From NCBI GenBank assembly GCA_021802545.1, contig JAJZRS010000012.1, positions 1-64,000 on the forward strand: DNA of 64,000 nt. Direction: 5' to 3'. The notes beneath the pieces are model-generated. The model worked only from the letters and a program-made list of their open reading frames with translations. It did not search any database and had not been told where the DNA came from. Position numbers and translations under genes: made by a program. Below are positions 1-64,000 of the stretch, in pieces. The DNA comes from Pseudomonadota bacterium. Its GTDB lineage: Bacteria > Pseudomonadota > Gammaproteobacteria > Burkholderiales > JABEVD01. The first letter of the stretch is position 1. Every line of letters starts with the position of its first letter.

Positions 1-77
1 CTCGACGACGGGAATTTCAGCAGAAAGTCGAAACACTGACGCCCTGAACAGGGCTTTCGGGAAACGCCTTGGGAAGA

Positions 78-154
78 TGGGGTGGCTGATGGGACTCGAA
101 CCCACGACGACAGGAATCACAATCCTGGACTCTACCAACTGAGCTACAGCCACC
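78..154 (-). tRNA. tRNA-His (anticodon GTG)
   Basis: Read on the minus strand this is a full cloverleaf with the acceptor pair GGTGGCTG/CAGCCACC, anticodon loop TTGTGAT on a five-base-pair stem (CAGGA/TCCTG), T-loop GGTTCGAGTCC and an encoded CCA end. The anticodon is GTG (His), and the extra 5' G typical of tRNA-His is present. It is the last of three tandem tRNAs read from the promoter at 339-367. Confidence 0.97.
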
Positions 155-162
155 ATAGATAT

Positions 163-239
163 TGGCGTGCCCGACAGGAATCGAACCTGTAACCCCCAGC
201 TTAGAAGGCTGGTGCTCTATCCGGTTGAGCTACGGGCAC
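163..239 (-). tRNA. tRNA-Arg (anticodon TCT)
   Basis: Minus-strand cloverleaf with acceptor GTGCCCG/CGGGCAC, anticodon stem CCAGC/GCTGG around loop CTTCTAA, T-loop GGTTCGATTCC and encoded CCA. Anticodon TCT reads AGA and AGG. AGG is used often for arginine in the neighbouring protein genes, dnaK included, so this tRNA is probably not a rare-codon species here. It is the middle gene of the His-Arg-Pro cluster. Confidence 0.97.
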
Positions 240-252
240 AGAGCCGACCTTA

Positions 253-329
253 TGGTCGGGGTGGAGAGATTCGAACTCCCGACATCCTGGTCCCAAACCA
301 GGCGCGCTACCAGGCTACGCTACACCCCG
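253..329 (-). tRNA. tRNA-Pro (anticodon TGG)
   Basis: Minus-strand cloverleaf with acceptor CGGGGTG/CACCCCG, anticodon stem CCTGG/CCAGG around loop TTTGGGA (anticodon TGG), T-loop GAGTTCGAATCTC and encoded CCA. It is the first gene of the three-tRNA transcript. The promoter -10 box lies only about 10 bases upstream of its 5' end. Confidence 0.97.
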
Positions 330-338
330 GAAGGCGAG

Positions 339-367
339 ACTATACCCTTACCCGTGCAAAAGGTCAA
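339..367 (-). promoter_or_regulatory. sigma70-type promoter of the tRNA-Pro/Arg/His cluster
   Basis: On the minus strand, TTGACC (362-367) and TATAGT (339-344) are separated by exactly 17 bases, a near-consensus housekeeping promoter. The predicted start falls just ahead of tRNA-Pro, and the three tRNAs follow with short spacers. Confidence 0.8.
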
Positions 368-399
368 TTCAACCTTCGCATGGGACGGGGAAAACACTC

Positions 400-428
400 T
401 TGTGATATGATCGATGTTATGCTATTTA
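400..428 (+). promoter_or_regulatory. candidate promoter of dksA
   Basis: TTGTGA (400-405) and TATTTA (423-428) with a 17-base spacer lie about 30 bases ahead of the dksA start. The fit to the sigma70 consensus is moderate. It is divergent from the tRNA promoter, the two sharing a gap of about 100 bases. Confidence 0.45.
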
Positions 429-456
429 ATCGTTTTTGCTCGAACAGGAAAGAATG

Positions 457-873
457 ATGCCCGAAGAAAAAGTGAAAATTCCCTACGTGCCCGAGGAAGG
501 CGAGGAATACATGAACCCGAAGCAGCTCATGCATTTCCGGAAAATTCTCGAAGGCATGAAACTCGAGCTCGGCCAGGATATCGACAGGACCGTCCACACC
601 ATGCAGGACGAAGCTACCGTGTTCGCTGACCCCAACGACCGAGCAAGCCAGGAATCCGACATGGCGCTCGAACTGAGGAGCCGCGACCGCGAGCGCAAGC
701 TGATCAAGAAGATCGACGAGATCATCGCCAAGATCGATTCCGGCGAATACGGCTACTGCGAAAGCTGCGGCGTCGAAATCGGCCTGGGTCGGCTCGAGGT
801 GAGGCCTACCGCCACCCTCTGCATCGACTGCAAGACCCTCGACGAGATTCGCGAAAAGCAGATCGCCAAATAA
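457..873 (+). CDS. dksA: RNA polymerase-binding transcription factor DksA
   Basis: DksA binds in the RNA polymerase secondary channel and, with ppGpp, adjusts transcription during the stringent response. The 138-residue product has the coiled-coil tip pattern D-x-x-D-x-A (D58, D61, A63 in DPNDRA), followed by SLELR-like coiled coil. The C-terminal zinc finger has all four cysteines (C101, C104, C122, C125), so it is the zinc-binding form rather than a Cys-poor paralogue. Two adjacent ATGs (454, 457) exist; 457 lies 6 bases after AGGAA (446-450) and is preferred. A TTG at 436 would only add an unconserved tail. Confidence 0.95.
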   Translation: MPEEKVKIPYVPEEGEEYMNPKQLMHFRKILEGMKLELGQDIDRTVHTMQDEATVFADPNDRASQESDMALELRSRDRERKLIKKIDEIIAKIDSGEYGYCESCGVEIGLGRLEVRPTATLCIDCKTLDEIREKQIAK

Positions 874-875
874 GC

Positions 876-895
876 GCAAGGCCATCCGGCCTTGC
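876..895 (+). terminator. hairpin between dksA and darP
   Basis: GCAAGGCC (876-883) and GGCCTTGC (888-895) pair perfectly over 8 bases with a four-base loop. No T-run follows, so it is either a weak or factor-assisted terminator of dksA or an mRNA-processing or stability element in a dksA-darP transcript. It begins two bases after the dksA stop codon. Confidence 0.45.
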
Positions 896-903
896 CGTCC
901 AAT

Positions 904-1404
904 ATGCAAGAAGAACAAAGCAAGACGAGCCGCAAGAAGGAAATGCAGGCTCTTCAGGATATGGGTGAAGAGCTGGTCGAACTCTCTTCCTCTCGCCTGT
1001 CGGAGCTCGAACTGCCTGAGAAGCTCATGGAGGCCGTTCTCGAGGCGAAGAAGCTCACCCAGTTCGGCGCGATCCGCCGCCAGATGCAGTATATCGGCAA
1101 GCTGATGCGCGAAATCGAAGTGGACGAAATCAGGGCGAAGCTCGCCCTCTGGGATGCGCAATCCAAGGAAAATGCAGCCGAGCTTCATCAGGTCGAGCGC
1201 TGGCGCAGCAGGCTTCTGGATGAGGAAAACGCCTTCGAGGAATTCGCGAGAAGCTATCCGCAGGCCGACAGGACCCATATCCGCAATCTGGTGCGCAGCA
1301 TCCAGAAGGACAGGGATGCGGGCAAACCACCCAAGCAGTTCAGGGCCCTGTTCAGGGAGCTGCGCGACATCATCAGGGGCGATCAGAAAAGCGGAATCGT
1401 GTAG
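904..1404 (+). CDS. darP: ribosome-associated protein DarP (YjgA, DUF615)
   Basis: The 166-residue, highly charged helical protein matches the YjgA/DUF615 family, whose E. coli member DarP assists late maturation of the 50S subunit. Recognisable blocks are the central FGAIRRQMQYIGKLMR segment and the C-terminal FRALFRELRDIIRG segment. The ATG at 904 is used; the in-frame TTG at 892 lies inside the hairpin at 876-895. No good ribosome-binding site is visible before 904, so start confidence is lower than family confidence. It sits between dksA and hrcA on the same strand. Confidence 0.88.
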   Translation: MQEEQSKTSRKKEMQALQDMGEELVELSSSRLSELELPEKLMEAVLEAKKLTQFGAIRRQMQYIGKLMREIEVDEIRAKLALWDAQSKENAAELHQVERWRSRLLDEENAFEEFARSYPQADRTHIRNLVRSIQKDRDAGKPPKQFRALFRELRDIIRGDQKSGIV

Positions 1405-1413
1405 AATCGATCC

Positions 1414-2427
1414 ATGCTCAACGAACGCGCCCAAATCCTGCTCAAGACGCTGATCGAAAGATACATCGAGGAAGGTCAGCCCGTCGGTTCGCGCGCACTT
1501 TCGCATTATTCGGGACTCGACCTGAGCTCGGCATCCATTCGCAACGTGATGGCCGACCTCGAAGCGCTCGGCTTCGTCGAAAGCCCGCACACTTCGTCTG
1601 GACGGGTACCGACAGCGAAAGGCTACCGATTCTTCGTCGACAGCCTGCTTGTCGTCAAACCGCTCGAGCAGCACGAAATCGAGCAATTGGGCGGCAACCT
1701 GCTGCCCGACAATCCTTCCCGCCTCATCAGCTCGGCATCCCATCTCCTGTCCGACCTCACCCGCTTCGCCGGCATCGTCATCGCCCCGAAAAGGGATGCA
1801 CAGGCTTTCCGGCAGGTCGAGTTCCTGAAGCTTTCCGAAAAGCGCGTGCTGCTCATCATCGTCACGTCCAACGGCGACGTGCAAAACAGGGTGCTCTTCA
1901 CCGAAAGAAGCTATAGCGCTTCAGAACTCACCGAAGCCTCCAATTACCTCAACAGGAATTACGCAGGTCTCACGTTGAACGAAATCCACCGGCGCGTGAA
2001 GGAAGAACTGGGGCAGCTGAAGAGCAACGTCAGCGAACTGATGTCGGCCGCGATCGAAACCACGACGCGAACCGACCTGGAGGAGGAATGCGTCATTTCC
2101 GGGGAGCGCAATCTGCTCGAAATCCATGACCTTTCCTCCGATCTGGCCAACCTGAGGCGCCTGTTCGATCTTTTCGAAAAAAAAACCATGCTCCTACAAT
2201 TGCTCGATGCGAGCCGCACGGCCCAGGGCATGCAGATCTTCATCGGATCCGAATCCGGCCTCGGCCAGCTCGACGAATGCAGCATCATCACCGCCCCGTA
2301 CGGCGCAGAAAACCAGGTCGTCGGCACATTGGCCGTGATCGGACCCAAGCGCATGGCTTACGAGCGCGTCATTCCGATCGTTGACATCACCGCCAAGCTG
2401 TTGAGCGGCGCGCTTTCCCATCACTGA
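1414..2427 (+). CDS. hrcA: heat-inducible transcription repressor HrcA
   Basis: HrcA represses chaperone operons by binding the CIRCE inverted repeat, with GroE modulating its activity. The 337-residue protein has the N-terminal winged helix (about 1-75, including the [10 protein letters not shown] and [12 protein letters not shown] segments) and the GAF-like dimerisation domain behind it. The ATG at 1414 is 9 bases after darP. Its stop overlaps the hemH start (TGATG), so the two are translationally coupled. No CIRCE copy was found near grpE, dnaK or hrcA itself, so its targets, presumably groES-groEL, lie outside the window. Confidence 0.96.
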
Positions 2428-3503
2428 TGTATAAACCGGAACCAGATCACAGGCACGGCCTGCAGAAAAGGACTGGCGTGCTCATCGTCAATCTGGGCAC
2501 CCCCGAGGCCCCTACGAAGGAGGCATTGAGGCCTTACCTGAAGGAATTCCTTTCCGACCCGAGAGTGGTCGAGATTCCGAGAGCGCTCTGGTGGCCGATT
2601 TTGAACGGAATCATCCTCAACACCCGCCCTGCCGAATCGGCCAGGAAATATGCATCGATCTGGACGAAGGAAGGCTCACCCCTGAAGGTCCATACGATGC
2701 GGCAGGCCGCGCTCCTCGGGATTGAGCTCGGCAAGCTCGAGCACCCGCCGCTCGTCGATTACGCGATGCGCTATGGCACCCCTTCCATTTCAAGCGTGCT
2801 CGAAAAAATGAAGCTAGATGGATGCGACAGGATCCTCGTCATCCCTCTTTATCCCCAGTATGCCGCGAGCTCCTCCGGCACCGTATATGACGCCGTGTTC
2901 AAGGTCTTCGAGGCGATGAGGAATCCCCCCGAGCTGCGCATCATCAAGCATTTCCACGACGACAAGGGCTACATTGACGCGCTGGCCGAAAACATCTCGA
3001 ATTACTGGGCGGCGTCGGGCCGCCCCGAAAAGCTGCTGATGAGCTTCCACGGCGTGCCGAAAAGAACGCTCGAACTGGGCGACCCCTACCACTGCGAATG
3101 CCTGAAAACAGGCAGGCTGCTCTCCGAAGCGTTGAATCTTGCCGAAGACGAATACATGATCTCCTTCCAGTCGCGTTTCGGCCGCGCAGAATGGCTCAAG
3201 CCCTACACGGTCGAAGCAGCCGAACAGTTCGGGAAACAGAAGATTTCCAGGATGGACGTCGTCTGCCCGGGATTCGTGTCCGACTGCCTGGAAACGCTCG
3301 AGGAAATCGCCATGGAAGTGAAGCAGGTGTTCCTCAATGCGGGAGGAGGCGAATTCAACTACATTCCCGCGCTCAATGAAAATCAGAAATGGATCGAGGC
3401 GCTTGCACGCATCGCCATGGACAATCTCCATGGCTGGATGGATGCGCCTCCCGACATGGAAACGGGACGGATGCTGGCCTTATCGAAAGGCGCAAAAAAC
3501 TGA
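2427..3503 (+). CDS. hemH: ferrochelatase HemH
   Basis: Ferrochelatase inserts Fe2+ into protoporphyrin IX, the last step of protohaem synthesis. The 358-residue product has the N-terminal [13 protein letters not shown] block, [16 protein letters not shown] and the catalytic histidine in [12 protein letters not shown]. It also has the C-terminal [17 protein letters not shown] signature containing the conserved glutamates. The length matches the proteobacterial enzyme. It overlaps hrcA by one base. The hrcA-hemH-grpE-dnaK-dnaJ order links haem supply with the chaperone cluster, but grpE has its own promoter. Confidence 0.96.
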
Positions 3504-3505
3504 CT

Positions 3506-3533
3506 CTTGAAAATCGGATCAATAGCGCCATAT
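3506..3533 (+). promoter_or_regulatory. sigma32-type (heat-shock) promoter of grpE
   Basis: CTTGAAA (3506-3512), a 13-base spacer and CGCCATAT (3526-3533) match the RpoH consensus CTTGAAA-N13..15-CCCCATNT in 14 of 14 informative positions bar one. It lies just ahead of grpE, at the end of hemH, with a strong ribosome-binding site downstream. Confidence 0.75.
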
Positions 3534-3559
3534 AAAAAAGGAATCACGAGGAGGAAACT

Positions 3560-4054
3560 ATGCAGGAAGATCAGAACGAAGCGCAAACCGAATCCATGCC
3601 GGGCACGGAAGAACTCCTGAGGCAGGCCGAGCTTCTCATCGAGGAGCACAAGGATGCCTGGATGCGCGCCAAGGCCGAGACCGAAAACGTCAGGAAGCGC
3701 GCTCAAGCAGACATCGCCAATGCACACAAGTACGCCGTCGAGAACTTCTCGAGCGAGCTGCTTGCCGTCAAGGACAGCCTTGAGAAAGCCATATCGGTTG
3801 AGAACGCCTCGCTGGAAGCCATGAAGGACGGCGTCGAGCTGACCCTGAAGCAGCTGAATGCCGTTTTCACGAAATTCAATCTCGAGGAAATCGATCCTGC
3901 GGGCCAGAAATTCGATCCGCATCAGCACCAGGCGATCAGCGCGATCGATTCGAAAGAAGCACCCAACACCGTTCTTCAGGTGCTGCAGAAGGGCTACAAG
4001 CTCAACGACAGGATCATCAGGCCGGCGCTCGTCATCGTCTCGAAAAGCGCTTGA
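3560..4054 (+). CDS. grpE: nucleotide exchange factor GrpE
   Basis: GrpE releases ADP from DnaK and so drives the chaperone cycle. The 164-residue protein has a long N-terminal helix (about 15-65, DAWMRAKAETENVRKRA being the typical signature) and the C-terminal beta domain with FDPHQHQAI and VLQKGYKLNDRIIRPA. The ATG follows a near-perfect GAGGAGGAA ribosome-binding site. It is transcribed from the sigma32-type promoter at 3506-3533. Its last codons contain the -35 box of a second heat-shock promoter serving dnaK. Confidence 0.97.
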   Translation: MQEDQNEAQTESMPGTEELLRQAELLIEEHKDAWMRAKAETENVRKRAQADIANAHKYAVENFSSELLAVKDSLEKAISVENASLEAMKDGVELTLKQLNAVFTKFNLEEIDPAGQKFDPHQHQAISAIDSKEAPNTVLQVLQKGYKLNDRIIRPALVIVSKSA

Positions 4055-4077
4055 AATTCAGCGGCGCGCCCGCATAT
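4050..4077 (+). promoter_or_regulatory. sigma32-type promoter of dnaK
   Basis: CTTGAAA (4050-4056), a 13-base spacer and CCGCATAT (4070-4077) repeat the architecture of the grpE promoter 544 bases upstream. The -35 box spans the grpE stop codon. The -10 box ends 35 bases before the dnaK start. This would let dnaK-dnaJ be made in excess of grpE during heat shock. Confidence 0.7.
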
Positions 4078-4112
4078 AAGCCTCAACCTATTAAACAGTC
4101 AAAGGAATTGCA

Positions 4113-6011
4113 ATGGGAAAAATCATCGGCATCGACCTGGGAACGACGAATTCCTGCGTCGCCATCATGGAAAACGGCAAACCCAAGGTCATCGAAAACG
4201 CGGAAGGCACGAGGACCACGCCTTCCATCGTCGCCTACACGGATGAAGGAGAAATCCTTGTCGGCGCGCCCGCGAAAAGGCAGGCCGTCACCAATCCCAA
4301 GAATACCCTTTTCGCAGTCAAGAGGCTGATCGGACGCCGCTTCGCCGAAAACACGGTGCAGAAGGACGTGTCCCTCATGCCCTACAAGATCGTCAAGGCG
4401 GACAACGGAGATGCCTGGGTCGAGGTGCGCGACAGGAAGATCGCGCCGCCCGAGGTTTCAGCCCAGGTCCTGGTGAAGATGAAGAAAACCGCCGAAGACT
4501 ATCTGGGAGAACCCGTCACCGAGGCCGTGATCACCGTTCCCGCCTACTTCAACGATTCGCAGCGCCAGGCGACCAAGGACGCTGGCAAGATCGCAGGGCT
4601 TGAAGTCAAGCGCATCATCAACGAGCCGACTGCGGCCGCGCTCGCCTTCGGCATGGACAAGAAAGAAGGCGATCGCAAAATCGCGGTCTACGACCTGGGC
4701 GGCGGCACCTTCGACATCTCGATCATCGAGATTGCAGAAATCGACGGCGAGCACCAGTTCGAAGTGCTGTCCACCAACGGCGACACCTTCCTCGGAGGCG
4801 AAGATTTCGACCAGAGACTGGTCGATTATCTCGCCGAAGAGTTCAAGAAGGAACAGGGGATCGACCTCAAGAACGACAAGCTCGCGCTGCAGCGCCTAAA
4901 GGAAGCCGCGGAGAAGGCGAAGATCGAGCTCTCCTCCTCTCAGCAGACCGAGATCAACCTGCCCTATATCACGGCGGACGCATCGGGTCCCAAGCACCTC
5001 GCGATCAAGATCACCCGCGCTAAATTCGAATCCCTGGTCGACGATCTGATCGAGCGCACCGTGGAGCCCTGCAAGATCGCGATCAAGGATGCAGGCGTTT
5101 CCATTTCCGACATCGAGGACGTGATCCTGGTGGGCGGACAGACCCGCATGCCCAAGGTCCAGGAAAAGGTCAAGGCCTTCTTCGGCAAGGAACCCAGGAA
5201 GGACGTCAATCCTGATGAAGCCGTCGCAGTGGGCGCTTCGATCCAGGGCGGCGTGCTCCAGGGCGAAGTCAAGGACGTGCTGCTTCTCGACGTGACCCCG
5301 CTCTCTCTGGGCATCGAGACACTGGGCGGCGTGATGACCAAGCTGATCCAGAAGAACACCACGATCCCGACCAAGGCGAACCAGGTGTTCTCGACCGCAG
5401 ATGACAATCAGACGGCCGTGACGATCCACGTGCTGCAGGGAGAGCGCGAAATCGCCTCGGGCAACAAGAGCCTGGGTCAGTTTAACCTGACCGACATTCC
5501 GCCCTCGCCGCGCGGCATGCCGCAGATCGAAGTCACTTTCGACATCGACGCGAACGGCATTTTGCATGTATCTGCGAAAGACAAGGCTACCGGCAAGGAA
5601 AACAAGATCAAGATCCAGGCGAGCTCCGGCCTTTCCGACGACGAAATCGATCGCATGGTGAAGGATGCCGAAGCGCATGCAGCCGAGGACCGCGAGGCGC
5701 TGGAGCTGGTGGAAGCCAGGAACCAGTGCGATGCAGTGATCCATTCGGTCAGGAAGATGCTCGACGAGCACGGCTCGAAGATCTCATCCGACGAGAAGTC
5801 GAAGATCGAAGGCGCGATAAAAGCAGCCGAGGAAGCCGTGCAGGGCAACGACAAGGAAGCCATCCACGCGAAGCTCCAGGAACTCAGCAATGCCTCCCAG
5901 AAGCTTGCCGAGGCAATGCAGGCAGCTGGGGGGAGCGACGCACAGCCCCACGCGCCTCAGGACGCCGAGGTCGTCGATGCGGAATTCGAGGAAGTCAAGG
6001 ACAAGAAGTAA
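4113..6011 (+). CDS. dnaK: molecular chaperone DnaK (Hsp70)
   Basis: DnaK binds unfolded polypeptides in an ATP-regulated cycle with DnaJ and GrpE. The 632-residue protein has the phosphate-binding loop [13 protein letters not shown] at 4-16, [11 protein letters not shown] and the [13 protein letters not shown] motif in the nucleotide-binding domain. It also has the hydrophobic linker [12 protein letters not shown] (about 389-400) before the substrate domain, and the C-terminal tail ending EEVKDKK seen in proteobacterial DnaK. Length is close to E. coli DnaK (638). It carries its own heat-shock promoter upstream and a stable hairpin (6021-6044) before dnaJ. Confidence 0.98.
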
Positions 6012-6020
6012 GACAAGGAC

Positions 6021-6044
6021 CGAAGGCGGGGCAACCCGCCTTCG
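6021..6044 (+). promoter_or_regulatory. intercistronic hairpin between dnaK and dnaJ
   Basis: CGAAGGCGGG and CCCGCCTTCG form a perfect 10-base-pair stem closed by the loop GCAA, a GNRA tetraloop. No T-run follows, so it is not a standard rho-independent terminator. Protection of the 3' end of the dnaK message, or partial attenuation to give more dnaK than dnaJ, fits better. Confidence 0.6.
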
Positions 6045-6054
6045 CTGCATATAA

Positions 6055-7170
6055 ATGAGCAAAAGAGATTATTACGAAGTCCTCGGGGTCGGCAAGGATG
6101 CCTCCGACGAGGACATCAAGAAGGCCTATCGCAAGCTGGCCATGAAGCATCATCCGGACAGGAATCCGGACGACCCGAAGGCGGAAGAGCTCTTCAAGGA
6201 AGCGAAGGAAGCCTACGAGACGCTTTCCGACCCGCAAAAGCGCGTTGCCTACGACCAGTACGGCCATGCCGGATTCGAGGCCGGCGCGGGGGGATTCGGC
6301 GGATTCTCGGGGGGGTTCGCCGACGCTTTCGGCGACATTTTCGGCGACATTCTCGGTGGCGGCATGCGCGGACGCTCCAACGTCTATCGCGGCGCCGACC
6401 TTCAGTACAACCTCGAAATCACGCTGGAAGAAGCCGCTCGCGGCACTGAAACCCAGCTCAGGATCCCCACCCAGCAGCCCTGCGAAACCTGCAACGGCAG
6501 CGGCTCCAAGCCCGGCACCCAGCCGGCCACCTGCCAGACCTGCGGCGGGCACGGCCAGGTCAGGATGCAGCAGGGCTTCTTTTCGATCCAGCAGACCTGC
6601 CCCAAATGCCACGGCAGCGGCAAGGTGATCACCTCCCCCTGTTCCGACTGCGGCGGCGCAGGCCGCGTCAAGCGCCACAAGACGCTTTCTGTCAAGATCC
6701 CGGTCGGGGTCGACGAAGGGGACAGGATCAGGCTGTCAGGCGAGGGGGAAGCCGGCGTCAACGGCGGCCCTTCCGGGGACCTTTACGTCGTCATCCACCT
6801 GAAGCACCACCCCATCTTCAGGCGCGAGCACAACGACCTGCATTGCGAGATGCCGATCAGCTTCGGCACTGCGGCGTTGGGCGGGGAAATCGAAGTGCCT
6901 ACGCTGGACGGCTACGCGAAACTCAAGGTGCCGCACGAAACCCAGACAGGCAAGGTGCTGAGGCTCAGGGGAAAAGGCATCAAGGGCGTCCGATCAAGCA
7001 ACCACGGCGACATCCTGTGTCACCTCGTCGTCGAGACGCCGCTCAACCTGACCGAGCGCCAGAGGGAACTCTTGACAGAATTCGACGAAATCAGTCAGAA
7101 AGACAAGTCCAGGCACAACCCCAAGTCCGAATCCTGGATGGACAAGGTGAAATCCTTCTTCGCGCAGTAA
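6055..7170 (+). CDS. dnaJ: co-chaperone DnaJ (Hsp40)
   Basis: DnaJ delivers substrates to DnaK and stimulates its ATPase. The 371-residue protein has the J domain with HPD at 33-35, a Gly/Phe-rich linker (about 75-105), and four zinc-binding repeats of the C-x-x-C-x-G-x-G type ([32 protein letters not shown]). The C-terminal substrate domain follows. It starts 11 bases after the hairpin at 6021-6044. Its stop codon abuts the stop codon of the convergent small gene at 7171. Confidence 0.98.
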
Positions 7171-7344
7171 TCACGCAGCAGAGATCAGCAGGTCGACCTC
7201 GGCTTCCGCCATCAGCCAGTCTTCGGCGGGGTCGTCCGGCTGGGCTCTCCTTCTCCGCTCTTCGCCGAAAAAATAAGCCTTTTCAGAGATCATCGCATAG
7301 CGGTCCTGCGGCGACGGCCTGACTTTCTTTACCTCGTCATCCAT
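7171..7344 (-). CDS. small DUF2934-type protein (57 aa)
   Basis: This 57-codon frame begins with ATG at 7344 after a strong ribosome-binding site (GGGGGAAG, 5' of the start by about 4 bases) and ends exactly where dnaJ ends. The core, RYAMISEKAYFFGEERR followed by DDPAEDWLMAEAEVD, fits the short DUF2934 pattern (hydrophobic, A-Y-x-x-A/G-E, then DW-x-x-AE-x-E). A second, longer DUF2934 protein lies at 53222-53668. Function is unknown. It is on the same strand as, and downstream of, the nuo/Nudix operon, 71 bases after the Nudix gene. Confidence 0.75.
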   Translation of the reverse strand: MDDEVKKVRPSPQDRYAMISEKAYFFGEERRRRAQPDDPAEDWLMAEAEVDLLISAA

Positions 7345-7394
7345 GAACTTCCCCCGAACATCTTGCTACTATTATCTATAGCACATGTTTTCGT

Positions 7395-7412
7395 AAGCAT
7401 TCATGAATGCTT
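7395..7412 (-). terminator. 18-bp perfect palindrome after the Nudix gene
   Basis: AAGCATTCATGAATGCTT is perfectly self-complementary and starts 3 bases beyond the stop codon of the last gene of the nuo operon. As RNA it can fold into a 6-base-pair stem with a six-base loop. Without a T-run it would be a weak terminator. A protein-binding operator for the downstream DUF2934 gene is the alternative. Confidence 0.4.
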
Positions 7413-7415
7413 GTT

Positions 7416-7964
7416 TCACCATTGCCCTTTCGCTATTCTTTCCGCCCAAAAAAGACCCGAGACGGTCTTGTTGTCGGTGATCTCTCCCCTCCTCACGTAT
7501 TCCAGGGCTTCCTCAAGCGGGAGCTCGAAATGCTCGATGAATTCTTCCTCGTCGAGCCTCTTTTCAGAATAGGCGAGGTCCTGGGCATGGAAGTAGATCA
7601 GCCGCTCGTCGGAATAGCCGATGCATGGATGCAGGGTCGCAACTTCACGCCAGTGTGAAGCTTCGAATCCCGTCTCCTCGAGCAATTCGCGCTTCGCGCA
7701 GGCAAGGACATCTTCTCCGGGGTCGATCTTGCCTGCCGGCAATTCGATGAAGACTCTGCCCAAGGGGTATCTGAACTGGCGCTCCAGAAGCAGGTTGCCG
7801 TTCGGCAGGAAAGCGATGACGACGACCGCCCCCGGGTGCCTGAAGTATTCCCTGAATCCTTCCCTGCCGTCCGGCAGGCGCACCTTGTCCTGTCTGACCT
7901 TCAGCAGCTTCCCGTCGTAGACGAGACTGGAATCGATCTTCTCTTCCAGAAGGTTCCTGGACAC
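7416..7964 (-). CDS. Nudix hydrolase, ADP-ribose pyrophosphatase type
   Basis: The 182-residue protein carries a complete Nudix box at residues 78-100 (G-x5-E-x7-R-E-x-x-E-E-x-G, with REL at 92-94 and EE at 96-97), so it should cleave a nucleoside diphosphate linked to another group. Upstream LPAG and downstream PCIGYSDERLIYF resemble ADP-ribose pyrophosphatases (NudF type). The start is GTG at 7964, immediately after the nuoN stop codon (TAG-GTG, no gap), which implies translational coupling to complex I. Hydrolysis of ADP-ribose from NAD(H) breakdown would fit, but the substrate is inferred. Confidence 0.88.
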   Translation of the reverse strand: MSRNLLEEKIDSSLVYDGKLLKVRQDKVRLPDGREGFREYFRHPGAVVVIAFLPNGNLLLERQFRYPLGRVFIELPAGKIDPGEDVLACAKRELLEETGFEASHWREVATLHPCIGYSDERLIYFHAQDLAYSEKRLDEEEFIEHFELPLEEALEYVRRGEITDNKTVSGLFWAERIAKGQW

Positions 7965-9419
7965 CTAGAATCCCGAAAACGAGCTCTGGATGGATTGGGC
8001 GCAAAGCGCCATCAGGGATTGGGGAAGGATGCCCAGCAGCAGCATGGCGATGCCGTTGATGCCGAGCAGTATCCTTGCATCCTGGTTGGCGATGATCGGC
8101 GCATCAATGATCGGCGCATCGAAATACATGAGCTTCACGATGCGCAGATAGTAGAAGGATCCGATCAGGGAGAACAGCACCGCTGCGACGACGAGCCAGA
8201 CATGCCCTGAATTGAGCGCAGCCTGCAAGACGGAGAACTTGGCATAGAATCCGACGGTTGGGGGTATGCCCGCCATCGAGAACATCAGGAGCAGCATGAC
8301 GAACGCGTTCCATGGGCTCCTCGCATTGAGTCCCTTGAAGTCGTCGATCTTGTCGGCCTCGAACCCCTCCCTGGACATCAGCATCACCATGCCGAAGCCG
8401 CCCAAGGTCATCAGGGCATAGATGAGGACATAGAACATCGCCGAGCTGTATCCGTTCACGTTCCCGCTCAATATGCCGAGCAGCAGGAAGCCCATGTGGG
8501 ATATCGTCGAATAGGCAAGCATGCGCTTGATGTTCGCCTGGGCAATCGCAGTGATGTTGCCGATCGCCATGGAAAGCACGGCGAGTATCTCGAGCATCTG
8601 AGACCAGTCATGGACCAGGGGCTGAAGGCCGCCGGACAGTATTCTCAGCACGAAGGCGAATGCGGCGAGTTTGGGGGCAGAGCCGATGAAGAGCGTGACC
8701 GCAGTGGGGGCGCCATGGTAGACGTCAGGGACCCACATGTGGAAAGGAACGGCGCCGAGCTTGAAGCCAAGCCCTGCGACGACGAAAACGATGCCGAAAA
8801 CGAGCACGTCGGGATTCGCCTGGCCGCTTTTGATCGCTTCCAGCACGCGGTTGATATCGAGGGAGCCAGTCGCGCCATACAGCATGGACATCCCGTACAG
8901 CAGGAGGCCCGAGGCGAGCGCGCCGAGGACGAAATATTTCATCGCCGCCTCGGTTGCGACATGGGAATCGCGCTGCAGGGCGACCATGGCGTAAAGGCTG
9001 AGCGACATCAATTCAAGCCCGAGATAGAGGGTGAGGAAGCTGTTGGCTGAAATCATCACCATCATGCCGAGGGTCGCGAAAAGGGAGAGCGTATAGAATT
9101 CCCCCTTGCACAGTTCCCTTGACTCGATGTAGCGCCTCGAATAGATCAGGAGCATGAAGACGCATACATAGACGCCGACCTTCAGCACGGCGGTCATCAT
9201 GTCGGAGACATACATGTTGTCGAAGGTGTGGACCACCTTTCCGCTCGCATTCATGATCGTGATGATCGCGCAAACGAGCAATGACGCCTGGGTCAGCAGA
9301 AAGGTTGCGAAGCGTTTGGGATCGGCGACGAAAAGATCAACGATCAAGATCACCGACAGCGCGGCCAGAAGAAAGATCTCGGGCAGCGCAGGGGTCAGTT
9401 CAGGCATGGTGAAATTCAT
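7965..9419 (-). CDS. nuoN: NADH-quinone oxidoreductase subunit N
   Basis: This is one of the three antiporter-like proton-pumping membrane subunits of complex I. The 484-residue, fourteen-helix-type protein has the conserved segments [32 protein letters not shown] and [14 protein letters not shown]. The last two hold lysines of the proton path. It is the final nuo gene, 9 bases after nuoM, and its stop codon touches the GTG start of the Nudix gene. Confidence 0.97.
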
Positions 9420-9428
9420 TCATCGTCC

Positions 9429-10913
9429 CTATTGTAGTTTGCTTTGTGCGACATGCAGCAGAAGGTCGTTCACCGAGGCATGCATGATGTTGGCGACCGG
9501 GAGCGGATAGAGGCCCATGCCGAGCACGCCGACCGCCAGGATCGCGAGAAACAGGAATTCGCGCGAATTGATGTCCATGAGTTCACTCACATGGCTGTTG
9601 GCAACCGCGCCGAATATCACGCGCTTGTACATCCAGAGGGTATAGGCTGCGCCGAAAACCAGGGTGGAGGCCGCTGCGAAGGCAAGCCAGAAATTCGCCT
9701 TCATCGCTCCCAGAATCACCATGAATTCGCCTGCAAATCCGCTCGTTCCGGGAAGCCCGGAATTCGCCATCGAAAACAGCATGAAGAAGGCAGCGAACAT
9801 CGGCATCTTGTTGGCCACGCCGCCGTAATCGGCGATCTGCCGCGAATGCAGCCTGTCGTAGAGCACGCCGACGCAAAGGAACATCGCGCCTGATACCAGC
9901 CCGTGGGAAATCATCTGGACGATCGCCCCTTCCGTGCCGATCGCGTTGAAGATGAAAATGCCCAGTGTGACGAATCCCATGTGCGAGATCGACGAATAGG
10001 CGATCAGTTTCTTCATGTCGGATTGCACCAGGGCCACCAGCCCGATGTAGACCACGGCGATCAGGGACAGCGTGATCATGAAGCCGGACAGCGCATGGCT
10101 CGCGTCAGGCGCGATCGGCAGTGAAAATCTGAGGAAACCGTAAGCGCCCACCTTCAGCATGATCGCGGCCAGCACCACGGAACCGCCAGTCGGCGCTTCG
10201 ACGTGCGCATCCGGCAGCCAGGTGTGCACGGGCCACATCGGCACCTTGACTGCAAATGCGACGAAGAAGGCAAGGAAGATCAGCACTTGGGCTGCCATGG
10301 AAAGCGGCAGCTTGTAGTAATCGAGGATGCTGAAGCTGCCCGACTGATGGTAGAGATAGATCAGCGCAACCAGCATCAGGAGCGAGCCGAGCAGCGTATA
10401 GAGAAAGAACTTGATCGCGGCGTAAACCCTGTTCGGTCCGCCCCATACGCCGATGATGATGAACATCGGGATCAGCATCGCTTCCCAGAAAACATAGAAG
10501 AGCAGCGCGTCCAGCGCCATGAAGACGCCGTTGACGATGCCCGACATGATGAGAAACGCAGCCATGTACTGCGCGACCTTCTTTTCGATCACTTTCCATC
10601 CCGCGATCACGACGAGCGGCGTGGTGAAGCAGTTGAGCAGCACGAGCCAGAGCGAAATGCCGTCGACGCCCAGATGGTAGTTGACATGGAAACGCTCGAC
10701 CCAGGGCTGCAATTCTGTGAACTGCATGCCGCCCTGGAGCGCGTTGAATCCGGTATAGATCGGAATCGCGACGATGAAGCCAAGCACAGACCCGACGAGC
10801 GCGATCATCCTGGCCAGGTTCGCATTGCGGTCGCCGCCGGTCGCGAGTACGGCTACCCCTGCCACGATCGGCAGCCAGATCACCAGAGAGAGAAGCGGAA
10901 TTCCGAGAATCAT
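9429..10913 (-). CDS. nuoM: NADH-quinone oxidoreductase subunit M
   Basis: Antiporter-like proton-pumping subunit in the membrane arm of complex I, 494 residues. The glutamate-bearing helix (FYVFWEAMLIPMFI), the VPMWPVHTWLPDAHVEAP loop and KKLIAYSSISHMGFV are all present. The last carries the conserved lysine of the proton channel. It lies between nuoL and nuoN with gaps of 20 and 9 bases. Confidence 0.97.
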   Translation of the reverse strand: MILGIPLLSLVIWLPIVAGVAVLATGGDRNANLARMIALVGSVLGFIVAIPIYTGFNALQGGMQFTELQPWVERFHVNYHLGVDGISLWLVLLNCFTTPLVVIAGWKVIEKKVAQYMAAFLIMSGIVNGVFMALDALLFYVFWEAMLIPMFIIIGVWGGPNRVYAAIKFFLYTLLGSLLMLVALIYLYHQSGSFSILDYYKLPLSMAAQVLIFLAFFVAFAVKVPMWPVHTWLPDAHVEAPTGGSVVLAAIMLKVGAYGFLRFSLPIAPDASHALSGFMITLSLIAVVYIGLVALVQSDMKKLIAYSSISHMGFVTLGIFIFNAIGTEGAIVQMISHGLVSGAMFLCVGVLYDRLHSRQIADYGGVANKMPMFAAFFMLFSMANSGLPGTSGFAGEFMVILGAMKANFWLAFAAASTLVFGAAYTLWMYKRVIFGAVANSHVSELMDINSREFLFLAILAVGVLGMGLYPLPVANIMHASVNDLLLHVAQSKLQ

Positions 10914-10933
10914 AGCTATCCTATTTCAAAAGA

Positions 10934-12907
10934 TCATGGCTTGACGAACCATGCGTCGATAAGACCGCTCAGGCTAAGCAGCGCGAACAACCCGAATATC
11001 ATGGCAAAAGCGTAATGGTAGACATAGCCCGACTGCAGTTCCCTGATCAGCCTCGAGATGCCGCCCACCACTTTCGCCGACCCGTTCACGAAAAATCCGT
11101 CGATGATCTTGACGTCGCCTAGGCGCCAGAGGAAGTTGCCTATCCTTCTCGCGCCGCCCGCGAAGAACCGGTCGTTGAATTCGTCGAAATAGTACTTGTT
11201 GTCGAGCACGATGTAGATGGCCCTGAAGCGATCGGCTATTTTCGCGGGCCATTCGGGCTTCAGGATATAAAGGACCCAAGCGCTGAAAATGCCTAGCAGC
11301 GCGAGCAGGAAAGGCAGATTGGTGAGATTCTGCACCACGATCTTCCCTGGCGTGATCGCCTCCCTGAGATGGCCGATGACGTCATGGCTCTCGCTCACAT
11401 GGATGGCCGATCCGAAATAGTTGCCGTAGAGCAGCGGCCCGATGTAGGCCCAGCCAGCATAAACGGAAGGGATCGCGAGCATGACGAGCGGCACGGTCAC
11501 CGTCCACGGCGATTCGTGCAGATGGGACTCGGTATGGTGATCCATCCTGGGCTTGCCGTGGAAGGTCATGAAGAGCAGCCTGAAGGTGTAGAACGCGGTC
11601 ACGAACACGCCGCACACCACGGCGAAATAGGCGAATCCTGCCCCTGGGATCTGGCAGTCCCTGACGGCATCGATGATCATGTCCTTGGAGAAGAAGCCGG
11701 CGAAAGGCGGGATGCCTGACAGGGCGAGCGAGCCGATGACGACGCACCAGTAGGTGATCGGCATGTATTTCCTCAGGCCGCCCATCTTTCTCATGTCCTG
11801 CTCGTGGTGCATGGCGATGATTACAGAGCCTGCGCCGAGGAAAAGCAGCGCCTTGAAAAAGGCATGGGTCATGAGATGGAAGATCGCGACCGAATAGGCG
11901 GAAGCGCCTAGCGCGACCGTCATGTAGCCGAGCTGCGACAAGGTCGAATAGGCGACCACGCGCTTGATGTCATTCTGCACCACGCCCAGGAAGGCCATGA
12001 AGAGCGCGGTGATTCCGCCGATCACGAGAATGAACGACAAGGCCGTCTCGGAAAGCTCGAAAAGCGGCGACATCCTCGCCACCATGAATATGCCTGCCGT
12101 GACCATGGTTGCGGCATGGATCAGGGCCGAAATCGGGGTCGGGCCTTCCATCGAGTCGGGCAGCCAGACGTGCAGCGGGAATTGCGCAGATTTGCCCATC
12201 GCGCCGATGAAGAGCAGGATGCAGACCACGGTGATGACGAGCCATGGGGAGCCGGGAATCAGCTCGACCGTGTCCTGGGCGATAGAAGGCGCCCTGGCGA
12301 AAACCGCAGCATAGTCGAGCGTGCCGAAATGGGCGAGAATCATGCCGATGCCCAGCAAAAACCCGAAGTCGCCCACCCTGTTGACGAGAAAGGCCTTGAG
12401 GTTCGCATAGATCGCCGTCGGCCGCGTGAACCAGAAGCCGATCAAAAGATAGGAAACCAGGCCGACAGCTTCCCAGCCGAAGAAGAGCTGCAGGAAGTTG
12501 TTCGACATCACCAGCATCAGCATCGAGAAGGTGAAGAGCGAAATGTAGCTGAAAAAGCGCTGGTAGCCGTCGTCATCGTGCATGTAGCCGATGGTGTAGA
12601 CGTGCACCATGAGCGAGACGAAGGTCACCACGAGCATCATCAGCACGGTCAGACGGTCGATCAGAAAGCCCACCTCGAAGCGGACGTCTCCGGTCGTGAG
12701 CCAGGTGTAGACGGCGCCGTTGAAGGTATGCCCCGCCTTCACGTCCTGGAATACCGCAAGGGATGCGATAAAGGCCACAGCGACGCCGAGGATGGTGATC
12801 CAGTGGGAGGCGCTCCTGCCCAGCTTCCTGCCGAATAGCCCGGTCACGGTTGCCCCGGCGAGCGGGGCGAGCGGCACGAGCAGATAAAGTTTTTGCATAT
12901 CGGTCAT
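10934..12907 (-). CDS. nuoL: NADH-quinone oxidoreductase subunit L
   Basis: The largest antiporter-like subunit, 657 residues, which carries the long lateral helix along the membrane arm. FFGWEAVGLVSYLLIGFW, LHVWLPDSMEGPTPVSA-like and KRVVAYSTLSQLGYM contain the conserved proton-path glutamate and lysine. The C-terminal extension of about 150 residues beyond the pump core matches the family. A ribosome-binding site (AGGATAAG) precedes the ATG at 12907. It starts two bases after nuoK. Confidence 0.97.
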   Translation of the reverse strand: MTDMQKLYLLVPLAPLAGATVTGLFGRKLGRSASHWITILGVAVAFIASLAVFQDVKAGHTFNGAVYTWLTTGDVRFEVGFLIDRLTVLMMLVVTFVSLMVHVYTIGYMHDDDGYQRFFSYISLFTFSMLMLVMSNNFLQLFFGWEAVGLVSYLLIGFWFTRPTAIYANLKAFLVNRVGDFGFLLGIGMILAHFGTLDYAAVFARAPSIAQDTVELIPGSPWLVITVVCILLFIGAMGKSAQFPLHVWLPDSMEGPTPISALIHAATMVTAGIFMVARMSPLFELSETALSFILVIGGITALFMAFLGVVQNDIKRVVAYSTLSQLGYMTVALGASAYSVAIFHLMTHAFFKALLFLGAGSVIIAMHHEQDMRKMGGLRKYMPITYWCVVIGSLALSGIPPFAGFFSKDMIIDAVRDCQIPGAGFAYFAVVCGVFVTAFYTFRLLFMTFHGKPRMDHHTESHLHESPWTVTVPLVMLAIPSVYAGWAYIGPLLYGNYFGSAIHVSESHDVIGHLREAITPGKIVVQNLTNLPFLLALLGIFSAWVLYILKPEWPAKIADRFRAIYIVLDNKYYFDEFNDRFFAGGARRIGNFLWRLGDVKIIDGFFVNGSAKVVGGISRLIRELQSGYVYHYAFAMIFGLFALLSLSGLIDAWFVKP

Positions 12908-12909
12908 GC

Positions 12910-13215
12910 TTATCCTTTGAGGCTGTCGAGGTCGTCCACGTTGATCGTTCTGAGATTCCTGAACAGCACCACGAGGATCGCAAGACCGATCGCCGATTCG
13001 GCTGCTGCAACGGTCAGGATGAAGAAAACAATGATCTGCCCCGCAGGGTCGCCCAGGAAGCGGGAAAAGGCGATGAAGTTCATGTTCACGGCGAGCAGCA
13101 TCAGCTCGATCGCCATCAAGATGATGATCAGATTCTTCCTGTTGAGGAATATGCCAACGATACCGATTGCGAACAAAATCGCGCCCAGCACCAGATAATG
13201 CGATAGTGACAGCAC
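12910..13215 (-). CDS. nuoK: NADH-quinone oxidoreductase subunit K
   Basis: The small three-helix membrane subunit (101 residues, the usual family length) lies at the junction of the peripheral and membrane arms. The conserved segment [16 protein letters not shown] contains the buried glutamate of helix 2, and [14 protein letters not shown] contains the second. It lies between nuoJ and nuoL in the standard order. Confidence 0.97.
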
Positions 13216-13227
13216 CCTAACCCCCTT

Positions 13228-13827
13228 TTATTTTTTGCCCGATGGCATCGACACCAGGCGCACCCTTTCTTCCCTTCTCGCCGCAAGCTGCTCGGAAGCA
13301 ACCTGGGACTTGGTGTCCTTCCTGCGCCTCAATGTCAGCGCAATCGCCGAGACGATTGCGACCAGCAGGATCACCGCCGCGATTTCGAACGCGTAGACGT
13401 AATGGGTGTAGATCAGCCTGCCCAGTTCCTTGGTGTTGCTGTATCCGGCAGGATGCCCTTCCGGCGCGATGGTGCCCACCAGGCCGAACCGCTCGCTTCC
13501 CAGCACGATCCACATCTCGAGCACCATGACGACCGCAAGGAGCGCGCCGAACGGCAGCCATGCCCAGATTCCTTCCCTGAGCCTAGCGATGTTGATGTCG
13601 AGCATCATCACCACGAACAGGAAAAGCACCATCACCGCGCCGACATAGACAAGCACCAGCACGATTGCGAGGAATTCGGCTTCAAGCAGGAGCCACAGGC
13701 CAGCCGCTGTGAAAAAGGCGAGCACCAGGAAAAGCGCGGCGTGCACCGGATTCCTCACCGTGATCACGGCGAGCGATGAAGCCACCAGGATGGCCGAGAA
13801 GAAATAAAAAACCAGCGTCTCTATCAT
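13228..13827 (-). CDS. nuoJ: NADH-quinone oxidoreductase subunit J
   Basis: Five-helix membrane subunit, 199 residues, starting METLVFYFF-like (MIETLVFYFFSAILVASS). The conserved VYVGAVMVLFLFVVMML helix, which contains the pi-bulge involved in coupling, is intact. The C-terminal tail is charged and cytoplasmic. It is 12 bases from nuoK and 9 bases from nuoI. Confidence 0.97.
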   Translation of the reverse strand: MIETLVFYFFSAILVASSLAVITVRNPVHAALFLVLAFFTAAGLWLLLEAEFLAIVLVLVYVGAVMVLFLFVVMMLDINIARLREGIWAWLPFGALLAVVMVLEMWIVLGSERFGLVGTIAPEGHPAGYSNTKELGRLIYTHYVYAFEIAAVILLVAIVSAIALTLRRRKDTKSQVASEQLAARREERVRLVSMPSGKK

Positions 13828-13836
13828 ATTGTCTGC

Positions 13837-14325
13837 CTAGCGGTAACGCGCGTCCTGCGCCCGGTCTGCTGCGATCTGCGCTTCATGCTTGTCTCCATTG
13901 GCGAGCAGCATCTGCTTGTTGTAGAGCAGCTCGCTGCGCTTCTCTGCGTGGTATTCGAACACCCTCGTCTCCACGATCGAATCAACAGGGCAGGATTCCT
14001 CGCAGAATCCGCAGAAGATGCACTTGGAAAGATCGATGTCGTAGCGCGTCGTCCTTCTGGTGCCGTCCTCCCGCTGCTCGGATTCGATGGTGATCGCAAG
14101 CGCAGGGCATACCGCTTCGCAAAGCTTGCAGGCGATGCAGCGCTCTTCGCCGTTCTCATAGCGCCTCAGGGCGTGCAGCCCCCTGAACCGGTTCGATTGC
14201 GGCGTTTTTTCTTCCGGGAACTGGACGGTGATCTTTCTCGCGAAGAGATAGCGGCCGGTGAGCACCATGCCCTGAACCAGCTCGACCAGCAGGAACGTTC
14301 TGAAGAAATCCTTGAACCATTTCAT
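13837..14325 (-). CDS. nuoI: NADH-quinone oxidoreductase subunit I
   Basis: Ferredoxin-like subunit that carries clusters N6a and N6b and passes electrons to NuoB. Two eight-iron motifs are seen, [13 protein letters not shown] and [14 protein letters not shown]. The frame extends upstream to a GTG at 14343, but that segment contains the ribosome-binding site (GAGGAGAG) for the ATG at 14325. The start is therefore set there, giving 162 residues ([13 protein letters not shown]), the normal family length. Confidence 0.97.
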
Positions 14326-14336
14326 GTCAACTCTCC

Positions 14337-15362
14337 TCACCACAGCCAGAGCGGCGTCTGCATCCAGGCACCGACGACGACGATCCAGACAAGGGTTACG
14401 GGAATGAATACCTTCCAGCCCAGGCGCATGATCTGATCATAACGGTAACGCGGAAAGGTTGCCCTGAACCACAGGAACAGGAACAGAATGAAGGCGATCT
14501 TGATGAGCAGCCAGAGAAAGCCGGGTATCCAGGTGAACGGCGCGAAATTGAACGGAGGAAGCCAGCCGCCCAAAAACATCAGCGAACAGAGCGCCGAGAC
14601 CAGGATCATGTTGGCGTACTCGGCTAGATAGAAGACCGAGAAGGTCATGCCAGAATATTCGACATGGAAGCCCGCGACGATTTCCGTTTCGCCTTCGGCC
14701 ACGTCGAACGGGGCGCGGTTGGTTTCCGCCACGCCCGAAATCAGGTAGACGAGAAAGAGCGGAAACAGCGGAATGAAATACCAGCTCCAGAATCCGCCGC
14801 CCGTCTGCCCCTTGACGATTTCGCCGAGGTTCAGGCTGTGCGCCACCATGAGCACTCCGACGAGCGCAAATCCCATCGCGATTTCATAGGAAACGATCTG
14901 GGCTGAAGAGCGGATCGCGCCCAGGAAAGCGTATTTCGAGTTCGATGCCCAGCCTGCGACGATGACGCCGTAAACGCCCAGAGACGTCGCCGCGAGAATG
15001 AAGAGAAGTCCAGCGTCGATATTGGAGAGCACCATCTCTGGGGAGAACGGCACGACCGCCCAGGCGACCAGGGCAGGCGCGATGGCGAGCACAGGAGCTA
15101 ACACGAACAGGATTTTGTTCGACCCGGAAGGAATGATGATTTCCTTGAGGAGAATCTTGACCGCGTCGGCGATCGGCTGAAGCAGCCCGACGGGACCGAC
15201 ACGGTTCGGCCCTATCCTCACCTGGATGTAGCCGATCACCTTGCGCTCGGCGAGCGTGAGGTAGGCCACCGTGCCCATGATGGGAAGCGTCAGCGCCACG
15301 ATCTTGACCAGCGTCCAGACGAGTGGCCAGGCATCCCCGAAAAGATTCTGAAAGAATTCCAT
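14337..15362 (-). CDS. nuoH: NADH-quinone oxidoreductase subunit H
   Basis: Eight-helix membrane subunit that helps form the quinone-binding cavity. [20 protein letters not shown] and [17 protein letters not shown] (the glutamate/arginine-rich loop near the quinone site) are intact. The frame could begin further upstream, but the ATG at 15362 overlaps the nuoG stop codon (TGATG). It gives the family-typical 341-residue protein beginning MEFFQNLF. Confidence 0.97.
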
Positions 15363-17632
15363 CACAAACGCTCCACGCTGATCGCGCCAAACAATGCGCC
15401 AAGTGCCGAAGTCTGGGGGTGACCGGACGCCACGAACACGCAATCGTCGGCAAGCCTGTCGTCAAGGGCGGCATTCAGCCGGGCTTCCCCTTCTCCCTGC
15501 TTCACGAGAACCGGGTTGCCTTCCTCTATTCCTAGCTTCTTCAAAAGCTTAGCATTCATGAAAGCTGCCGGTGCTGCCGAAAGCCGGGTCGCCTGGAGCG
15601 ACTCGGAACGCCTGGCCAGACCGTCGGCGAAATAGATCGGCGCATGCCCTATTCTCTGCAGCCCTCCGGCGGCAGGCAGCGCATCCGGTTCAGCATCGAT
15701 GGAATTGTCGCATTGCGCATACCCGGCGATGCCGATTTCCTGCATGACCGATTCCGTATCCTCGTAATCGAACCCTTCCAGTTCGAGCAGATTGCCCAGC
15801 ACGCGCAGCACCTTCCATCCTGGACGGCTCTCCCCGCGCGGAGCAACCGCGCCCTTGAAGCTTTGCACCCTGCCCTCGGTATTGACGAACGTGCCCGAAG
15901 TTTCGGTAAAAGGCGATATCGGCAGCAGTACATCAGCGTATTCGTGCGCCCTGTGACGGAAGGGCGAGAATGCCACCACCATTTCCGCCTTGTCCATGGC
16001 TGCAAGGGCTGCTGCAGGATTCATCATGTCGAGCTCGGGTTCGCAATTCCAGAGGAGATAACCCTTCCTCGGATCTTCGATCATCTCGCGCGCGTTCAGA
16101 CCGTTAGATGCCGGTACCGCTTTCACGAGATGCCCGCCCACGCTGTTCGCGGCTTCCCCCAGAAAGCCGAGCTTGCCTTCGCATTTTTCGGCGATTTGGG
16201 ATGCCAGCCTATGCAGTCTGGATGCGTCCTGATGCTGCTCGGCGATGTTCCCCAGGAAAATGCCCACGTTCTTGCCTGATTTCAGGCTTTGCGCGATGGC
16301 CTTGGCTTCTCCCTTGCCTTTTCCCGAAAGCCCGGCGAGGATCGCTTCCAGGGCGGCAGCCATTTCCGCTACGGGTACGACAGCTTGATTGGCCAGCTTG
16401 ATCCTGAAATTGTCCGATGTCGGGTTGACGACATTCACTTCAACACCTTTCTTGGCCGATTGCCTCATGCGGTTGGCGATCAGGGGCTGATCCTGATTCA
16501 GCATGCTGCCGATCACCAATACCCTGTCCAGGATTGAGAGGTCGGCGATCTTCATGCCCAGCCATGGCGCCTTGGGGAAAGCCCTGAAGTCCGAGCGCCT
16601 CAGCCTGAAGTCAATGTTTTCGGAACCCAGGCCGCGCGCGAGCTTCTGAAGAAGATGCAGCTCTTCGAGGGTCGAATGCGGGCTCGCCAGCGCGCCGATT
16701 CCTTGGGCGCCGTGGCTCCTTGCGATGTCTTTCAAGCCTCTCGCCACATAGTCGAGGGCGACAGTCCATTCGACCTCTCGCCATTCCCCGCCCTGCTTGA
16801 TCATCGGCTTTTCCAGCCTGTCGGAGGAATTCAGTCCCTCGTAGGAAAACCTATCCTTGTCGGAAAGCCAGCATTCGTTGATCTCTTCATTGTCGAGGGG
16901 CAGCACGCGCATGACCTTGCCGTTCTTGACCTGGACAGTCAGATTGCTGCCCAGGCTGCAATGCGGGCTCACCGATCTGCGATTCGACAGCTCCCACCCC
17001 CGCGCACTGTAGCGGAAAGGCTTGCTGGTGAGCGCGCCGACCGGGCACAGGTCGATGACGTTGCCTGAAAGCTCGGAATCGACCGTCTTGGAAACGAAAG
17101 GCATGATCTCGGAATGCTCGCCGCGCCCTGCCATGCCGAGCTCCATGACGCCCGCGATTTCCTGGCCGAAGCGCACGCAGCGCGTGCAATGGATGCAGCG
17201 GGTCATGTCCGTCGAGATCAGTGAACCCAGGTTCTTGTTCGGCACGACCCGCTTGTCTTCCCCGTATCTGGATTCCACGCCGCCGTAGCCGACGGACAGA
17301 TCCTGGAGCTGGCACTCGCCGCCCTGATCGCAAATCGGGCAATCAAGCGGATGGTTGATCAGCAAAAATTCCATGACCGCCTTCTGCGCGGAGGCTGCGG
17401 CGTCAGAATGGGTCTTCACCTTCATGCCGTTCGCAACCGGAGTGGCGCAAGCCGGCAGGGGCTTGGGCGCCTTTTCCACTTCCACGAGGCACATGCGGCA
17501 GTTGGCCGCGATCGAAAGCTTCCTGTGGTAGCAGAAATGCGGCACGTAAATGCCGAGCCGGTTGGCGGCCTCCATCACCGTGCTGCCTGGCGGCACGCTG
17601 AGCGTCTTTCCGTCTATTTCGATTTCGAACAT
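15362..17632 (-). CDS. nuoG: NADH-quinone oxidoreductase subunit G
   Basis: The largest peripheral subunit (756 residues), a molybdopterin-oxidoreductase relative. The N-terminal [2Fe-2S] site has C34, C45, C48 and C62. Next come the His/Cys cluster site ([19 protein letters not shown]) and the [16 protein letters not shown] motif for a [4Fe-4S] cluster. The C-terminal half follows the molybdopterin-binding fold. The standard nuoF-nuoG-nuoH order is kept, with a one-base overlap into nuoH. Confidence 0.97.
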
Positions 17633-17642
17633 GGTCTTAATG

Positions 17643-18908
17643 TCAAGAAGATACGAGGCAATGCTTGTGGTCGATGTGGTACTGGAATTCGTCCCTGAAA
17701 TTCCTGACGAAACTCCTCACCGGCATCGCCGCAGCGTCCCCCAGCGCGCAGATGGTGCGCCCCTGGATGTTGTCCGTCATGTTGAGCAGAAGATCGAGGT
17801 CTTCGTTTCTGCCCATCCCGTTCTCAATTCTGTCCACGACGCGGTAAAGCCAACCCGTTCCCTCGCGGCAGGGCGTGCATTGTCCGCATGATTCCTCGTA
17901 GTAGAAGTAGGAAAGCCGCTGCAGCGCCTTCACCATGCAGACGGTTTCGTCCATGATGATCACGGCCCCCGACCCCAGGTACGAACCCGCCTTCGCGATC
18001 GAATCGTAATCCATGTCGAGATCCATCATGACATCTCCCGTCAAGACGGGCATGGAGGATCCGCCGGGTATGCAAGCCTTGAGCTTGTGCCCTCCCCGCA
18101 TGCCGCCCGCCATTTCCAGGAGTTTCGCAAAGGGCGTTCCCAGCGGCACTTCGTAGTTGCCTGGACGCTCAACATGGCCAGAAACGGAGAAGATTTTCGT
18201 TCCGCCGTTGTTGGGGCGGCCCAATTCGAGGTATTTTTCGCCGCCGTTCAGAATGATCCAAGGCACGGAAGCGAAGGTTTCCGTGTTGTTGATGGTGGTG
18301 GGCTTGCCGTAAAGGCCGAAGCTTGCCGGGAAAGGCGGCTTGAAGCGGGGCTGCCCCTTCTTGCCTTCTATCGATTCCAAGAGCGCGGTTTCCTCGCCGC
18401 AGATGTAGGCGCCGTATCCCATGTGGCTGTGCAGCTGGAAGGAAAAATCCGTGCCCAGGATGTTGTCCCCGAGAAACCCTGCCGCCCTCGCCTCTTCCAG
18501 CGCTTCCTCGAACCGCTCGTAGACCTCGAAGATCTCGCCGTGGATGTAGTTGTATCCCGCCTTGATGCCCATCGCATAGGCTGCGATGATCATCCCTTCG
18601 ATCAGCTGGTGAGGGTTGTGATAGAGGATGTCCCGATCCTTGAACGTGCCGGGTTCGCCTTCGTCCGAATTGCAGACCAGGTACTTGTCCCCCTCGTAAT
18701 TCTTGGGCATGAAGCTCCACTTGAGGCCCGTGGGGAATCCGGCGCCGCCGCGTCCGCGCAATGCCGATTTCTTGAGCTCGTCGATCACCTGCTCAGGCGT
18801 CATTTTATCGGCGAACATCTTCTTCAGCGCGGCATAGCCGTCGCGCTTCAGATAATCGGCAAGGCGCCAATTGCCGCCGTCGAGTCCTTTGAGAAGAATC
18901 TGTTCCAT
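17643..18908 (-). CDS. nuoF: NADH-quinone oxidoreductase subunit F
   Basis: The NADH-oxidising subunit binds NADH, FMN and the [4Fe-4S] cluster N3. The NADH site ([17 protein letters not shown]), the FMN region ([14 protein letters not shown]) and the cluster motif [14 protein letters not shown] are present. The start is the ATG at 18908 (MEQILLKG), one base after the nuoE stop codon. The frame reaches upstream to 18926 but that part overlaps nuoE. Length is 421 residues. Confidence 0.97.
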
Positions 18909-18909
18909 G

Positions 18910-19383
18910 TTATTCGAGCTCCGCAAGGATCCTGTCGACTTCCGCGAAAGTCAGCGAGCCGCACATCTTCCTGTTGTTGATGAGGAAGACCGGCGCATAC
19001 CCGCATGAGCCGAAACATTCCCCTTCCTTGAGCGTGATCTTTCCGTCAGGCGTGGTCTCGTTGAATCCGATGCCGAGCTTTTCCTTGAGGTAAGCCGCGA
19101 CATCGTTCGCGCCCGACAATGCGCAGGGCAGATTGGTGCACAAGGTGAGCTTGTACTTGCCGACCGGCTCCAGGTTGTACATGTTGTAGAAGGTTGCGAC
19201 CTCGTAAACCGCGATCGCTTCCATGCCGAGATAATCGGCAACAAACTCGATGGTCTCCGGTGCGAGCCACCCTTTCTCGTCCTGGGCGATCCTGAGGGCC
19301 GCCATGACGGCAGACTGCTTCCAGTCTGCGGGATATTTCGCAACTTCCCTGTCTATTTTCTTTTTTGATTCGGCGCTCAGCAT
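18910..19383 (-). CDS. nuoE: NADH-quinone oxidoreductase subunit E
   Basis: Thioredoxin-like [2Fe-2S] subunit (cluster N1a), 157 residues. The four ligands appear as C-x4-C (CTNLPC) and C-x3-C (CFGSC). The N-terminal helical part ([21 protein letters not shown]-like) is typical. The start overlaps the nuoD stop codon by one base and the stop lies one base before nuoF. Confidence 0.97.
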
Positions 19384-20636
19384 CAGCGGTCGACCTCCCC
19401 GAAAACGATGTCCTGCGTGCCGATGATCGCCACGACGTCCGCAAGCATGTGCCCCTTCGACATTTCGTCAAGGGCGGCAAGATGCGCGAATCCCGGAGCC
19501 CTGATCTTCATCCGGTAAGGCTTGTTGGCTCCGTCTGAAACCAGGTAGATGCCGAATTCGCCCTTGGGGTGCTCGACCGCGCTGTAGGCCTCGCCTTCCG
19601 GCACATGCATGCCTTCCGTGAACAGCTTGAAATGGTGGATCAGATCTTCCATCTTCTCCTTCATGGCGACGCGCGAAGGCGGCGCAACCTTGTGGTTTTC
19701 GGTGATCACCGGGCCCGGGTTGGCGCGCAACCAGTCCACACACTGCTTGATGATGCGGTTGGACTGACGCATTTCCTCGACTCGCACGAGGTATCTGTCG
19801 TAGCAGTCCCCGTTCTTGCCGACCGGAATGTCGAAATCCAGCCTGTCGTACACTTCGTAGGGCTGCTTCTTGCGCAGATCCCATTCAATTCCAGAGCCCC
19901 TCAGCATGGGCCCCGTGAAGCCGAGCTGAAGCGCGCGCTCGGGCGAAACGACACCGATACCCACCGTCCTCATCTTCCAGATGCGGTTCTCGGTGAGCAG
20001 CGTCTCGTATTCGTCAACGTACTTGGGGAAGCGCTGAGCGAAATCCTCGATGAAGTCGAGGAGCGATCCCTGGCGGTTCTCGTTCATGGATTTCACTGCC
20101 GCAGCATTGTGCCATTTGGAGGCCTGGTATTGCGGCATGACATCGGGCAGATCGCGATACACGCCGCCCGGACGGTAATAAGCGGCGTGCATCCTCGCGC
20201 CCGAGGCCGCTTCGTAGCAGTCCAGCAGATCTTCGCGCTCGCGGAAAGCGTAAAGAAAAACGGTCATCGCGCCGATATCGAGCGCATGCGCACCAAGCCA
20301 GAGCAGGTGGTTGAGCAGCCGCGTGATCTCGTCGAACATCACCCTGATGTACTGGGCGCGCACGGGAACCTCGATCTGCAACAGCTTTTCTATCGCCATC
20401 ACGTAGGCATGCTCGTTGCACATCATCGACACGTAGTCGAGGCGGTCCATGTAGGGAACGGCCTGCAGGAAGGTCTTGTGCTCGGCGAGCTTTTCCGTCG
20501 CGCGGTGCAGCAGCCCGATGTGCGGGTCGGCGCGCTCGATCACCTCGCCGTCGAGCTCAAGCACGAGGCGCAGCACGCCATGCGCAGCCGGATGCTGCGG
20601 ACCGAAGTTGAGCGTATAGTTTCTGATTTCAGCCAT
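19383..20636 (-). CDS. nuoD: NADH-quinone oxidoreductase subunit D
   Basis: The 49-kDa-type subunit of 417 residues forms the quinone-reduction site with Nuo[21 protein letters not shown] near the N-terminus contains the conserved quinone-site histidine. [20 protein letters not shown] and the C-terminal family ending DIVFGEVDR are seen. It is a separate gene from nuoC, with no NuoCD fusion as found in E. coli. Confidence 0.97.
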
Positions 20637-20639
20637 ATC

Positions 20640-21206
20640 TTACGCCTTGCCGTAATTCTCTTCGCGCACGATGCGCGGCGTGATTTCTCGTGGGAGAACG
20701 CTGACCGGCTGATAGACCACTCTTCCCAGATGCGCGTCGTAACGCATCTCGACATTGCCGGAAAGCGGAAAATCCTTGCGGAAAGGGTTCCCGACGAAGC
20801 CGTAGTCGGTCAATATCCTTCTGAGATCGGGGTGTCCCGAGAACATGATGCCGAAAAGATCGAAGGCCTCGCGCTCGTACCAGCTGGCCGACGCCCAGAT
20901 CTCGATGCAGGATTCCAGGACGGGGAAATCGTCGTCTTCTGCGAAGACCCTCACCCTGAGGCGGTCATTGTTCGCGACCGAGAGCAGGTGGTAGACGGCA
21001 GCGAAGCGCTTACCCTCCCATGCCCCATCCCCGTAGGCCAAATAATCGACCCCGCAAAGATCGATGAGCTGTTCGAAACCCGCGTCTCTCAGCTTCAAGA
21101 GGGAATCCGACATGCCGATTGCGGAAACCACGATGGTGGCCTCTCCAAGTCTTTCCGTATGGCTCAGGAGGGACGCTCCGAGCAGGGATTCGAGCTTTGC
21201 GATCAT
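20640..21206 (-). CDS. nuoC: NADH-quinone oxidoreductase subunit C
   Basis: The 30-kDa-type subunit (188 residues). The signature E-R-E-x-(F/Y)-D-(L/M)-x-G-I-x-F-x-G-H-P is seen as [20 protein letters not shown], followed by [13 protein letters not shown]. The start overlaps the nuoB stop codon by four bases (ATGA). The stop lies three bases before nuoD. Confidence 0.97.
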
Positions 21207-21685
21207 GATTGCCTGGCGATGGTATTGGTGCGCTTGATCTTGTTCTGCAGCTGGATGATGCCGTAGAGCAGCGCTTCAGCGGTAGGGGGGCATCCAGGCA
21301 CATAGATGTCGACGGGAACGATGCGATCGCACCCTCTCACGACGGAATACGAATAATGGTAATAGCCGCCGCCGTTCGCGCAGGATCCCATGGAAATGAC
21401 CCAGCGGGGCTCGGCCATCTGGTCGTAGACCTTCCTCAGCGCGGGGGCCATCTTGTTGCACAAGGTGCCCGCCACGATCATCACGTCCGCCTGCCTCGGA
21501 CTCGCCCTGAACACGACGCCAAAGCGGTCCAGATCGTACCGGGATGCGCCTGCATGCATCATCTCGACCGCACAGCAGGCGAGGCCAAACGTCATCGGCC
21601 AGAGAGAGCCGGTTCGCGCCCAGTTGATGACATTGTCGATCTGGGTTGTCGCGAACCCTTTATCGAGCACGCCTTCTATTCCCAT
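21203..21685 (-). CDS. nuoB: NADH-quinone oxidoreductase subunit B
   Basis: This subunit carries the terminal cluster N2 that reduces quinone. The ligands are in [10 protein letters not shown] (tandem cysteines), GSCAN and VPGCPPT. The ATG at 21685 ([11 protein letters not shown]) gives the usual 160-residue protein and lies inside the end of nuoA, a 10-base overlap. The ATG at 21706 would only add seven residues within nuoA. Confidence 0.97.
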
Positions 21686-22032
21686 TCCAATGCCCCCTTC
21701 ATCCATTCATAGGCGAATCCCACGGTCAGGATGCCGAGAAACACAAGCATCGCGACAAAACCGAACATGCCGATTTCCTTCAGCACGATGGCCCAGGGAA
21801 ACAGAAATGCAATCTCGAGATCGAACAGGATGAACAGGATTGCGACGAGATAGTACCGGACGTCGAATTTCATCCTGGCGTCTTCGAACGCTTCGAAGCC
21901 GCATTCATAGGGAGAAAGCTTTTCGTCGTTCGGACGATGCGGACCGAGGATGGCGCCAGCGAGCATGGGAGCGACCCCCATGACAATACCGACGAAAATG
22001 AACAGCAGAATTGGAAAATACCCTTCCAGCAT
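21676..22032 (-). CDS. nuoA: NADH-quinone oxidoreductase subunit A
   Basis: First gene of the complex I operon. It encodes a three-helix membrane protein of 118 residues with the conserved segment [20 protein letters not shown], whose cysteine-bearing loop reaches the quinone site. A tRNA-Leu gene and then secG lie upstream on the same strand with no clear promoter between them. The operon may therefore be read through from tpiA-secG. Confidence 0.97.
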
Positions 22033-22108
22033 GATGCCCCTCCAAACATATCCGCGGACTTGGCCCGGGACCGGTTTATGGTGTACCGGTAATCGTTCGC
22101 TTTGTTAT

Positions 22109-22193
22109 TGGTGCCGATGGCCAGACTCGAACTGGCACAGCTTGCGCTACCGCCCCCTCAAGACGGCGTGTCTACCAATTTCACCACATCGGC
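22109..22193 (-). tRNA. tRNA-Leu (anticodon GAG)
   Basis: Minus-strand class II tRNA of 85 bases with acceptor GCCGATG/CATCGGC, discriminator A, encoded CCA, a D-arm with GGTAGAC, a variable arm, and T-loop AGTTCGAGTCT. The anticodon loop TTGAGGG on stem CCGTC/GGCGG gives GAG (Leu). Its position between secG and nuoA is a conserved betaproteobacterial arrangement. Confidence 0.97.
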
Positions 22194-22247
22194 ATTGAGA
22201 GACATTTCAATCCCTCAATTTTAATTTAACCTAACCTTTCCGGCAAA

Positions 22248-22550
22248 TTATTTCGGAATATCGCCGGACTTCTGAGCGGGATGGACAACCACGTTGGCCA
22301 TCACGCCCTTGGACGCAACCTTGTGGCTTGAAACATAGGTCAGCCCAAGGCTCGTCGCAAAGAAAATCGTTGCAAGCACCGCGGTCGCCCGGCTCAGAAA
22401 GTTCGCAGAGCCGCTCGATCCGAAAAGGCTGCCCGCGGATCCGCTTCCGAAAGCCGCGCCCATGTCGGCGCCCTTGCCGTGCTGCAGGAGCACCAGAGCA
22501 ATGATGCCGACAGCAGCCGATGCATGAAAAACAAGTATCAATATGTCCAT
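22248..22550 (-). CDS. secG: preprotein translocase subunit SecG
   Basis: SecG is the small accessory subunit of the SecYEG channel. The 100-residue protein has two membrane helices (about 1-22 and 50-75) with the conserved LVLLQHGKGADMGAAFGSGSA-type cytoplasmic loop between them, then a polar tail. The ATG at 22550 (MDILILVFH) is chosen; the longer frame has an unconserved extension. It lies 5 bases after tpiA. Confidence 0.95.
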   Translation of the reverse strand: MDILILVFHASAAVGIIALVLLQHGKGADMGAAFGSGSAGSLFGSSGSANFLSRATAVLATIFFATSLGLTYVSSHKVASKGVMANVVVHPAQKSGDIPK

Positions 22551-22555
22551 AATAT

Positions 22556-23302
22556 TCAGGCCGCTGCGCGGCAAATCTCACAAAAATCACCCGATATCAG
22601 GGAAGCGCCGCCGATCAGGCCTCCATCGATATCCGGCATGGCGAAAAGCTCGGCTGCATTCGATGCCTTGACGCTTCCGCCGTAAAGAATCCTGACATGC
22701 CCAGCCACCTCGGCGCTCAAATGCGCGATTCGCTCCCTGAGATGGCGGTGCACTTCCTGCGCCTGCTCCGGGGTGGCCGTCCTGCCGGTGCCGATCGCCC
22801 AGACAGGCTCGTAAGCCAGAACTGCATCTTCAAGCGCCTCCACCCCGACAAAACCGGTCACGGCTTCGAGCTGCTCGCCCACCACCGCGAAAGTCGCGCC
22901 GGATTCCCGTTCGGCCAGCGTCTCGCCGAGACAGAGAATCGGGATCAGCCCCGCGTCTTTTGCAGCCTTGAATTTCTCGGCGACCATCACGCTCGTTTCG
23001 CCGAATATGGCACGGCGCTCGGAGTGCCCGATGATAACATAACTGCAGCCGAAATCATTCAGCATGGAAGCCGAAACCTCTCCCGTGTACGCGCCCTTGT
23101 CATACTGCGAAAGATTCTGCGCGCCCCATGCCACATGCGTACCCGAAAGCGCCTTCTGCATCTGGAACAGGTACGGATAAGGGGAACAGCACACCACCCC
23201 CTTGAGACCGGCCGTGCCGTCCACCACGCCCTTGAGCAGCGCCTCGTTGTCGACAAGACTGCCATTCATCTTCCAGTTGCCAGCGACTATTTTCTGACGC
23301 AT
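22556..23302 (-). CDS. tpiA: triose-phosphate isomerase
   Basis: TpiA interconverts dihydroxyacetone phosphate and glyceraldehyde 3-phosphate. The 248-residue protein has the N-terminal AGNWKMNG with the catalytic lysine, the catalytic histidine in VIIGHSERR, and the glutamate in LAYEPVWAIGTG. The C-terminal phosphate-binding YGGSV and GLIGGASL are also present. A strong promoter lies at 23331-23359. secG follows, probably in the same transcript. Confidence 0.97.
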   Translation of the reverse strand: MRQKIVAGNWKMNGSLVDNEALLKGVVDGTAGLKGVVCCSPYPYLFQMQKALSGTHVAWGAQNLSQYDKGAYTGEVSASMLNDFGCSYVIIGHSERRAIFGETSVMVAEKFKAAKDAGLIPILCLGETLAERESGATFAVVGEQLEAVTGFVGVEALEDAVLAYEPVWAIGTGRTATPEQAQEVHRHLRERIAHLSAEVAGHVRILYGGSVKASNAAELFAMPDIDGGLIGGASLISGDFCEICRAAA

Positions 23303-23330
23303 CTCTATCCCTGAGCAAAAAAACCGTTAA

Positions 23331-23359
23331 ATCTTACCTATGAAATTGTGGCCGGTCAA
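23331..23359 (-). promoter_or_regulatory. sigma70-type promoter of tpiA
   Basis: On the minus strand TTGACC (23354-23359), a 17-base spacer and TAAGAT (23331-23336) precede tpiA by about 30 bases. It could also drive secG, tRNA-Leu and part of the nuo transcription. It is divergent from the pst promoter region. Confidence 0.7.
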
Positions 23360-23390
23360 TTCCAGATCGATCCTCATGAATTCGTGACAG

Positions 23391-23423
23391 TGTAACAATA
23401 ATGAAACATCACTAGGCTAAGAT
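23391..23423 (+). promoter_or_regulatory. possible PhoB-type repeat and -10 box upstream of pstS
   Basis: TGTAACA (23391-23397) and TGAAACA (23402-23408) are 7-base direct repeats separated by 4 bases, the 11-base spacing of a Pho box. A GTGACAG half-site lies just upstream (23384-23390), and a TAAGAT -10-like box follows 9 bases later (23418-23423). The bases do not match the E. coli Pho consensus well, so the assignment rests on spacing and on the downstream genes. Confidence 0.4.
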
Positions 23424-23505
23424 TCATCGGGCAAAACTTCGGGGAAGACGGGTTTTCTTATACCCATTCCATTTGTTTCTGTGTACATCGAAAAAAGGAG
23501 TAGAA

Positions 23506-24552
23506 ATGTCCGCCTTCAAAAGCAGCATCATCGCATCGGCGATCGCCTGCAGCATGACAGTAGCAGCCAGCGCATTTGCGACCGACATCACCGGCGCAGG
23601 CGCAACCTTTCCTTATCCCATCTATTCCAAGTGGGCTGAAGCTTACAAGGCCAAGAGCGGCGTCGGCCTCAACTATCAGTCCATCGGCTCCGGCGGCGGC
23701 ATCAAGCAGATCAACGCGAAGACCGTTGATTTCGGCGCATCCGACATGCCGCTGACCCCTGACGTTCTTGAAAAAGACGGCCTGATGCAGTTCCCCGCAG
23801 TCATGGGCGGCGAAGTGCTCGCAGTCAACCTGCCCGGCATCAAGAAAGGCGAAATCAAGCTGACCGGCAAACTGATCGCCGACATCTATCTCGGCAAGAT
23901 CAAGAACTGGAACGACCCCGCCATCGAAGCCGTCAACAAGGGCATCAAGCTGCCCAACACGAGGATCACCGTCGTGCACCGTTCGGACGGTTCCGGCACC
24001 ACCTTCATCTTCACCAACTATCTTTCCAAGGTCAGCCCTGAGTGGAAAGTGAAGCCCGGCGTGGGCACCGCTGTCGACTGGCCCATCGGCGTGGGCGGCA
24101 AGGGCAACGAAGGCGTCGCTTCCTACGTTGAGCGCATCAAGGGTTCCATCGGCTACGTCGAGTATGCTTACGCGCTGCAGAACAACATGGTCTACACCCA
24201 GCTGCAGAGCCATGACGGCTCCTTCCTCTCGCCCTCCAGCGAAACCTTCCAGGCTGCTGCTGCCGGCGCCGACTGGCCCCACGCTCCCGGGTTCTATCAG
24301 ATCCTGACCGACGAGCCCGGCAAGAACTCCTGGCCGATCACCGGCGCGACCTTCATCCTGATGCACACCGTTCAGGAAAAGCCCGCCAATGCCAAGGAAG
24401 TGCTGAAGTTCTACTCCTGGGCCTACGACAACGGCGGCAAGATGGCCGAGGAACTGATCTATGTTCCGATGCCCGCCTCCGTCGTGAAGCTGATCAGGCA
24501 AGCCTGGCACGACAAGATCAAGGATACGGCAGGTCATTCCGTTTGGAACTGA
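23506..24552 (+). CDS. pstS: phosphate ABC transporter, periplasmic substrate-binding protein PstS
   Basis: PstS captures phosphate in the periplasm for the PstCAB importer. The 348-residue precursor has a Sec signal peptide ending about residue 25 (ASAFA before TDITGAGATFPYP). Phosphate-contact segments GAGATFPYPIY, GSGGGIKQI, DFGASDMPL and HRSDGSGTTFIFTNYLS are present. The ATG at 23506 follows a strong AAAGGAG ribosome-binding site; the longer frame has none. It is separated from pstC by a terminator-like hairpin, which suggests higher expression than the membrane subunits. Confidence 0.97.
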   Translation: MSAFKSSIIASAIACSMTVAASAFATDITGAGATFPYPIYSKWAEAYKAKSGVGLNYQSIGSGGGIKQINAKTVDFGASDMPLTPDVLEKDGLMQFPAVMGGEVLAVNLPGIKKGEIKLTGKLIADIYLGKIKNWNDPAIEAVNKGIKLPNTRITVVHRSDGSGTTFIFTNYLSKVSPEWKVKPGVGTAVDWPIGVGGKGNEGVASYVERIKGSIGYVEYAYALQNNMVYTQLQSHDGSFLSPSSETFQAAAAGADWPHAPGFYQILTDEPGKNSWPITGATFILMHTVQEKPANAKEVLKFYSWAYDNGGKMAEELIYVPMPASVVKLIRQAWHDKIKDTAGHSVWN

Positions 24553-24580
24553 TTTTTTGTAACATAACTTGATCTATAAT

Positions 24581-24604
24581 AAGGGGCCAAGTTCGGCCCC
24601 TTTT
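24581..24604 (+). terminator. rho-independent terminator/attenuator between pstS and pstC
   Basis: GGGGCC (24583-24588) and GGCCCC (24595-24600), extended by an AA/TT pair, enclose a six-base loop and are followed by TTTT. The classical structure inside the pst operon would make a short abundant pstS message, with read-through into pstCAB. Confidence 0.75.
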
Positions 24605-24618
24605 AATTCTGAAATATA

Positions 24619-25581
24619 ATGACGACATCAAAAACGGAATCACGGGAAAAAATCCAGGCTTTCCTGGATATTGCCTTCAAGCTTCTCACCCGGTTTTTCG
24701 CTTTCGCCGTTCTTGCGCTTCTTGCAGGCATCATCATCGAGCTTTTCGTCGGCGCCATGCCGTCGATCAAGGCGTTCGGCTGGAAGTTTTTCACGAGTTC
24801 TGACTGGGATCCGGTCAACAACAAATTCGGGTCTGTCATTCAGGTCTACGGCACGCTAGTCACTTCATTCATAGCGCTCCTGATTGGCATCCCGGTGAGC
24901 TTCGGCATCGCGCTCTACCTCACCGAATTGTCGCCGGCATGGCTCAAGCGCCCGCTCGGCATTGCCATCGAGCTGCTCGCCGGCATCCCGAGCATCATTT
25001 ACGGCATGTGGGGCCTTTTCGTGTTCGCCCCGAAGCTGTCCGACAATTTCCAGCCATGGCTGATCGACCATCTCGGACCGCTCCCGGGCATAGGCGTTCT
25101 CTTCCAGGGCGCACCGATGGGCATCGGCATGCTTACTGCGGGCATCATCCTCGGCGTCATGATCATCCCATTCATCGCTTCGGTCATGCGCGACGTCTTC
25201 GAAATCGTTCCGCCGACGCTCAAGGAATCCGCCTACGCGGTGGGCTGCACCACCTGGGAAGTCGTATGGAACGTCGTCCTGCCCTACACCAAGATCGGGG
25301 TGGTAGGCGGGATCATGCTGGGGCTTGGACGTGCACTGGGGGAAACGATGGCGGTGACCTTCGTCATCGGCAATGCGCAGAATCTGAGCTTTTCCCTGCT
25401 CGATCCTGGCAGCAGCATCGCTTCCACCCTGGCCAACGAATTCAACGAAGCCTTTGGAAACCTGTATACTTCCTCGCTTATCGAGCTCGGCCTCATCATG
25501 TTCCTGATCACATTCATCGTGCTGGCCCTTTCCAAGCTGCTCCTGTTCAAGCTCGGAAAAATGGAAGGTGAAAAGACATGA
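24619..25581 (+). CDS. pstC: phosphate ABC transporter permease PstC
   Basis: One of two membrane subunits of the high-affinity phosphate importer. The 320-residue protein has about six membrane helices and the coupling loop [19 protein letters not shown] (EAA-type motif contacting PstB). [12 protein letters not shown] is a family segment. No strong ribosome-binding site is visible ahead of the ATG at 24619. The stop overlaps pstA by four bases (ATGA). Confidence 0.96.
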
Positions 25582-26420
25582 ATCTCTACAGAAAAAGACG
25601 CATCATCAACGCCATCAATCTGACGCTCTCCATGGTGGCCATGGCCTTCGGCCTGTTCTGGCTCGGCTGGATCCTGTGGACGCTGATCGACAAGGGGCTC
25701 ACCGCCGTATCCCTGGACGTCTTCACAAAGATGACCCCGCCTCCAGGCAGCAGCGGCGGACTCCTGAATGCGATCGCGGGGAGCATCGCCATGACGATCG
25801 CAGGGGTTGCGATCGGCACGCCCATCGGCGTGCTCGCAGGCACCTATCTCGCCGAATACGGGCAGCGGGGATGGCTCGCGCCGACCACGCGCTTCATCAA
25901 CGACATCCTGCTTTCCGCGCCTTCGATCGTGATCGGGCTGTTCGTCTATGAAGTCTATGTCGCATCGACCCATCACTTCTCCGGCTGGGCAGGCGCTTTT
26001 GCATTGGCGTTGATCGTGATCCCTGTCGTGGTGCGCACCACGGAGAACATGTTGAAGCTCGTGCCGAACGGCCTCAGGGAGGCGGCTTCCGCGCTCGGCG
26101 CGCCGCAATGGAAGGTCATCGTCCTCGTGACGCTGCGCGCATCGAAAGCCGGGATCATCACCGGCATTCTGCTGGCGCTCTCCAGGGTCAGCGGCGAGAC
26201 GGCGCCGCTCCTTTTCACCGCGCTGAACAATTCATTCTGGAGCGCCAACATGAACGCGCCCATGGCGAATCTGCCCGTGGTGATCTTCCAGTTTGCCATG
26301 AGCCCCTACGATGACTGGCACAAGCTCGCCTGGGCCGGGTCGCTCCTGATCACTTTCGGCGTGCTCGGGCTCAACATCGTGACCCGATTCTTTTTCCGAA
26401 GCAAGACCACTTTACACTAA
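25578..26420 (+). CDS. pstA: phosphate ABC transporter permease PstA
   Basis: The second membrane subunit of the phosphate importer, 280 residues with about six helices. [17 protein letters not shown] is the coupling loop toward the ATPase. [11 protein letters not shown] and [17 protein letters not shown] are typical of PstA. It begins inside the pstC stop codon and ends three bases before pstB, forming a tight pstCAB unit. Confidence 0.96.
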
Positions 26421-26423
26421 AAT

Positions 26424-27203
26424 ATGGATATGGAAGCTATCAATTCGCTCAAGCCGAAAATCGAAGTTCACAACCTGAATTTCTATTACGGCAAATACCA
26501 CGCGCTGCGCTCGATCAACCTTTCCATGCCCGAGAAGAAGGTAACCGCGTTCATCGGCCCTTCGGGATGCGGAAAGTCGACGCTGCTTCGGACGATGAAC
26601 TGCATGTATGCCCTCTATCCCAACCAGAAGGCTGTGGGCGAAATCATGCTTGACGGCGAGAACATCCTGGATGGAAAGCAGGACATGAACAGCCTCAGAG
26701 CCAAGATCGGCATGGTTTTCCAGAAGCCCACCCCTTTCCCGATGTCGATCTACGACAACATCGCTTTCGGAGTCAAGCTGCACGAAAAGCTCGGCAGGGG
26801 CGACATGGACGACCGTGTGGAATGGGCGCTCAAGAAGGCGGCTTTGTGGGATGAGGTGAAGGACAAGCTGAAGCAGAGCGGAAACAGCCTGTCGGGCGGC
26901 CAGCAGCAGCGTCTTTGCATCGCCCGCGGCATCGCGGTCAAGCCCGAGGTACTGCTGCTCGACGAGCCCGCATCCGCTCTGGACCCGATCTCGACGGCCA
27001 GGATCGAGGAGCTCATTTCCGAGCTCAAGGAAGACTACACGATCGTCATCGTGACCCACAACATGCAGCAGGCGGCGCGCGTCTCCGACTTTACCGCCTA
27101 TCTCTACCTTGGTGAGCTGATCGAGTTCGGCGAAACCACTTCGATCTTCACCACACCGAAGCAAAAGGCCACCGAAGACTATATCACCGGAAGATTTGGC
27201 TAA
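26424..27203 (+). CDS. pstB: phosphate ABC transporter ATP-binding protein PstB
   Basis: The ATPase of the phosphate importer, 259 residues. It has Walker A (GPSGCGKST), Q-loop ([18 protein letters not shown]), signature ([16 protein letters not shown]), Walker B ([12 protein letters not shown]) and the switch histidine (VIVTHNMQQ). The final codons (YITGRFG) and the stop form the left arm of a 19-base-pair hairpin (27179-27220). The same final codons recur in a second hairpin downstream. ATG at 26424 is used; 26430 is an alternative two codons on. No phoU follows in the window. Confidence 0.97.
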
Positions 27204-27220
27204 ATCTTCCGGTGATATAG
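27179..27220 (+). repeat. 19-bp perfect inverted repeat overlapping the pstB stop
   Basis: The arm at 27179-27197 includes the last six pstB codons and pairs perfectly with 27202-27220; the loop GGCT holds the glycine codon and the first base of the stop codon. No T-run follows on either strand. It lies between convergent pstB and glmM, so a bidirectional mRNA 3'-end structure is likely. It resembles the hairpin at 27259-27293. Confidence 0.85.
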
Positions 27221-27258
27221 CGGCGTAGACTCATGCGCGCAGTGGTCGAAGCCACAAT

Positions 27259-27293
27259 ATCACGGGTAGATTTGGTTAAAATCTACCCGTGAT
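27259..27293 (+). repeat. second hairpin, a diverged copy of the pstB 3' end
   Basis: Arms 27259-27273 and 27279-27293 pair perfectly over 15 bases around the loop GGTTA. The left arm plus loop reads ATC ACG GGT AGA TTT GGT TAA (ITGRFG-stop), the same peptide ending as pstB in the same register relative to the stem. The changes between copies (CCGGA to CGGGT, and the opposite arm) are compensatory, so both stems stay perfect. No longer pstB-like frame precedes it, so it is a sequence relic or element, not a gene. Confidence 0.75.
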
Positions 27294-27302
27294 GGGCATC
27301 GG

Positions 27303-28661
27303 CTAAGGCGCAGCCTGGCGCACCGCCTCGGCGATCTTCTCTGCCCAGTAAACCACTTTTTCGCTCTTCTCCCCTTCGACCATGACGCGGATCAGGGGCT
27401 CCGTGCCCGAGGCCCTGAGCAGCACTCGTCCCTTGCCGTCGAGATCCCGCTCTGCGGCCTGCCTGGCGGCGGCCACGCCTTCGTTCTTCTCGAAATTGAA
27501 CTTTCCTGAAACCCTGACGTTCACCAGAACCTGGGGATAAAGCGCCAGATCCTTCGTCAATTCTGATAGCGATGCATCGTTTTGCCGCATCGCCTCCAGT
27601 ACCTGCAGGCTGGATACGATCCCGTCACCCGTGGAGTGCCTGTCCAGGCAAATGATGTGTCCCGAACCTTCTCCGCCGATATGCCAGCCATTTTGCCTGA
27701 GCATTTCCAACACATATCTGTCCCCGACCTTGGCACGCTGGAAAGGGATGTTCATTTTCCCGAGCGCATGCTCGACGGCCAGATTGGTCATCAAGGTGCC
27801 GACCACGCCGCCTTTCAGGTTCCCCTTGCTCATCCTGTGCCTGGCCAGCACATAAAGAAGCTGGTCTCCGTCGTAGAGCGCGCCAATGGAGTCGACCATG
27901 ACCACACGATCCCCGTCCCCGTCGAAACCGATGCCCAGATCCGCCTTCTGCTCGAGCACGGCGCGTCTCAAGGCTTCGGGCTCGGTCGCCCCGCAATCGC
28001 GATTGATGTTGAGCCCATCCGGAGATACGCCGATAGCGACCACGTCCGCCCCGAGTTCGTGGAAAACAGGTTTCGCGACATGATAGGTCGCGCCATGCGC
28101 GCAATCGATGACGATGCGCAAGCCCCTGAGATCGAGATCGAACGGGAACGTGCTCTTGCAGAACTCGATGTAGCGGCCTGCAGCATCGTTGATTCTTTTT
28201 GCACGGCCGAGCTCGGACGAGGCCATGGTCTTCATCGGTTCTTCCAGACCCGCCTCGATTTCCTGCTCCACCTCGTCAGGCAGCTTGCTCCCCGAATCCG
28301 AAAAGAACTTGATGCCGTTGTCCTCATAAGGATTGTGGGAAGCGCTGATCACGATGCCTGCCTGAAGCCTGAGCGCGCGCGTGAGATAGGCGACCGCCGG
28401 CGTCGGAATGGGACCCGCCAGGAAAACGTCGACGCCTGCAGCTGAAAGCCCGGCCTGGAGAGCCGATTCGAGAAGATAGCCCGACACCCGCGTGTCCTTG
28501 CCGATCAGGACGCTCGGGCGCTCTCCGCGGGCCAGGTGCCAGTCCCTGGACGCAAGCACCTTGCCGGCCGAATAGCCGAGATGCATCACGAATTCAGGGG
28601 TGATCGGCGCCTTCCCCACTTTTCCCCTCACCCCGTCCGTGCCGAAATACTTTCTGCTCAT
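27303..28661 (-). CDS. glmM: phosphoglucosamine mutase GlmM
   Basis: GlmM converts glucosamine-6-phosphate to glucosamine-1-phosphate for cell-wall and LPS precursors. The 452-residue protein has the phosphoserine loop [19 protein letters not shown], the metal-binding loop [13 protein letters not shown], the sugar-binding GEGSGHI, and the C-terminal phosphate loop [17 protein letters not shown]. It follows ftsH-folP on the same strand (the usual order) and overlaps folP by four bases. Confidence 0.97.
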
Positions 28662-29485
28662 GCTCTTCCTTCTACAGCATTCAATATCTTCAATGCATCC
28701 CTCATCGCGCTCACATCGTGCACCCTGACGATGGAAGCGCCCTTCTGAACAGCAATGAGGGAGGCTGCCACACTGGCGTGCACTCTTTCACTTACAGGTC
28801 TACCCGTGATGGCCCCCAGCATGGATTTCCTGGAAAGACCCGCCAGTATCGGCAGGTCGAGCGCCAGAAACCGATCGAGGTGACGCAAAAGCATCAGGTT
28901 CTGCTCCAGCGTCTTGCCAAATCCGAATCCCGGGTCGATCAGCAGGCGTTCTTTCGATATCCCCGCTTCCACAAGCGCATCGACCCGCTTTTCCAGGAAT
29001 CCGTAGACTTCCTCTAGAACGTCATTATAGCTTGGGTCGAGCTGCATGGTCATGGGGTCCCCCTGCTTGTGCATCAGGCAGATGGAAATGCTGGCGTCGA
29101 TAAGAAATGAAACATCGATGTCCGAGAGCGCGTTGATGTCGTTGATCATCGCAGCCCCGGCGGAAATCGCATCCATCATGACCTCCGGCTTCACGGTGTC
29201 GACTGAAACAGGAACCGATCGTGCGAGCGCTTCGACGACGGGAATCACCCTGGAAAGCTCTTCGTCTGTCGGCACGGGAAGCGCCCCCGGTCGGCTCGAT
29301 TCTCCGCCGACATCGATGATGTCCGCTCCTTCCTCGATCAGTTTAAGGCCATGATCGATCGCTGATTCGACGGAAAAAAATCTACCCCCGTCCGAGAACG
29401 AATCGGGGGTGACGTTGACGACCCCCATGATCAGGGGTGAGGAAATTTTGCCGATCAGCATAGGCGCAGAAGCGCCCTCTGTCAC
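28658..29485 (-). CDS. folP: dihydropteroate synthase FolP
   Basis: FolP joins p-aminobenzoate to dihydropterin pyrophosphate in folate synthesis and is the sulfonamide target. The 275-residue TIM barrel has [34 protein letters not shown] and the [11 protein letters not shown] segment. The GTG at 29485 overlaps the ftsH stop codon (GTGA) and leaves the usual 18 or so residues before the first strand. An internal ATG at 29461 would shorten this and is less likely. Confidence 0.95.
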
Positions 29486-31371
29486 ACTGCTGCGGCAGGT
29501 TTGGCGCTGCTTGCGCTCCCCCCGTCAGTGGGCGGGGTGGCGGGCGCTGCGGGCGGCTGGGTCGGCTTCGGCGGCCTGGGGTCCTTGCCTTCCATGATGT
29601 CATTGATCTGGTCGGCATCGATCGTTTCCCATTCGAGCAGCGCCTTGGCCATGGCTTCGACCTTGTCGGCATGCCCCTCGATCAGGCCGCGCGCCAGCTT
29701 GTACTGGGTTTCAATGATGGTGTGTATCTCGCTGTCGACTTTCTGCATGGTCGCTTCAGACAGGTTCTTGTGCGTCGTGACCGAACGTCCAAGGAAAACC
29801 TCTCCCTCATTCTCGCCGTAGACCATTGGCCCGAGCGCATCGCTCATGCCCCACTGCGTCACCATGCGGCGCGCCATGTCTGTGGCCCGCTCGATGTCGT
29901 TGCCGGCCCCTGTCGTCATCTGCTTCATGAACACTTCTTCGGCTATCCTGCCGCCCATCAGGACGGCGATATTCTTCAGGATATGGTCGCGATTCATGCT
30001 GTAGCGGTCTTCCTGGGGAAGCTGCATCGTGACGCCAAGCGCGCGCCCCCTGGGAATGATGGTGACCTTGTGCACGGGGTCCGTTCCCGGAAGCAGCTTC
30101 GCGACAATCGCATGACCGGCTTCGTGATAGGCGGTATTTTTGCGCTCCTCTTCGGGCATCACCATGGAGCGGCGCTCAGCGCCCATCATGATCTTGTCCT
30201 TGGCGCGTTCGAAATCTTCCATGTCGACGAGGCGCTTGTTGGTCCTCGCTGCAAAGAGTGCCGCCTCGTTCACCAGATTGGCAAGATCCGCGCCGGAAAA
30301 TCCGGGGGTTCCGCGTGCCAGCACAGGCGCGGACACATCGGGGGCGATCGGCACCTTTCTCATGTGCACCAGGAGGATCTGCTCGCGCCCCCTGATATCG
30401 GGTAATGGCACGACCACTTGGCGATCGAAGCGCCCCGGCCTCAAAAGCGCCGGATCGAGCACGTCGGGACGGTTGGTGGCGGCGATCACGATCACGCCGG
30501 AAGCGCCTTCGAAGCCGTCCATTTCGACAAGCAACTGGTTGAGCGTCTGCTCGCGCTCGTCATTGCCGCCGCCGAGACCTGCGCCGCGCTGCCTGCCCAC
30601 CGCATCGATTTCGTCAATGAAGACGATGCAGGGCGCATGCTTTTTCGCCTGGTCGAACATGTCGCGCACGCGCGATGCGCCCACGCCGACGAACATTTCG
30701 ACGAAGTCAGAGCCCGAGATGCTGAAAAAAGGCACTTTCGCCTCACCCGCGATCGCGCGAGCGAGCAGCGTCTTGCCCGTTCCCGGGCTGCCGACCAGCA
30801 GGACGCCGCGCGGGATTCTGCCGCCCAGCTTCTGGAACTTGGACGGATCCCTCAGGAAGTCGACCAGTTCGCTCACCTCTTCCTTGGCTTCCTCGCAGCC
30901 AGCCACATCGGCGAAGGTGATGGGATTGGAGTTCTCGTCAAGCAGCCTCGCTTTGCTCTTGCCGAAGGAAAATGCGCCGCCCTTGCCGCCCCCCTGCATC
31001 TGGCGCATGAAGAATATCCAGACGCCGATGAGGAGCAGCATCGGGAACCAGGAAACGAATATGTTCATCAGCATGGAAGGCTCTTCCTCTGGTTTTGCAT
31101 CGATCAGGACGCCGTATTTCAGCAGATCGCTGACCAGCCAGGGATCCGAAGGTGAATAGGTGACGAAACGCTTGCCGTCCGTCCTCACGCCTTTCAGAAG
31201 ATGGCCCTCGATCGTCACTTTCGCGATCTGACCCTGTTTCACCTCGCCGATAAACTGGGAATATTCCAGCTGCCCCTGGGTCGCATGACGCGCGCTGAAC
31301 TGATTGAAAACAGACATCAGCACAAGCGCAATAACGAGCCAAATGACAATGTTCTTCAGCAGACTGTTCAA
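29482..31371 (-). CDS. ftsH: ATP-dependent zinc metalloprotease FtsH
   Basis: Membrane-bound AAA+ protease that degrades regulatory and damaged membrane proteins. The 629-residue protein has two N-terminal membrane helices (about 5-22 and 98-118) flanking a periplasmic domain. It has Walker A GSPGTGKT, Walker [14 protein letters not shown], the second region of homology around [20 protein letters not shown], and the zinc site HEAGH. The C-terminal tail is proline/alanine rich. It follows rlmE by 44 bases. Confidence 0.97.
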
Positions 31372-31415
31372 CTTCTCTCCTTAAATCATCCTGTTCATTC
31401 AATTCTAAACCGATT

Positions 31416-32039
31416 TCATTCAATGTGTAACGTCTTTTTTCCGAGCCCGAGCAGGTAAATTTCGCTGCTCCTGTCGCGCGAGGCTTTCGGCTTTCTGGAC
31501 ACGACCTGCCTGAAGCGGCTTTTCATCTCCTTCAGGAATTCCTCGTAGCCTTCCCCTTGAAACACTTTGACGATGAAGCTGCCATTGTTTTTCAGGTTGT
31601 TGCTGCAAAATTCCAGCGCCAGTTCGGCAAGATGCATGCTTCTTGCCTGATCGGTTACGCCCACACCGGATAAGTTGGGGGCCATATCCGAAATAACAAG
31701 ATCGATTGCATGACCTTCCAGCACTTTTTCAAGCTCAGTGAGCGCTTCGTCTTCCCTGAAGTCCCCCTGGATGAATGTCACGCCATCGATGGGGTCCATG
31801 GGCAGGATGTCGAGCGCAACCACTTTCGCACCGTATTCCAGCGCGACCTGCGACCAGCCGCCCGGCGTCGAACCCAGATCGACGACGGCCATGCCCGGCT
31901 TCAATAGCCTGTCCTTCTCGAGTATCTCCATCAGCTTGAAAGCTGCGCGAGAACGGTATCCTTCGCTCTTTGCACGCTTGACGTAAGTGTCCGTGACATG
32001 CTCTTTCATCCATGCACGGCTGGTTTTGCTGCGTTTCAT
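31416..32039 (-). CDS. rlmE: 23S rRNA 2'-O-methyltransferase RlmE (FtsJ/RrmJ)
   Basis: RlmE methylates U2552 in the peptidyl-transferase region of 23S rRNA. The 207-residue protein has the SAM-binding [16 protein letters not shown], acidic DILPM, catalytic-site SDMAPN and [15 protein letters not shown], with the K-D-K-E tetrad residues recognisable. rlmE-ftsH is a conserved pair, heat-shock controlled in E. coli. Only 27 bases separate its start from the divergent yhbY. Confidence 0.96.
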
Positions 32040-32066
32040 CGGTTAAGATAGCCTATTTTGAACAAC

Positions 32067-32354
32067 ATGCTCACTCAAGAACAAAAGCGTTTCCTCGCCG
32101 GCCTCGCCCATTCCATCGACCCCGTCGTGCTGATCGGCAAGAACGGCCTGACGGATGCCGTCTTGAAGGAAACCGACGCCGCGCTGAAAAGCCACGAACT
32201 CATCAAGATCAGGGTTGCCTCGGGAGAAAAGGAAGACCGCCAGGCGATACTCGAATCCGTCTGCAAGCAGCTCACCGCCCATCCTGTCAAACTAGTCGGC
32301 AAGATTCTCGTCGTCTACAGGCGTGCCGAGAAACCCAAAATCGTTTTGCCCTAG
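32067..32354 (+). CDS. yhbY: ribosome assembly RNA-binding protein YhbY
   Basis: Small CRM-domain (CRS1-YhbY) protein linked to 50S assembly. The 95-residue product has LAHSIDPVVLIGKNGLT followed by the HELIKIRVA strand and the GKILVVYRR motif (the GxxG loop is GKNG). The ATG at 32067 aligns with the family start; a TTG nine bases upstream is the alternative. It is divergent from rlmE, another 50S-maturation gene, and convergent with the DUF4149 gene, overlapping it by four bases. Confidence 0.93.
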   Translation: MLTQEQKRFLAGLAHSIDPVVLIGKNGLTDAVLKETDAALKSHELIKIRVASGEKEDRQAILESVCKQLTAHPVKLVGKILVVYRRAEKPKIVLP

Positions 32355-32797
32355 TCTTTTCTTTTGGATGCGACGAGAAACAGGCCGAGCAGGCTCTGGA
32401 TCAGATAGAGGATGCTCGATATGCCGTGCCAGGCCCTGAATCTGTCCCTGAACACGCTCTGCATCACGTCACGAGGCAGCGCCGCTTCCTTCAGGCGCTC
32501 GATGATCGGTTGAATGCCGAAATGCCCGGCGAGCGTCAGGAGCAGCATGATAAAGACCGCCCAGAAAAATCCTTCCCTGAAAGCGGATGAGCCTGCTCGC
32601 GCAATCCGATAAATGAGCAGATAAACGCCGCAAGCCATGCCGATGTAGGCAATCGCCGTGAACATCCTGCCGGCCAGCATGCCGGCAAGCATCTTGTCGG
32701 CGAGCGCATGAAAAAGGACCGGGGCCGCCATGTAGCCCGTGACCCAGAGCCCGCCCACCCAAAGCGTGATGGCGACCTCTTGCAGCCCTCTTTTCAT
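32351..32797 (-). CDS. DUF4149-type membrane protein
   Basis: The 148-residue protein has four predicted membrane helices (about 8-28, 42-64, 72-92 and 124-142). Its opening, ITLWVGGLWVTGYMAAPVLF, with a glycine/tryptophan-rich helix, and the central helix pair match the DUF4149 group (TMEM205-like). The start overlaps the greA stop codon (TGATG), so it is the last gene of a carA-carB-greA-type transcript. Molecular role unknown. Confidence 0.8.
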   Translation of the reverse strand: MKRGLQEVAITLWVGGLWVTGYMAAPVLFHALADKMLAGMLAGRMFTAIAYIGMACGVYLLIYRIARAGSSAFREGFFWAVFIMLLLTLAGHFGIQPIIERLKEAALPRDVMQSVFRDRFRAWHGISSILYLIQSLLGLFLVASKRKD

Positions 32798-33273
32798 CAG
32801 ATGTATTTGACGTCCAGAATTTCGAGTTCGCGCACGCCGCCGGGCGCCATGACCTCAGCGACATCGCCCTCCGATTTTCCGATGAGCGCGCGCGCAATCG
32901 GCGAGCTCACCGAAATCTTGTTAAGCTTGATGTCCGCCTCGTCGTCCCCGACGATCTGGTAGGTCACGATCTCTCCCGAATCCAGGTCTTCGAGTTCGAC
33001 AGTTGCGCCAAAAACACAGCGCCCGTCCGCATCGAGCAGCGCGGGATTGATGATCTGCGCGTTGGAAAGCTTGGATTCGAGCTCGGCGATCCTGCCCTCG
33101 ATAAAGCTTTGCCTGTCTTTCGCCGCATCGTATTCGGCATTCTCCGAAAGGTCGCCGTGCGATCTCGCTTCGGCGATTGCTGCGATCACGTTGGGACGCT
33201 CGACCGTTTTCAGGCGGTGCAGTTCCGCCTTCAGCATTTCCGCCCCCGTCACCGTCAATGGAATCTTGTTCAT
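32797..33273 (-). CDS. greA: transcription elongation factor GreA
   Basis: GreA rescues backtracked RNA polymerase by stimulating transcript cleavage. The 158-residue protein has the N-terminal coiled coil with the acidic tip (HGDLSENAEYDAAKDRQ carries the catalytic acidic residues) and the C-terminal FKBP-like domain (SPIARALIGKSEGD). The length is that of E. coli GreA. It lies 14 bases after carB and overlaps the DUF4149 gene. Confidence 0.97.
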   Translation of the reverse strand: MNKIPLTVTGAEMLKAELHRLKTVERPNVIAAIAEARSHGDLSENAEYDAAKDRQSFIEGRIAELESKLSNAQIINPALLDADGRCVFGATVELEDLDSGEIVTYQIVGDDEADIKLNKISVSSPIARALIGKSEGDVAEVMAPGGVRELEILDVKYI

Positions 33274-33287
33274 ATCTCCCTCTCTTT

Positions 33288-36200
33288 TTATTTCCGATGC
33301 AGGCCCTGAACGCTGTAGGCGTTGAGTTCCTGCATGTGCTGTATGCCGACGCAGGCCGCCTTCGCTTCGGACATCGTCGTATAATAGGTCACCCTGCCAT
33401 GGAGGGCCGCGTTCCGGATCGAGTACGAATCCCTGATCGCGCCCTTCTTCTCTTCCACCGTGTTGACGATGAGATCGATTTCGCCGTTCTTGATCATGTC
33501 GACGACATGCGGGCGACCTTCTGCGACCTTGTTGACGGTCTGGACCGCAACACCGGCCGCACTGAGCTCCAGCGCAGTGCCTCGCGTGGCATAGATGCCG
33601 AACCCCAGCGATGAAAGTATGCGCGCGATCTCGACGGACTTGGGCTTGTCGACCTGCTTCACGCTGATGAACGCATTGCCCGACTGGGGCAGCTTGACGC
33701 CTGCCGCGAGCTGGGACTTGAAGAAGGCCTCGGGAAAGCTCCTTCCCACGCCCATGACTTCTCCGGTGGATTTCATCTCAGGCCCGAGCAGCGTATCCAC
33801 CCCTGGGAACTTGATGAAGGGAAACACAGCTTCCTTCACGGAATAATGCTCGGGGATCACTTCCTCCTTGACGCCCTGTTCGTCCAGGCTCTTTCCGGCC
33901 ATGGCGCGCGCAGCAATCATGGCAAGCGGCAGGCCGGTCGCCTTCGAGACGAAAGGCACGGTGCGCGAGGCCCTCGGATTCACTTCCAGCACGTACACGT
34001 CATCACCCTGAATCGCGAACTGGATGTTCATGAGCCCCACCACATCGAGCGCGCGGGCAAGCAGCAGCGTCTGCCGCCTCAGCTCGTCCTGGATCGATTG
34101 CGAGAGCGAGAACGGCGGGAGCGAGCAGGCCGAATCGCCCGAATGCACGCCCGCTTCCTCGATATGCTCCATGATGCCGCCTATCATCACCCGCTTCCCG
34201 TCGCAGACCGCATCCACGTCGACTTCGAGCGCATCGTTCAGGAAGCGGTCGAGCAGCACAGGGGAATCGTTCGAGACGCTCACCGCCTCCTTCATGTAGC
34301 GCTTGAGATCCTCCTGCCTGTGGATGATGCGCATCGCGCGGCCGCCGAGCACATAGCTCGGCCTTACCACAAGCGGATAGCCGATCTCTTCAGCGAGCCT
34401 CAAGGCATCTTCTTCCGTCCTTGCGGTACGGTTGGGCGGCTGCCTGAGCTTCAATTCGTCGATCATCTTCTGGAAGCGCTCGCGATCTTCTGCGCAATCG
34501 ATCATGTCCGGACTCGTGCCAATGACGGGCACGCCGTTCGCGGCCAGATCGTCGGCAAGCTTCAGGGGCGTCTGCCCGCCAAACTGGACGATGACCCCGA
34601 CGGGTTTCTCGATGGCCACGATCTCGAGGACGTCCTCCAGTGTCAGCGGCTCGAAATAAAGCCTGTCCGACATGTCATAGTCGGTCGAGACGGTCTCCGG
34701 ATTGCAGTTCACCATGATCGTCTCGTACCCGTCCGCACGCATGGCGAGCGCTGCATGCACGCAGCAGTAGTCGAATTCGATGCCCTGCCCGATGCGGTTC
34801 GGTCCCCCGCCCAGCACCATGATCTTTTGCCTGTCAGAGGGCCTCGATTCGCATTCCTCTTCGTAAGTCGAATAGAGGTAGGCCGTCTTGGTGTCGAATT
34901 CGCCCGCGCAGGTGTCGACCCGCTTGTAGACCGGGTGAAGATTCAATTCCCAGCGCTTTGCCCTCACATCGCCCTGGCTGCAGGCGAGGAGCTTCGCGAG
35001 CCGCCTGTCGGAAAAACCGCTGCGTTTGAGCTTCCTCAGTTCTCCATAGCCCAGATCGGAAAGCGCCTTTCCTTTCAGATTATTTTCCTGATTCACCAGG
35101 TCCTCGATCTGTGCAAGAAACCATGGATCGATGTCGGAGAGCTTCCTGATCTCTTCGAATTCGAATTTCGCCCTGAAGGCGTCTGCAACGTACCAGATCC
35201 GTTCCGGGCCCGGGTCGCCGAGTTCGGCTTCGATCTCGTCGACGTCCAGGGTCAGCTCGTCCAGGCCGTCCTTGCCCGTCTCCAGGCCCCTGAGCGCCTT
35301 CTGGAAGGATTCCTGGAAGGTCCGGCCCATCGCCATCACCTCCCCCACGGACTTCATCTGCGTGGTGAGCCTGTCGTTCGCCTGGGGAAACTTCTCGAAG
35401 GCGAATCTGGGAATCTTGGTCACGACATAGTCGATGGAAGGCTCGAAGGAAACGGGGGTGGCGCCGCCCGTGATCTCGTTCCTCAGTTCGTCGAGCGTAT
35501 AGCCCACGGCGAGCTTGGCCGCCACCTTGGCGATCGGAAAACCCGTCGCCTTGGATGCCAGGGCTGACGAGCGCGAAACCCTCGGGTTCATTTCGATCAC
35601 CAGCATCTGGCCGTTCTTCGGGTTCACCGCAAACTGAACGTTCGAGCCCCCCGTGTCGACGCCGATCTCGCGCAGCACGGCAATCGAGGCGTCGCGCATG
35701 ATCTGGTATTCCTTGTCGGTGAGCGTCTGGGAAGGCGCGACCGTGATCGAATCTCCGGTGTGCACGCCCATGGGATCCAGGTTTTCGATCGAGCAGATGA
35801 TGATGCAGTTGTCGTGCCTGTCGCGGACAACCTCCATTTCGTATTCTTTCCAGCCGATCACCGATTCCTCGATGAGGAGTTCGCGCGTAGGCGATGCATC
35901 CAGTCCGGATTCGCAGATCGCGACGAATTCGTCCCGGTTGTAGGCGATGCCGCCGCCGCTTCCGCCCATGGTGAAGGAAGGTCGGATGATGACCGGGTAG
36001 CCGATGGAAGCCTGCACCTGAAGCGCTTCTTCCAGGCTGTGCGCAATCATGGATCGGGCGCTTGCCAGGCCGATTTTCGTCATCGCGGCCTTGAATTTCT
36101 CCCTGTCCTCGGCCTTGTCGATGGCTTCCCGCGTCGCACCGATCATCTCGACGCCGTGCTTTTCCAATACGCCGTGCTTGGCGAGATCGAGCGCGCAGTT

Positions 36201-36488
36201 GAGCGCGGTCTGTCCGCCCATGGTGGGAAGCAATGCATCCGGCTTTTCGATCTCGATGATCTTCTCCACCATCTGCCAGGTGATCGGCTCGATGTAGGTG
36301 GCGTCCGCCATTTCCGGATCGGTCATGATCGTCGCCGGGTTCGAATTGACCAGGATGACGCGATAGCCTTCCTCGCGCAGCGCCCTGCAGGCCTGCGCCC
36401 CTGAATAGTCGAATTCGCAGGCCTGGCCGATCACGATGGGACCAGAGCCGATGATCAATATGCTGTTTATGTCCGTGCGTTTCGGCAT
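33288..36488 (-). CDS. carB: carbamoyl-phosphate synthase large chain
   Basis: CarB makes carbamoyl phosphate from bicarbonate, ATP and ammonia delivered by CarA, feeding arginine and pyrimidine synthesis. The 1066-residue protein has two ATP-grasp halves with typical segments [20 protein letters not shown] and [16 protein letters not shown] opening each half. Both have phosphate loops ([25 protein letters not shown]). A C-terminal MGS-type allosteric domain lies at about 940-1066. It begins one base after carA; no intervening gene separates carA and carB. Confidence 0.98.
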
Positions 36489-36489
36489 G

Positions 36490-37617
36490 TCAGACTTTCG
36501 AACCTTCCATCATTGAAACGAATCTGTCGAAAAGATAATCGACGTCCCTGGGACCCGGGCTCGCTTCCGGATGCCCCTGGAAGCAGAAAGCCGGCCTGTC
36601 CTGCAAGGCAAACCCCTGAAGGCTGCCGTCGAAAAGGGAAACATGGGTGACTTTGGCATGCCCGGGCAGTGAGGCCGCGTCGACCGCGAAGCCGTGGTTC
36701 TGGCTTGAAATCACCACCTTGCCCGAATCCAGGTCCTGGACGGGATGGTTCGCGCCGTGATGCCCGAATTTCATCTTGAGCGTCTTCGCGCCGACAGCGA
36801 GCGCGAGAAGCTGATGCCCGAGGCAGATGCCGAAGAGCGGAATCTTGTGTTCGAGCAATTCCCGGATCGCCGAGATCGCATAGTCGCAAGGCTCAGGATC
36901 TCCCGGGCCGTTGGAAAGGAATATGCCGTCCGGCTTCAATGCCAGCACGTCCCCGGCGGACGCCTTGGCCGGCAGAACGGTCACGTTGCAGCCGCGGGCA
37001 GCCAGCATCCTCAAGATGTTGCGCTTGATGCCGTAATCGAAGGCCACCACATGATGTTTCGGATTTCCAAGCTTTCCGTAGCCGGAATCCAGCGCCCATT
37101 CGGATTCTTCCCAGACATAGGGCGCATCGCAGCTCACGGTCTGAGCGAGATCCATGCCTGCAAGCCCGGGGAATGCTCGCGCAAGTTCGATTGCCCTGGC
37201 TTCGTCGATGTCTCCCGCCATGATGCAGCCGCCCTGCGCCCCCTTTTCCCTGAGGATGCGGGTGAGCTTCCTGGTGTCGATGTCGGATATCGCGACGATG
37301 CCGTTCTTTTCAAGGTATTCGGAAAGTCCGGCGCTCTCCCGCCAATTGGACGAGGCGAGCGGAAGATCGCGGATCACGAGGCCGCTCGCATAAATCCGCC
37401 CGGACTCGACGTCTTCGATGTTGATGCCGGTATTGCCGATATGGGGATAGGTCAGCGTGACGATCTGTTGGCAGTAGGATGGGTCGGTGAGGATTTCCTG
37501 GTATCCCGTCATCGACGTATTGAAGACAACCTCACCGGTACTCGCGCCTTGCGCCCCGATGGATCTGCCGCGAAAGATCGTGCCATCTGCGAGCGCAAGA
37601 ATTGCAGTCTGTGGCAC
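36490..37617 (-). CDS. carA: carbamoyl-phosphate synthase small chain
   Basis: CarA hydrolyses glutamine and channels ammonia to CarB. The 375-residue protein has the N-terminal CPSase domain ([17 protein letters not shown]) and a class I amidotransferase domain with the catalytic cysteine in [13 protein letters not shown] and the His-Glu pair in [11 protein letters not shown]. The start is GTG at 37617, 7 bases after AGGAG; no ATG fits. Its leader contains a 16-base palindrome and its promoter appears to overlap the end of dapB. Confidence 0.97.
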
Positions 37618-37652
37618 TTGAGACTCCTAGGATGCGGATGTTCGATGGAATG

Positions 37653-37668
37653 TCGGGTTATAACCCGA
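37653..37668 (-). promoter_or_regulatory. 16-bp perfect palindrome in the carA leader
   Basis: TCGGGTTATAACCCGA is perfectly self-complementary and lies about 9 to 24 bases downstream of the predicted carAB transcription start, 36 bases before the GTG start codon. The position suits an operator that blocks promoter clearance, or an RNA hairpin in the leader. I do not recognise the site as ArgR, PyrR or PurR. Confidence 0.5.
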
Positions 37669-37683
37669 ACCGTATGAAGGATT

Positions 37684-38883
<1,200 letters not shown>

Positions 38884-38947
38884 AACTGTTTCAATGGGCT
38901 CTGAAACGCTATATCATACAGTAAAACCCAACCCGATATAAGGCATC

Positions 38948-39373
38948 ATGAGCAACGCGAACGATCTAAAGAACATCGGCCTCAAGGCAACCCTTCCCCG
39001 CATCAAGATCCTTGATCTGTTCGAAAACAACCCCGCCCACCATCTCACAGCCGAGGACGTCTACAAGCTCCTGATCAACGAAGGCATGGATACGGGTCTT
39101 GCCACGGTCTACCGTGTGCTGACGCAATTCGAGCAGGCAGGACTTCTGGTCCGCCACCATTTCGAAGGCGGCAAGGCAGTTTACGAGCTCAACAAGGGCG
39201 GCCATCACGACCATATCGTCTGCCTGCAATGCGGCAGGGTGGAAGAATTCTACGACCAGGAAATCGAACGCAGGCAGTCCAAGATTGCGAAGGAGATGGG
39301 ATTCGTGATCACTGACCATTCCCTCTATCTTTACGCCGACTGCATCAAGCCGAACTGCCCCTACAAGACCTGA
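38948..39373 (+). CDS. fur: ferric uptake regulator Fur
   Basis: Fur is the iron-responsive repressor of uptake genes. The 141-residue protein has the winged helix (about 10-85, HLTAEDVYKLL and LATVYRVLTQFEQAG) and the metal-binding region with GGHHDHIVCLQCGRVEEF, a CxxC zinc site. A second pair, C-x4-C, is in the tail (CIKPNC). Its 3' end overlaps convergent recN by 13 bases. I saw no clear Fur box in the 64-base gap to bamE. Confidence 0.97.
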   Translation: MSNANDLKNIGLKATLPRIKILDLFENNPAHHLTAEDVYKLLINEGMDTGLATVYRVLTQFEQAGLLVRHHFEGGKAVYELNKGGHHDHIVCLQCGRVEEFYDQEIERRQSKIAKEMGFVITDHSLYLYADCIKPNCPYKT

Positions 39374-41013
39374 TCGCCCAGCATTTCCCTGGCGTGCCTG
39401 CGCGTCGTCTCGGTGATCTCGAGACCGCCGAGCATCCTCGCGATCTCCTCGATCCTGCCTTCTCCTTCGATGCGCAGAACGCGGCTTCTGCCCCCCTCCT
39501 TCATGACCGAGAACTGGCAGCTTGCCAGGGAGGCCACCTGGGGAAGATGCGTGACGCAAAGCACCTGCCTGCTCTCGCCCAGCTCGGCAAGCAGCCTGCC
39601 CACGATTTCCGCGACTTTCCCGCCTATCCCCACGTCCACCTCGTCAAAAATCAATGTCGGCACTTTCTGAGCGCGGCTTCCCAACACCTGAATGGCGAGA
39701 CTGATGCGCGAAAGCTCGCCGCCGGATGCAATCTTCGCGAGCGGCTTCAAAGGCATGCCCGGGTTCGCCGTGACATGAAATTCGACCTTTTCCATGCCGT
39801 GCGCATCGCCCTCATCAAGGGATTCAAGCCGCACTTCGAAAGCGCCGCCCGTCATGGACAGCAGCTGCATCGATTCAGTCACCCCGTGCGAGAGTTTTTC
39901 GGCCATGCCCCGTCTTTCCGCGCTCAGCATGGTTGCCAATTCGACGTAATGCTTTCTCGCCGCCTCTTCCTTTTCGAGGAGCGCCTTGATGTCCCCCGAG
40001 TCTTCCAGCGCAGCGAGCTTCGATCTCGCCGACTCAAGCAGGGCTGCCAGCTCTGCAGGCTGAACGCGGTACTTTCTGGACAGGGTATGCACTGCGTCGA
40101 TCCTGGCTTCCAGTTCCACCAGCCTTTCCGGATCGAGATCGAGCCTGTCCGCATAGCGGCGCAGCGCATGGGAAGCCTCCTCCACCTGGATTTGAGCCGC
40201 TTCGATGTAGGGTCTGAAGGCGGCGATTTCCGGGTCGAACGATTCCACTGAGGAAAGCTTCGAGTCGACGGAGGCGAGCCTTGAAGAACAGGAGTCTTCC
40301 GATTCGGAGAGGATATCGAGCGCGTACCGTGCGCCCTCGATCAGGCTGACGGCATGGGAAAGCCTGCCGTGCTCGCGCAGCGCCTCCTCCCATTCATCCG
40401 GATCGAATGCGAGACGGGAAAGCTCGTTCACCTGCCAGGATAGCGCCTCCCTTTGCGCATCGATCTCTTCCCTGTTCGCTTCGAGCGCCATCCTGCTCTT
40501 TTTCAGCGAAGACCACGCTTTGTGTGCCCCGGCAACGTCCAAGGCAAGCTTTTCGGCACCTGCCAGCGCATCCAGCATCTCGCGCTGCATGGGGGGCTTC
40601 ACCAGTGACTGGTGCGCATGCTGTCCATGGATGTCGACCAGATGTTCTCCCGACTCTCGCAGCTGCTGCAAGGTGACGCTCTTGCCGTTGACGTAGGCTC
40701 GGGTGCGCCCCGAAACATCGATGATGCGCCTCAGAAGGCAAACCCCTTCGTCGCCTTCCAGATCCGCATCGATGAGCCAAGCCGAGAATCCAGGCACGGC
40801 ATCGGTCGCGAACTCTGCGCTCACTTCCGCGCGCTCCGCCCCAGCCCTCACGATGCCTGCATCCGCACGCTCGCCCAGAACGAAGGCAAGCGCATCGACG
40901 AGTATCGACTTTCCTGCGCCGGTTTCCCCAGTGAATACGGAGAAGCCCGGATCGAAATCGATTTCCACTTTTTCCGCGATGGCGAAATCACGTACCGACA
41001 GATGGACAAGCAT
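39361..41013 (-). CDS. recN: DNA repair protein RecN
   Basis: RecN is an SMC-like ATPase recruited to double-strand breaks. The 550-residue protein has Walker A (GETGAGKSIL) near the N-terminus, a long central coiled coil (about 150-370), and the C-terminal signature and Walker B region (IASGGELSRISLAIQVL and LIFDEVDVGIGG). It starts within the nadK stop codon, reproducing the familiar nadK-recN pair. No LexA-type box was recognised upstream of nadK. Confidence 0.97.
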   Translation of the reverse strand: MLVHLSVRDFAIAEKVEIDFDPGFSVFTGETGAGKSILVDALAFVLGERADAGIVRAGAERAEVSAEFATDAVPGFSAWLIDADLEGDEGVCLLRRIIDVSGRTRAYVNGKSVTLQQLRESGEHLVDIHGQHAHQSLVKPPMQREMLDALAGAEKLALDVAGAHKAWSSLKKSRMALEANREEIDAQREALSWQVNELSRLAFDPDEWEEALREHGRLSHAVSLIEGARYALDILSESEDSCSSRLASVDSKLSSVESFDPEIAAFRPYIEAAQIQVEEASHALRRYADRLDLDPERLVELEARIDAVHTLSRKYRVQPAELAALLESARSKLAALEDSGDIKALLEKEEAARKHYVELATMLSAERRGMAEKLSHGVTESMQLLSMTGGAFEVRLESLDEGDAHGMEKVEFHVTANPGMPLKPLAKIASGGELSRISLAIQVLGSRAQKVPTLIFDEVDVGIGGKVAEIVGRLLAELGESRQVLCVTHLPQVASLASCQFSVMKEGGRSRVLRIEGEGRIEEIARMLGGLEITETTRRHAREMLGDQVL

Positions 41014-41885
41014 CAGAAACTCTCGCTCCAGTGAAGCTTTTCGCGCAAGGTATGGAAATAGTTGTGGCCATGGGGATGGAGCAGTCTGATCATTTTTTCA
41101 TAGCGGCGCACGAAGACGCAGTCCCCTTCCTTCAGGTCGAAATGGGAATGGCTGTCGAAATGCACCATGGAATCTCCGCTCTTCTTCATGATGATCTCGA
41201 TGAGCGAATCTCCGCCGATCACGATGGGCCTGTTGCTCAAGGTATGCGGATTGACAGGCACCATCGCGATCATGGGAAGCCCTGGATAGAGGATGGGGCC
41301 GCCCGAAGACAGCGCATAGGCGGTCGAACCCGTCGGCGTCGCGACGATCAATCCATCCGATCTTTGCGTATAGACGAAAAGGCCGTTGATCCTGACCTCG
41401 AATTCGATCATGCTGCCCGTGTTGCCCCTGTGGACGACGACGTCGTTGAAGGCCAGTCCCTGGAACAGCTTCTCTTCCCCTCTCATCATCCATGCTTCCA
41501 GGAGCATCCTGTTTTCCGTGACATATTTTCCCTCGAGCATGGCACCGATGGTGTCCAGCATGGAGTCGATCGATATGTCGGTCAGAAAGCCCAGCCTGCC
41601 CTGGTTCACGCCGACCAGCGCGACCCCGTACGGCGCCAGCGTCCTCGCGATGTTGAGCATGGTGCCGTCCCCGCCGAGCACGATGGCAAGACCGGCCATC
41701 CTGCCGATTTCTTCCAGGCTGTGGGCGGGAAAATCGCTCCCTTCGACATTGCCCGCGGTGAGTTTGTCCTGGATGACTGTGACCCCGCGGCTTTCCAGGA
41801 ATTTGCCTAGGCGTATCAAGGGCTCCGCGATCTCGGGACTCTTGTATTTGCCGATGAGCGCGACGGTTTTGAAGAGAGTGTCCAT
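41013..41885 (-). CDS. nadK: NAD kinase
   Basis: NadK phosphorylates NAD to NADP. The 290-residue protein has the conserved GGDGTML motif (in VLGGDGTMLNIAR), the second motif GSTAYALSSGGPI with the catalytic region, and a C-terminal beta-sandwich. The ATG at 41885 (MDTLFKTVALIGKY) gives the family-typical length. The frame extends 12 codons further upstream without conservation. hrcA, often adjacent in betaproteobacteria, is here about 39 kb away. Confidence 0.96.
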   Translation of the reverse strand: MDTLFKTVALIGKYKSPEIAEPLIRLGKFLESRGVTVIQDKLTAGNVEGSDFPAHSLEEIGRMAGLAIVLGGDGTMLNIARTLAPYGVALVGVNQGRLGFLTDISIDSMLDTIGAMLEGKYVTENRMLLEAWMMRGEEKLFQGLAFNDVVVHRGNTGSMIEFEVRINGLFVYTQRSDGLIVATPTGSTAYALSSGGPILYPGLPMIAMVPVNPHTLSNRPIVIGGDSLIEIIMKKSGDSMVHFDSHSHFDLKEGDCVFVRRYEKMIRLLHPHGHNYFHTLREKLHWSESF

Positions 41886-41917
41886 GGGTGCGATTAAACC
41901 ATGCGGCAGGGACAATT

Positions 41918-42532
41918 TCAAACCAGTCCCAAGGCGACATGGATGCCGTCTTTTTCGGTCTTGATGCGCTTTATTCCGATGAGATCGAAAAGCTTGATGC
42001 GCCCGACCTTCAATGAGAGCGTCTTTTCCAAGGAAGGAATCCTGTCAAGCAGGATGCCCACCTCGTCCTTATCGATCTTGTAATAAGGCTTGCCCTCGAC
42101 AAGCTCGGCGACATGACCCGATCCCGATGCCGCCTCGAAAGCGGCGATCGCGATGGTGCCGAAAAGCCTGCCGAGCACGGTGTCGCTCGCCGAATGCGTC
42201 GCCTCGCTGTAGCGCACCCAAACCGTGCGGTTGGGCCAGTCCACGTCGAGGAACTCGAAGTCTATCCTGATTTCTGCGCTGAGCGCATCCTTGGAAAGCA
42301 GCACGACCGTTCCCTTCCCGTCCGACAGCAGCAGATCCTTCACTTCGATTTTTTTCGAATCCAGCTTCTTCTTCAGCTCATCGAGCAGCAAGGCGCGGGG
42401 CAGGACGATGCCGTCCCGTGCAAGCCCGGGCATCTTTCCGGCCGCATCCAGCGCCCTGGTTTTCTCGATGAAAGATGCCCCCGGGCTGACGCAAGGGACA
42501 CAAAGCAGCATAAAAAGGAGGAAAAAGCGCAT
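41918..42532 (-). CDS. exported protein of unknown function (204 aa)
   Basis: I do not recognise this family. The precursor starts with a hydrophobic signal peptide (MRFFLLFMLLCVPCVSPGA, cleavage near residue 19). The mature part is mixed alpha/beta with no cysteines and a basic end. One region, VDWPNRTVWVRYSEATHSAS, is unusually conserved-looking. No membrane anchor is seen after the signal, so it is probably periplasmic. It starts at the stop codon of the DUF1614 gene (ATGA overlap) and nadK follows 32 bases later. Confidence 0.65.
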   Translation of the reverse strand: MRFFLLFMLLCVPCVSPGASFIEKTRALDAAGKMPGLARDGIVLPRALLLDELKKKLDSKKIEVKDLLLSDGKGTVVLLSKDALSAEIRIDFEFLDVDWPNRTVWVRYSEATHSASDTVLGRLFGTIAIAAFEAASGSGHVAELVEGKPYYKIDKDEVGILLDRIPSLEKTLSLKVGRIKLFDLIGIKRIKTEKDGIHVALGLV

Positions 42533-43128
42533 CAGGCGAGCAGCACCGCCACGATGCCGGTGATGAATATGCCGTCGAAGCTGCCTGCGCCGCCTATGGC
42601 CGCGAAAGGCGCGCCCATGCGCCTCAGATCCTTGAGATGCAGCAAATCCGACCCGATCAGCACGCCCAGGGTGCCGCTGATGTAGGCGAGCGGCGCTGCA
42701 TTCTTCGCGTCGAGCAGATACGAGACAGCAGCAGCCGTGACCGGAGCGAGAAAGACCGGCATGCCGATGCCGAGTCCCGGAACCTGGCGGCTCACCTTCC
42801 AGGAAAGCAGGGTCACGGTCGATACCGCGGCCAGCAGGGCGACGGGATCAAGCGGATGATGATTGACGAGATAGATGCAGAACGCCACTGGAACGACGCA
42901 TCCCCCGACATTCACCGAGATCCTCGTCATGCCTTCCTCGAATGCATCCGACTTCATGTCGAACAGCGGCACATTGATCATGCTCCCGACCAGAATGGTC
43001 AGGAACAGGAGATAGGCAGAATCTGCGGACAGCCCCAGCTTGTCGAAGGCGATCGTCAGCACCCCGACCTGGACGAAGGCCACGAAAAACATGAATGCGG
43101 CAATGAGAAGCAGGATGCGGGCCGGCAT
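42532..43128 (-). CDS. DUF1614-type integral membrane protein
   Basis: The 198-residue protein is almost entirely hydrophobic with about six membrane helices. The arrangement and segments such as FLTILVGSMINVPLFDM and the glycine-rich end (GAPFAAIGGAGSFDGIFITG) fit the uncharacterised DUF1614 family. The last segment contains GGAGxFDGIF. It overlaps the following exported-protein gene by one base and sits between that gene and the ClC transporter. Role unknown. Confidence 0.75.
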   Translation of the reverse strand: MPARILLLIAAFMFFVAFVQVGVLTIAFDKLGLSADSAYLLFLTILVGSMINVPLFDMKSDAFEEGMTRISVNVGGCVVPVAFCIYLVNHHPLDPVALLAAVSTVTLLSWKVSRQVPGLGIGMPVFLAPVTAAAVSYLLDAKNAAPLAYISGTLGVLIGSDLLHLKDLRRMGAPFAAIGGAGSFDGIFITGIVAVLLA

Positions 43129-43167
43129 GGTTATCCTCCTACCCCATTATATGCGGCAAGAACGTAT

Positions 43168-44484
43168 TCAGCTTTCCTTGCCCGAATTTGCCCTGGCGAG
43201 GAAGCTCGTGGCCATCGTCTTGTAGAGCGGCGTCGGGCAGACGATGCGTGAAACCCCATAGGCGATGACCGAGGTGGTCATGAGCGGAATGGTCATGGTG
43301 TGATTGTCCGTCATCTCCATCACGATGACGAATGCCGTGATCGGCGCCTGAACCGCGCCCGTAAAATAGGCCACCATGCCCAGGGTTGCAAGTGCGCCCG
43401 CAGGCGCATTGGCGAAAAGGCTCGTGAGATTGGAGCCGAAACCCGCGCCTATGGCCAAGGACGGAGCGAAAATCCCGCCGGGTATGCCGCTCACGTAGGA
43501 CACGATGGTGGCGAACATCTTGAGTATGCCGTAGTCCTGGGGCATGCTGGCCGTCCCTTCCAGGATGTGCTTGGCTTCGGAATAGCCCGTACCGTAAGTG
43601 GAGCTGCCGGACAGAATGCCGATGACGGCCAGGACAAAGCCGCATGCCGCCGCAAACTGGACAGGTTTTTCCTTCATGAAGATGCTCGCCTTGGCCGGCA
43701 GCATCTTGTCTGCATTGAGCAAGGTGAGGCTGAAAAGCCCCCCCATGAAGCCGCCCGTGATGCCGCAGACCAGGACGTAAGCCCATCCATGCCTGAATCC
43801 GATTGAATCGTTGGTATGGCCGAAATAGGTGTAATTGCCCAGCATGGCCAAGGATGCCATACCCGCCAGGATGATGGCGGTGAGCACTGCACCGCTGGTG
43901 CGTTCCTCGAAGGAGCGGCTCATTTCCTCGATGGCGAAAACGATCCCCGCAAGCGGCGTATTGAAAGCCGCGGCAACCCCTGCGGCGCCGCCGGCCAGGA
44001 TCAGGCTGCGCTCGGCATCGACCTTGGAAAAGAAGCCCAGCTTGCCCAGCGCATGCATGATCGATGCGCCGATTTGCACGGTCGGGCCTTCGCGGCCGGC
44101 GGATGCGCCTGAAAACAGGGCGAGCAGGGTCATGAACATCTTGCCGACTGCAATTTTCAACGAAAGTACGGATTCGCGCTTCTCAGGGTCGGAAATCTTG
44201 AGCGCGGCGATCGTCTGAGGAATACCGCTTCCCTGCGAGCCCGGAAAATATTTCCTGGTGATGGCGACGACCAGCGCAAGTCCTGCCGGGGTGACGATGA
44301 GCGGCAAGTACGGGGAAACATCGAGCAGATCATGGAACACTTCATTGGCATAGGCGCTCGCCACCGCGAACAGCACGGCCACGATGCCGAGCAGCAGGGC
44401 GCCTCCCCAGAATATGAGCCTGCGCTTCCAGTGAGTGGTGGAAAACCAGATGTACTTCGAACGTCTGTAAAAGCGGTTTTGCAT
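43168..44484 (-). CDS. ClC-family chloride/anion transporter
   Basis: The 438-residue protein has the three anion-pathway signatures: GSGIPQ (85-90), GREGPTVQIG with the gating glutamate E132, and GIFAPSLAIGAGFG. The intracellular proton glutamate of antiporters is present in FAIEEM, so H+/anion exchange is more likely than a passive channel. There is no CBS tail. It lies 20 bases downstream of the P-type ATPase gene on the same strand, suggesting co-expression of a cation pump and an anion exchanger. Confidence 0.92.
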   Translation of the reverse strand: MQNRFYRRSKYIWFSTTHWKRRLIFWGGALLLGIVAVLFAVASAYANEVFHDLLDVSPYLPLIVTPAGLALVVAITRKYFPGSQGSGIPQTIAALKISDPEKRESVLSLKIAVGKMFMTLLALFSGASAGREGPTVQIGASIMHALGKLGFFSKVDAERSLILAGGAAGVAAAFNTPLAGIVFAIEEMSRSFEERTSGAVLTAIILAGMASLAMLGNYTYFGHTNDSIGFRHGWAYVLVCGITGGFMGGLFSLTLLNADKMLPAKASIFMKEKPVQFAAACGFVLAVIGILSGSSTYGTGYSEAKHILEGTASMPQDYGILKMFATIVSYVSGIPGGIFAPSLAIGAGFGSNLTSLFANAPAGALATLGMVAYFTGAVQAPITAFVIVMEMTDNHTMTIPLMTTSVIAYGVSRIVCPTPLYKTMATSFLARANSGKES

Positions 44485-44504
44485 TTGGATAGTATACCAG
44501 AGCT

Positions 44505-46883
44505 TCAGCCCATGTCAGAGACGCCAGAAAGCCTCAGGAGGCGATGAATCGACCACATCCCCAGGCCGGAAATTCCCACGATGAAAAACCATGCAACAGG
44601 ATGCAATGCGCTGAGGCCGAAGAAATGGTCCAGAAGCGGATTGTAGACGGCGAAAACCTGAAAAAGCGCAGCGCCCAGAATGAGTGCCCATACCCCCAAG
44701 CGATGCCTGGGAATCGAAGCCCTTTCGATGGAAGAGACATGGAAAACCGCATAGAGGCCCATCATCACGATGACCGAAACGGCCGCCGTCCTGCCTTCAA
44801 TGGAGCCTCCATCCAGGAAAAAGAAATTGACGTAGACGAAGAGCGTGAAAAAGGCGATGGTGAACCCGGTCACGAGCGCGAATTTCGTCGTCTCGTAGAG
44901 AAAATGTTCGACCGATTGCCTGCTGAAAACAGGCGTCATGAACGTCAGCGCCGTCGTCGGAACCCCGATGGTCAGCACGTCGATCCAGGTGATGTAGCGC
45001 GGACTCAAGGGAAATTCCAGTCCGACGAAGCCCGAAAACAGAATGAAGAACAGCGTGTAGATGTTCTTGGTCAGGAAAAGCCTCGAGACGCGCTTGATGT
45101 TGTAAATGATCCTGTCGCCTTCCTCGGAAGCGCCGGGAAGATAGGTGAATGCGTCCTTGAGGAGCACGATGTCGGAAACGTCGCGCGCCGCAGCAGCCCC
45201 CGTGTTCATGGCGACGCCGATATCGGCCTGCTTCAGGGCCAGGATGTCGTTGATGCCGTCCCCCACCATGCCGACGAACTCGCCGGAATTCTGGAGATGC
45301 TTGACGATGTGCATTTTCTGCTGCGGATCGAGGCGCCCGAAAAACTGTCCGCGAGAGACGGCGTCCATGAATTCGCGCGAGTCCGCATCATGAAGATCCT
45401 CTCCGCTCAAAAGATCGCCGTGCACCGTCATGCCGGCCTCTCTGGCCAATGCGGCAACGGTTTCAGGATGGTCCCCGGACAAGATCTTGAGTTTGACGTC
45501 GCGCGCTTCGTAGAATCTGATCGCGTCGATGACGTCCGGACGCAATTCGTCCTTCAGGACGATGAATGCGAGCAAGTTCAGGTCATCCCGATAGGGTAGC
45601 GGCTGGGGAGTGGCGCCGAAAGCGAGCACTCTGAAGCCCTTTTGCCTGAATCCGGCCAGAATTGCCTCTTGCGACGCATTCAGTTTCTTCCCGCAAAGCA
45701 CTTCAGGCGCCCCTAGCCAGAGCGAAATATCGGCACCACCTTCCTTCACTCTCGCCGCGCTCATTTTCTGCCCGGACGAAAAAGGAACCTCGTCGATGAC
45801 CTGGCAGGGAACGGGAGGATACTTCGCTTCGATGGCGAGCATGGTCTGGTTCTTTTCGCTCGCAGCAAAGTTGAACATCCTGATCCGCTTCACCGTCTCG
45901 TCAAAGGCGGATCCGAAGAAGACGAGTTCCTCGAAATTCAGCTTGTTGGTGCCCAGAGTCCCGGTCTTGTCGAGGCAAAGCGTGGTAATGTGGCTCATCG
46001 ACTCTATTGCGCAAAGCCGCTGCACGAGCACATGACGCCTTGCTGCACGCAATGCGCCGAGCGCGAAAGCCAGTGTGAGGATCAGCACCAGCCCCTCGGG
46101 TACCAGCGACTTGATGACGGTCACGATGGACAGGATGTTCGCCTCGAGGGTGACCTGCTTGACGAAATTCGCCAGCAGGAGAAGCAGCACGAAAAGGATC
46201 ATCACGGCAGTCAGAACCTGGATGATCGAATTGACGTCGTGCTGCAATGGGGAGCGGATGTTTCTGTATCTTCTCGCCTGCTCGGACAGCTCGTTGACCT
46301 TGGCTGCCCTGCCCACGCCGGTGGCGACATAGCGCCCCGATCCGCGCATGCAGTAGCTTCCTGAAAAGACCGTCCCGCCGCCAGCTTTTTCTACGGCATG
46401 GGATTCGCCAGTGAGCAGTGATTCATCCATGAAAACGGACTTGTCGGAAACCAGTATGCCATCTGCGACGATCTGATCCCCGGGGCCGAAAACGATGAGA
46501 TCGTCCTCGACGACTTCCTCGCTCCTGATTTCCTGTTCCTCGCCATCCCTGACCACCATAGCGGTTTTCTTGCGCAGCAGCGCGATCCTGTCGAGCGCCC
46601 ATTTCGCGCGCAACTCCCCGGTGATGCCGACCACCATGTTGCCCAAGGTGACGATGGCGAGAAAAAAAGCGTCGCTGTAGGACTCGATGACCAAAAGCGC
46701 AGCGATGGAGCCGGCGAGCACGCCGTTGAACAGGGTGACGATGTTGCTGCTCAGAATCCCGGAAACGGGGCGCGAGGTCGCCCTTTTGACCCAATTGACC
46801 TTCCCGTCCCTGACCCTTTGCGCGACTTCTTCTCGAGTCAGCCCATTTCCCTGGACGGGAGGAATTTCCGAAATTTTCTGCAT
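44505..46883 (-). CDS. cation-transporting P-type ATPase
   Basis: The 792-residue protein has the dephosphorylation loop TGES (158-161), the membrane-embedded PEGL (262-265), the phosphorylation site DKTGT with D305, and the hinge GDGIND. Ten or so membrane helices are predicted. PEGL rather than CPC rules out the usual Cu/Zn/Cd pumps and points to a P2/P3-like or CtpE-like pump of Ca2+, Mg2+ or similar cations. The substrate is not determined by what I can see. There are no N-terminal metal-binding domains. Confidence 0.9.
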   Translation of the reverse strand: MQKISEIPPVQGNGLTREEVAQRVRDGKVNWVKRATSRPVSGILSSNIVTLFNGVLAGSIAALLVIESYSDAFFLAIVTLGNMVVGITGELRAKWALDRIALLRKKTAMVVRDGEEQEIRSEEVVEDDLIVFGPGDQIVADGILVSDKSVFMDESLLTGESHAVEKAGGGTVFSGSYCMRGSGRYVATGVGRAAKVNELSEQARRYRNIRSPLQHDVNSIIQVLTAVMILFVLLLLLANFVKQVTLEANILSIVTVIKSLVPEGLVLILTLAFALGALRAARRHVLVQRLCAIESMSHITTLCLDKTGTLGTNKLNFEELVFFGSAFDETVKRIRMFNFAASEKNQTMLAIEAKYPPVPCQVIDEVPFSSGQKMSAARVKEGGADISLWLGAPEVLCGKKLNASQEAILAGFRQKGFRVLAFGATPQPLPYRDDLNLLAFIVLKDELRPDVIDAIRFYEARDVKLKILSGDHPETVAALAREAGMTVHGDLLSGEDLHDADSREFMDAVSRGQFFGRLDPQQKMHIVKHLQNSGEFVGMVGDGINDILALKQADIGVAMNTGAAAARDVSDIVLLKDAFTYLPGASEEGDRIIYNIKRVSRLFLTKNIYTLFFILFSGFVGLEFPLSPRYITWIDVLTIGVPTTALTFMTPVFSRQSVEHFLYETTKFALVTGFTIAFFTLFVYVNFFFLDGGSIEGRTAAVSVIVMMGLYAVFHVSSIERASIPRHRLGVWALILGAALFQVFAVYNPLLDHFFGLSALHPVAWFFIVGISGLGMWSIHRLLRLSGVSDMG

Positions 46884-46992
46884 CAGGCTTTATAACAAAA
46901 AGGGAACGAAACAGGCAACCATTTACGTGCCGAGGATATGACCCATCGTCCGGTTTCGTTATACAATCCCCTATCCTGAACTGAGGACAAAC

Positions 46993-47748
46993 ATGCTCCT
47001 GCTCGGCCTTGACCTCGAAACCGGCGGCGAATTCAATTCATCGTCAGACAAGAATTTCATCATCGAAATCGGCATGGTATTGTGGGATACGGAATTCAGC
47101 CAGCCCGTCGCGCTCTTTTCCGTCCTCGTCGACAACGATCGCCCGGTGTCTCCTGAGGCCGCCGAATATACCGGAATCACAGACGCACTCCTGAAGCGGC
47201 ACGGGGAGAAGCCTGACATCAGGATGCTCAATCCGATCAAGGACCTGATGAACAAGGCGGACTATATCGTTGCGCACAACGGGCGCGATTTCGACCGTCC
47301 GCTCATGGAAGCCTTCTTCAGCCAGCAAAGCCACAAAATGCCGGCCAAGCCATGGATAGACACCCTGCATGACGTGGATTATCCGAGAAACTGCAAGAGC
47401 CGCAACCTCACTTATCTCGCCGGCTTCCACGGCATCCTGAACAGTTTCCCGCACCGTGCCGTCACCGACGTGCTGACGATGCTGACCATCCTGTCACGCT
47501 ACGACATCGAAAACGTGATCGCCAATGCCAGCAATCCGAGGCTTGTCGTCAAGGCGGAGGTCGGTTTCAGCGAGCGCGAAAAGGCCAAGGCGAAGCGCTT
47601 TAGCTGGGAGTCTGCCGGAAAAGGCGGGGGCAAATTCCCGAAAAGCTGGGTCAGGATCATACGCGAGGATCAGCTCGAGGCATTGAAACAGGAATGCGAT
47701 TTTCCCATCGTAATCCTCGAGCGCCTGAAGCCGTCCTCGATGGTCTAG
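46993..47748 (+). CDS. DnaQ-like 3'-5' exonuclease
   Basis: The 251-residue protein has the three DEDD-type exonuclease motifs: D7 and E9 in LGLDLETGG, HNGRDFDRPLM (second acidic site), and HRAVTDVLTM with the catalytic H-x4-D. The C-terminal 80 residues are basic and not part of the nuclease fold (GFSEREKAKAKRFSWESAG). It is likely a DNA repair or RNA-processing nuclease; the substrate is unknown. Its stop shares the palindrome CTAG with the stop of the convergent gene, a four-base overlap. Confidence 0.88.
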   Translation: MLLLGLDLETGGEFNSSSDKNFIIEIGMVLWDTEFSQPVALFSVLVDNDRPVSPEAAEYTGITDALLKRHGEKPDIRMLNPIKDLMNKADYIVAHNGRDFDRPLMEAFFSQQSHKMPAKPWIDTLHDVDYPRNCKSRNLTYLAGFHGILNSFPHRAVTDVLTMLTILSRYDIENVIANASNPRLVVKAEVGFSEREKAKAKRFSWESAGKGGGKFPKSWVRIIREDQLEALKQECDFPIVILERLKPSSMV

Positions 47749-48119
47749 TTGCCGCCCATCCCCCTGCCGGGACCCATCCCGCCGCCCATGCCGCCTCCCA
47801 TTCCCTGCCCAGGAGGGCCCATGCCGTCCGGCCCTCTGCCGCGCATCATGCCTTGCTGCGGCATGTCAGGAAGCTTCATGCCCCGCTCCTTCGCCCTTTC
47901 CTGCATTTGCTTGTGATGTTCCCTGCGGAAAGCTTCTCGCTCCTCGCGGGTCTTCATGGAACGCATTTTTGATCGGTATTCCATTCTCTCCTGAGGCGTC
48001 ATCAGCTGGCTGCCGTAGATGCGCTGCCTCACCTGGTCCTGAGACTGCACGGCATCCGCAGAGAAGGACATGCCAGGGTATAGACAAAGCGCTGCGAGAA
48101 CAACAAGCATTTTTTTCAT
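47745..48119 (-). CDS. Met/Gly-rich periplasmic protein
   Basis: The 124-residue precursor starts at ATG 48119 after GGAGGAAC and has a Sec signal peptide (MKKMLVVLAALCLYPGMSFSA). The central part is two helical segments, QLMTPQERMEYRSKMRSMK and REEREAFRREHHKQMQERAK, resembling the LTxxQ repeats of CpxP/Spy-type proteins. The C-terminal tail is rich in Met and Gly (repeats of GMGG). Met and His clusters suggest metal binding. It is divergent from the ECF sigma factor gene with an 88-base gap, the place of a periplasmic sensor or target. The longer upstream frame is not supported. Confidence 0.8.
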   Translation of the reverse strand: MKKMLVVLAALCLYPGMSFSADAVQSQDQVRQRIYGSQLMTPQERMEYRSKMRSMKTREEREAFRREHHKQMQERAKERGMKLPDMPQQGMMRGRGPDGMGPPGQGMGGGMGGGMGPGRGMGGN

Positions 48120-48160
48120 TTGTTCCTCCACTGTTGGTATCCCGCTTTCAGTATAGAACA

Positions 48161-48190
48161 TGTAACCTTTTTCTTTCCGCTGAGTATAAG
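48161..48190 (+). promoter_or_regulatory. candidate ECF-type promoter of the sigma factor operon
   Basis: TGTAACC (48161-48167), a 16-base spacer and GTATAAG (48184-48190) have the AAC-containing -35 box and spacing of many ECF-sigma promoters, just ahead of the sigma factor gene. Autoregulation is typical of such genes. The assignment rests on pattern only. Confidence 0.35.
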
Positions 48191-48207
48191 GGGAACCACG
48201 GGGAGGA

Positions 48208-48753
48208 ATGGGATTGAAACTCGAAGCGTCGATTGGGAAAAGCTTATCTGGCGACAGGGGCGAATTTGCCGAAATAGTCAGACAGTTCCAGCGCCCGCTG
48301 TTCTCCTTCCTTGCCCGCATGGGTCTGGATCGTCCGGTCAGCGAGGACATTGCCCAGGAGACGTTCGTCCGGGCATGGATCAATCTCGGGCGATACGACC
48401 CTGCCGTGTCCAGGTTTTCGACATGGCTATTCACGATAGCGAGAAATCTTGCATTGAGCGAACTCGATCGGGCCGAAAAGCGTCCTGAAGCTCGGGAGAC
48501 GCTTCCGGATATCGCCTGCGAACAGCCCGGTCCTCATGAAAAACTCGATTTGTCGAGATCGATGAGCCGTCTCAGGCATGCCCTGTCCGGGCTTTCCCAG
48601 GCGGACAGAAGCATCCTTGCGCTTGCCTATGTCGAAGACATGACGCTGTCCGAAATTGCGAAAATCGAGGGCTGTACGAAAGTTGCTGCCAAGGTCAGGA
48701 TTCATCGCGCAAAAATGAAGCTGCGCATTTTGATGGAGAAGGAAAATGGTTGA
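48208..48753 (+). CDS. ECF-type RNA polymerase sigma factor
   Basis: The 181-residue protein has an intact sigma-2 domain (about 20-95, with EDIAQETFVRAWINL and RFSTWLFTIARNLALSEL) and an intact sigma-4 helix-turn-helix (about 120-175, LAYVEDMTLSEIAKIEGC). The ATG at 48208 directly abuts the ribosome-binding site GGAGGA. The in-frame TTG at 48214, 7 bases from it, may be the actual start. The last eight bases overlap the next gene, a small membrane protein that is probably its anti-sigma partner. Confidence 0.92.
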   Translation: MGLKLEASIGKSLSGDRGEFAEIVRQFQRPLFSFLARMGLDRPVSEDIAQETFVRAWINLGRYDPAVSRFSTWLFTIARNLALSELDRAEKRPEARETLPDIACEQPGPHEKLDLSRSMSRLRHALSGLSQADRSILALAYVEDMTLSEIAKIEGCTKVAAKVRIHRAKMKLRILMEKENG

Positions 48754-48964
48754 TGAACTCGATGGTCTGATGGGGAAGCTTTCCCAAGAACCTCCGGACG
48801 ACTTTTTGGAGGTGGTCATGCAGCGCATCGATGACCTCCCCCTTCCCGTACGCGCGCCCCGAGCCGACCTGCAATGGATCGCATTGATTGCAGCCGCGCT
48901 TGCCGGATTCGCACAACTCATCGCATTCCTATTCGGAATCTGGGCAGCCTCGGCTGCCGTTTGA
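48746..48964 (+). CDS. small membrane protein, possible mini anti-sigma factor
   Basis: The 72-residue protein has a polar cytoplasmic part (about 1-42, with LSQEPPDDFLEVVMQRIDDLP) and one membrane helix (about 44-66, LIAAALAGFAQLIAFLFG). It overlaps the sigma gene by eight bases, the usual position of an anti-sigma factor, but is too short to carry the common zinc-binding anti-sigma domain. Short one-helix anti-sigma factors such as CnrY are known. Function inferred from context only. Confidence 0.7.
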   Translation: MVDELDGLMGKLSQEPPDDFLEVVMQRIDDLPLPVRAPRADLQWIALIAAALAGFAQLIAFLFGIWAASAAV

Positions 48965-48980
48965 TACAGGAGAAATGATC

Positions 48981-49883
48981 ATGCAACCGTCCTTCCAGCC
49001 AAGGAATCCCTATTTCGCCCTTGTCATGTCCCTCTTTCTGCCCGGATTCGGCCAGCTCTACAACGGCGAACCGAACAAGGCGATCTGGATTTTCCTGACT
49101 TTCTTGCTATTCTTCATTCCCGGATCAGCGCTGGTCGCGCTTCACCTGCCGAGCCTCCTGGTGGTCCCCGCACTTTTCTCCGGTCTCGCCCTGACGCTCT
49201 GCCTGTGGCTCTACGGCATGATCGACGCATGGCGAGGCGCGAAGCAGGACTATGTATTGCAGTCCTGGCAGAAAAGCGGTCTTTATGCGCTGGTCTTCCT
49301 GGCCTGCAATATGCTCGCCTTTCCCCTTCTCATCGGCTACGTGCGCGCCCATGAAGTGGAAGCCTTCAAGATCCCGAGCAAAAGCATGGAGCCCGATATC
49401 CTCAACGGCGACTTCATTTTCGCCGACAAGCGCTACAATTGCCCGGGTTGCAAAGAGGCGGTGCGTCGAGGCGACATCGCCATTTTCGTCTATCCCAACG
49501 ATCGCACGCGCTATTACATCAAGCGCATCATCGGATTGCCGGGAGACCACGTGACGGTCAGGGGTCATGAAGTGACCCTGAACGGCAAGGCGCTTTCGGT
49601 GCGCGAAGCACAAGACAAAAGCGGGACTCAAGTCACCGAGGCAGTCGACGGAAGAAGCTGGCAAGCGCAATGGCTCAATGACGCCAAGGACACGCCCCAG
49701 GTCGACGAAATCGTCCCGCCAGGCCAGGTTTTCGTGATGGGCGACAACCGCAGGGAGAGCGTCGACTCACGCTTCTTCGGCACTGTCCCCCTCCAGGATG
49801 TGGTCGGACGGGCGCGCCAGGTATGGTTCTCGAAAAATCGCGACGGCGTGCGTTGGGGAAGACTGGGCAAGGTGCTGGAGTGA
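48981..49883 (+). CDS. lepB: signal peptidase I with extra N-terminal membrane region
   Basis: The 300-residue protein has the catalytic serine in IPSKSMEPDILNGD, the general-base lysine in YYIKRIIGLPGDHV, and the GDNRRESVDSR box of type I signal peptidases. The first 130 residues form extra membrane helices opening with LFLPGFGQLYNGEPNKA, a non-catalytic extension. The ATG at 48981 is 7 bases after AGGAGA; the frame extends upstream into the preceding gene. It is the third gene of the sigma-factor operon and is probably not the housekeeping lepB, which normally sits with lepA and rnc. Confidence 0.9.
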   Translation: MQPSFQPRNPYFALVMSLFLPGFGQLYNGEPNKAIWIFLTFLLFFIPGSALVALHLPSLLVVPALFSGLALTLCLWLYGMIDAWRGAKQDYVLQSWQKSGLYALVFLACNMLAFPLLIGYVRAHEVEAFKIPSKSMEPDILNGDFIFADKRYNCPGCKEAVRRGDIAIFVYPNDRTRYYIKRIIGLPGDHVTVRGHEVTLNGKALSVREAQDKSGTQVTEAVDGRSWQAQWLNDAKDTPQVDEIVPPGQVFVMGDNRRESVDSRFFGTVPLQDVVGRARQVWFSKNRDGVRWGRLGKVLE

Positions 49884-49888
49884 ATCCC

Positions 49889-50116
49889 TCAATCCTTGCG
49901 TATCCAGAACTTCATCTGCCCATGCGTCTCCTCGCTGGAAACCAGCGTGTTTCCGGTCTGCCTGCAATAGGCCGGAATATCCTTGTTCATCGAGGATTTG
50001 TCCGACAGGACCAGGAGCACATCGCCACGCTCCAGCGCTTTCATCTGCCTGGTGATTCTGATGATGGGCTCGGCGCAGCACAGGCCGTTCAAGTCCAGGG
50101 TCTGATCGTGATTCAT
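49889..50116 (-). CDS. TusA-like sulfur-carrier family protein
   Basis: The 75-residue protein has the TusA fold signature, but the usual C-P-x-P is C-A-E-P (in DLNGLCCAEPI). The catalytic-position cysteine remains and the first proline is replaced. The second half ends with the family tail (FWIRKD). The ATG at 50116 is 7 bases after GGAGG; an upstream TTG is not needed. It is the third gene of the DUF2892-sigma-TusA operon. Confidence 0.85.
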   Translation of the reverse strand: MNHDQTLDLNGLCCAEPIIRITRQMKALERGDVLLVLSDKSSMNKDIPAYCRQTGNTLVSSEETHGQMKFWIRKD

Positions 50117-50118
50117 GT

Positions 50119-50445
50119 TCAATCCTCCAGAAGATATTCCCGCATCAAGAGGCGCGCCCTGTGCAGCCTGCTTTTGACGGCCGCGGTCGACAGGCTCAGG
50201 GAGGACGCCATTTCACCGATGGTGAGCTCTTCCAGGTCTCGCAGCAGGATGATTTCGCGGTAATGGATGGGCATGGATTCCAGCGCCTGGACCAATTCTA
50301 TCCGCACCGCATCGTCCACGTCGCTCGCCATGCAGTTTCGCCTCGCATAGCGGCGTATGTCAGGCTGACAGAGTCTCAACAGCTGATCGAGCGCGCCCGG
50401 GTGCCCCGTTCGCGCCGCTTCAAGCAATGATTCCACGTTCGGCAT
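50119..50445 (-). CDS. shortened sigma-70-type factor, region 2 mostly missing
   Basis: This 108-residue protein begins like an ECF-type factor (LLEAARTGHPGALDQLLRLC, RYARRNCMASDVDDAV). It then jumps directly to an intact sigma-4 (LVQALESMPIHYREIILLRD, LTIGEMASSLSLSTAAVKSR). About 60 to 70 residues that normally hold regions 2.3-2.4 and the linker are absent, without breaking the frame. Start ATG 50445 overlaps the DUF2892 stop codon. It may be a decayed sigma factor, or a -35-binding or core-binding regulator. Confidence 0.75.
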   Translation of the reverse strand: MPNVESLLEAARTGHPGALDQLLRLCQPDIRRYARRNCMASDVDDAVRIELVQALESMPIHYREIILLRDLEELTIGEMASSLSLSTAAVKSRLHRARLLMREYLLED

Positions 50446-50660
50446 CACGATTTCTCCTGGCGTCTCTGCAAGCGCCGGCCGGCCAGGGCGCACATCGGGC
50501 AGAAGCCGATCAGACCGGATGCCGTCAAGCCTGCAGCCGCCGCAACCAATATCCATTCGGCCATCCCGCCAAGCGCGAATGCGGAATAGCCCATCATGAC
50601 CAGACCGCCCCCGACGCGCATTGCTCTTTCCCAGACAGGCAAATTCTTGACGTAAAACAT
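50445..50660 (-). CDS. YgaP/DUF2892-type small membrane protein
   Basis: The 71-residue protein has the DUF2892 opening MFYVKNLPVWERAMRV and two membrane helices with GLVMMGYSAFAL and GLTASGLIGFCPMCALAG. The cysteine pair C-P-x-C at the end of the second helix is typical. A strong GGAGGGAAG ribosome-binding site precedes the ATG. It leads the operon with the shortened sigma factor and TusA-like gene. Members of this family often accompany sulfur-carrier or rhodanese genes. Confidence 0.88.
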   Translation of the reverse strand: MFYVKNLPVWERAMRVGGGLVMMGYSAFALGGMAEWILVAAAAGLTASGLIGFCPMCALAGRRLQRRQEKS

Positions 50661-50745
50661 TTCGCTTCCCTCCCTTGTGTAATGATCACGAGGGCTAAGA
50701 GGCGCGAAAACGCAAAAACGATTCGAATCTGGTTCAGCGGATGCG

Positions 50746-51126
50746 TTAAGACCCCTGATCCTTGTTTCTCATGAAGTCCGCTGTCTTGTGGAAGGACATC
50801 AAGAGCTGCTCGTAAAGGAGGCCGTCCAATCCGACGTCCAGCATCGCCTGCTTCATGCAGGCCATCCAGGCATCCCGCTCTTCGGTGCCTATGGAAAAAG
50901 GCAAATGGCGCTGTCTCAGCTTGGGATGGCCGAATTTCTCGACATAAAGCTGGGGACCGCCCAGCCATCCCGAAAGGAAAAGAAAAAGCTTCTCTCGCGA
51001 ATCGGCAAGATCCTGCGGATGCAGCTTGCGGATATTTTCGTAGCCTTCCATGAGGTCATAGAAGCGGTCGACGAGCCGCCTCACCCCTTCTTCTCCGCCG
51101 ACGCGCTGGTAGTGTGTTTCCTGCAT
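50746..51126 (-). CDS. group II truncated haemoglobin
   Basis: The 126-residue protein has the distal tyrosine B10 (FYDLM, Y23), the proximal histidine F8 (H74 in KLRQRHLPFS) and the tryptophan G8 (W87 in RDAWMAC) that marks group II truncated haemoglobins. These bind O2 and scavenge NO or peroxides. ATG 51126 overlaps the stop codon of the ABM-domain gene, so the two are coupled; the longer upstream frame is out of register with that gene. It ends 85 bases from the DUF2892 operon. Confidence 0.93.
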   Translation of the reverse strand: MQETHYQRVGGEEGVRRLVDRFYDLMEGYENIRKLHPQDLADSREKLFLFLSGWLGGPQLYVEKFGHPKLRQRHLPFSIGTEERDAWMACMKQAMLDVGLDGLLYEQLLMSFHKTADFMRNKDQGS

Positions 51127-51428
51127 CAGATCACGGCCTCGAAAAGCTCCAGGTTGGGCGGGCCCATGTAGACGTTCTTGGTCGATCCTGCGTGGGCATG
51201 GGCGCGCCTGAACGCTTCCGACCGGGTCCAGTCTTCGAAAACCTGAGCCGAATCCCATACTGAATGGGAAGCAAACAGGGTGTAATCGTCGAACGTCTGC
51301 CCCTGGAGCAAATGGAATTCGCGAAAACCCGGCACGCCGTCGAGATAGCTCTCGCGCTTTTTCCAGATGTCGACGAAATCGTCTTCCATTCCCTTGATGA
51401 TCTTGAATCGGTTCATTGCAATAAACAT
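51126..51428 (-). CDS. antibiotic biosynthesis monooxygenase-domain protein
   Basis: The 100-residue protein starts at ATG 51428 (MFIAMNRFKIIKGMED) and follows the ABM ferredoxin-like fold, with segments GFREFHLLQG, YTLFASHSVWDSAQVFEDW and FRRAHAHAG. It looks like the small haem-binding/haem-degrading HmoA type or an unassigned ABM dimer. It overlaps the haemoglobin start and begins 8 bases after the ettA stop codon. The pairing with a haem protein hints at haem handling, but this is inference. Confidence 0.85.
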   Translation of the reverse strand: MFIAMNRFKIIKGMEDDFVDIWKKRESYLDGVPGFREFHLLQGQTFDDYTLFASHSVWDSAQVFEDWTRSEAFRRAHAHAGSTKNVYMGPPNLELFEAVI

Positions 51429-51436
51429 GTCTGCTC

Positions 51437-53104
51437 CTATCTGCTGATGGGTTTGTACCTGAGGCGTTTGGGCTTGGCCCCTTCCACCCCCAGGCGTTTC
51501 TTCTTGTCTTCCTCGTATTCCCGGTAATTGCCGTCGAAGAAGGTCACGACCGAGTCCCCTTCGAATGAAAGGATATGAGTTGCGATCCTGTCGAGGAACC
51601 AGCGATCGTGAGAGATCACCATCACGCAGCCCGCGAATTCGAGCAATGCCTCCTCGAGCGCGCGCAATGTCTCGACATCGAGATCGTTGGAGGGTTCGTC
51701 CAGCAGCAAAACATTTCCTCCTGAAATCAGCATCTTGGCAAGATGAAGCCTGCCTCGCTCCCCGCCTGAAAGATTGCCGACGATCTTCTGCTGGTCGCCC
51801 CCCTTGAAATTGAACCTGCCGATATAGGCGCGCGAAGGAGTTTCGTATTTGCCCACGGCGAGGATGTCCGCCCCGCCTGAAATCTCCTCGAAAACGGTCT
51901 TGTCTGATGAGAGCGCGTCTCTGGACTGGTCGACGAAGGAAAGCTTCACGGTAGGGCCGATGTTCACTTCTCCTGAATCGGGCGACTCCTTCCCGGTGAT
52001 CATCCTGAACAAGGTGGATTTTCCCGCACCGTTCGGACCGATGATGCCGACGATCGCCCCGGGCGGCACCTTGAAGCTGAGCTTGTCCATCAGGAGCCTG
52101 TCGCCGAAAGCCTTGGTCACTTCCTTGAATTCGATCACTTCGTTGCCCAGCCGTTCGCCGACGGGGATGAAAATTTCCTGGGTTTCGTTGCGCTTCTGGT
52201 ATTCCTGGGAGCTCAGCTCCTCGAAACGGGACAGCCTTGCCTTGGATTTCGCCTGGCGGCCCTTGGGATTCTGCCTCACCCATTCGAGCTCCTGCTTCAT
52301 CGCCTTGATCCTGGCCGCTTCCTGCTTGGCTTCGGTCTCCAGCCGCGCTTCCTTCTGCTCGAGCCAGCTCGAATAATTCCCCTTCCATGGAATGCCGTGG
52401 CCGCGGTCGAGCTCGAGTATCCACTCGGCCGCATTGTCGAGGAAATACCGGTCATGGGTCACTGCAACGACCGTCCCGGGAAAGCGGGTCAGGAACTGCT
52501 CGAGCCATTCGACGGATTCTGCATCCAGATGGTTGGTCGGCTCGTCGAGCAGCAGCATGTCGGGTTTGGAGAGCAGCAGGCGGCATAATGCGACGCGGCG
52601 CTTCTCACCCCCGGAAAGATGGCCGATTTTGGACTCCCATGGCGGAAGCCTCAGGGCATCCGCAGCAATTTCCATCTGCTGGGCTGTGTTGTGCCCGTCC
52701 GATGCGGCAATGATCGCCTCAAGCCTCGCCTGTTCCGCAGCCAAGGCATCGAAGTCGGCATCGGGTTCGGCATAGGCGGCATAAACGGCCTCCAGTTTCT
52801 GCTGGGCCTCGAAAACCTCCCCGAGCCCCTGCTCGACCGCTTCCTTCACGGAAAGCTCGGCATCGATCTGGGGTTCCTGGGGAAGATAGCCGATGTTGAG
52901 ATTGGGCATGGGAGTCGCCTCCCCTTCGATGTCGCGATCGACCCCTGCCATGATCTTCAACAGGGTGGACTTGCCGGACCCGTTGAGGCCCAGCACGCCG
53001 ATCTTCGCTCCAGGGAAAAAACTCAGCGAAATGTCCTTGAGGATCTGCCGCTTGGGCGGAACGATCTTGCCCACCCGATTCATGGTGAAAACGTATTGTG
53101 CCAT
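51437..53104 (-). CDS. ettA: energy-dependent translational throttle protein EttA (ABC-F)
   Basis: EttA binds the ribosomal E site and gates translation by ADP/ATP ratio. The 555-residue protein equals the E. coli length. It has two ABC domains with Walker A GLNGSGKSTLLK and GPNGAGKSTLFRM and signatures HLSGGEKRRVALC and LSGGERGRLHLA. An arm domain follows the first. It has no membrane domain. The short downstream genes (ABM, haemoglobin) are likely co-transcribed. Confidence 0.95.
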   Translation of the reverse strand: MAQYVFTMNRVGKIVPPKRQILKDISLSFFPGAKIGVLGLNGSGKSTLLKIMAGVDRDIEGEATPMPNLNIGYLPQEPQIDAELSVKEAVEQGLGEVFEAQQKLEAVYAAYAEPDADFDALAAEQARLEAIIAASDGHNTAQQMEIAADALRLPPWESKIGHLSGGEKRRVALCRLLLSKPDMLLLDEPTNHLDAESVEWLEQFLTRFPGTVVAVTHDRYFLDNAAEWILELDRGHGIPWKGNYSSWLEQKEARLETEAKQEAARIKAMKQELEWVRQNPKGRQAKSKARLSRFEELSSQEYQKRNETQEIFIPVGERLGNEVIEFKEVTKAFGDRLLMDKLSFKVPPGAIVGIIGPNGAGKSTLFRMITGKESPDSGEVNIGPTVKLSFVDQSRDALSSDKTVFEEISGGADILAVGKYETPSRAYIGRFNFKGGDQQKIVGNLSGGERGRLHLAKMLISGGNVLLLDEPSNDLDVETLRALEEALLEFAGCVMVISHDRWFLDRIATHILSFEGDSVVTFFDGNYREYEEDKKKRLGVEGAKPKRLRYKPISR

Positions 53105-53168
53105 GTGTTTCTTGAATGCTGTTCGAAACGATGAAGCTTAACCGATGCCGATCCATTTGGGTAGACGC

Positions 53169-53196
53169 TTGCTTCTCGCCGTCCCTGGTCTATAAA
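53169..53196 (+). promoter_or_regulatory. candidate promoter of the DUF2934 gene
   Basis: TTGCTT (53169-53174), a 16-base spacer and TATAAA (53191-53196) lie 26 bases ahead of the ATG at 53222. The -10 box is good, the -35 box weak. Confidence 0.4.
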
Positions 53197-53221
53197 TGGA
53201 GGAAAAGCGAAAGGAGGCGAG

Positions 53222-53668
53222 ATGTCCAGAACCCAGCCACACGACAGTCCGGAAGAGCGCATCAGAATGATCGCCGAATCGGCCTATTTCAGGGCCGAGA
53301 AGCGGGGATTCGAGGATGGCCGCGACGTCGACGACTGGATCGAGGCCGAAGAGGAAATCGACAGGATGCTGCTCGAGTCCGGGCATGCTTCGGAGCGGCA
53401 GGCTCTGCTCAAGAAAATCGAAAAACAGCTCGAGAATTGGGATGAGAAAATCACTGCGCTGAAGTCGTTCTCGGATGAGGCGGGCACGGAAATCAGAAAG
53501 GAGCTGGATCTCCTTGCGGTCAAGCGCGCCGAACTGGAAGCAAGGATGCAGGCGCTTGCGCATCGGGGCGGCGAGGTATGGGAAGACCTCAAGTCCGGCG
53601 CGGAAGCAGCCAGGGGCGAGATGCGCAAGGCCTTCGACAAGATTGCCAGGCGCCTCAGGCAGAAATGA
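53222..53668 (+). CDS. DUF2934-domain protein with coiled-coil tail (148 aa)
   Basis: The first 50 residues carry the DUF2934 pattern (IRMIAESAYFRAEKR, then DVDDWIEAEEEID). The rest is a long charged coiled coil (about 55-140, rich in E, K and R) ending KAFDKIARRLRQK. The ATG follows AAAGGAGG. It overlaps by four bases (ATGA) a 39-codon gene for a one-helix membrane protein, so it could be tethered to the inner membrane by that partner. Function unknown. It shares the domain with the 57-residue protein at 7171-7344. Confidence 0.75.
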   Translation: MSRTQPHDSPEERIRMIAESAYFRAEKRGFEDGRDVDDWIEAEEEIDRMLLESGHASERQALLKKIEKQLENWDEKITALKSFSDEAGTEIRKELDLLAVKRAELEARMQALAHRGGEVWEDLKSGAEAARGEMRKAFDKIARRLRQK

Positions 53669-53784
53669 AAGACGTCCTGCAGAAAATGGCGGACTGGCTC
53701 GACGATCATGAAGGCCCCGTCCTGCTCATTGCTGCCGCGATCGCTTCCCTTTCCGCGGCACTCAGGATGTTCGTTGCAAGATAG
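53665..53784 (+). CDS. 39-residue single-helix membrane protein
   Basis: The small frame starts in the stop codon of the DUF2934 gene (ATGA) and reads MKDVLQKMADWLDDHEGP, then a hydrophobic helix (LLIAAAIASLSAALRMF). The overlap and the sharp amphipathic/hydrophobic design suggest a real translated membrane peptide working with the upstream coiled-coil protein. It ends directly before the stop codon of the convergent lipoprotein-like gene. Confidence 0.6.
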   Translation: MKDVLQKMADWLDDHEGPVLLIAAAIASLSAALRMFVAR

Positions 53785-53937
53785 CTATATGCCCAGATCC
53801 GATTCAAGCATGCGGTACGCATCGAAATAGACCTGCAGCCTGGAATCATGAATCGGCCGCAAGTGCGCCTCTTTTCCGCAAGCCAACGCCGGCAAAGTCA
53901 AGCCCGAAAGCAGGCAGATCGCGATCAACATTCTCAT
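53785..53937 (-). CDS. small secreted or lipoprotein-like protein (50 aa)
   Basis: The frame starts with ATG 53937, 8 bases after GGAGG, and encodes 50 residues: a signal-like start (MRMLIAICLLSGLTLPALAC) with a possible lipobox ending in C20, then a polar part (LRPIHDSRLQVYFDAYRMLE). A lipoprotein or small periplasmic peptide is likely. No family is recognised. Stop codons of this gene and the convergent membrane peptide gene abut. Confidence 0.6.
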   Translation of the reverse strand: MRMLIAICLLSGLTLPALACGKEAHLRPIHDSRLQVYFDAYRMLESDLGI

Positions 53938-54068
53938 GTTCTTCCCTCCTTGTGTCCATTGAAGCGCCGTGGTGTAAGCAGAATGTTTCGGGAAGGTTAA
54001 ATTTCGTTACGATTGATTTTCCCCCGGATCGGGGTCATGATGAAAAAAACCATACATGACGGTGCATC

Positions 54069-54464
54069 TTGGATTCAGATCGATACAGTCGCGGCGTGGC
54101 GAAATTGCGCGAGATTCACGGGGAGGCCGGGGAAAAGATAGTGGACGCGCTTGGCGATGTTTCCCCCGATCTCGCACGCTACATTTTCGAATTCCCTTTC
54201 GGCGATGTCTATTCCCGCGAAGGCCTTTCGTTGAAAGAACGGGAAATCGTCACCGTCTCGGTCCTGGCCGCCCTGGGCAACGCGGAATCTCAACTCAAGA
54301 CCCATATCCATGCTGCGCTCAATGTCGGTTGCAGCAGACAGGAAATCCTTGAAATCATGATCCAGATGGCCGTCTATGCCGGTTTTCCCGCAGCGCTCAA
54401 CGGCACATTCGCTGCGAAATCCGTATTCACGGAGCGGGACGCTTCCGGAAATCAAGACCGATAG
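54069..54464 (+). CDS. carboxymuconolactone decarboxylase-family protein
   Basis: The 131-residue protein has the CMD/AhpD-like helical fold with FPFGDVYSREGLSLKERE, SVLAALGNAESQLKTHI and QMAVYAGFPAALNG. The first segment is typical of the gamma-CMD group. The start is TTG at 54069, since a stop codon lies four codons upstream and no ATG fits; the ribosome-binding site is weak. A single cysteine (GCSRQE) is present, so a redox CxxC as in AhpD is absent. Metabolic role unknown. It converges on the AAA+ gene. Confidence 0.85.
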   Translation: MDSDRYSRGVAKLREIHGEAGEKIVDALGDVSPDLARYIFEFPFGDVYSREGLSLKEREIVTVSVLAALGNAESQLKTHIHAALNVGCSRQEILEIMIQMAVYAGFPAALNGTFAAKSVFTERDASGNQDR

Positions 54465-54465
54465 A

Positions 54466-55434
54466 TCAGAATCCGATCTTCCTGGATTGCCTTCTGGCAA
54501 GACGCTTGATGTCGAGGTCCTTCGCGAGAAGATGGTTGCGCCGCTCCAGCGTCGCATTGCCGAAAGCGTCCATGAGCAGTTTTTTCATGTCGCGCGGCGG
54601 AATTTCTGAAAGCATGGCCATGACTTCCTCTTCCGGCTCCTCCGGAAAACCCCAGTTGTGTTCGCTCAGAATGTCACGGTAGACGGCGCGCGCGATCTTC
54701 ACCGCTCCTTCCCCGCAAGGCCTGTCGATGACGTAGACGTTCATCCTGTTGAGCACGGGCTCGGGAATGGCCGATTCGTCGTTGGCGGTGGCGATCCAGA
54801 GGATGTGGCTCGCATCCATTTCGACTTCGATGAACTCGTCCCTGAAATGCATGGCGGTATCGCGCTCAAGGAGGCCATAGAGCGCCCCCATGGGGTCGTA
54901 ACGCGCATCCCCCCCGCATTTGTCCACTTCGTCGAGCGCGACGAGCGGGTTGGCGAATTCGCCGTTGACGAGGGACTGTGCGACCTTGCCGGGCTTCGCA
55001 TTGTTCCATTGGGAAGACGCGCCCGACAGTATCCACCCTGCAGTGAGCGAACTCATCGAGATGAATTCGAAATGCGTGCCCAGCGCCTTCGCGACGCTTC
55101 TGGCGAAATGAGTCTTGCCGAGCCCGGGCTCGCCGAGGAGCAGGATGGGGGTGAAATTGACGGGTTCGTTGCCTGATACGGCAAGCGCCAGCTGCTTTCT
55201 CAAATCGTCGATCACCTCGCTGAAATTCGGCGCGTTCTCGTAGAGGGAATCCAGCCCTTCTTCGCTCGATGGCTTCACGATGTACCGGATGCCGCCAGCC
55301 TGCCTCATCTTCTGATAGAGGCTGTTGAGCGAATCGTTGCCTCTGGAGGAGGATTCCTCCATCGCCCGCTCGACGTCATCGACACTGTAGATGGACTTGT
55401 AGTCCGCTATGGGTATGTGAAAAGCATTGGCCAT
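54466..55434 (-). CDS. AAA+ ATPase (Lon-like core, no protease domain)
   Basis: The 322-residue protein has Walker A GEPGLGKT (101-108), Walker B LVALDEVDK (164-172), and a sensor-1-like IATANDESAIP. An arginine-finger-type region (EPVLNRMNVYVI) and a C-terminal helical lid follow. The first 90 residues are predicted helical and unmatched. It resembles the ATPase core of Lon or MoxR-type proteins but has no protease part. The ATG at 55434 is 6 bases after AAGGAG. It follows ppk2 by 90 bases on the same strand. Confidence 0.85.
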   Translation of the reverse strand: MANAFHIPIADYKSIYSVDDVERAMEESSSRGNDSLNSLYQKMRQAGGIRYIVKPSSEEGLDSLYENAPNFSEVIDDLRKQLALAVSGNEPVNFTPILLLGEPGLGKTHFARSVAKALGTHFEFISMSSLTAGWILSGASSQWNNAKPGKVAQSLVNGEFANPLVALDEVDKCGGDARYDPMGALYGLLERDTAMHFRDEFIEVEMDASHILWIATANDESAIPEPVLNRMNVYVIDRPCGEGAVKIARAVYRDILSEHNWGFPEEPEEEVMAMLSEIPPRDMKKLLMDAFGNATLERRNHLLAKDLDIKRLARRQSRKIGF

Positions 55435-55508
55435 GATCATCTCCTTCGACTCAATGAAATTCAAGCATGTTTCGTACCCGAATTTGGAGCCAAAACATGG
55501 CCATTTTC

Positions 55509-55523
55509 GCACCATCATGGTGC
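55509..55523 (-). promoter_or_regulatory. inverted repeat between ppk2 and the AAA+ gene
   Basis: GCACCAT and ATGGTGC flank a single base, starting one base after the ppk2 stop codon on the minus strand. It may be a mild terminator hairpin of ppk2 or an operator for the AAA+ gene, whose start is 75 bases downstream. Confidence 0.4.
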
Positions 55524-55524
55524 A

Positions 55525-56304
55525 TTATTCGGAAATCATTCCTTTTTTCAGGCAATCCTCGTGATAGCCGAACACCACGTCGGGATTGGGAAGCGTGGTC
55601 TTCTCGTCCTTGCCGTCGTATTCGAGCCGGGTCAGGATGTCCTTGATCACGCTGACCCGTGCAAGCTTCTTGTCGTCAGCCCTGACCAGCGTCCAGGGCG
55701 CAACGACGTTGTGCGTGCGCGCGAACATCTCGTTGCGCGCGCGGCTGTAGGCATTCCAGCGGCCAAGCGCTGCTTCGTCTATGTCGCTGACCTTCCATTG
55801 CTTGAGCGGATCGCGCTTGCGTTCCTCAAGGCGTTTTTTCTGCTCCTTCTTGGAAATGTCCAGGTAATACTTGAACAGCTTGATTCCTGCGTGGACCAGG
55901 AGATGCTCGAATTCGCAAACGGACCCCATGAATTCCTCGTATTCCGGTTCCGTGCAAAACCCCATGACCCGCTCGACCCCGGCCCTGTTGTACCAGCTCC
56001 GGTTGAACAGCACCATTTCCTGCGCGGCAGGAAGGTGGGGCGCAAAGCGCTGAAAATACCATGAGCCCCTGTCCCGGTCGGAAGGCTTGCCGAGCGCGAC
56101 CACGCGCGTTTCCCTGGGGGAAAGATACTCGACGATGCGCTTGATCGTGCCGTCCTTTCCGGAAGCGTCGCGCCCTTCGAAAAGGATCAGTATCCTTTCG
56201 TTGTACTTGATGAAGTGGCGCTGCAGCTTGGTCAGCTCGATCTGCAGCAGATGCAGGCCTTCCTCGTACTCGCGCTTCGAAATTTTCGGCAGCTTCCCGT
56301 CCAT
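55525..56304 (-). CDS. ppk2: polyphosphate kinase 2
   Basis: PPK2 transfers phosphate between polyphosphate and nucleoside di- or monophosphates. The 259-residue single-domain protein has the Walker A-like EGRDASGKDGTIKRI (43-57), the Walker B-like DRDRGSWYFQRF and the lid region (QWKVSDIDEAALGRWNAYSRA). The one-domain form is usually class I (NDP substrates), though class cannot be fixed by eye. It lies 40 bases after the aminotransferase gene. Phosphate uptake genes pstSCAB are elsewhere in the window. Confidence 0.95.
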   Translation of the reverse strand: MDGKLPKISKREYEEGLHLLQIELTKLQRHFIKYNERILILFEGRDASGKDGTIKRIVEYLSPRETRVVALGKPSDRDRGSWYFQRFAPHLPAAQEMVLFNRSWYNRAGVERVMGFCTEPEYEEFMGSVCEFEHLLVHAGIKLFKYYLDISKKEQKKRLEERKRDPLKQWKVSDIDEAALGRWNAYSRARNEMFARTHNVVAPWTLVRADDKKLARVSVIKDILTRLEYDGKDEKTTLPNPDVVFGYHEDCLKKGMISE

Positions 56305-56344
56305 GCACCCTCCCGAAAAGCCGATTATGCCACGCGAAAATGCC

Positions 56345-57517
56345 TTAGCCCAATGCTTTCGTCGCAGCTTCCAGCGCAGCGCCTTTCTTCACAGGCGCAT
56401 TCAGCCTCGTGAGCACGTCTTCCATGGCCGAGAGGCATAAGAGGACGTTCCTCGCATTGCAGGCATGCCCCATCAGTCCGATCCGCCATACCTTGCCGGC
56501 CATCGCGCCCAAGCCCGCGCCGATCTCGAGCTGCCAATCGGAGAGCAGCATGCCGCGCACCCTAGCATCGTCCACCCCATCGGGAATGGCGATCGCATTG
56601 AGCTGAGGCAGGCGCTCTCCTTCGGGCACGACGAATTGGAGGCCCATCGCCTCGATTCCGGCGCGCAGGGCGAGGTGGTGTTTGTCGTGCCTCGCCCAGG
56701 CATTTTCCAAACCTTCTTCTTCCAGGATCACGAGGGCTTCGTGCAGCCCGTAAAGCGCATTGATCGGGGCAGTGTGGTGGTAGGCGCGCTTCGCGTTGGC
56801 TCCCCAATAGCCCATCACGAGATTGAGATCGAGGAACCAGCTCTGCACTTTCGTTTTCCTGTTCCTGATTTTCTCGACGGCCGCATCCGAGAAGCTCACA
56901 GGGGAGAGCCCAGGCGTGCACGAGAGGCATTTCTGGGTACCCGAATAAATGGCGTCCAGCTTCCATTCGTCAACCTTCACGGGAGATCCGCCCAGGGAAG
57001 TCACGGCATCGGCGATGACGAGACAGCCATGGCGGTGCGCTATCTCCGTCAAGGTTTTCGCATCGGAAATCGCGCCAGTCGAGGTTTCCGCATGGACGAA
57101 AGCGACGATCTTCGCGTCCCCATTGGCCTTCAGCGCCTCTTCCAGCTGCTGCGGATCGATCGCCCTGCCCCATTCTCCCTGCACCATGACGGGAATTGCC
57201 CCGCAGCGTTCGACGTTTTCCTTCATCCTGCCGCCGAACACGCCGTTCTGGCAGACGATCACCTTGTCGCCCGGCTCCACCAGGTTGACGAAGCAGGTTT
57301 CCATGCCGGCAGAACCCGGAGCGGAAACGGGCATGGTCAGTTCGTTCTGCGTCATGAAGGCATATTTCAACAGCGCCTTCACTTCGTCCATCATGGAAAC
57401 GAAGACGGGGTCCAGATGGCCGATCGTGGGCCTTGCCATCGCTTCCAGAACCCTCGGGCTGACGTCGGAAGGACCGGGACCCATCAGGGTGCGTTGCGGT
57501 GGATGGAAGGATTTCAT
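56345..57517 (-). CDS. class V aminotransferase, alanine/serine-glyoxylate type
   Basis: The 390-residue PLP enzyme opens with LMGPGPSDVSPRVLEAM and has the PLP lysine in YSGTQKCLSCTPGLSPVSF and the aspartate in VIADAVTSLGG. These mark the AGXT-like group that aminates glyoxylate to glycine. It follows glcF by 10 bases in the glcDEF transcript, so its substrate is probably the glyoxylate made by glycolate oxidase. The amino donor (alanine or serine) is not decided by sequence. Confidence 0.92.
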   Translation of the reverse strand: MKSFHPPQRTLMGPGPSDVSPRVLEAMARPTIGHLDPVFVSMMDEVKALLKYAFMTQNELTMPVSAPGSAGMETCFVNLVEPGDKVIVCQNGVFGGRMKENVERCGAIPVMVQGEWGRAIDPQQLEEALKANGDAKIVAFVHAETSTGAISDAKTLTEIAHRHGCLVIADAVTSLGGSPVKVDEWKLDAIYSGTQKCLSCTPGLSPVSFSDAAVEKIRNRKTKVQSWFLDLNLVMGYWGANAKRAYHHTAPINALYGLHEALVILEEEGLENAWARHDKHHLALRAGIEAMGLQFVVPEGERLPQLNAIAIPDGVDDARVRGMLLSDWQLEIGAGLGAMAGKVWRIGLMGHACNARNVLLCLSAMEDVLTRLNAPVKKGAALEAATKALG

Positions 57518-57527
57518 GCTTTACTCC

Positions 57528-58721
57528 TCAAGGTTGATCAAAAAGTTCTATCCAGTGCCTGACCGGGGTATCCGTCCCGCTTTCGAGATGCATCTGGCAG
57601 CCGACATTGGCCGTGGCGATGATGTCAGGATTTTCCGCCTCCAGGGCGGCGAGTTTGTTTTCCAGAAGCTTCCCTGAAATTTCGGGCTGAAGCAGCGAAT
57701 AGGTGCCTGCCGAACCGCAGCAAAGATGGGAATCCGGGACGGGACAAAGCTCGAAACCGCATTGCTCGAGCATCCTGTCGACGAGTCCTGCAAGCTTCTG
57801 GCCATGCTGCAACGTGCAGGGGCAATGCCAGGCGACCTTCCTGCCGCGTCCTGCTTCCCTGAATCGGCTCATGTCCTCAGTTGCCATGATCTCTGAAAGG
57901 TCCTTGGCCAGCGACGCGATTCTACCTGCTTTTTCCGCATATTCCGGATCATTCTTCAGCAATGCTCCGTATTCCTTCACGGTTGCGCCGCAGCCGCTCG
58001 CCGTCATGACGATGGCTTCGATTCCCTGTTCGACATGGGGCCACCATGAATCGACGTTGCGGCGAATCAGGTCACGCGGATCGTGTCCCATGTGGCTGTG
58101 CATCGCCCCGCAGCACCCCTTTCCCGTGATCAGTGAAATGCCCGTCCTGTCCAGCACCCTGGCTGCCGCACGATTGGTGTTCGGGTGGGACAGGCTCTGC
58201 ACGCAGCCTTCGAGGACGAGCATTTTCCGCGAATGAGCACCCTCGGGGACGGGAAGGACGGCTTTTTTCGCAATGATTTTCTTCCTGAATCGGGATGGAA
58301 GAAAGGGCTTGGCGATTCTTGCCAGCGCAAGAACCGGTCTCAGCCTTTGCGGATACGGAAAGACGGCCAGCATGAGACGTCGATAGGCTCTTTCGAAAAA
58401 GGGCCTTCCCTCTTCGACCAGGCTTCGGCCGATGTCGGCAAGATGCCCGTATTGGACGCCCGAGGGACAGGTCGTCTCGCAGGAGCGGCAGGTGAGGCAC
58501 CGGTCCAGGTGGAGGCGCGTCTTGGCCCCGGCTTCTCCCGTTTCGAGCATGGTCTTGACGAGATAGATCCGGCCTCTCGGCCCATCAAGCTCCGAGCCGA
58601 GCAGCCCATAGGTCGGACAGGTGGCATTGCAGAATCCGCAATGCACGCAGCTGCGCAAAACGGACTCCGCCTCGATGATTCTCGGATCGTTTTTCAAAGA
58701 CAAAGGGATGTTCGTCTGCAT
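57528..58721 (-). CDS. glcF: glycolate oxidase iron-sulfur subunit GlcF
   Basis: GlcF carries electrons from the flavin subunits toward the quinone pool. The 397-residue protein has two ferredoxin-type motifs (CVHCGFCNATCP and CLTCRSCETTCPSG) and two CCG-domain segments (GKGCCGAMHSH and HLCCGSAGTYSL). It begins one base after glcE and precedes the glyoxylate aminotransferase gene. Confidence 0.96.
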   Translation of the reverse strand: MQTNIPLSLKNDPRIIEAESVLRSCVHCGFCNATCPTYGLLGSELDGPRGRIYLVKTMLETGEAGAKTRLHLDRCLTCRSCETTCPSGVQYGHLADIGRSLVEEGRPFFERAYRRLMLAVFPYPQRLRPVLALARIAKPFLPSRFRKKIIAKKAVLPVPEGAHSRKMLVLEGCVQSLSHPNTNRAAARVLDRTGISLITGKGCCGAMHSHMGHDPRDLIRRNVDSWWPHVEQGIEAIVMTASGCGATVKEYGALLKNDPEYAEKAGRIASLAKDLSEIMATEDMSRFREAGRGRKVAWHCPCTLQHGQKLAGLVDRMLEQCGFELCPVPDSHLCCGSAGTYSLLQPEISGKLLENKLAALEAENPDIIATANVGCQMHLESGTDTPVRHWIELFDQP

Positions 58722-58722
58722 G

Positions 58723-59763
58723 TCAGAATTCAGGACAAAGCCGGCCGTGATTGAAAACGCCTTCCGGATCGAAGGCCGATTTCAGATTCCGGTGGAGAAG
58801 AAGGAGGGTGCCGGTCAATGGCTGCATGAATCCTTCCCCCCTGAACAGGGCGGCATGGCCGCCGGCCTCCATGGCTTTCTGCCTGATTTCGCCGGTCTCT
58901 GCAGCACTCTTCAGCCAGCGTTGAGAGGCGCCCCAGTCGATCATCCAATGCCCGGGAAGATCGAGCATTGGAGACGCGGGCGGACAGGCGATCCGCCAAA
59001 GAGGAAGATCGGTATCGAAAAAGGGCAGCTTTTGCTCGCGCAATCCTTCCCAGAAAACCTCGCCACCGGCCAGCAGCTCACCTTGCAAGCGCTGTTTCGC
59101 CTCCGACACGGCCTGGTCGCTGCCCGACAGGCGCACATAGCACAGCCCGTCGACATGGGCTGCCGCATCGACAGGGAGCGGGGATGCAGAAAGGGAATTC
59201 AGATAGCCGACCGGATCACTGCACTCATGGACCAGGGTGAGGGATGAAGCGGCTCTCGGCAGCACCTTGAAGCTGACTTCGAGCAAGATGCCCAAGGTGC
59301 CGAAAGCGCCCACCATGAGGCGGGAGGCGTCGAACCCCGCCACGTTCTTCATCACCCTTCCGCCGAAATCCAGGATCTCCCCTCTGCCGTTGATCATCCT
59401 GCAGCCCAGCACGTGGTCCCTGCATGAACCCGCATAGGGGCGCCTGGGACCTGACAGCCCGCAGGCGACCGTCCCGCCCAATGTCGCCGCCGTGCCGAAA
59501 CGGGGCGGCTCGAATGCGAGCATCTGGTTCGCATCACGCAGGGCGGATTCGATTTCCGCAATCGATGTTCCGCAACGCGCGGTCATCACCAATTCCTTCG
59601 GATCGTAATCGACGATGCCGCTGTGTCCCGAGACTTCGAAAGCCTCCCCCTCAATCCTTGCGCCGAGGAAGGTTTTCGTGTTGCCCGAGACGATGTTCAG
59701 CCTGCGCTTTTTGGCAAGCGCATCCCTCACCCCGTCCTGCAGGTCCTTTTCGATGTCCGCCAT
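58723..59763 (-). CDS. glcE: glycolate oxidase FAD-binding subunit GlcE
   Basis: GlcE is the second flavoprotein subunit of glycolate oxidase, a shorter relative of GlcD. The 346-residue protein has the FAD-binding FGTAATLGGTVACGLSGPRR and GGRVMKNVAGFDASRLMVG. Its ATG overlaps the glcD stop codon by one base. Order glcD-glcE-glcF is the standard one. Confidence 0.95.
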   Translation of the reverse strand: MADIEKDLQDGVRDALAKKRRLNIVSGNTKTFLGARIEGEAFEVSGHSGIVDYDPKELVMTARCGTSIAEIESALRDANQMLAFEPPRFGTAATLGGTVACGLSGPRRPYAGSCRDHVLGCRMINGRGEILDFGGRVMKNVAGFDASRLMVGAFGTLGILLEVSFKVLPRAASSLTLVHECSDPVGYLNSLSASPLPVDAAAHVDGLCYVRLSGSDQAVSEAKQRLQGELLAGGEVFWEGLREQKLPFFDTDLPLWRIACPPASPMLDLPGHWMIDWGASQRWLKSAAETGEIRQKAMEAGGHAALFRGEGFMQPLTGTLLLLHRNLKSAFDPEGVFNHGRLCPEF

Positions 59764-61241
59764 CAGAACCGCTCCAGTTCCGGATGGGGAAGCTTGCCGC
59801 GATGCACGTGCATCGCGCCGAATTCGGCGCAGCGGTGCAGCGTCGGCACGCCCTTTCCCGGATTAAGCAATCCATGCGGATCGAAGGCCGCCTTGATCGC
59901 ATGGAACTGGGCCAGCTCGGCGGGTTCGAACTGGGAACACATGGAATCGAGTTTTTCCACACCCACGCCATGCTCGCCCGTAACGGTTCCGCCCGCTTCG
60001 ACGCAAAGCTCGAGGATATCCCTGCCGAAGGCTTCGGCTTTGTCGAGCTCTCCCGGCACGTTCGCATCGAACAGGATCAGGGGATGGAGATTGCCGTCCC
60101 CGGCATGAAACACGTTCGCCACCCTGAGTCCGTATTGCCTGGAGAGCTGGGCGATGCGATCAAGCATTTCGGGCAGGTTCTTGCGCGGGATGGTGCCGTC
60201 CATGCAGTAGTAGTCGGGAGAAATGCGCCCGACGGCCGGGAAGGCCGATTTCCTTCCCTTCCAGAACATTCGCCGCTCTGCCTCGTCGCGCGCTGTGCGC
60301 ACTTCTGTCGCACCGCTCTTCTTCATGAGATCCCTGACCGTCATGACATGCTCCGAGACTTCGGCGCTGGTACCGTCCAGTTCGCAAAGCAGCAGGGCTT
60401 CGGCTCCGACAGGATAGCCTGCATGGACGAAATCCTCGGCTGCGCGGATCGCGAGGCTGTCCATCATTTCGAGCCCGGCGGGAATGATGCCGGCAGCAAT
60501 GACTTCCCCCACCGCTTCGGCCGCCCGCCTGACGTCGCCGAAAGCGGCAAGAATCACTTGGGCACGCTCCGGCCTGGGAAGCAGCTTGACGGTCGCCTCG
60601 ACGATGACGCCGAGCAGCCCTTCGGAACCCGTCATCAGTGCGAGCAGATCGTATCCCTGGGCATCCGGCGCGTTCGAACCGATTTCGACCAGTTCCCCTG
60701 CCATGGTGACGAACTTGAGGGCGAGGAGATTGTGAACGGTGAGTCCGTACTTGAGGCAATGGACGCCGCCCGAGTTCTCGGCAACATTGCCGCCTATGGT
60801 GCATGCGATCTGCGAGGAAGGATCGGGCGCATAGTAAAGGCCATGGGGGGCTGCCGCATCCGAAATGGCGAGATTCCGAACGCCCGGCTGTACGGTCGCG
60901 CTCCTGTTCAGGGGATCGATTTTCAGGATGCGGTTGAATCTGGCAAGGCTGAGCAGCACGCCGTCTTCCAGGGGAAGCGCGCCGCCGGACAAGCCCGTTC
61001 CTGCCCCCCTGGCGACCACGGGCACCCGATGCGCGCCGCACAGGCGCAAGATTTCCTGAACCTCTTCGACGGTGGAAGGCAGGAGGACCGCCAGAGGCCT
61101 ACGGCGGTAGACGGAAAGCCCGTCGCATTCGAAAGGGGCGAGCTCTTCCCTGTCTGTCAACACCGCCTCGCTCCCGAGCCGGGCGCGCAGCGCCCCAACA
61201 AGGGAAGGGATGTTTCCCTTGTCCAATCCTCCAACCTGCAT
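59763..61241 (-). CDS. glcD: glycolate oxidase subunit GlcD
   Basis: GlcD is the catalytic FAD subunit that oxidises glycolate to glyoxylate. The 492-residue protein has the PCMH-type FAD site PVVARGAGTGLSGGALPL and NVAENSGGVHCLKYGLT. The substrate-side HAGDGNLHP and GTVTGEHGVG with the conserved histidines are present. A promoter with an inverted repeat between its boxes lies just upstream (61265-61292). A MarR-type regulator gene precedes it. Confidence 0.96.
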   Translation of the reverse strand: MQVGGLDKGNIPSLVGALRARLGSEAVLTDREELAPFECDGLSVYRRRPLAVLLPSTVEEVQEILRLCGAHRVPVVARGAGTGLSGGALPLEDGVLLSLARFNRILKIDPLNRSATVQPGVRNLAISDAAAPHGLYYAPDPSSQIACTIGGNVAENSGGVHCLKYGLTVHNLLALKFVTMAGELVEIGSNAPDAQGYDLLALMTGSEGLLGVIVEATVKLLPRPERAQVILAAFGDVRRAAEAVGEVIAAGIIPAGLEMMDSLAIRAAEDFVHAGYPVGAEALLLCELDGTSAEVSEHVMTVRDLMKKSGATEVRTARDEAERRMFWKGRKSAFPAVGRISPDYYCMDGTIPRKNLPEMLDRIAQLSRQYGLRVANVFHAGDGNLHPLILFDANVPGELDKAEAFGRDILELCVEAGGTVTGEHGVGVEKLDSMCSQFEPAELAQFHAIKAAFDPHGLLNPGKGVPTLHRCAEFGAMHVHRGKLPHPELERF

Positions 61242-61264
61242 CTATTACCCTAATTGTTTAGTCG

Positions 61265-61292
61265 GGTATATTCCAACAGAGTTGGACAGGAA
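61265..61292 (-). promoter_or_regulatory. glcD promoter with operator-like repeat
   Basis: On the minus strand TTCCTG (61287-61292), a 16-base spacer and TATACC (61265-61270). The spacer contains TCCAAC-TCT-GTTGGA (61272-61286), a perfect 6-3-6 inverted repeat, a good place for a repressor. The adjacent MarR-type protein is a candidate binder. Confidence 0.5.
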
Positions 61293-61322
61293 TTGCAACG
61301 ACTATCGGGTAGATCGGGCACG

Positions 61323-61739
61323 TCACTTCTTCAGTTCTTCGGCGCCCGGCACAGTGAACCTTCCCGTCGACCCGATGAGTTCGTCCCGATGCAATCGGGC
61401 GAGCGCTTCGATCATCCTGTCCCCTTCCGGCGTGAGATGAACTTCCACGGAACGCTTGTCTTCTCTTCCCTTCATGCGCGTGACAAGCCCCAGCTTCTCG
61501 CAGCGCGACACCAGGGAAACCGCGCCATGGTGGTGTGATTGGAGCTTTTCGGCCAGCTCCCCGATGGTCGCCCATTCCCTGCCATGGTAGCCCTTGATGT
61601 GCAGCAGCAGAAGATACTGGAGATGGGTCAGTCCATAGCTATGCACGGCTTCTTCGCTAAAGCGCAGAAAACGCCTCAACTGATAGCGAAAGTTGGAAAG
61701 GGTTTCGAATTCCTTTTTGGCGAGCTTCTCTTCCATCAT
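61323..61739 (-). CDS. MarR-family transcriptional regulator
   Basis: The 138-residue winged-helix protein has the MarR-type core (YGLTHLQYLLLLHIKG, IGELAEKLQSHHHGAVSLVSRCEKLGLV, then the wing REDKRSVEVHLTPEG). The recognition helix contains HHHGAV, unusually histidine-rich. It lies 81 bases ahead of glcD on the same strand and 21 bases after the class II amidotransferase gene, so it may control glycolate oxidase. The effector is unknown. Confidence 0.9.
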   Translation of the reverse strand: MMEEKLAKKEFETLSNFRYQLRRFLRFSEEAVHSYGLTHLQYLLLLHIKGYHGREWATIGELAEKLQSHHHGAVSLVSRCEKLGLVTRMKGREDKRSVEVHLTPEGDRMIEALARLHRDELIGSTGRFTVPGAEELKK

Positions 61740-61760
61740 AATTCACTCCGTTTCATCGCT

Positions 61761-62534
61761 TCAGGATACGCAGACCACCTTGCCTTCGTGGAACATCCAC
61801 AACGTACCCGGATCCATGATCGTCCAGGTTTCATTGTCCGTAAGCGGTACGGTCGCGATCACCGCGACGCGGTCGCGGTTCCCGGCGAGTTCGCTGAAAT
61901 CGACCGAAACGTCTTCATCCATGAGGTGGGCAACGGTGAAAGGCGCCTGACGCACGATATAGGCAAGATTTGTCGAGCAGTGGGCGATGAGGCAATCCCC
62001 ATTGGACAAGAGGAAATTGAACGGGCCGAGTTCTTCGAGTTCGGCGACGATACCTGACAAGGCCGCAAAAAGCGCAGGGCGCTCCGGCATGACATCGCCG
62101 AAACGCGTTGCCAGGCGCTGAAGCAACCAGCAGAACAGGCGCTCGCTGTCCGTATCGCCGACTGGCGAAAAAGCGCCGTCAAATGCCGGATAAAAATCGG
62201 CCAGGTTACCATTGTGCGCGAATATCCAGTATCTTCCCCATAGCTCGCGCATGAACGGATGCGTGTTCTCGAGCGCCACTCTTCCCTGAGTTGCCTTGCG
62301 AATATGCGCGATGACATTGAGCGACCGGATGGGATAATGGCGCACGAATTCCGCGATGGGTGATTGCGCGGAAGGCTGAGGATCGACGAAAAGCCTGACG
62401 CCCTTGCCTTCGAAGAAAGCGATTCCCCATCCGTCGCCGTGTATGTCGGTTCCGCCGCCCCGTTTCTGGAATCCGGTGAAGGAAAAGCAGATATCAGTGG
62501 GAACATTGCAGTTCATGCCAAGCAACTGGCACAT
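61761..62534 (-). CDS. class II glutamine amidotransferase (YafJ-like)
   Basis: The 257-residue protein begins MCQLLGMNCNVP, giving the N-terminal nucleophile Cys2 after Met removal. It has the class II signatures GDGWGIAFFEGKG, IAHIRKATQG and WIFAHNGNLADF, the last being the oxyanion Asn-Gly. There is no synthase domain, so it is a stand-alone amidohydrolase of the YafJ type with an unknown acceptor. It lies upstream of the MarR gene on the same strand. Confidence 0.92.
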   Translation of the reverse strand: MCQLLGMNCNVPTDICFSFTGFQKRGGGTDIHGDGWGIAFFEGKGVRLFVDPQPSAQSPIAEFVRHYPIRSLNVIAHIRKATQGRVALENTHPFMRELWGRYWIFAHNGNLADFYPAFDGAFSPVGDTDSERLFCWLLQRLATRFGDVMPERPALFAALSGIVAELEELGPFNFLLSNGDCLIAHCSTNLAYIVRQAPFTVAHLMDEDVSVDFSELAGNRDRVAVIATVPLTDNETWTIMDPGTLWMFHEGKVVCVS

Positions 62535-62584
62535 TTCGCCCTCCGGTTTCTCTGACTGATTCTAGCACGAAGGGGGGAAAAAGA

Positions 62585-62607
62585 CTCCGCCTAATGATTA
62601 GACGGAG
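62585..62607. promoter_or_regulatory. 23-bp imperfect palindrome in the divergent region
   Basis: CTCCGCCTAAT and ATTAGACGGAG flank a single G; ten of eleven pairs match. It lies 51 bases upstream of the amidotransferase start and 137 bases upstream of the MarR/VIT start, within a divergent region. A dimeric regulator site is likely. I do not recognise the motif. Confidence 0.5.
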
Positions 62608-62743
62608 CAACGCTCTCCTCAACAGGATCTGATCGATGCACCGGCGCACATCATTTCCGCCGCCGGTGTATCATATTCGCCTGAACGCTGTCCGGAGCGG
62701 CAGCGGGATACATATTGTACAAATATATTTTGCATAAAATCAA

Positions 62744-63229
62744 ATGGCACAGCAATCTGCATCCCATCATGAAAAAGCGCGCGAAGCCCTGAAGAAATTC
62801 AGGATCGTATTCAGCTCGGTAAAGAAGCATTTCGAGGACATCGAGGCGCGCTGCGGGGTAAGCGGCGCACAACTGTGGGCTTTATCGGAAATCTCCAAGG
62901 CGCCCGGTTTGCGCGTTTCCGAGCTGGCGAATGCCCTGCTCGTCCATCAGTCCACCGCCAGCAACCTGCTCATCAGGCTGGAGGAAAAGGACCTCATCAA
63001 GCGGGAGCGTACCAGCATTGATCAGCGGGTGGTCAGGCTTCACCTGACCGACAAGGGCAAGGACATCATCTCGAGAGCACCTAAACCGATGATCGGCCTG
63101 CTGCCGGACGCGCTGCAAAGACTGCCTGAAGGCGTGCTCGAAAACCTGCTCGGCAACATGGAAGTGCTGGTTTCGACAATGCGCATCAAGGACGAAGGCG
63201 CGACCGAAAAACCTCTTTCCGATATCTGA
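62744..63229 (+). CDS. MarR-family transcriptional regulator (upstream of VIT)
   Basis: The 161-residue protein has the MarR winged helix (SGAQLWALSEISKAPGLRVSEL, NALLVHQSTASNLLIRLEEKDLI, wing RTSIDQRVVRLHLTDKG). The start is the ATG at 62744 with no ribosome-binding site; the upstream leader is AT-rich and contains TTGTACAA, a possible self-operator. Its stop overlaps the start of the VIT gene (TGATG), so it is probably the regulator of that transporter. It is a different MarR subgroup from the one at 61323. Confidence 0.9.
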   Translation: MAQQSASHHEKAREALKKFRIVFSSVKKHFEDIEARCGVSGAQLWALSEISKAPGLRVSELANALLVHQSTASNLLIRLEEKDLIKRERTSIDQRVVRLHLTDKGKDIISRAPKPMIGLLPDALQRLPEGVLENLLGNMEVLVSTMRIKDEGATEKPLSDI

Positions 63230-63927
63230 TGGCCTTCTTCGGGCACCAGGAAAAGCACCGTACCCATCGCATCGGCTGGCTGCGCGCGGCAGTTCTGGGC
63301 GCGAACGACGGCATCGTCTCGACGGCAAGCCTGGTGGTCGGGGTCGCCGCTTCCGGCGCGAGCGGCAGGGAAATTCTGGTGGCCGGCGTAGCAGGACTTG
63401 TCGCCGGCGCGATGTCCATGGCTGCCGGCGAATATGTCTCGGTCAGTTCCCAAGCCGATACCGAACAGGCCGACATCGAAAGGGAGAAGCGAGAACTCGC
63501 CACTGATGTCGAACACGAAAAGCGTGAACTCGCAGCAATCTATGTCAATCGGGGAATCGAACCTCATCTCGCCGAAAAGGTCGCCTTGCAGCTCATGGAG
63601 AAGAACGCGCTCGAAGCGCACCTGCGCGACGAGCTCGGCCTTTCGGAAACCTTGGAGGCGAAACCGATCCAGGCCGCACTCACTTCTGCCGCCACATTCT
63701 CCATCGGCGCACTGCTGCCGATCGCCGTCATTCCATTGTCGCCTGCCAAGCATCTCATTGCTGCCGTCTGTACAGTCTCGCTTGCCTTTCTCGTCCTGCT
63801 CGGCGCGCTGTCCGCCCGTACGGGCGGCGCATCCATGGCAAAGGCTGCGGTCAGGGTGGCATTCTGGGGCATGCTCGCGATGGCGCTGACTGCTGGCGCA
63901 GGCATGCTATTCGGCGGTCATTCGTAG
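63229..63927 (+). CDS. VIT/CCC1-family metal transporter
   Basis: The 232-residue protein has the VIT1/CCC1 opening GWLRAAVLGANDGIVSTASLVVG, the glycine-rich GAMSMAAGEYVSVSSQADTE segment with metal-contact residues, a charged helical insertion (about 75-130), and three C-terminal membrane helices. Members export or sequester Fe2+ or Mn2+. It is co-expressed with the overlapping MarR gene. The last 10 bases overlap the convergent partial frame at 63918. Confidence 0.92.
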   Translation: MAFFGHQEKHRTHRIGWLRAAVLGANDGIVSTASLVVGVAASGASGREILVAGVAGLVAGAMSMAAGEYVSVSSQADTEQADIEREKRELATDVEHEKRELAAIYVNRGIEPHLAEKVALQLMEKNALEAHLRDELGLSETLEAKPIQAALTSAATFSIGALLPIAVIPLSPAKHLIAAVCTVSLAFLVLLGALSARTGGASMAKAAVRVAFWGMLAMALTAGAGMLFGGHS

Positions 63928-64000
63928 CGCAAGAAACGCTCAGCAAGCGCGCCTTCGCCGAAACGCGCACTGAGATCCTCGATTTCCTGAAGCAGCGTTT
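63918..64000 (-). CDS. partial gene, C-terminal end only
   Basis: The frame continues beyond the window and ends with TGA at 63918-63920, read on the minus strand. The visible end reads LLQEIEDLSARFGEGALAER then FLRYE, a charged amphipathic helix. It is too short to identify. It overlaps the VIT gene by 10 bases in a convergent arrangement. Confidence 0.5.
   Translation of the reverse strand, partial: TLLQEIEDLSARFGEGALAERFLRYE

Follow-up and report, generated by a model that had tools for sequence, protein, structure and literature searches.

The three-gene operon examined here encodes, in this order, an ECF sigma factor, a one-helix protein of 72 residues and a type I signal peptidase with an extra membrane domain (Table 1), and it probably works as a one-target sigma switch for a second, inducible signal peptidase. 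It lies in a 64,000-nucleotide stretch of DNA, hereafter the window. This reading draws on comparison of genomes: the operon is conserved, the same promoter stands at sigma and peptidase genes and is the sole close site in the window's genome, the catalytic residues of the peptidase are intact, and the small protein carries an anti-sigma-like motif. That the small protein binds the sigma factor, and that proteolysis releases it, is what we infer.

Table 1. Features of the operon, in coordinates of the window
Feature	Position	Strand	Characteristics
Operon promoter	48161..48190	+	TGTAAC (48161-48166), N17, GTATAA (48184-48189); conserved in relatives
ECF sigma factor, 181 aa	48208..48753	+	Pfam; regions 2 and 4 only
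72-residue probable anti-sigma factor	48746..48964	+	Two short helices, one membrane helix
Type I signal peptidase (S26)	48981..49883	+	Pfam/NCBIfam; N-terminal multi-helix membrane domain, YNCPGC cysteine pair

The operon genes and their spread

All four open reading frames of a first-pass annotation of this DNA, a Met/Gly-rich gene and the three operon genes, are present at the coordinates it gave. The 3′ end of the sigma gene runs into the small gene with an 8-base overlap. The sigma factor is intact, as had been claimed, with Pfam matches to both region 2 (Sigma70_r2, 5.7e-17; residues 23-90) and region 4 (Sigma70_r4_2, 2.8e-12; residues 121-172), separated by the short linker expected of an ECF factor. 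Its orthologues in G008 and G003 are 61% and 60% identical to it. In a PDB profile search its closest solved relative was SigW (5wuq_A, 2.5e-16), with CnrH (4cxf_A, 5.3e-13) in third place.

The peptidase likely starts at the ATG at 48981, and not at the mechanically called TTG at 48888, because its relatives align from there and a GGAG lies upstream. The proposed signal peptidase with an extra membrane domain is borne out: the S26 domain (residues 114-282, 7.8e-42 in Pfam) stands behind an N-terminus of about 110 residues, mostly membrane helices, which resembles DUF5683/TM2 weakly and below the Pfam cut-offs. Ser135 and Lys181, the Ser/Lys dyad, are invariant in 32 of 32 aligned rows, as is the GDNR box of S26 enzymes (D255-N256-R257), and the 11 PDB profile matches consist of signal peptidases plus the related SipA and LepA. 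A structure model built from 6 sequences (mean pLDDT 56) was too poor for use. The window's genome has a separate housekeeping signal peptidase (L200, on contig C39 of G000), beside which the operon peptidase is an accessory gene.

The operon was found with open frames in 16 of the genomes examined (14 aligned loci plus G798 and G775), from at least six families of the class, so that the conserved three-gene neighbourhood which the first-pass annotation had suggested looking for does exist; its distribution is patchy, in scattered relatives. Divergence of the sigma factor and that of the peptidase are correlated across the 14 loci (r 0.78, Mantel p 0.0002). When 19 genome handles were searched with the sigma factor alone, six held a cognate sigma (at least 246 bits), and a peptidase copy adjoined it in all six, with a transposase-like gene between the two in G808; non-cognate matches scored 123.3 bits or less. 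No cognate sigma was found in 13 of the 19 peptidase handles searched (12 distinct genomes), and in G052 the sigma and small genes are broken while the peptidase frame is open. Since the peptidase is commonly found without the sigma factor, and given the decay in G052, it must also be capable of functioning when controlled in another way. Spread of the operon peptidase by plasmids was rejected, as none of 429 matching plasmid records covers 80% of it.

The promoter element and the reach of the sigma factor

The element upstream of the sigma gene, already flagged in the first-pass annotation, is probably where the operon's own ECF sigma factor acts. TGTAAC-N17-GTATAA stands 5′ of sigma genes in relatives, and in nine genomes an exact or variant copy precedes the peptidase gene itself; two of the nine (G793 and G822) have retained it there with no cognate sigma in the genome. 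Five genomes (G825, G798, G775, G458 and G502) have a copy at both genes. Judged from these genomes, the promoter element travels with the peptidase gene, and the promoters common to sigma and peptidase tie the two together. Furthermore, the overlapping gene order and the conserved 5′ promoter point, by comparison, to the co-transcribed anti-sigma factor and autoregulated promoter usual for ECF factors.

Upstream matches to a looser pattern were obtained for 13 of 17 sigma genes and for 9 of 41 peptidase rows. Among control upstreams, which were mechanically called and came from a pool that excludes loci L045-L048, holders of true sites, 1 of 310 had it. Of the 32 peptidase rows with no promoter directly 5′, at least 15 either come after the small gene or no longer have one.

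The search ahead of other genes that had been suggested led back to the same system. Indeed, all 12 sites with no or one mismatch in the 19 handles precede the system's sigma or peptidase gene, a count to be read with the fact that six handles (G458, G502, G782, G791, G779 and G399) gave none of the system's own sites, that the genome-wide pattern therefore covers the regulons of the other 13, and that targets with weaker promoters could escape it in any genome. From these 12 sites, the targets of the sigma factor are most likely limited to its own operon and the peptidase. Two-mismatch matches make up 28 of the 40 matches in total, 2 at the system (G400, G402) and 26 elsewhere; a reversed-pattern control gave 104 matches in all, which puts these 26 at chance level. 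With a core pattern run on 11 handles, seven of eight exact matches precede the operon sigma or a sigma remnant, and one exact match lies in G001, a genome without the operon. In the window's genome the operon alone carries the promoter, at up to one mismatch with the core pattern or up to two with the longer one.

The small protein, the proposed working of the switch and the alternatives

The small protein has the appearance of a reduced anti-sigma factor, and the earlier suggestion of a minimal anti-sigma factor gains support from its predicted layout. In an AF2 model (mean pLDDT 78.8) helices span residues 2-12, 20-30 and 40-71, that is, two short helices and a membrane helix, resembling CnrY, which is described with two helices (PMC7406223). 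F20, V24 and M25 are invariant in a 14-member alignment. The top PDB profile match is RsiW (5wuq_C) over PxDFTxxVM, at an E-value of 0.2 that is not significant alone, and RsiW and SigW, the top matches of the small protein and of the sigma factor, are partners in one crystal complex; CnrY is absent from the small protein's 12 matches. The zinc motif Hx3Cx2C is lacking in the window protein and was seen by eye in two of the 14 orthologues (G502 and G402), where it speaks for an anti-sigma identity; Pfam matched no zinc anti-sigma domain, even in these two. Hx3Cx2C is not universal among class I anti-sigma factors (PMC7406223). The operon also points to a way, loss of the zinc part, in which an anti-sigma factor could be reduced to about 70 residues.

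In the switch that we favour, the 72-residue protein would wrap regions 2 and 4 of the ECF sigma factor and so keep it at the inner membrane. An envelope or secretion signal would remove it, probably through RseP-type intramembrane cleavage and cytosolic degradation; among the 11 operon genomes tested, 10 have an RseP-family protease that scores above the cut-off. The freed sigma factor would then transcribe from TGTAAC-N17-GTATAA promoters, which in the window means only the operon. Sigma and anti-sigma would both rise in amount, together with the effector, an additional signal peptidase that increases or changes the capacity of the cell for signal-peptide cleavage. The physiological role may be the relief of a shortfall in signal-peptide processing, a further inferred step that we hold with somewhat less than even confidence. 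Signal peptidase I is an essential enzyme that antibiotics target and, to our knowledge, little is known of the means by which Gram-negative bacteria might gauge its capacity and adapt it. If the reading is true, signal-peptide processing would have a natural sensor and reporter in the single-target sigma set, and the three genes would form a very small sigma/anti-sigma/promoter set.

A rather unlikely but serious alternative is that the substrates are confined to one or a few special exported proteins, cut by the peptidase in a particular condition, and that the switch does not answer a general shortage of cleavage. An accessory enzyme with its own membrane domain beside L200, found without the sigma factor in many genomes, would suit such dedicated processing, and so would the cysteine pair near the active site, present in all 15 sigma-linked peptidase rows. 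However, at the non-genus loci looked at, where the operon's neighbours are of many kinds, no common substrate gene was recognised beside it.

It is also improbable that the peptidase acts in addition as site-1 protease of the small anti-sigma protein and so switches the sigma factor further on. There is a precedent in SipP, which cuts RsiP at VQS beside the membrane helix (PMC8844934), and a relaxed small-x-small site occurs within the last six residues of all 17 small proteins. However, the strict [AV]-x-A site is found in just 12 of the 17, in two of them only at the Trp, and a conserved signal-peptidase site was rejected as a rule; moreover, a cut near the end would remove few residues from a protein without an outer domain to shed.

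The end of the small protein lends itself to another idea, to which we give little credence: that it mimics a signal peptide fresh from cleavage and thereby reports on the output of signal peptidase. A Trp is conserved in 15 of 17 small proteins, and the membrane helix, taken by eye to run N-in/C-out, stops a fixed 6-7 residues past it (6 in the window protein). This tail is uncharged in 15 of 17, and 71% of it is Ala, Gly, Ser or Thr, compared with 35% of the preceding 20 residues; such a tail resembles the end of a cleaved signal peptide. Signal peptides are also among the substrates listed for RseP-type proteases (PMC10202637). The small protein having no outer domain, such a protease should degrade it without a first cut. 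While signal peptidase works, freed signal peptides would occupy the protease and the anti-sigma protein would be spared; when cleavage falters, the protease would destroy it, and the sigma factor would fire with more signal peptidase as sole output.

With a second, inducible copy of an enzyme that is essential and an antibiotic target, the operon could also provide a spare that replaces the housekeeping enzyme under arylomycin-type inhibitors, but a check of residues makes this very improbable. What we take to be the site of arylomycin resistance is a Pro that precedes the catalytic Ser by seven residues. There the window peptidase has Ala and the housekeeping enzyme of the same genome has Pro (EPF), which would leave the spare enzyme the more sensitive one; Pro occurs at this position in only 5 of 32 rows.

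The CnrYXH-like metal switch proposed in the first-pass annotation, with the Met/Gly-rich protein as sensor or target, we regard as the least credible reading of all. It would draw on the divergence of the Met/Gly-rich gene from the sigma gene, on the rank of CnrH among solved sigma factors and on a cation-transporting P-type ATPase gene 1.5 kb away (44505-46883); elsewhere, a divergent Met/His-rich gene lies beside a two-component pair at the operon of G775, and the mercury-transport gene MerT is divergent from that of G502, one of the 16 loci. However, the ATPase gene is likewise present in operon-free relatives, and the Met/Gly-rich gene adjoins the same exonuclease gene in eight of eight same-genus relatives (one cut by a contig end), six of them without the operon. 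This pattern of neighbours places the Met/Gly-rich gene outside the system, and we reject its product as the sensor. Non-genus operon loci gave it no match better than E 0.003, in low-complexity stretches, and the genome-wide pattern search found no sigma promoter on its strand; a similar -10-like element stands 5′ of it with or without the operon (seven comparable relatives, by eye). The LTxxQ-like repeats it was said to have come down to one stretch, LMTPQER, recognised by eye, and Pfam gave no LTXXQ or metal-sensor match at a maximum E-value of 10. With MerT in G502, the Met/His-rich gene in G775 and neighbours of various kinds at other loci, the picture of a metal link of the operon overall is mixed.

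Comparison with known systems

We found no description of an ECF/anti-sigma/signal-peptidase operon in the open-licence literature, as judged by titles and abstract openings, and PMC7406223 mentions signal peptidase in the reference list only; the three genes are thus, provisionally, an undescribed pairing. As in SigW-RsiW and other pairs of ECF factors with class I anti-sigma factors, a sigma factor made of sigma2 and sigma4 is followed just downstream by a membrane anti-sigma candidate, under an autoregulatory promoter. PxDFTxxVM is common to the small protein and helix 4 of RsiW, and for the fourth helix that contacts sigma2 in class I factors this top, if weak, profile match is a candidate counterpart. 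Unlike that system, 12 of the 14 aligned small proteins are without Hx3Cx2C, the regulon is apparently one operon and the effector is a signal peptidase.

In the cnr gene order of Cupriavidus metallidurans a CnrX sensor and metal efflux genes accompany the sigma and anti-sigma genes, whereas here there is no CnrX-type sensor gene in or beside the operon, the Met-rich neighbour is unlinked, no metal efflux genes lie in the operon, and in the window's genome the promoter is found, at the mismatch limits given above, only at the operon itself. What the two may have in common is a tiny anti-sigma candidate with two helices and a membrane helix, predicted here and described in part for CnrY (PMC7406223).

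In SigP-RsiP-SipP of Bacillus thuringiensis and in SigV-RsiV a type I signal peptidase likewise works with an ECF sigma/anti-sigma pair, with signal peptidases as the site-1 proteases of RsiV and RsiP in Bacillus (PMC8844934). In those systems the anti-sigma factor is the substrate of the peptidase, whereas here the peptidase is encoded in and apparently driven by the operon, and the small anti-sigma protein has no outer domain. Finally, the operon enzyme is an S26 Ser/Lys peptidase like the housekeeping LepB of the same genome, from which it differs by its added N-terminal membrane domain and CPGC motif, with 33% identity over 210 columns.

The operon and its inheritance

An ECF sigma gene, a small gene and a gene for a type I signal peptidase had been claimed by the first-pass annotation, and all three are present in the window on the same strand (table below), with 16 bases between the end of the small gene and the start of the peptidase gene. 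The genome (2.77 Mb, 49 contigs) also encodes an ordinary LepB signal peptidase on its contig C39 (locus L200), which makes the operon's peptidase a second copy.

Features of the operon and its surroundings in the window
Feature	Position	Strand	Remarks
P-type cation ATPase gene	44505-46883		
Met/Gly-rich gene	47745-48119	-	points away from operon; no Pfam match above cut-off
Promoter element	48161-48190		TGTAACCTTTTTCTTTCCGCTGAGTATAAG; core TGTAAC-N17-GTATAA; upstream of sigma gene
ECF sigma gene	48208-48753	+	Pfam: sigma regions 2 and 4
72-residue small gene	48746-48964	+	8-base overlap with sigma gene end; no Pfam match above cut-off
Type I signal peptidase gene	48981-49883	+	Pfam: S26 peptidase domain
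Second ECF sigma gene	50119-50556	-	adjoins operon; TusA gene comes after

The operon enzyme is a predicted type I signal peptidase with intact catalytic residues. Ser135, Lys181 and D255-N256-R257 are invariant in all 32 aligned rows, and the 11 PDB profile matches comprise only signal peptidases and the related SipA and LepA. A Cys154/Cys157 pair occurs in 15/15 rows with an adjacent sigma (one, in G052, broken) and in 9/17 rows without one; these are raw counts that take no account of kinship, and the 17 include some second copies whose genome has the sigma elsewhere.

At E <= 1e-45, a search of 399 genomes from the window's order found the peptidase in 4, and one of 369 genomes from its class found it in 7. 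Among 234 relatives of genome G475 it is present in 30, and among 185 relatives of genome G590 in 5. These sets share members, and each includes its centre genome. A scan of named genomes returned six loci: three from Proteobacteria MAG bins, which appear to be the loci of G008, G003 and G052, and three from Candidatus Thiothrix singaporensis, a Granulosicoccaceae MAG and a Rhodoferax MAG. The neighbourhood search proposed in the first-pass annotation thus has a positive answer: 14 aligned loci have all three frames open and G798 and G775 bring the total to 16, spanning families f1, f52, f102, f108, f125 and f152 of the class plus two further genomes. In G781, sigma and peptidase occur together. 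Three copies are damaged, which could be partly due to assembly error: in G052 a repeat-like insert interrupts the sigma gene and a stop falls within the small gene, the G041 copy has a frame-shifted sigma and no more than the end of the peptidase, and in G808 the small gene has lost its start to a transposase-like gene that separates it from the sigma. The G052 insert (L082 7280-7450) is about 150 bases long with inverted CAGATT-type ends, as judged by eye, like a small mobile repeat.

Sigma and peptidase distances are correlated over 14 loci (r 0.78, Mantel p 0.0002). A search with the sigma alone in 19 genome handles (of which G399 and G826 have identical coordinates and are apparently one genome) gave six genomes at 246 bits or more, each with the peptidase adjacent, the remaining matches reaching at most 123.3. 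No sigma without the peptidase was found in the searches made, this one included, and the peptidase occurs without a cognate sigma in 13 of the 19 handles. When 60 genomes were searched, the four best relatives of the sigma were the copies in G008, G003, G041 and G052. From these sequence comparisons, the operon is conserved, patchy and passed on as one unit.

Two observations concern extra peptidase copies. In three genomes of the genus g428, to which Ca. Thiothrix singaporensis belongs, the sigma-adjacent peptidase (L202, L203, L204) is shortened by about 40 residues, missing from the stretch that links the Lys region to the GDNR box, and each of these genomes holds a second, full-length copy elsewhere. 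In G793, a stretch that matches the last, C-terminal third of the operon-type peptidase (L206 3241-3687, minus strand) lies about 0.6 kb past the full-length copy and is probably a decayed tandem copy.

The promoter element and the peptidase

Within the window's genome, a search allowing up to one mismatch finds a single instance of the core of the promoter element, which is probably the site of the operon's own sigma. Among 11 handles, 7 of 8 exact matches lie upstream of the operon sigma or its G041 remnant, and the remaining one is in G001, a genome without the operon. With a longer pattern, TGTAACCTTT-N13-GTATAA, run genome-wide on 19 handles, all 12 matches with at most one mismatch were upstream of the operon sigma or an operon-type peptidase; at two mismatches there were 28, 2 at the system and 26 elsewhere, and a reversed-pattern control gave 104. 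Six of the 19 handles (G458, G502, G782, G791, G779, G399) have no system site by this pattern, and the claim of one target covers the other 13. A looser pattern (GNAAC or GAAC, a spacer of 16-19 bases and GTATAA, no more than 110 bases from the start) precedes 13 of the 17 sigma genes, a set made up of the 16 open copies and the broken one of G052. It was also found ahead of 9 of the 41 peptidase rows, which represent 40 distinct genes, against 1 in 310 control upstreams, which were called mechanically. The four failing sigma genes all have near matches: that of L085 lies 168 bases from the script-chosen start, and the other three are off by one or two bases.

The first-pass annotation had suggested looking for this motif ahead of other genes, and it does stand directly upstream of the peptidase in nine genomes. 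In seven of them a sigma is nearby (G825, G773, G798, G775, G458, G502, G808), G458 and G502 having a GGAACC variant; in G793 and G822 the sigma search found no cognate sigma, though the peptidase there carries the element. The window peptidase has no such element of its own. The position of the element ahead of the peptidase in nine genomes is independent evidence, at the sequence level, that the sigma controls the peptidase. In Ca. Thiothrix singaporensis, a decayed element precedes the peptidase (L083, upstream of 7983); the search of that genome gave no cognate sigma.

The divergent gene, other neighbours and a metal signal

The Met/Gly-rich gene, which the first-pass annotation had counted as part of a CnrYXH-like stress set, is a neighbour and not an operon member. 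The flanking exonuclease gene was located in all eight same-genus relatives and the Met/Gly-rich gene adjoins it in each (one cut by a contig end), while only G003 and G008 have the operon, several of these assemblies being 82-96% complete. The gene from beyond the window's operon comes about 50 bases after the Met/Gly-rich gene in G005 and G006, so the operon, TusA, the second sigma and a DUF2892-like gene (our label, given without a Pfam run) fill a spot that is empty there. By eye, similarity to operon-free relatives stops about where TGTAACC starts, and a similar -10-like element lies upstream of the Met/Gly-rich gene in the window and seven comparable relatives. An unrooted flanking-gene tree does not unite the carriers (the window's genome, G003 and G008) in a single clade (0.967 support against it), which implies operon gains or losses. 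At non-genus loci no match to the Met/Gly-rich protein was better than E 0.003, and those fell in low-complexity stretches. Relative to the longer copies of G008 (L080) and G003 (L081), the second ECF sigma of the window is about 50 residues shorter in region 2, through an internal deletion that keeps the frame.

Elsewhere, a MerT mercuric transport gene (Pfam 1.6e-32) is divergent from the operon sigma in G502 (L207 6900-7439, plus strand). In G775 this place is taken by a gene for a Met/His-rich one-helix small protein (L204 1971-2351, minus strand), adjoining by eye a two-component pair of response regulator and histidine kinase; the protein has no Pfam match and no clear kinship to the Met/Gly-rich protein. 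Other non-genus neighbours, assigned by eye or Pfam, include a WYL-type regulator, PIN, a YhaV toxin, an EamA transporter, an N-acetyltransferase and a CDP-alcohol transferase, and none recurs among the non-genus loci looked at. A metal signal is therefore conceivable, but no recurrent neighbour points to one; the P-type ATPase gene is also found in operon-free relatives.

The small protein and the proposed working

RsiW is the anti-sigma factor of SigW. The best PDB match of the sigma is SigW (2.5e-16), and that of a small-protein profile from 14 relatives is RsiW from the same crystal complex, over PxDFTxxVM (E 0.2, not significant alone). The G502 and G402 orthologues are longer (129 and 127 residues) and have by eye an N-terminal Hx3Cx2C, a module which Pfam did not recognize; what comes after it, PxxFxxxVM and the membrane helix, is as in the short forms. 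Since the long forms share this remainder, their sequences suggest, in an unrooted tree, that the short forms derive by loss of the zinc module. Among 17 related sequences, the C-terminus lies 6 or 7 residues past a conserved Trp in all 15 Trp-bearing members, and Ala/Gly/Ser/Thr make up 71% of the last six residues versus 35% of the preceding 20. The AlphaFold model (mean pLDDT 78.8) has one membrane helix besides two short ones. PMC7406223 describes CnrY as two helices binding sigma4 and sigma2, the second resembling helix 4 of class I factors; by analogy, the small protein may work like CnrY while not being CnrY.

Comparison across genomes shows that the sigma has a promoter of its own, that a probable anti-sigma factor accompanies it and that the peptidase gene goes with this promoter. 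The anti-sigma factor would keep the sigma at the membrane until some signal brings about the loss of the anti-sigma factor; more of the second signal peptidase would then be the only output. RseP-type proteases exceed the cut-off in 10 of 11 operon genomes, the exception being the fragmented G003 assembly. According to PMC10202637, RseP filters against bulky outer domains, and substrates of RseP-type proteases include signal peptides.

No description of an ECF sigma/anti-sigma/signal peptidase operon was found among the open-licence papers searched. Autoregulation is ordinary here, because most ECF operons are autoregulated, as stated in PMC8103513; the unusual feature is the sigma's target, a signal peptidase. 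Signal peptidases acting with ECF anti-sigma factors have a precedent in RsiV and RsiP (PMC8844934). In those systems the peptidase is the trigger, whereas in the operon described here it would be the output.
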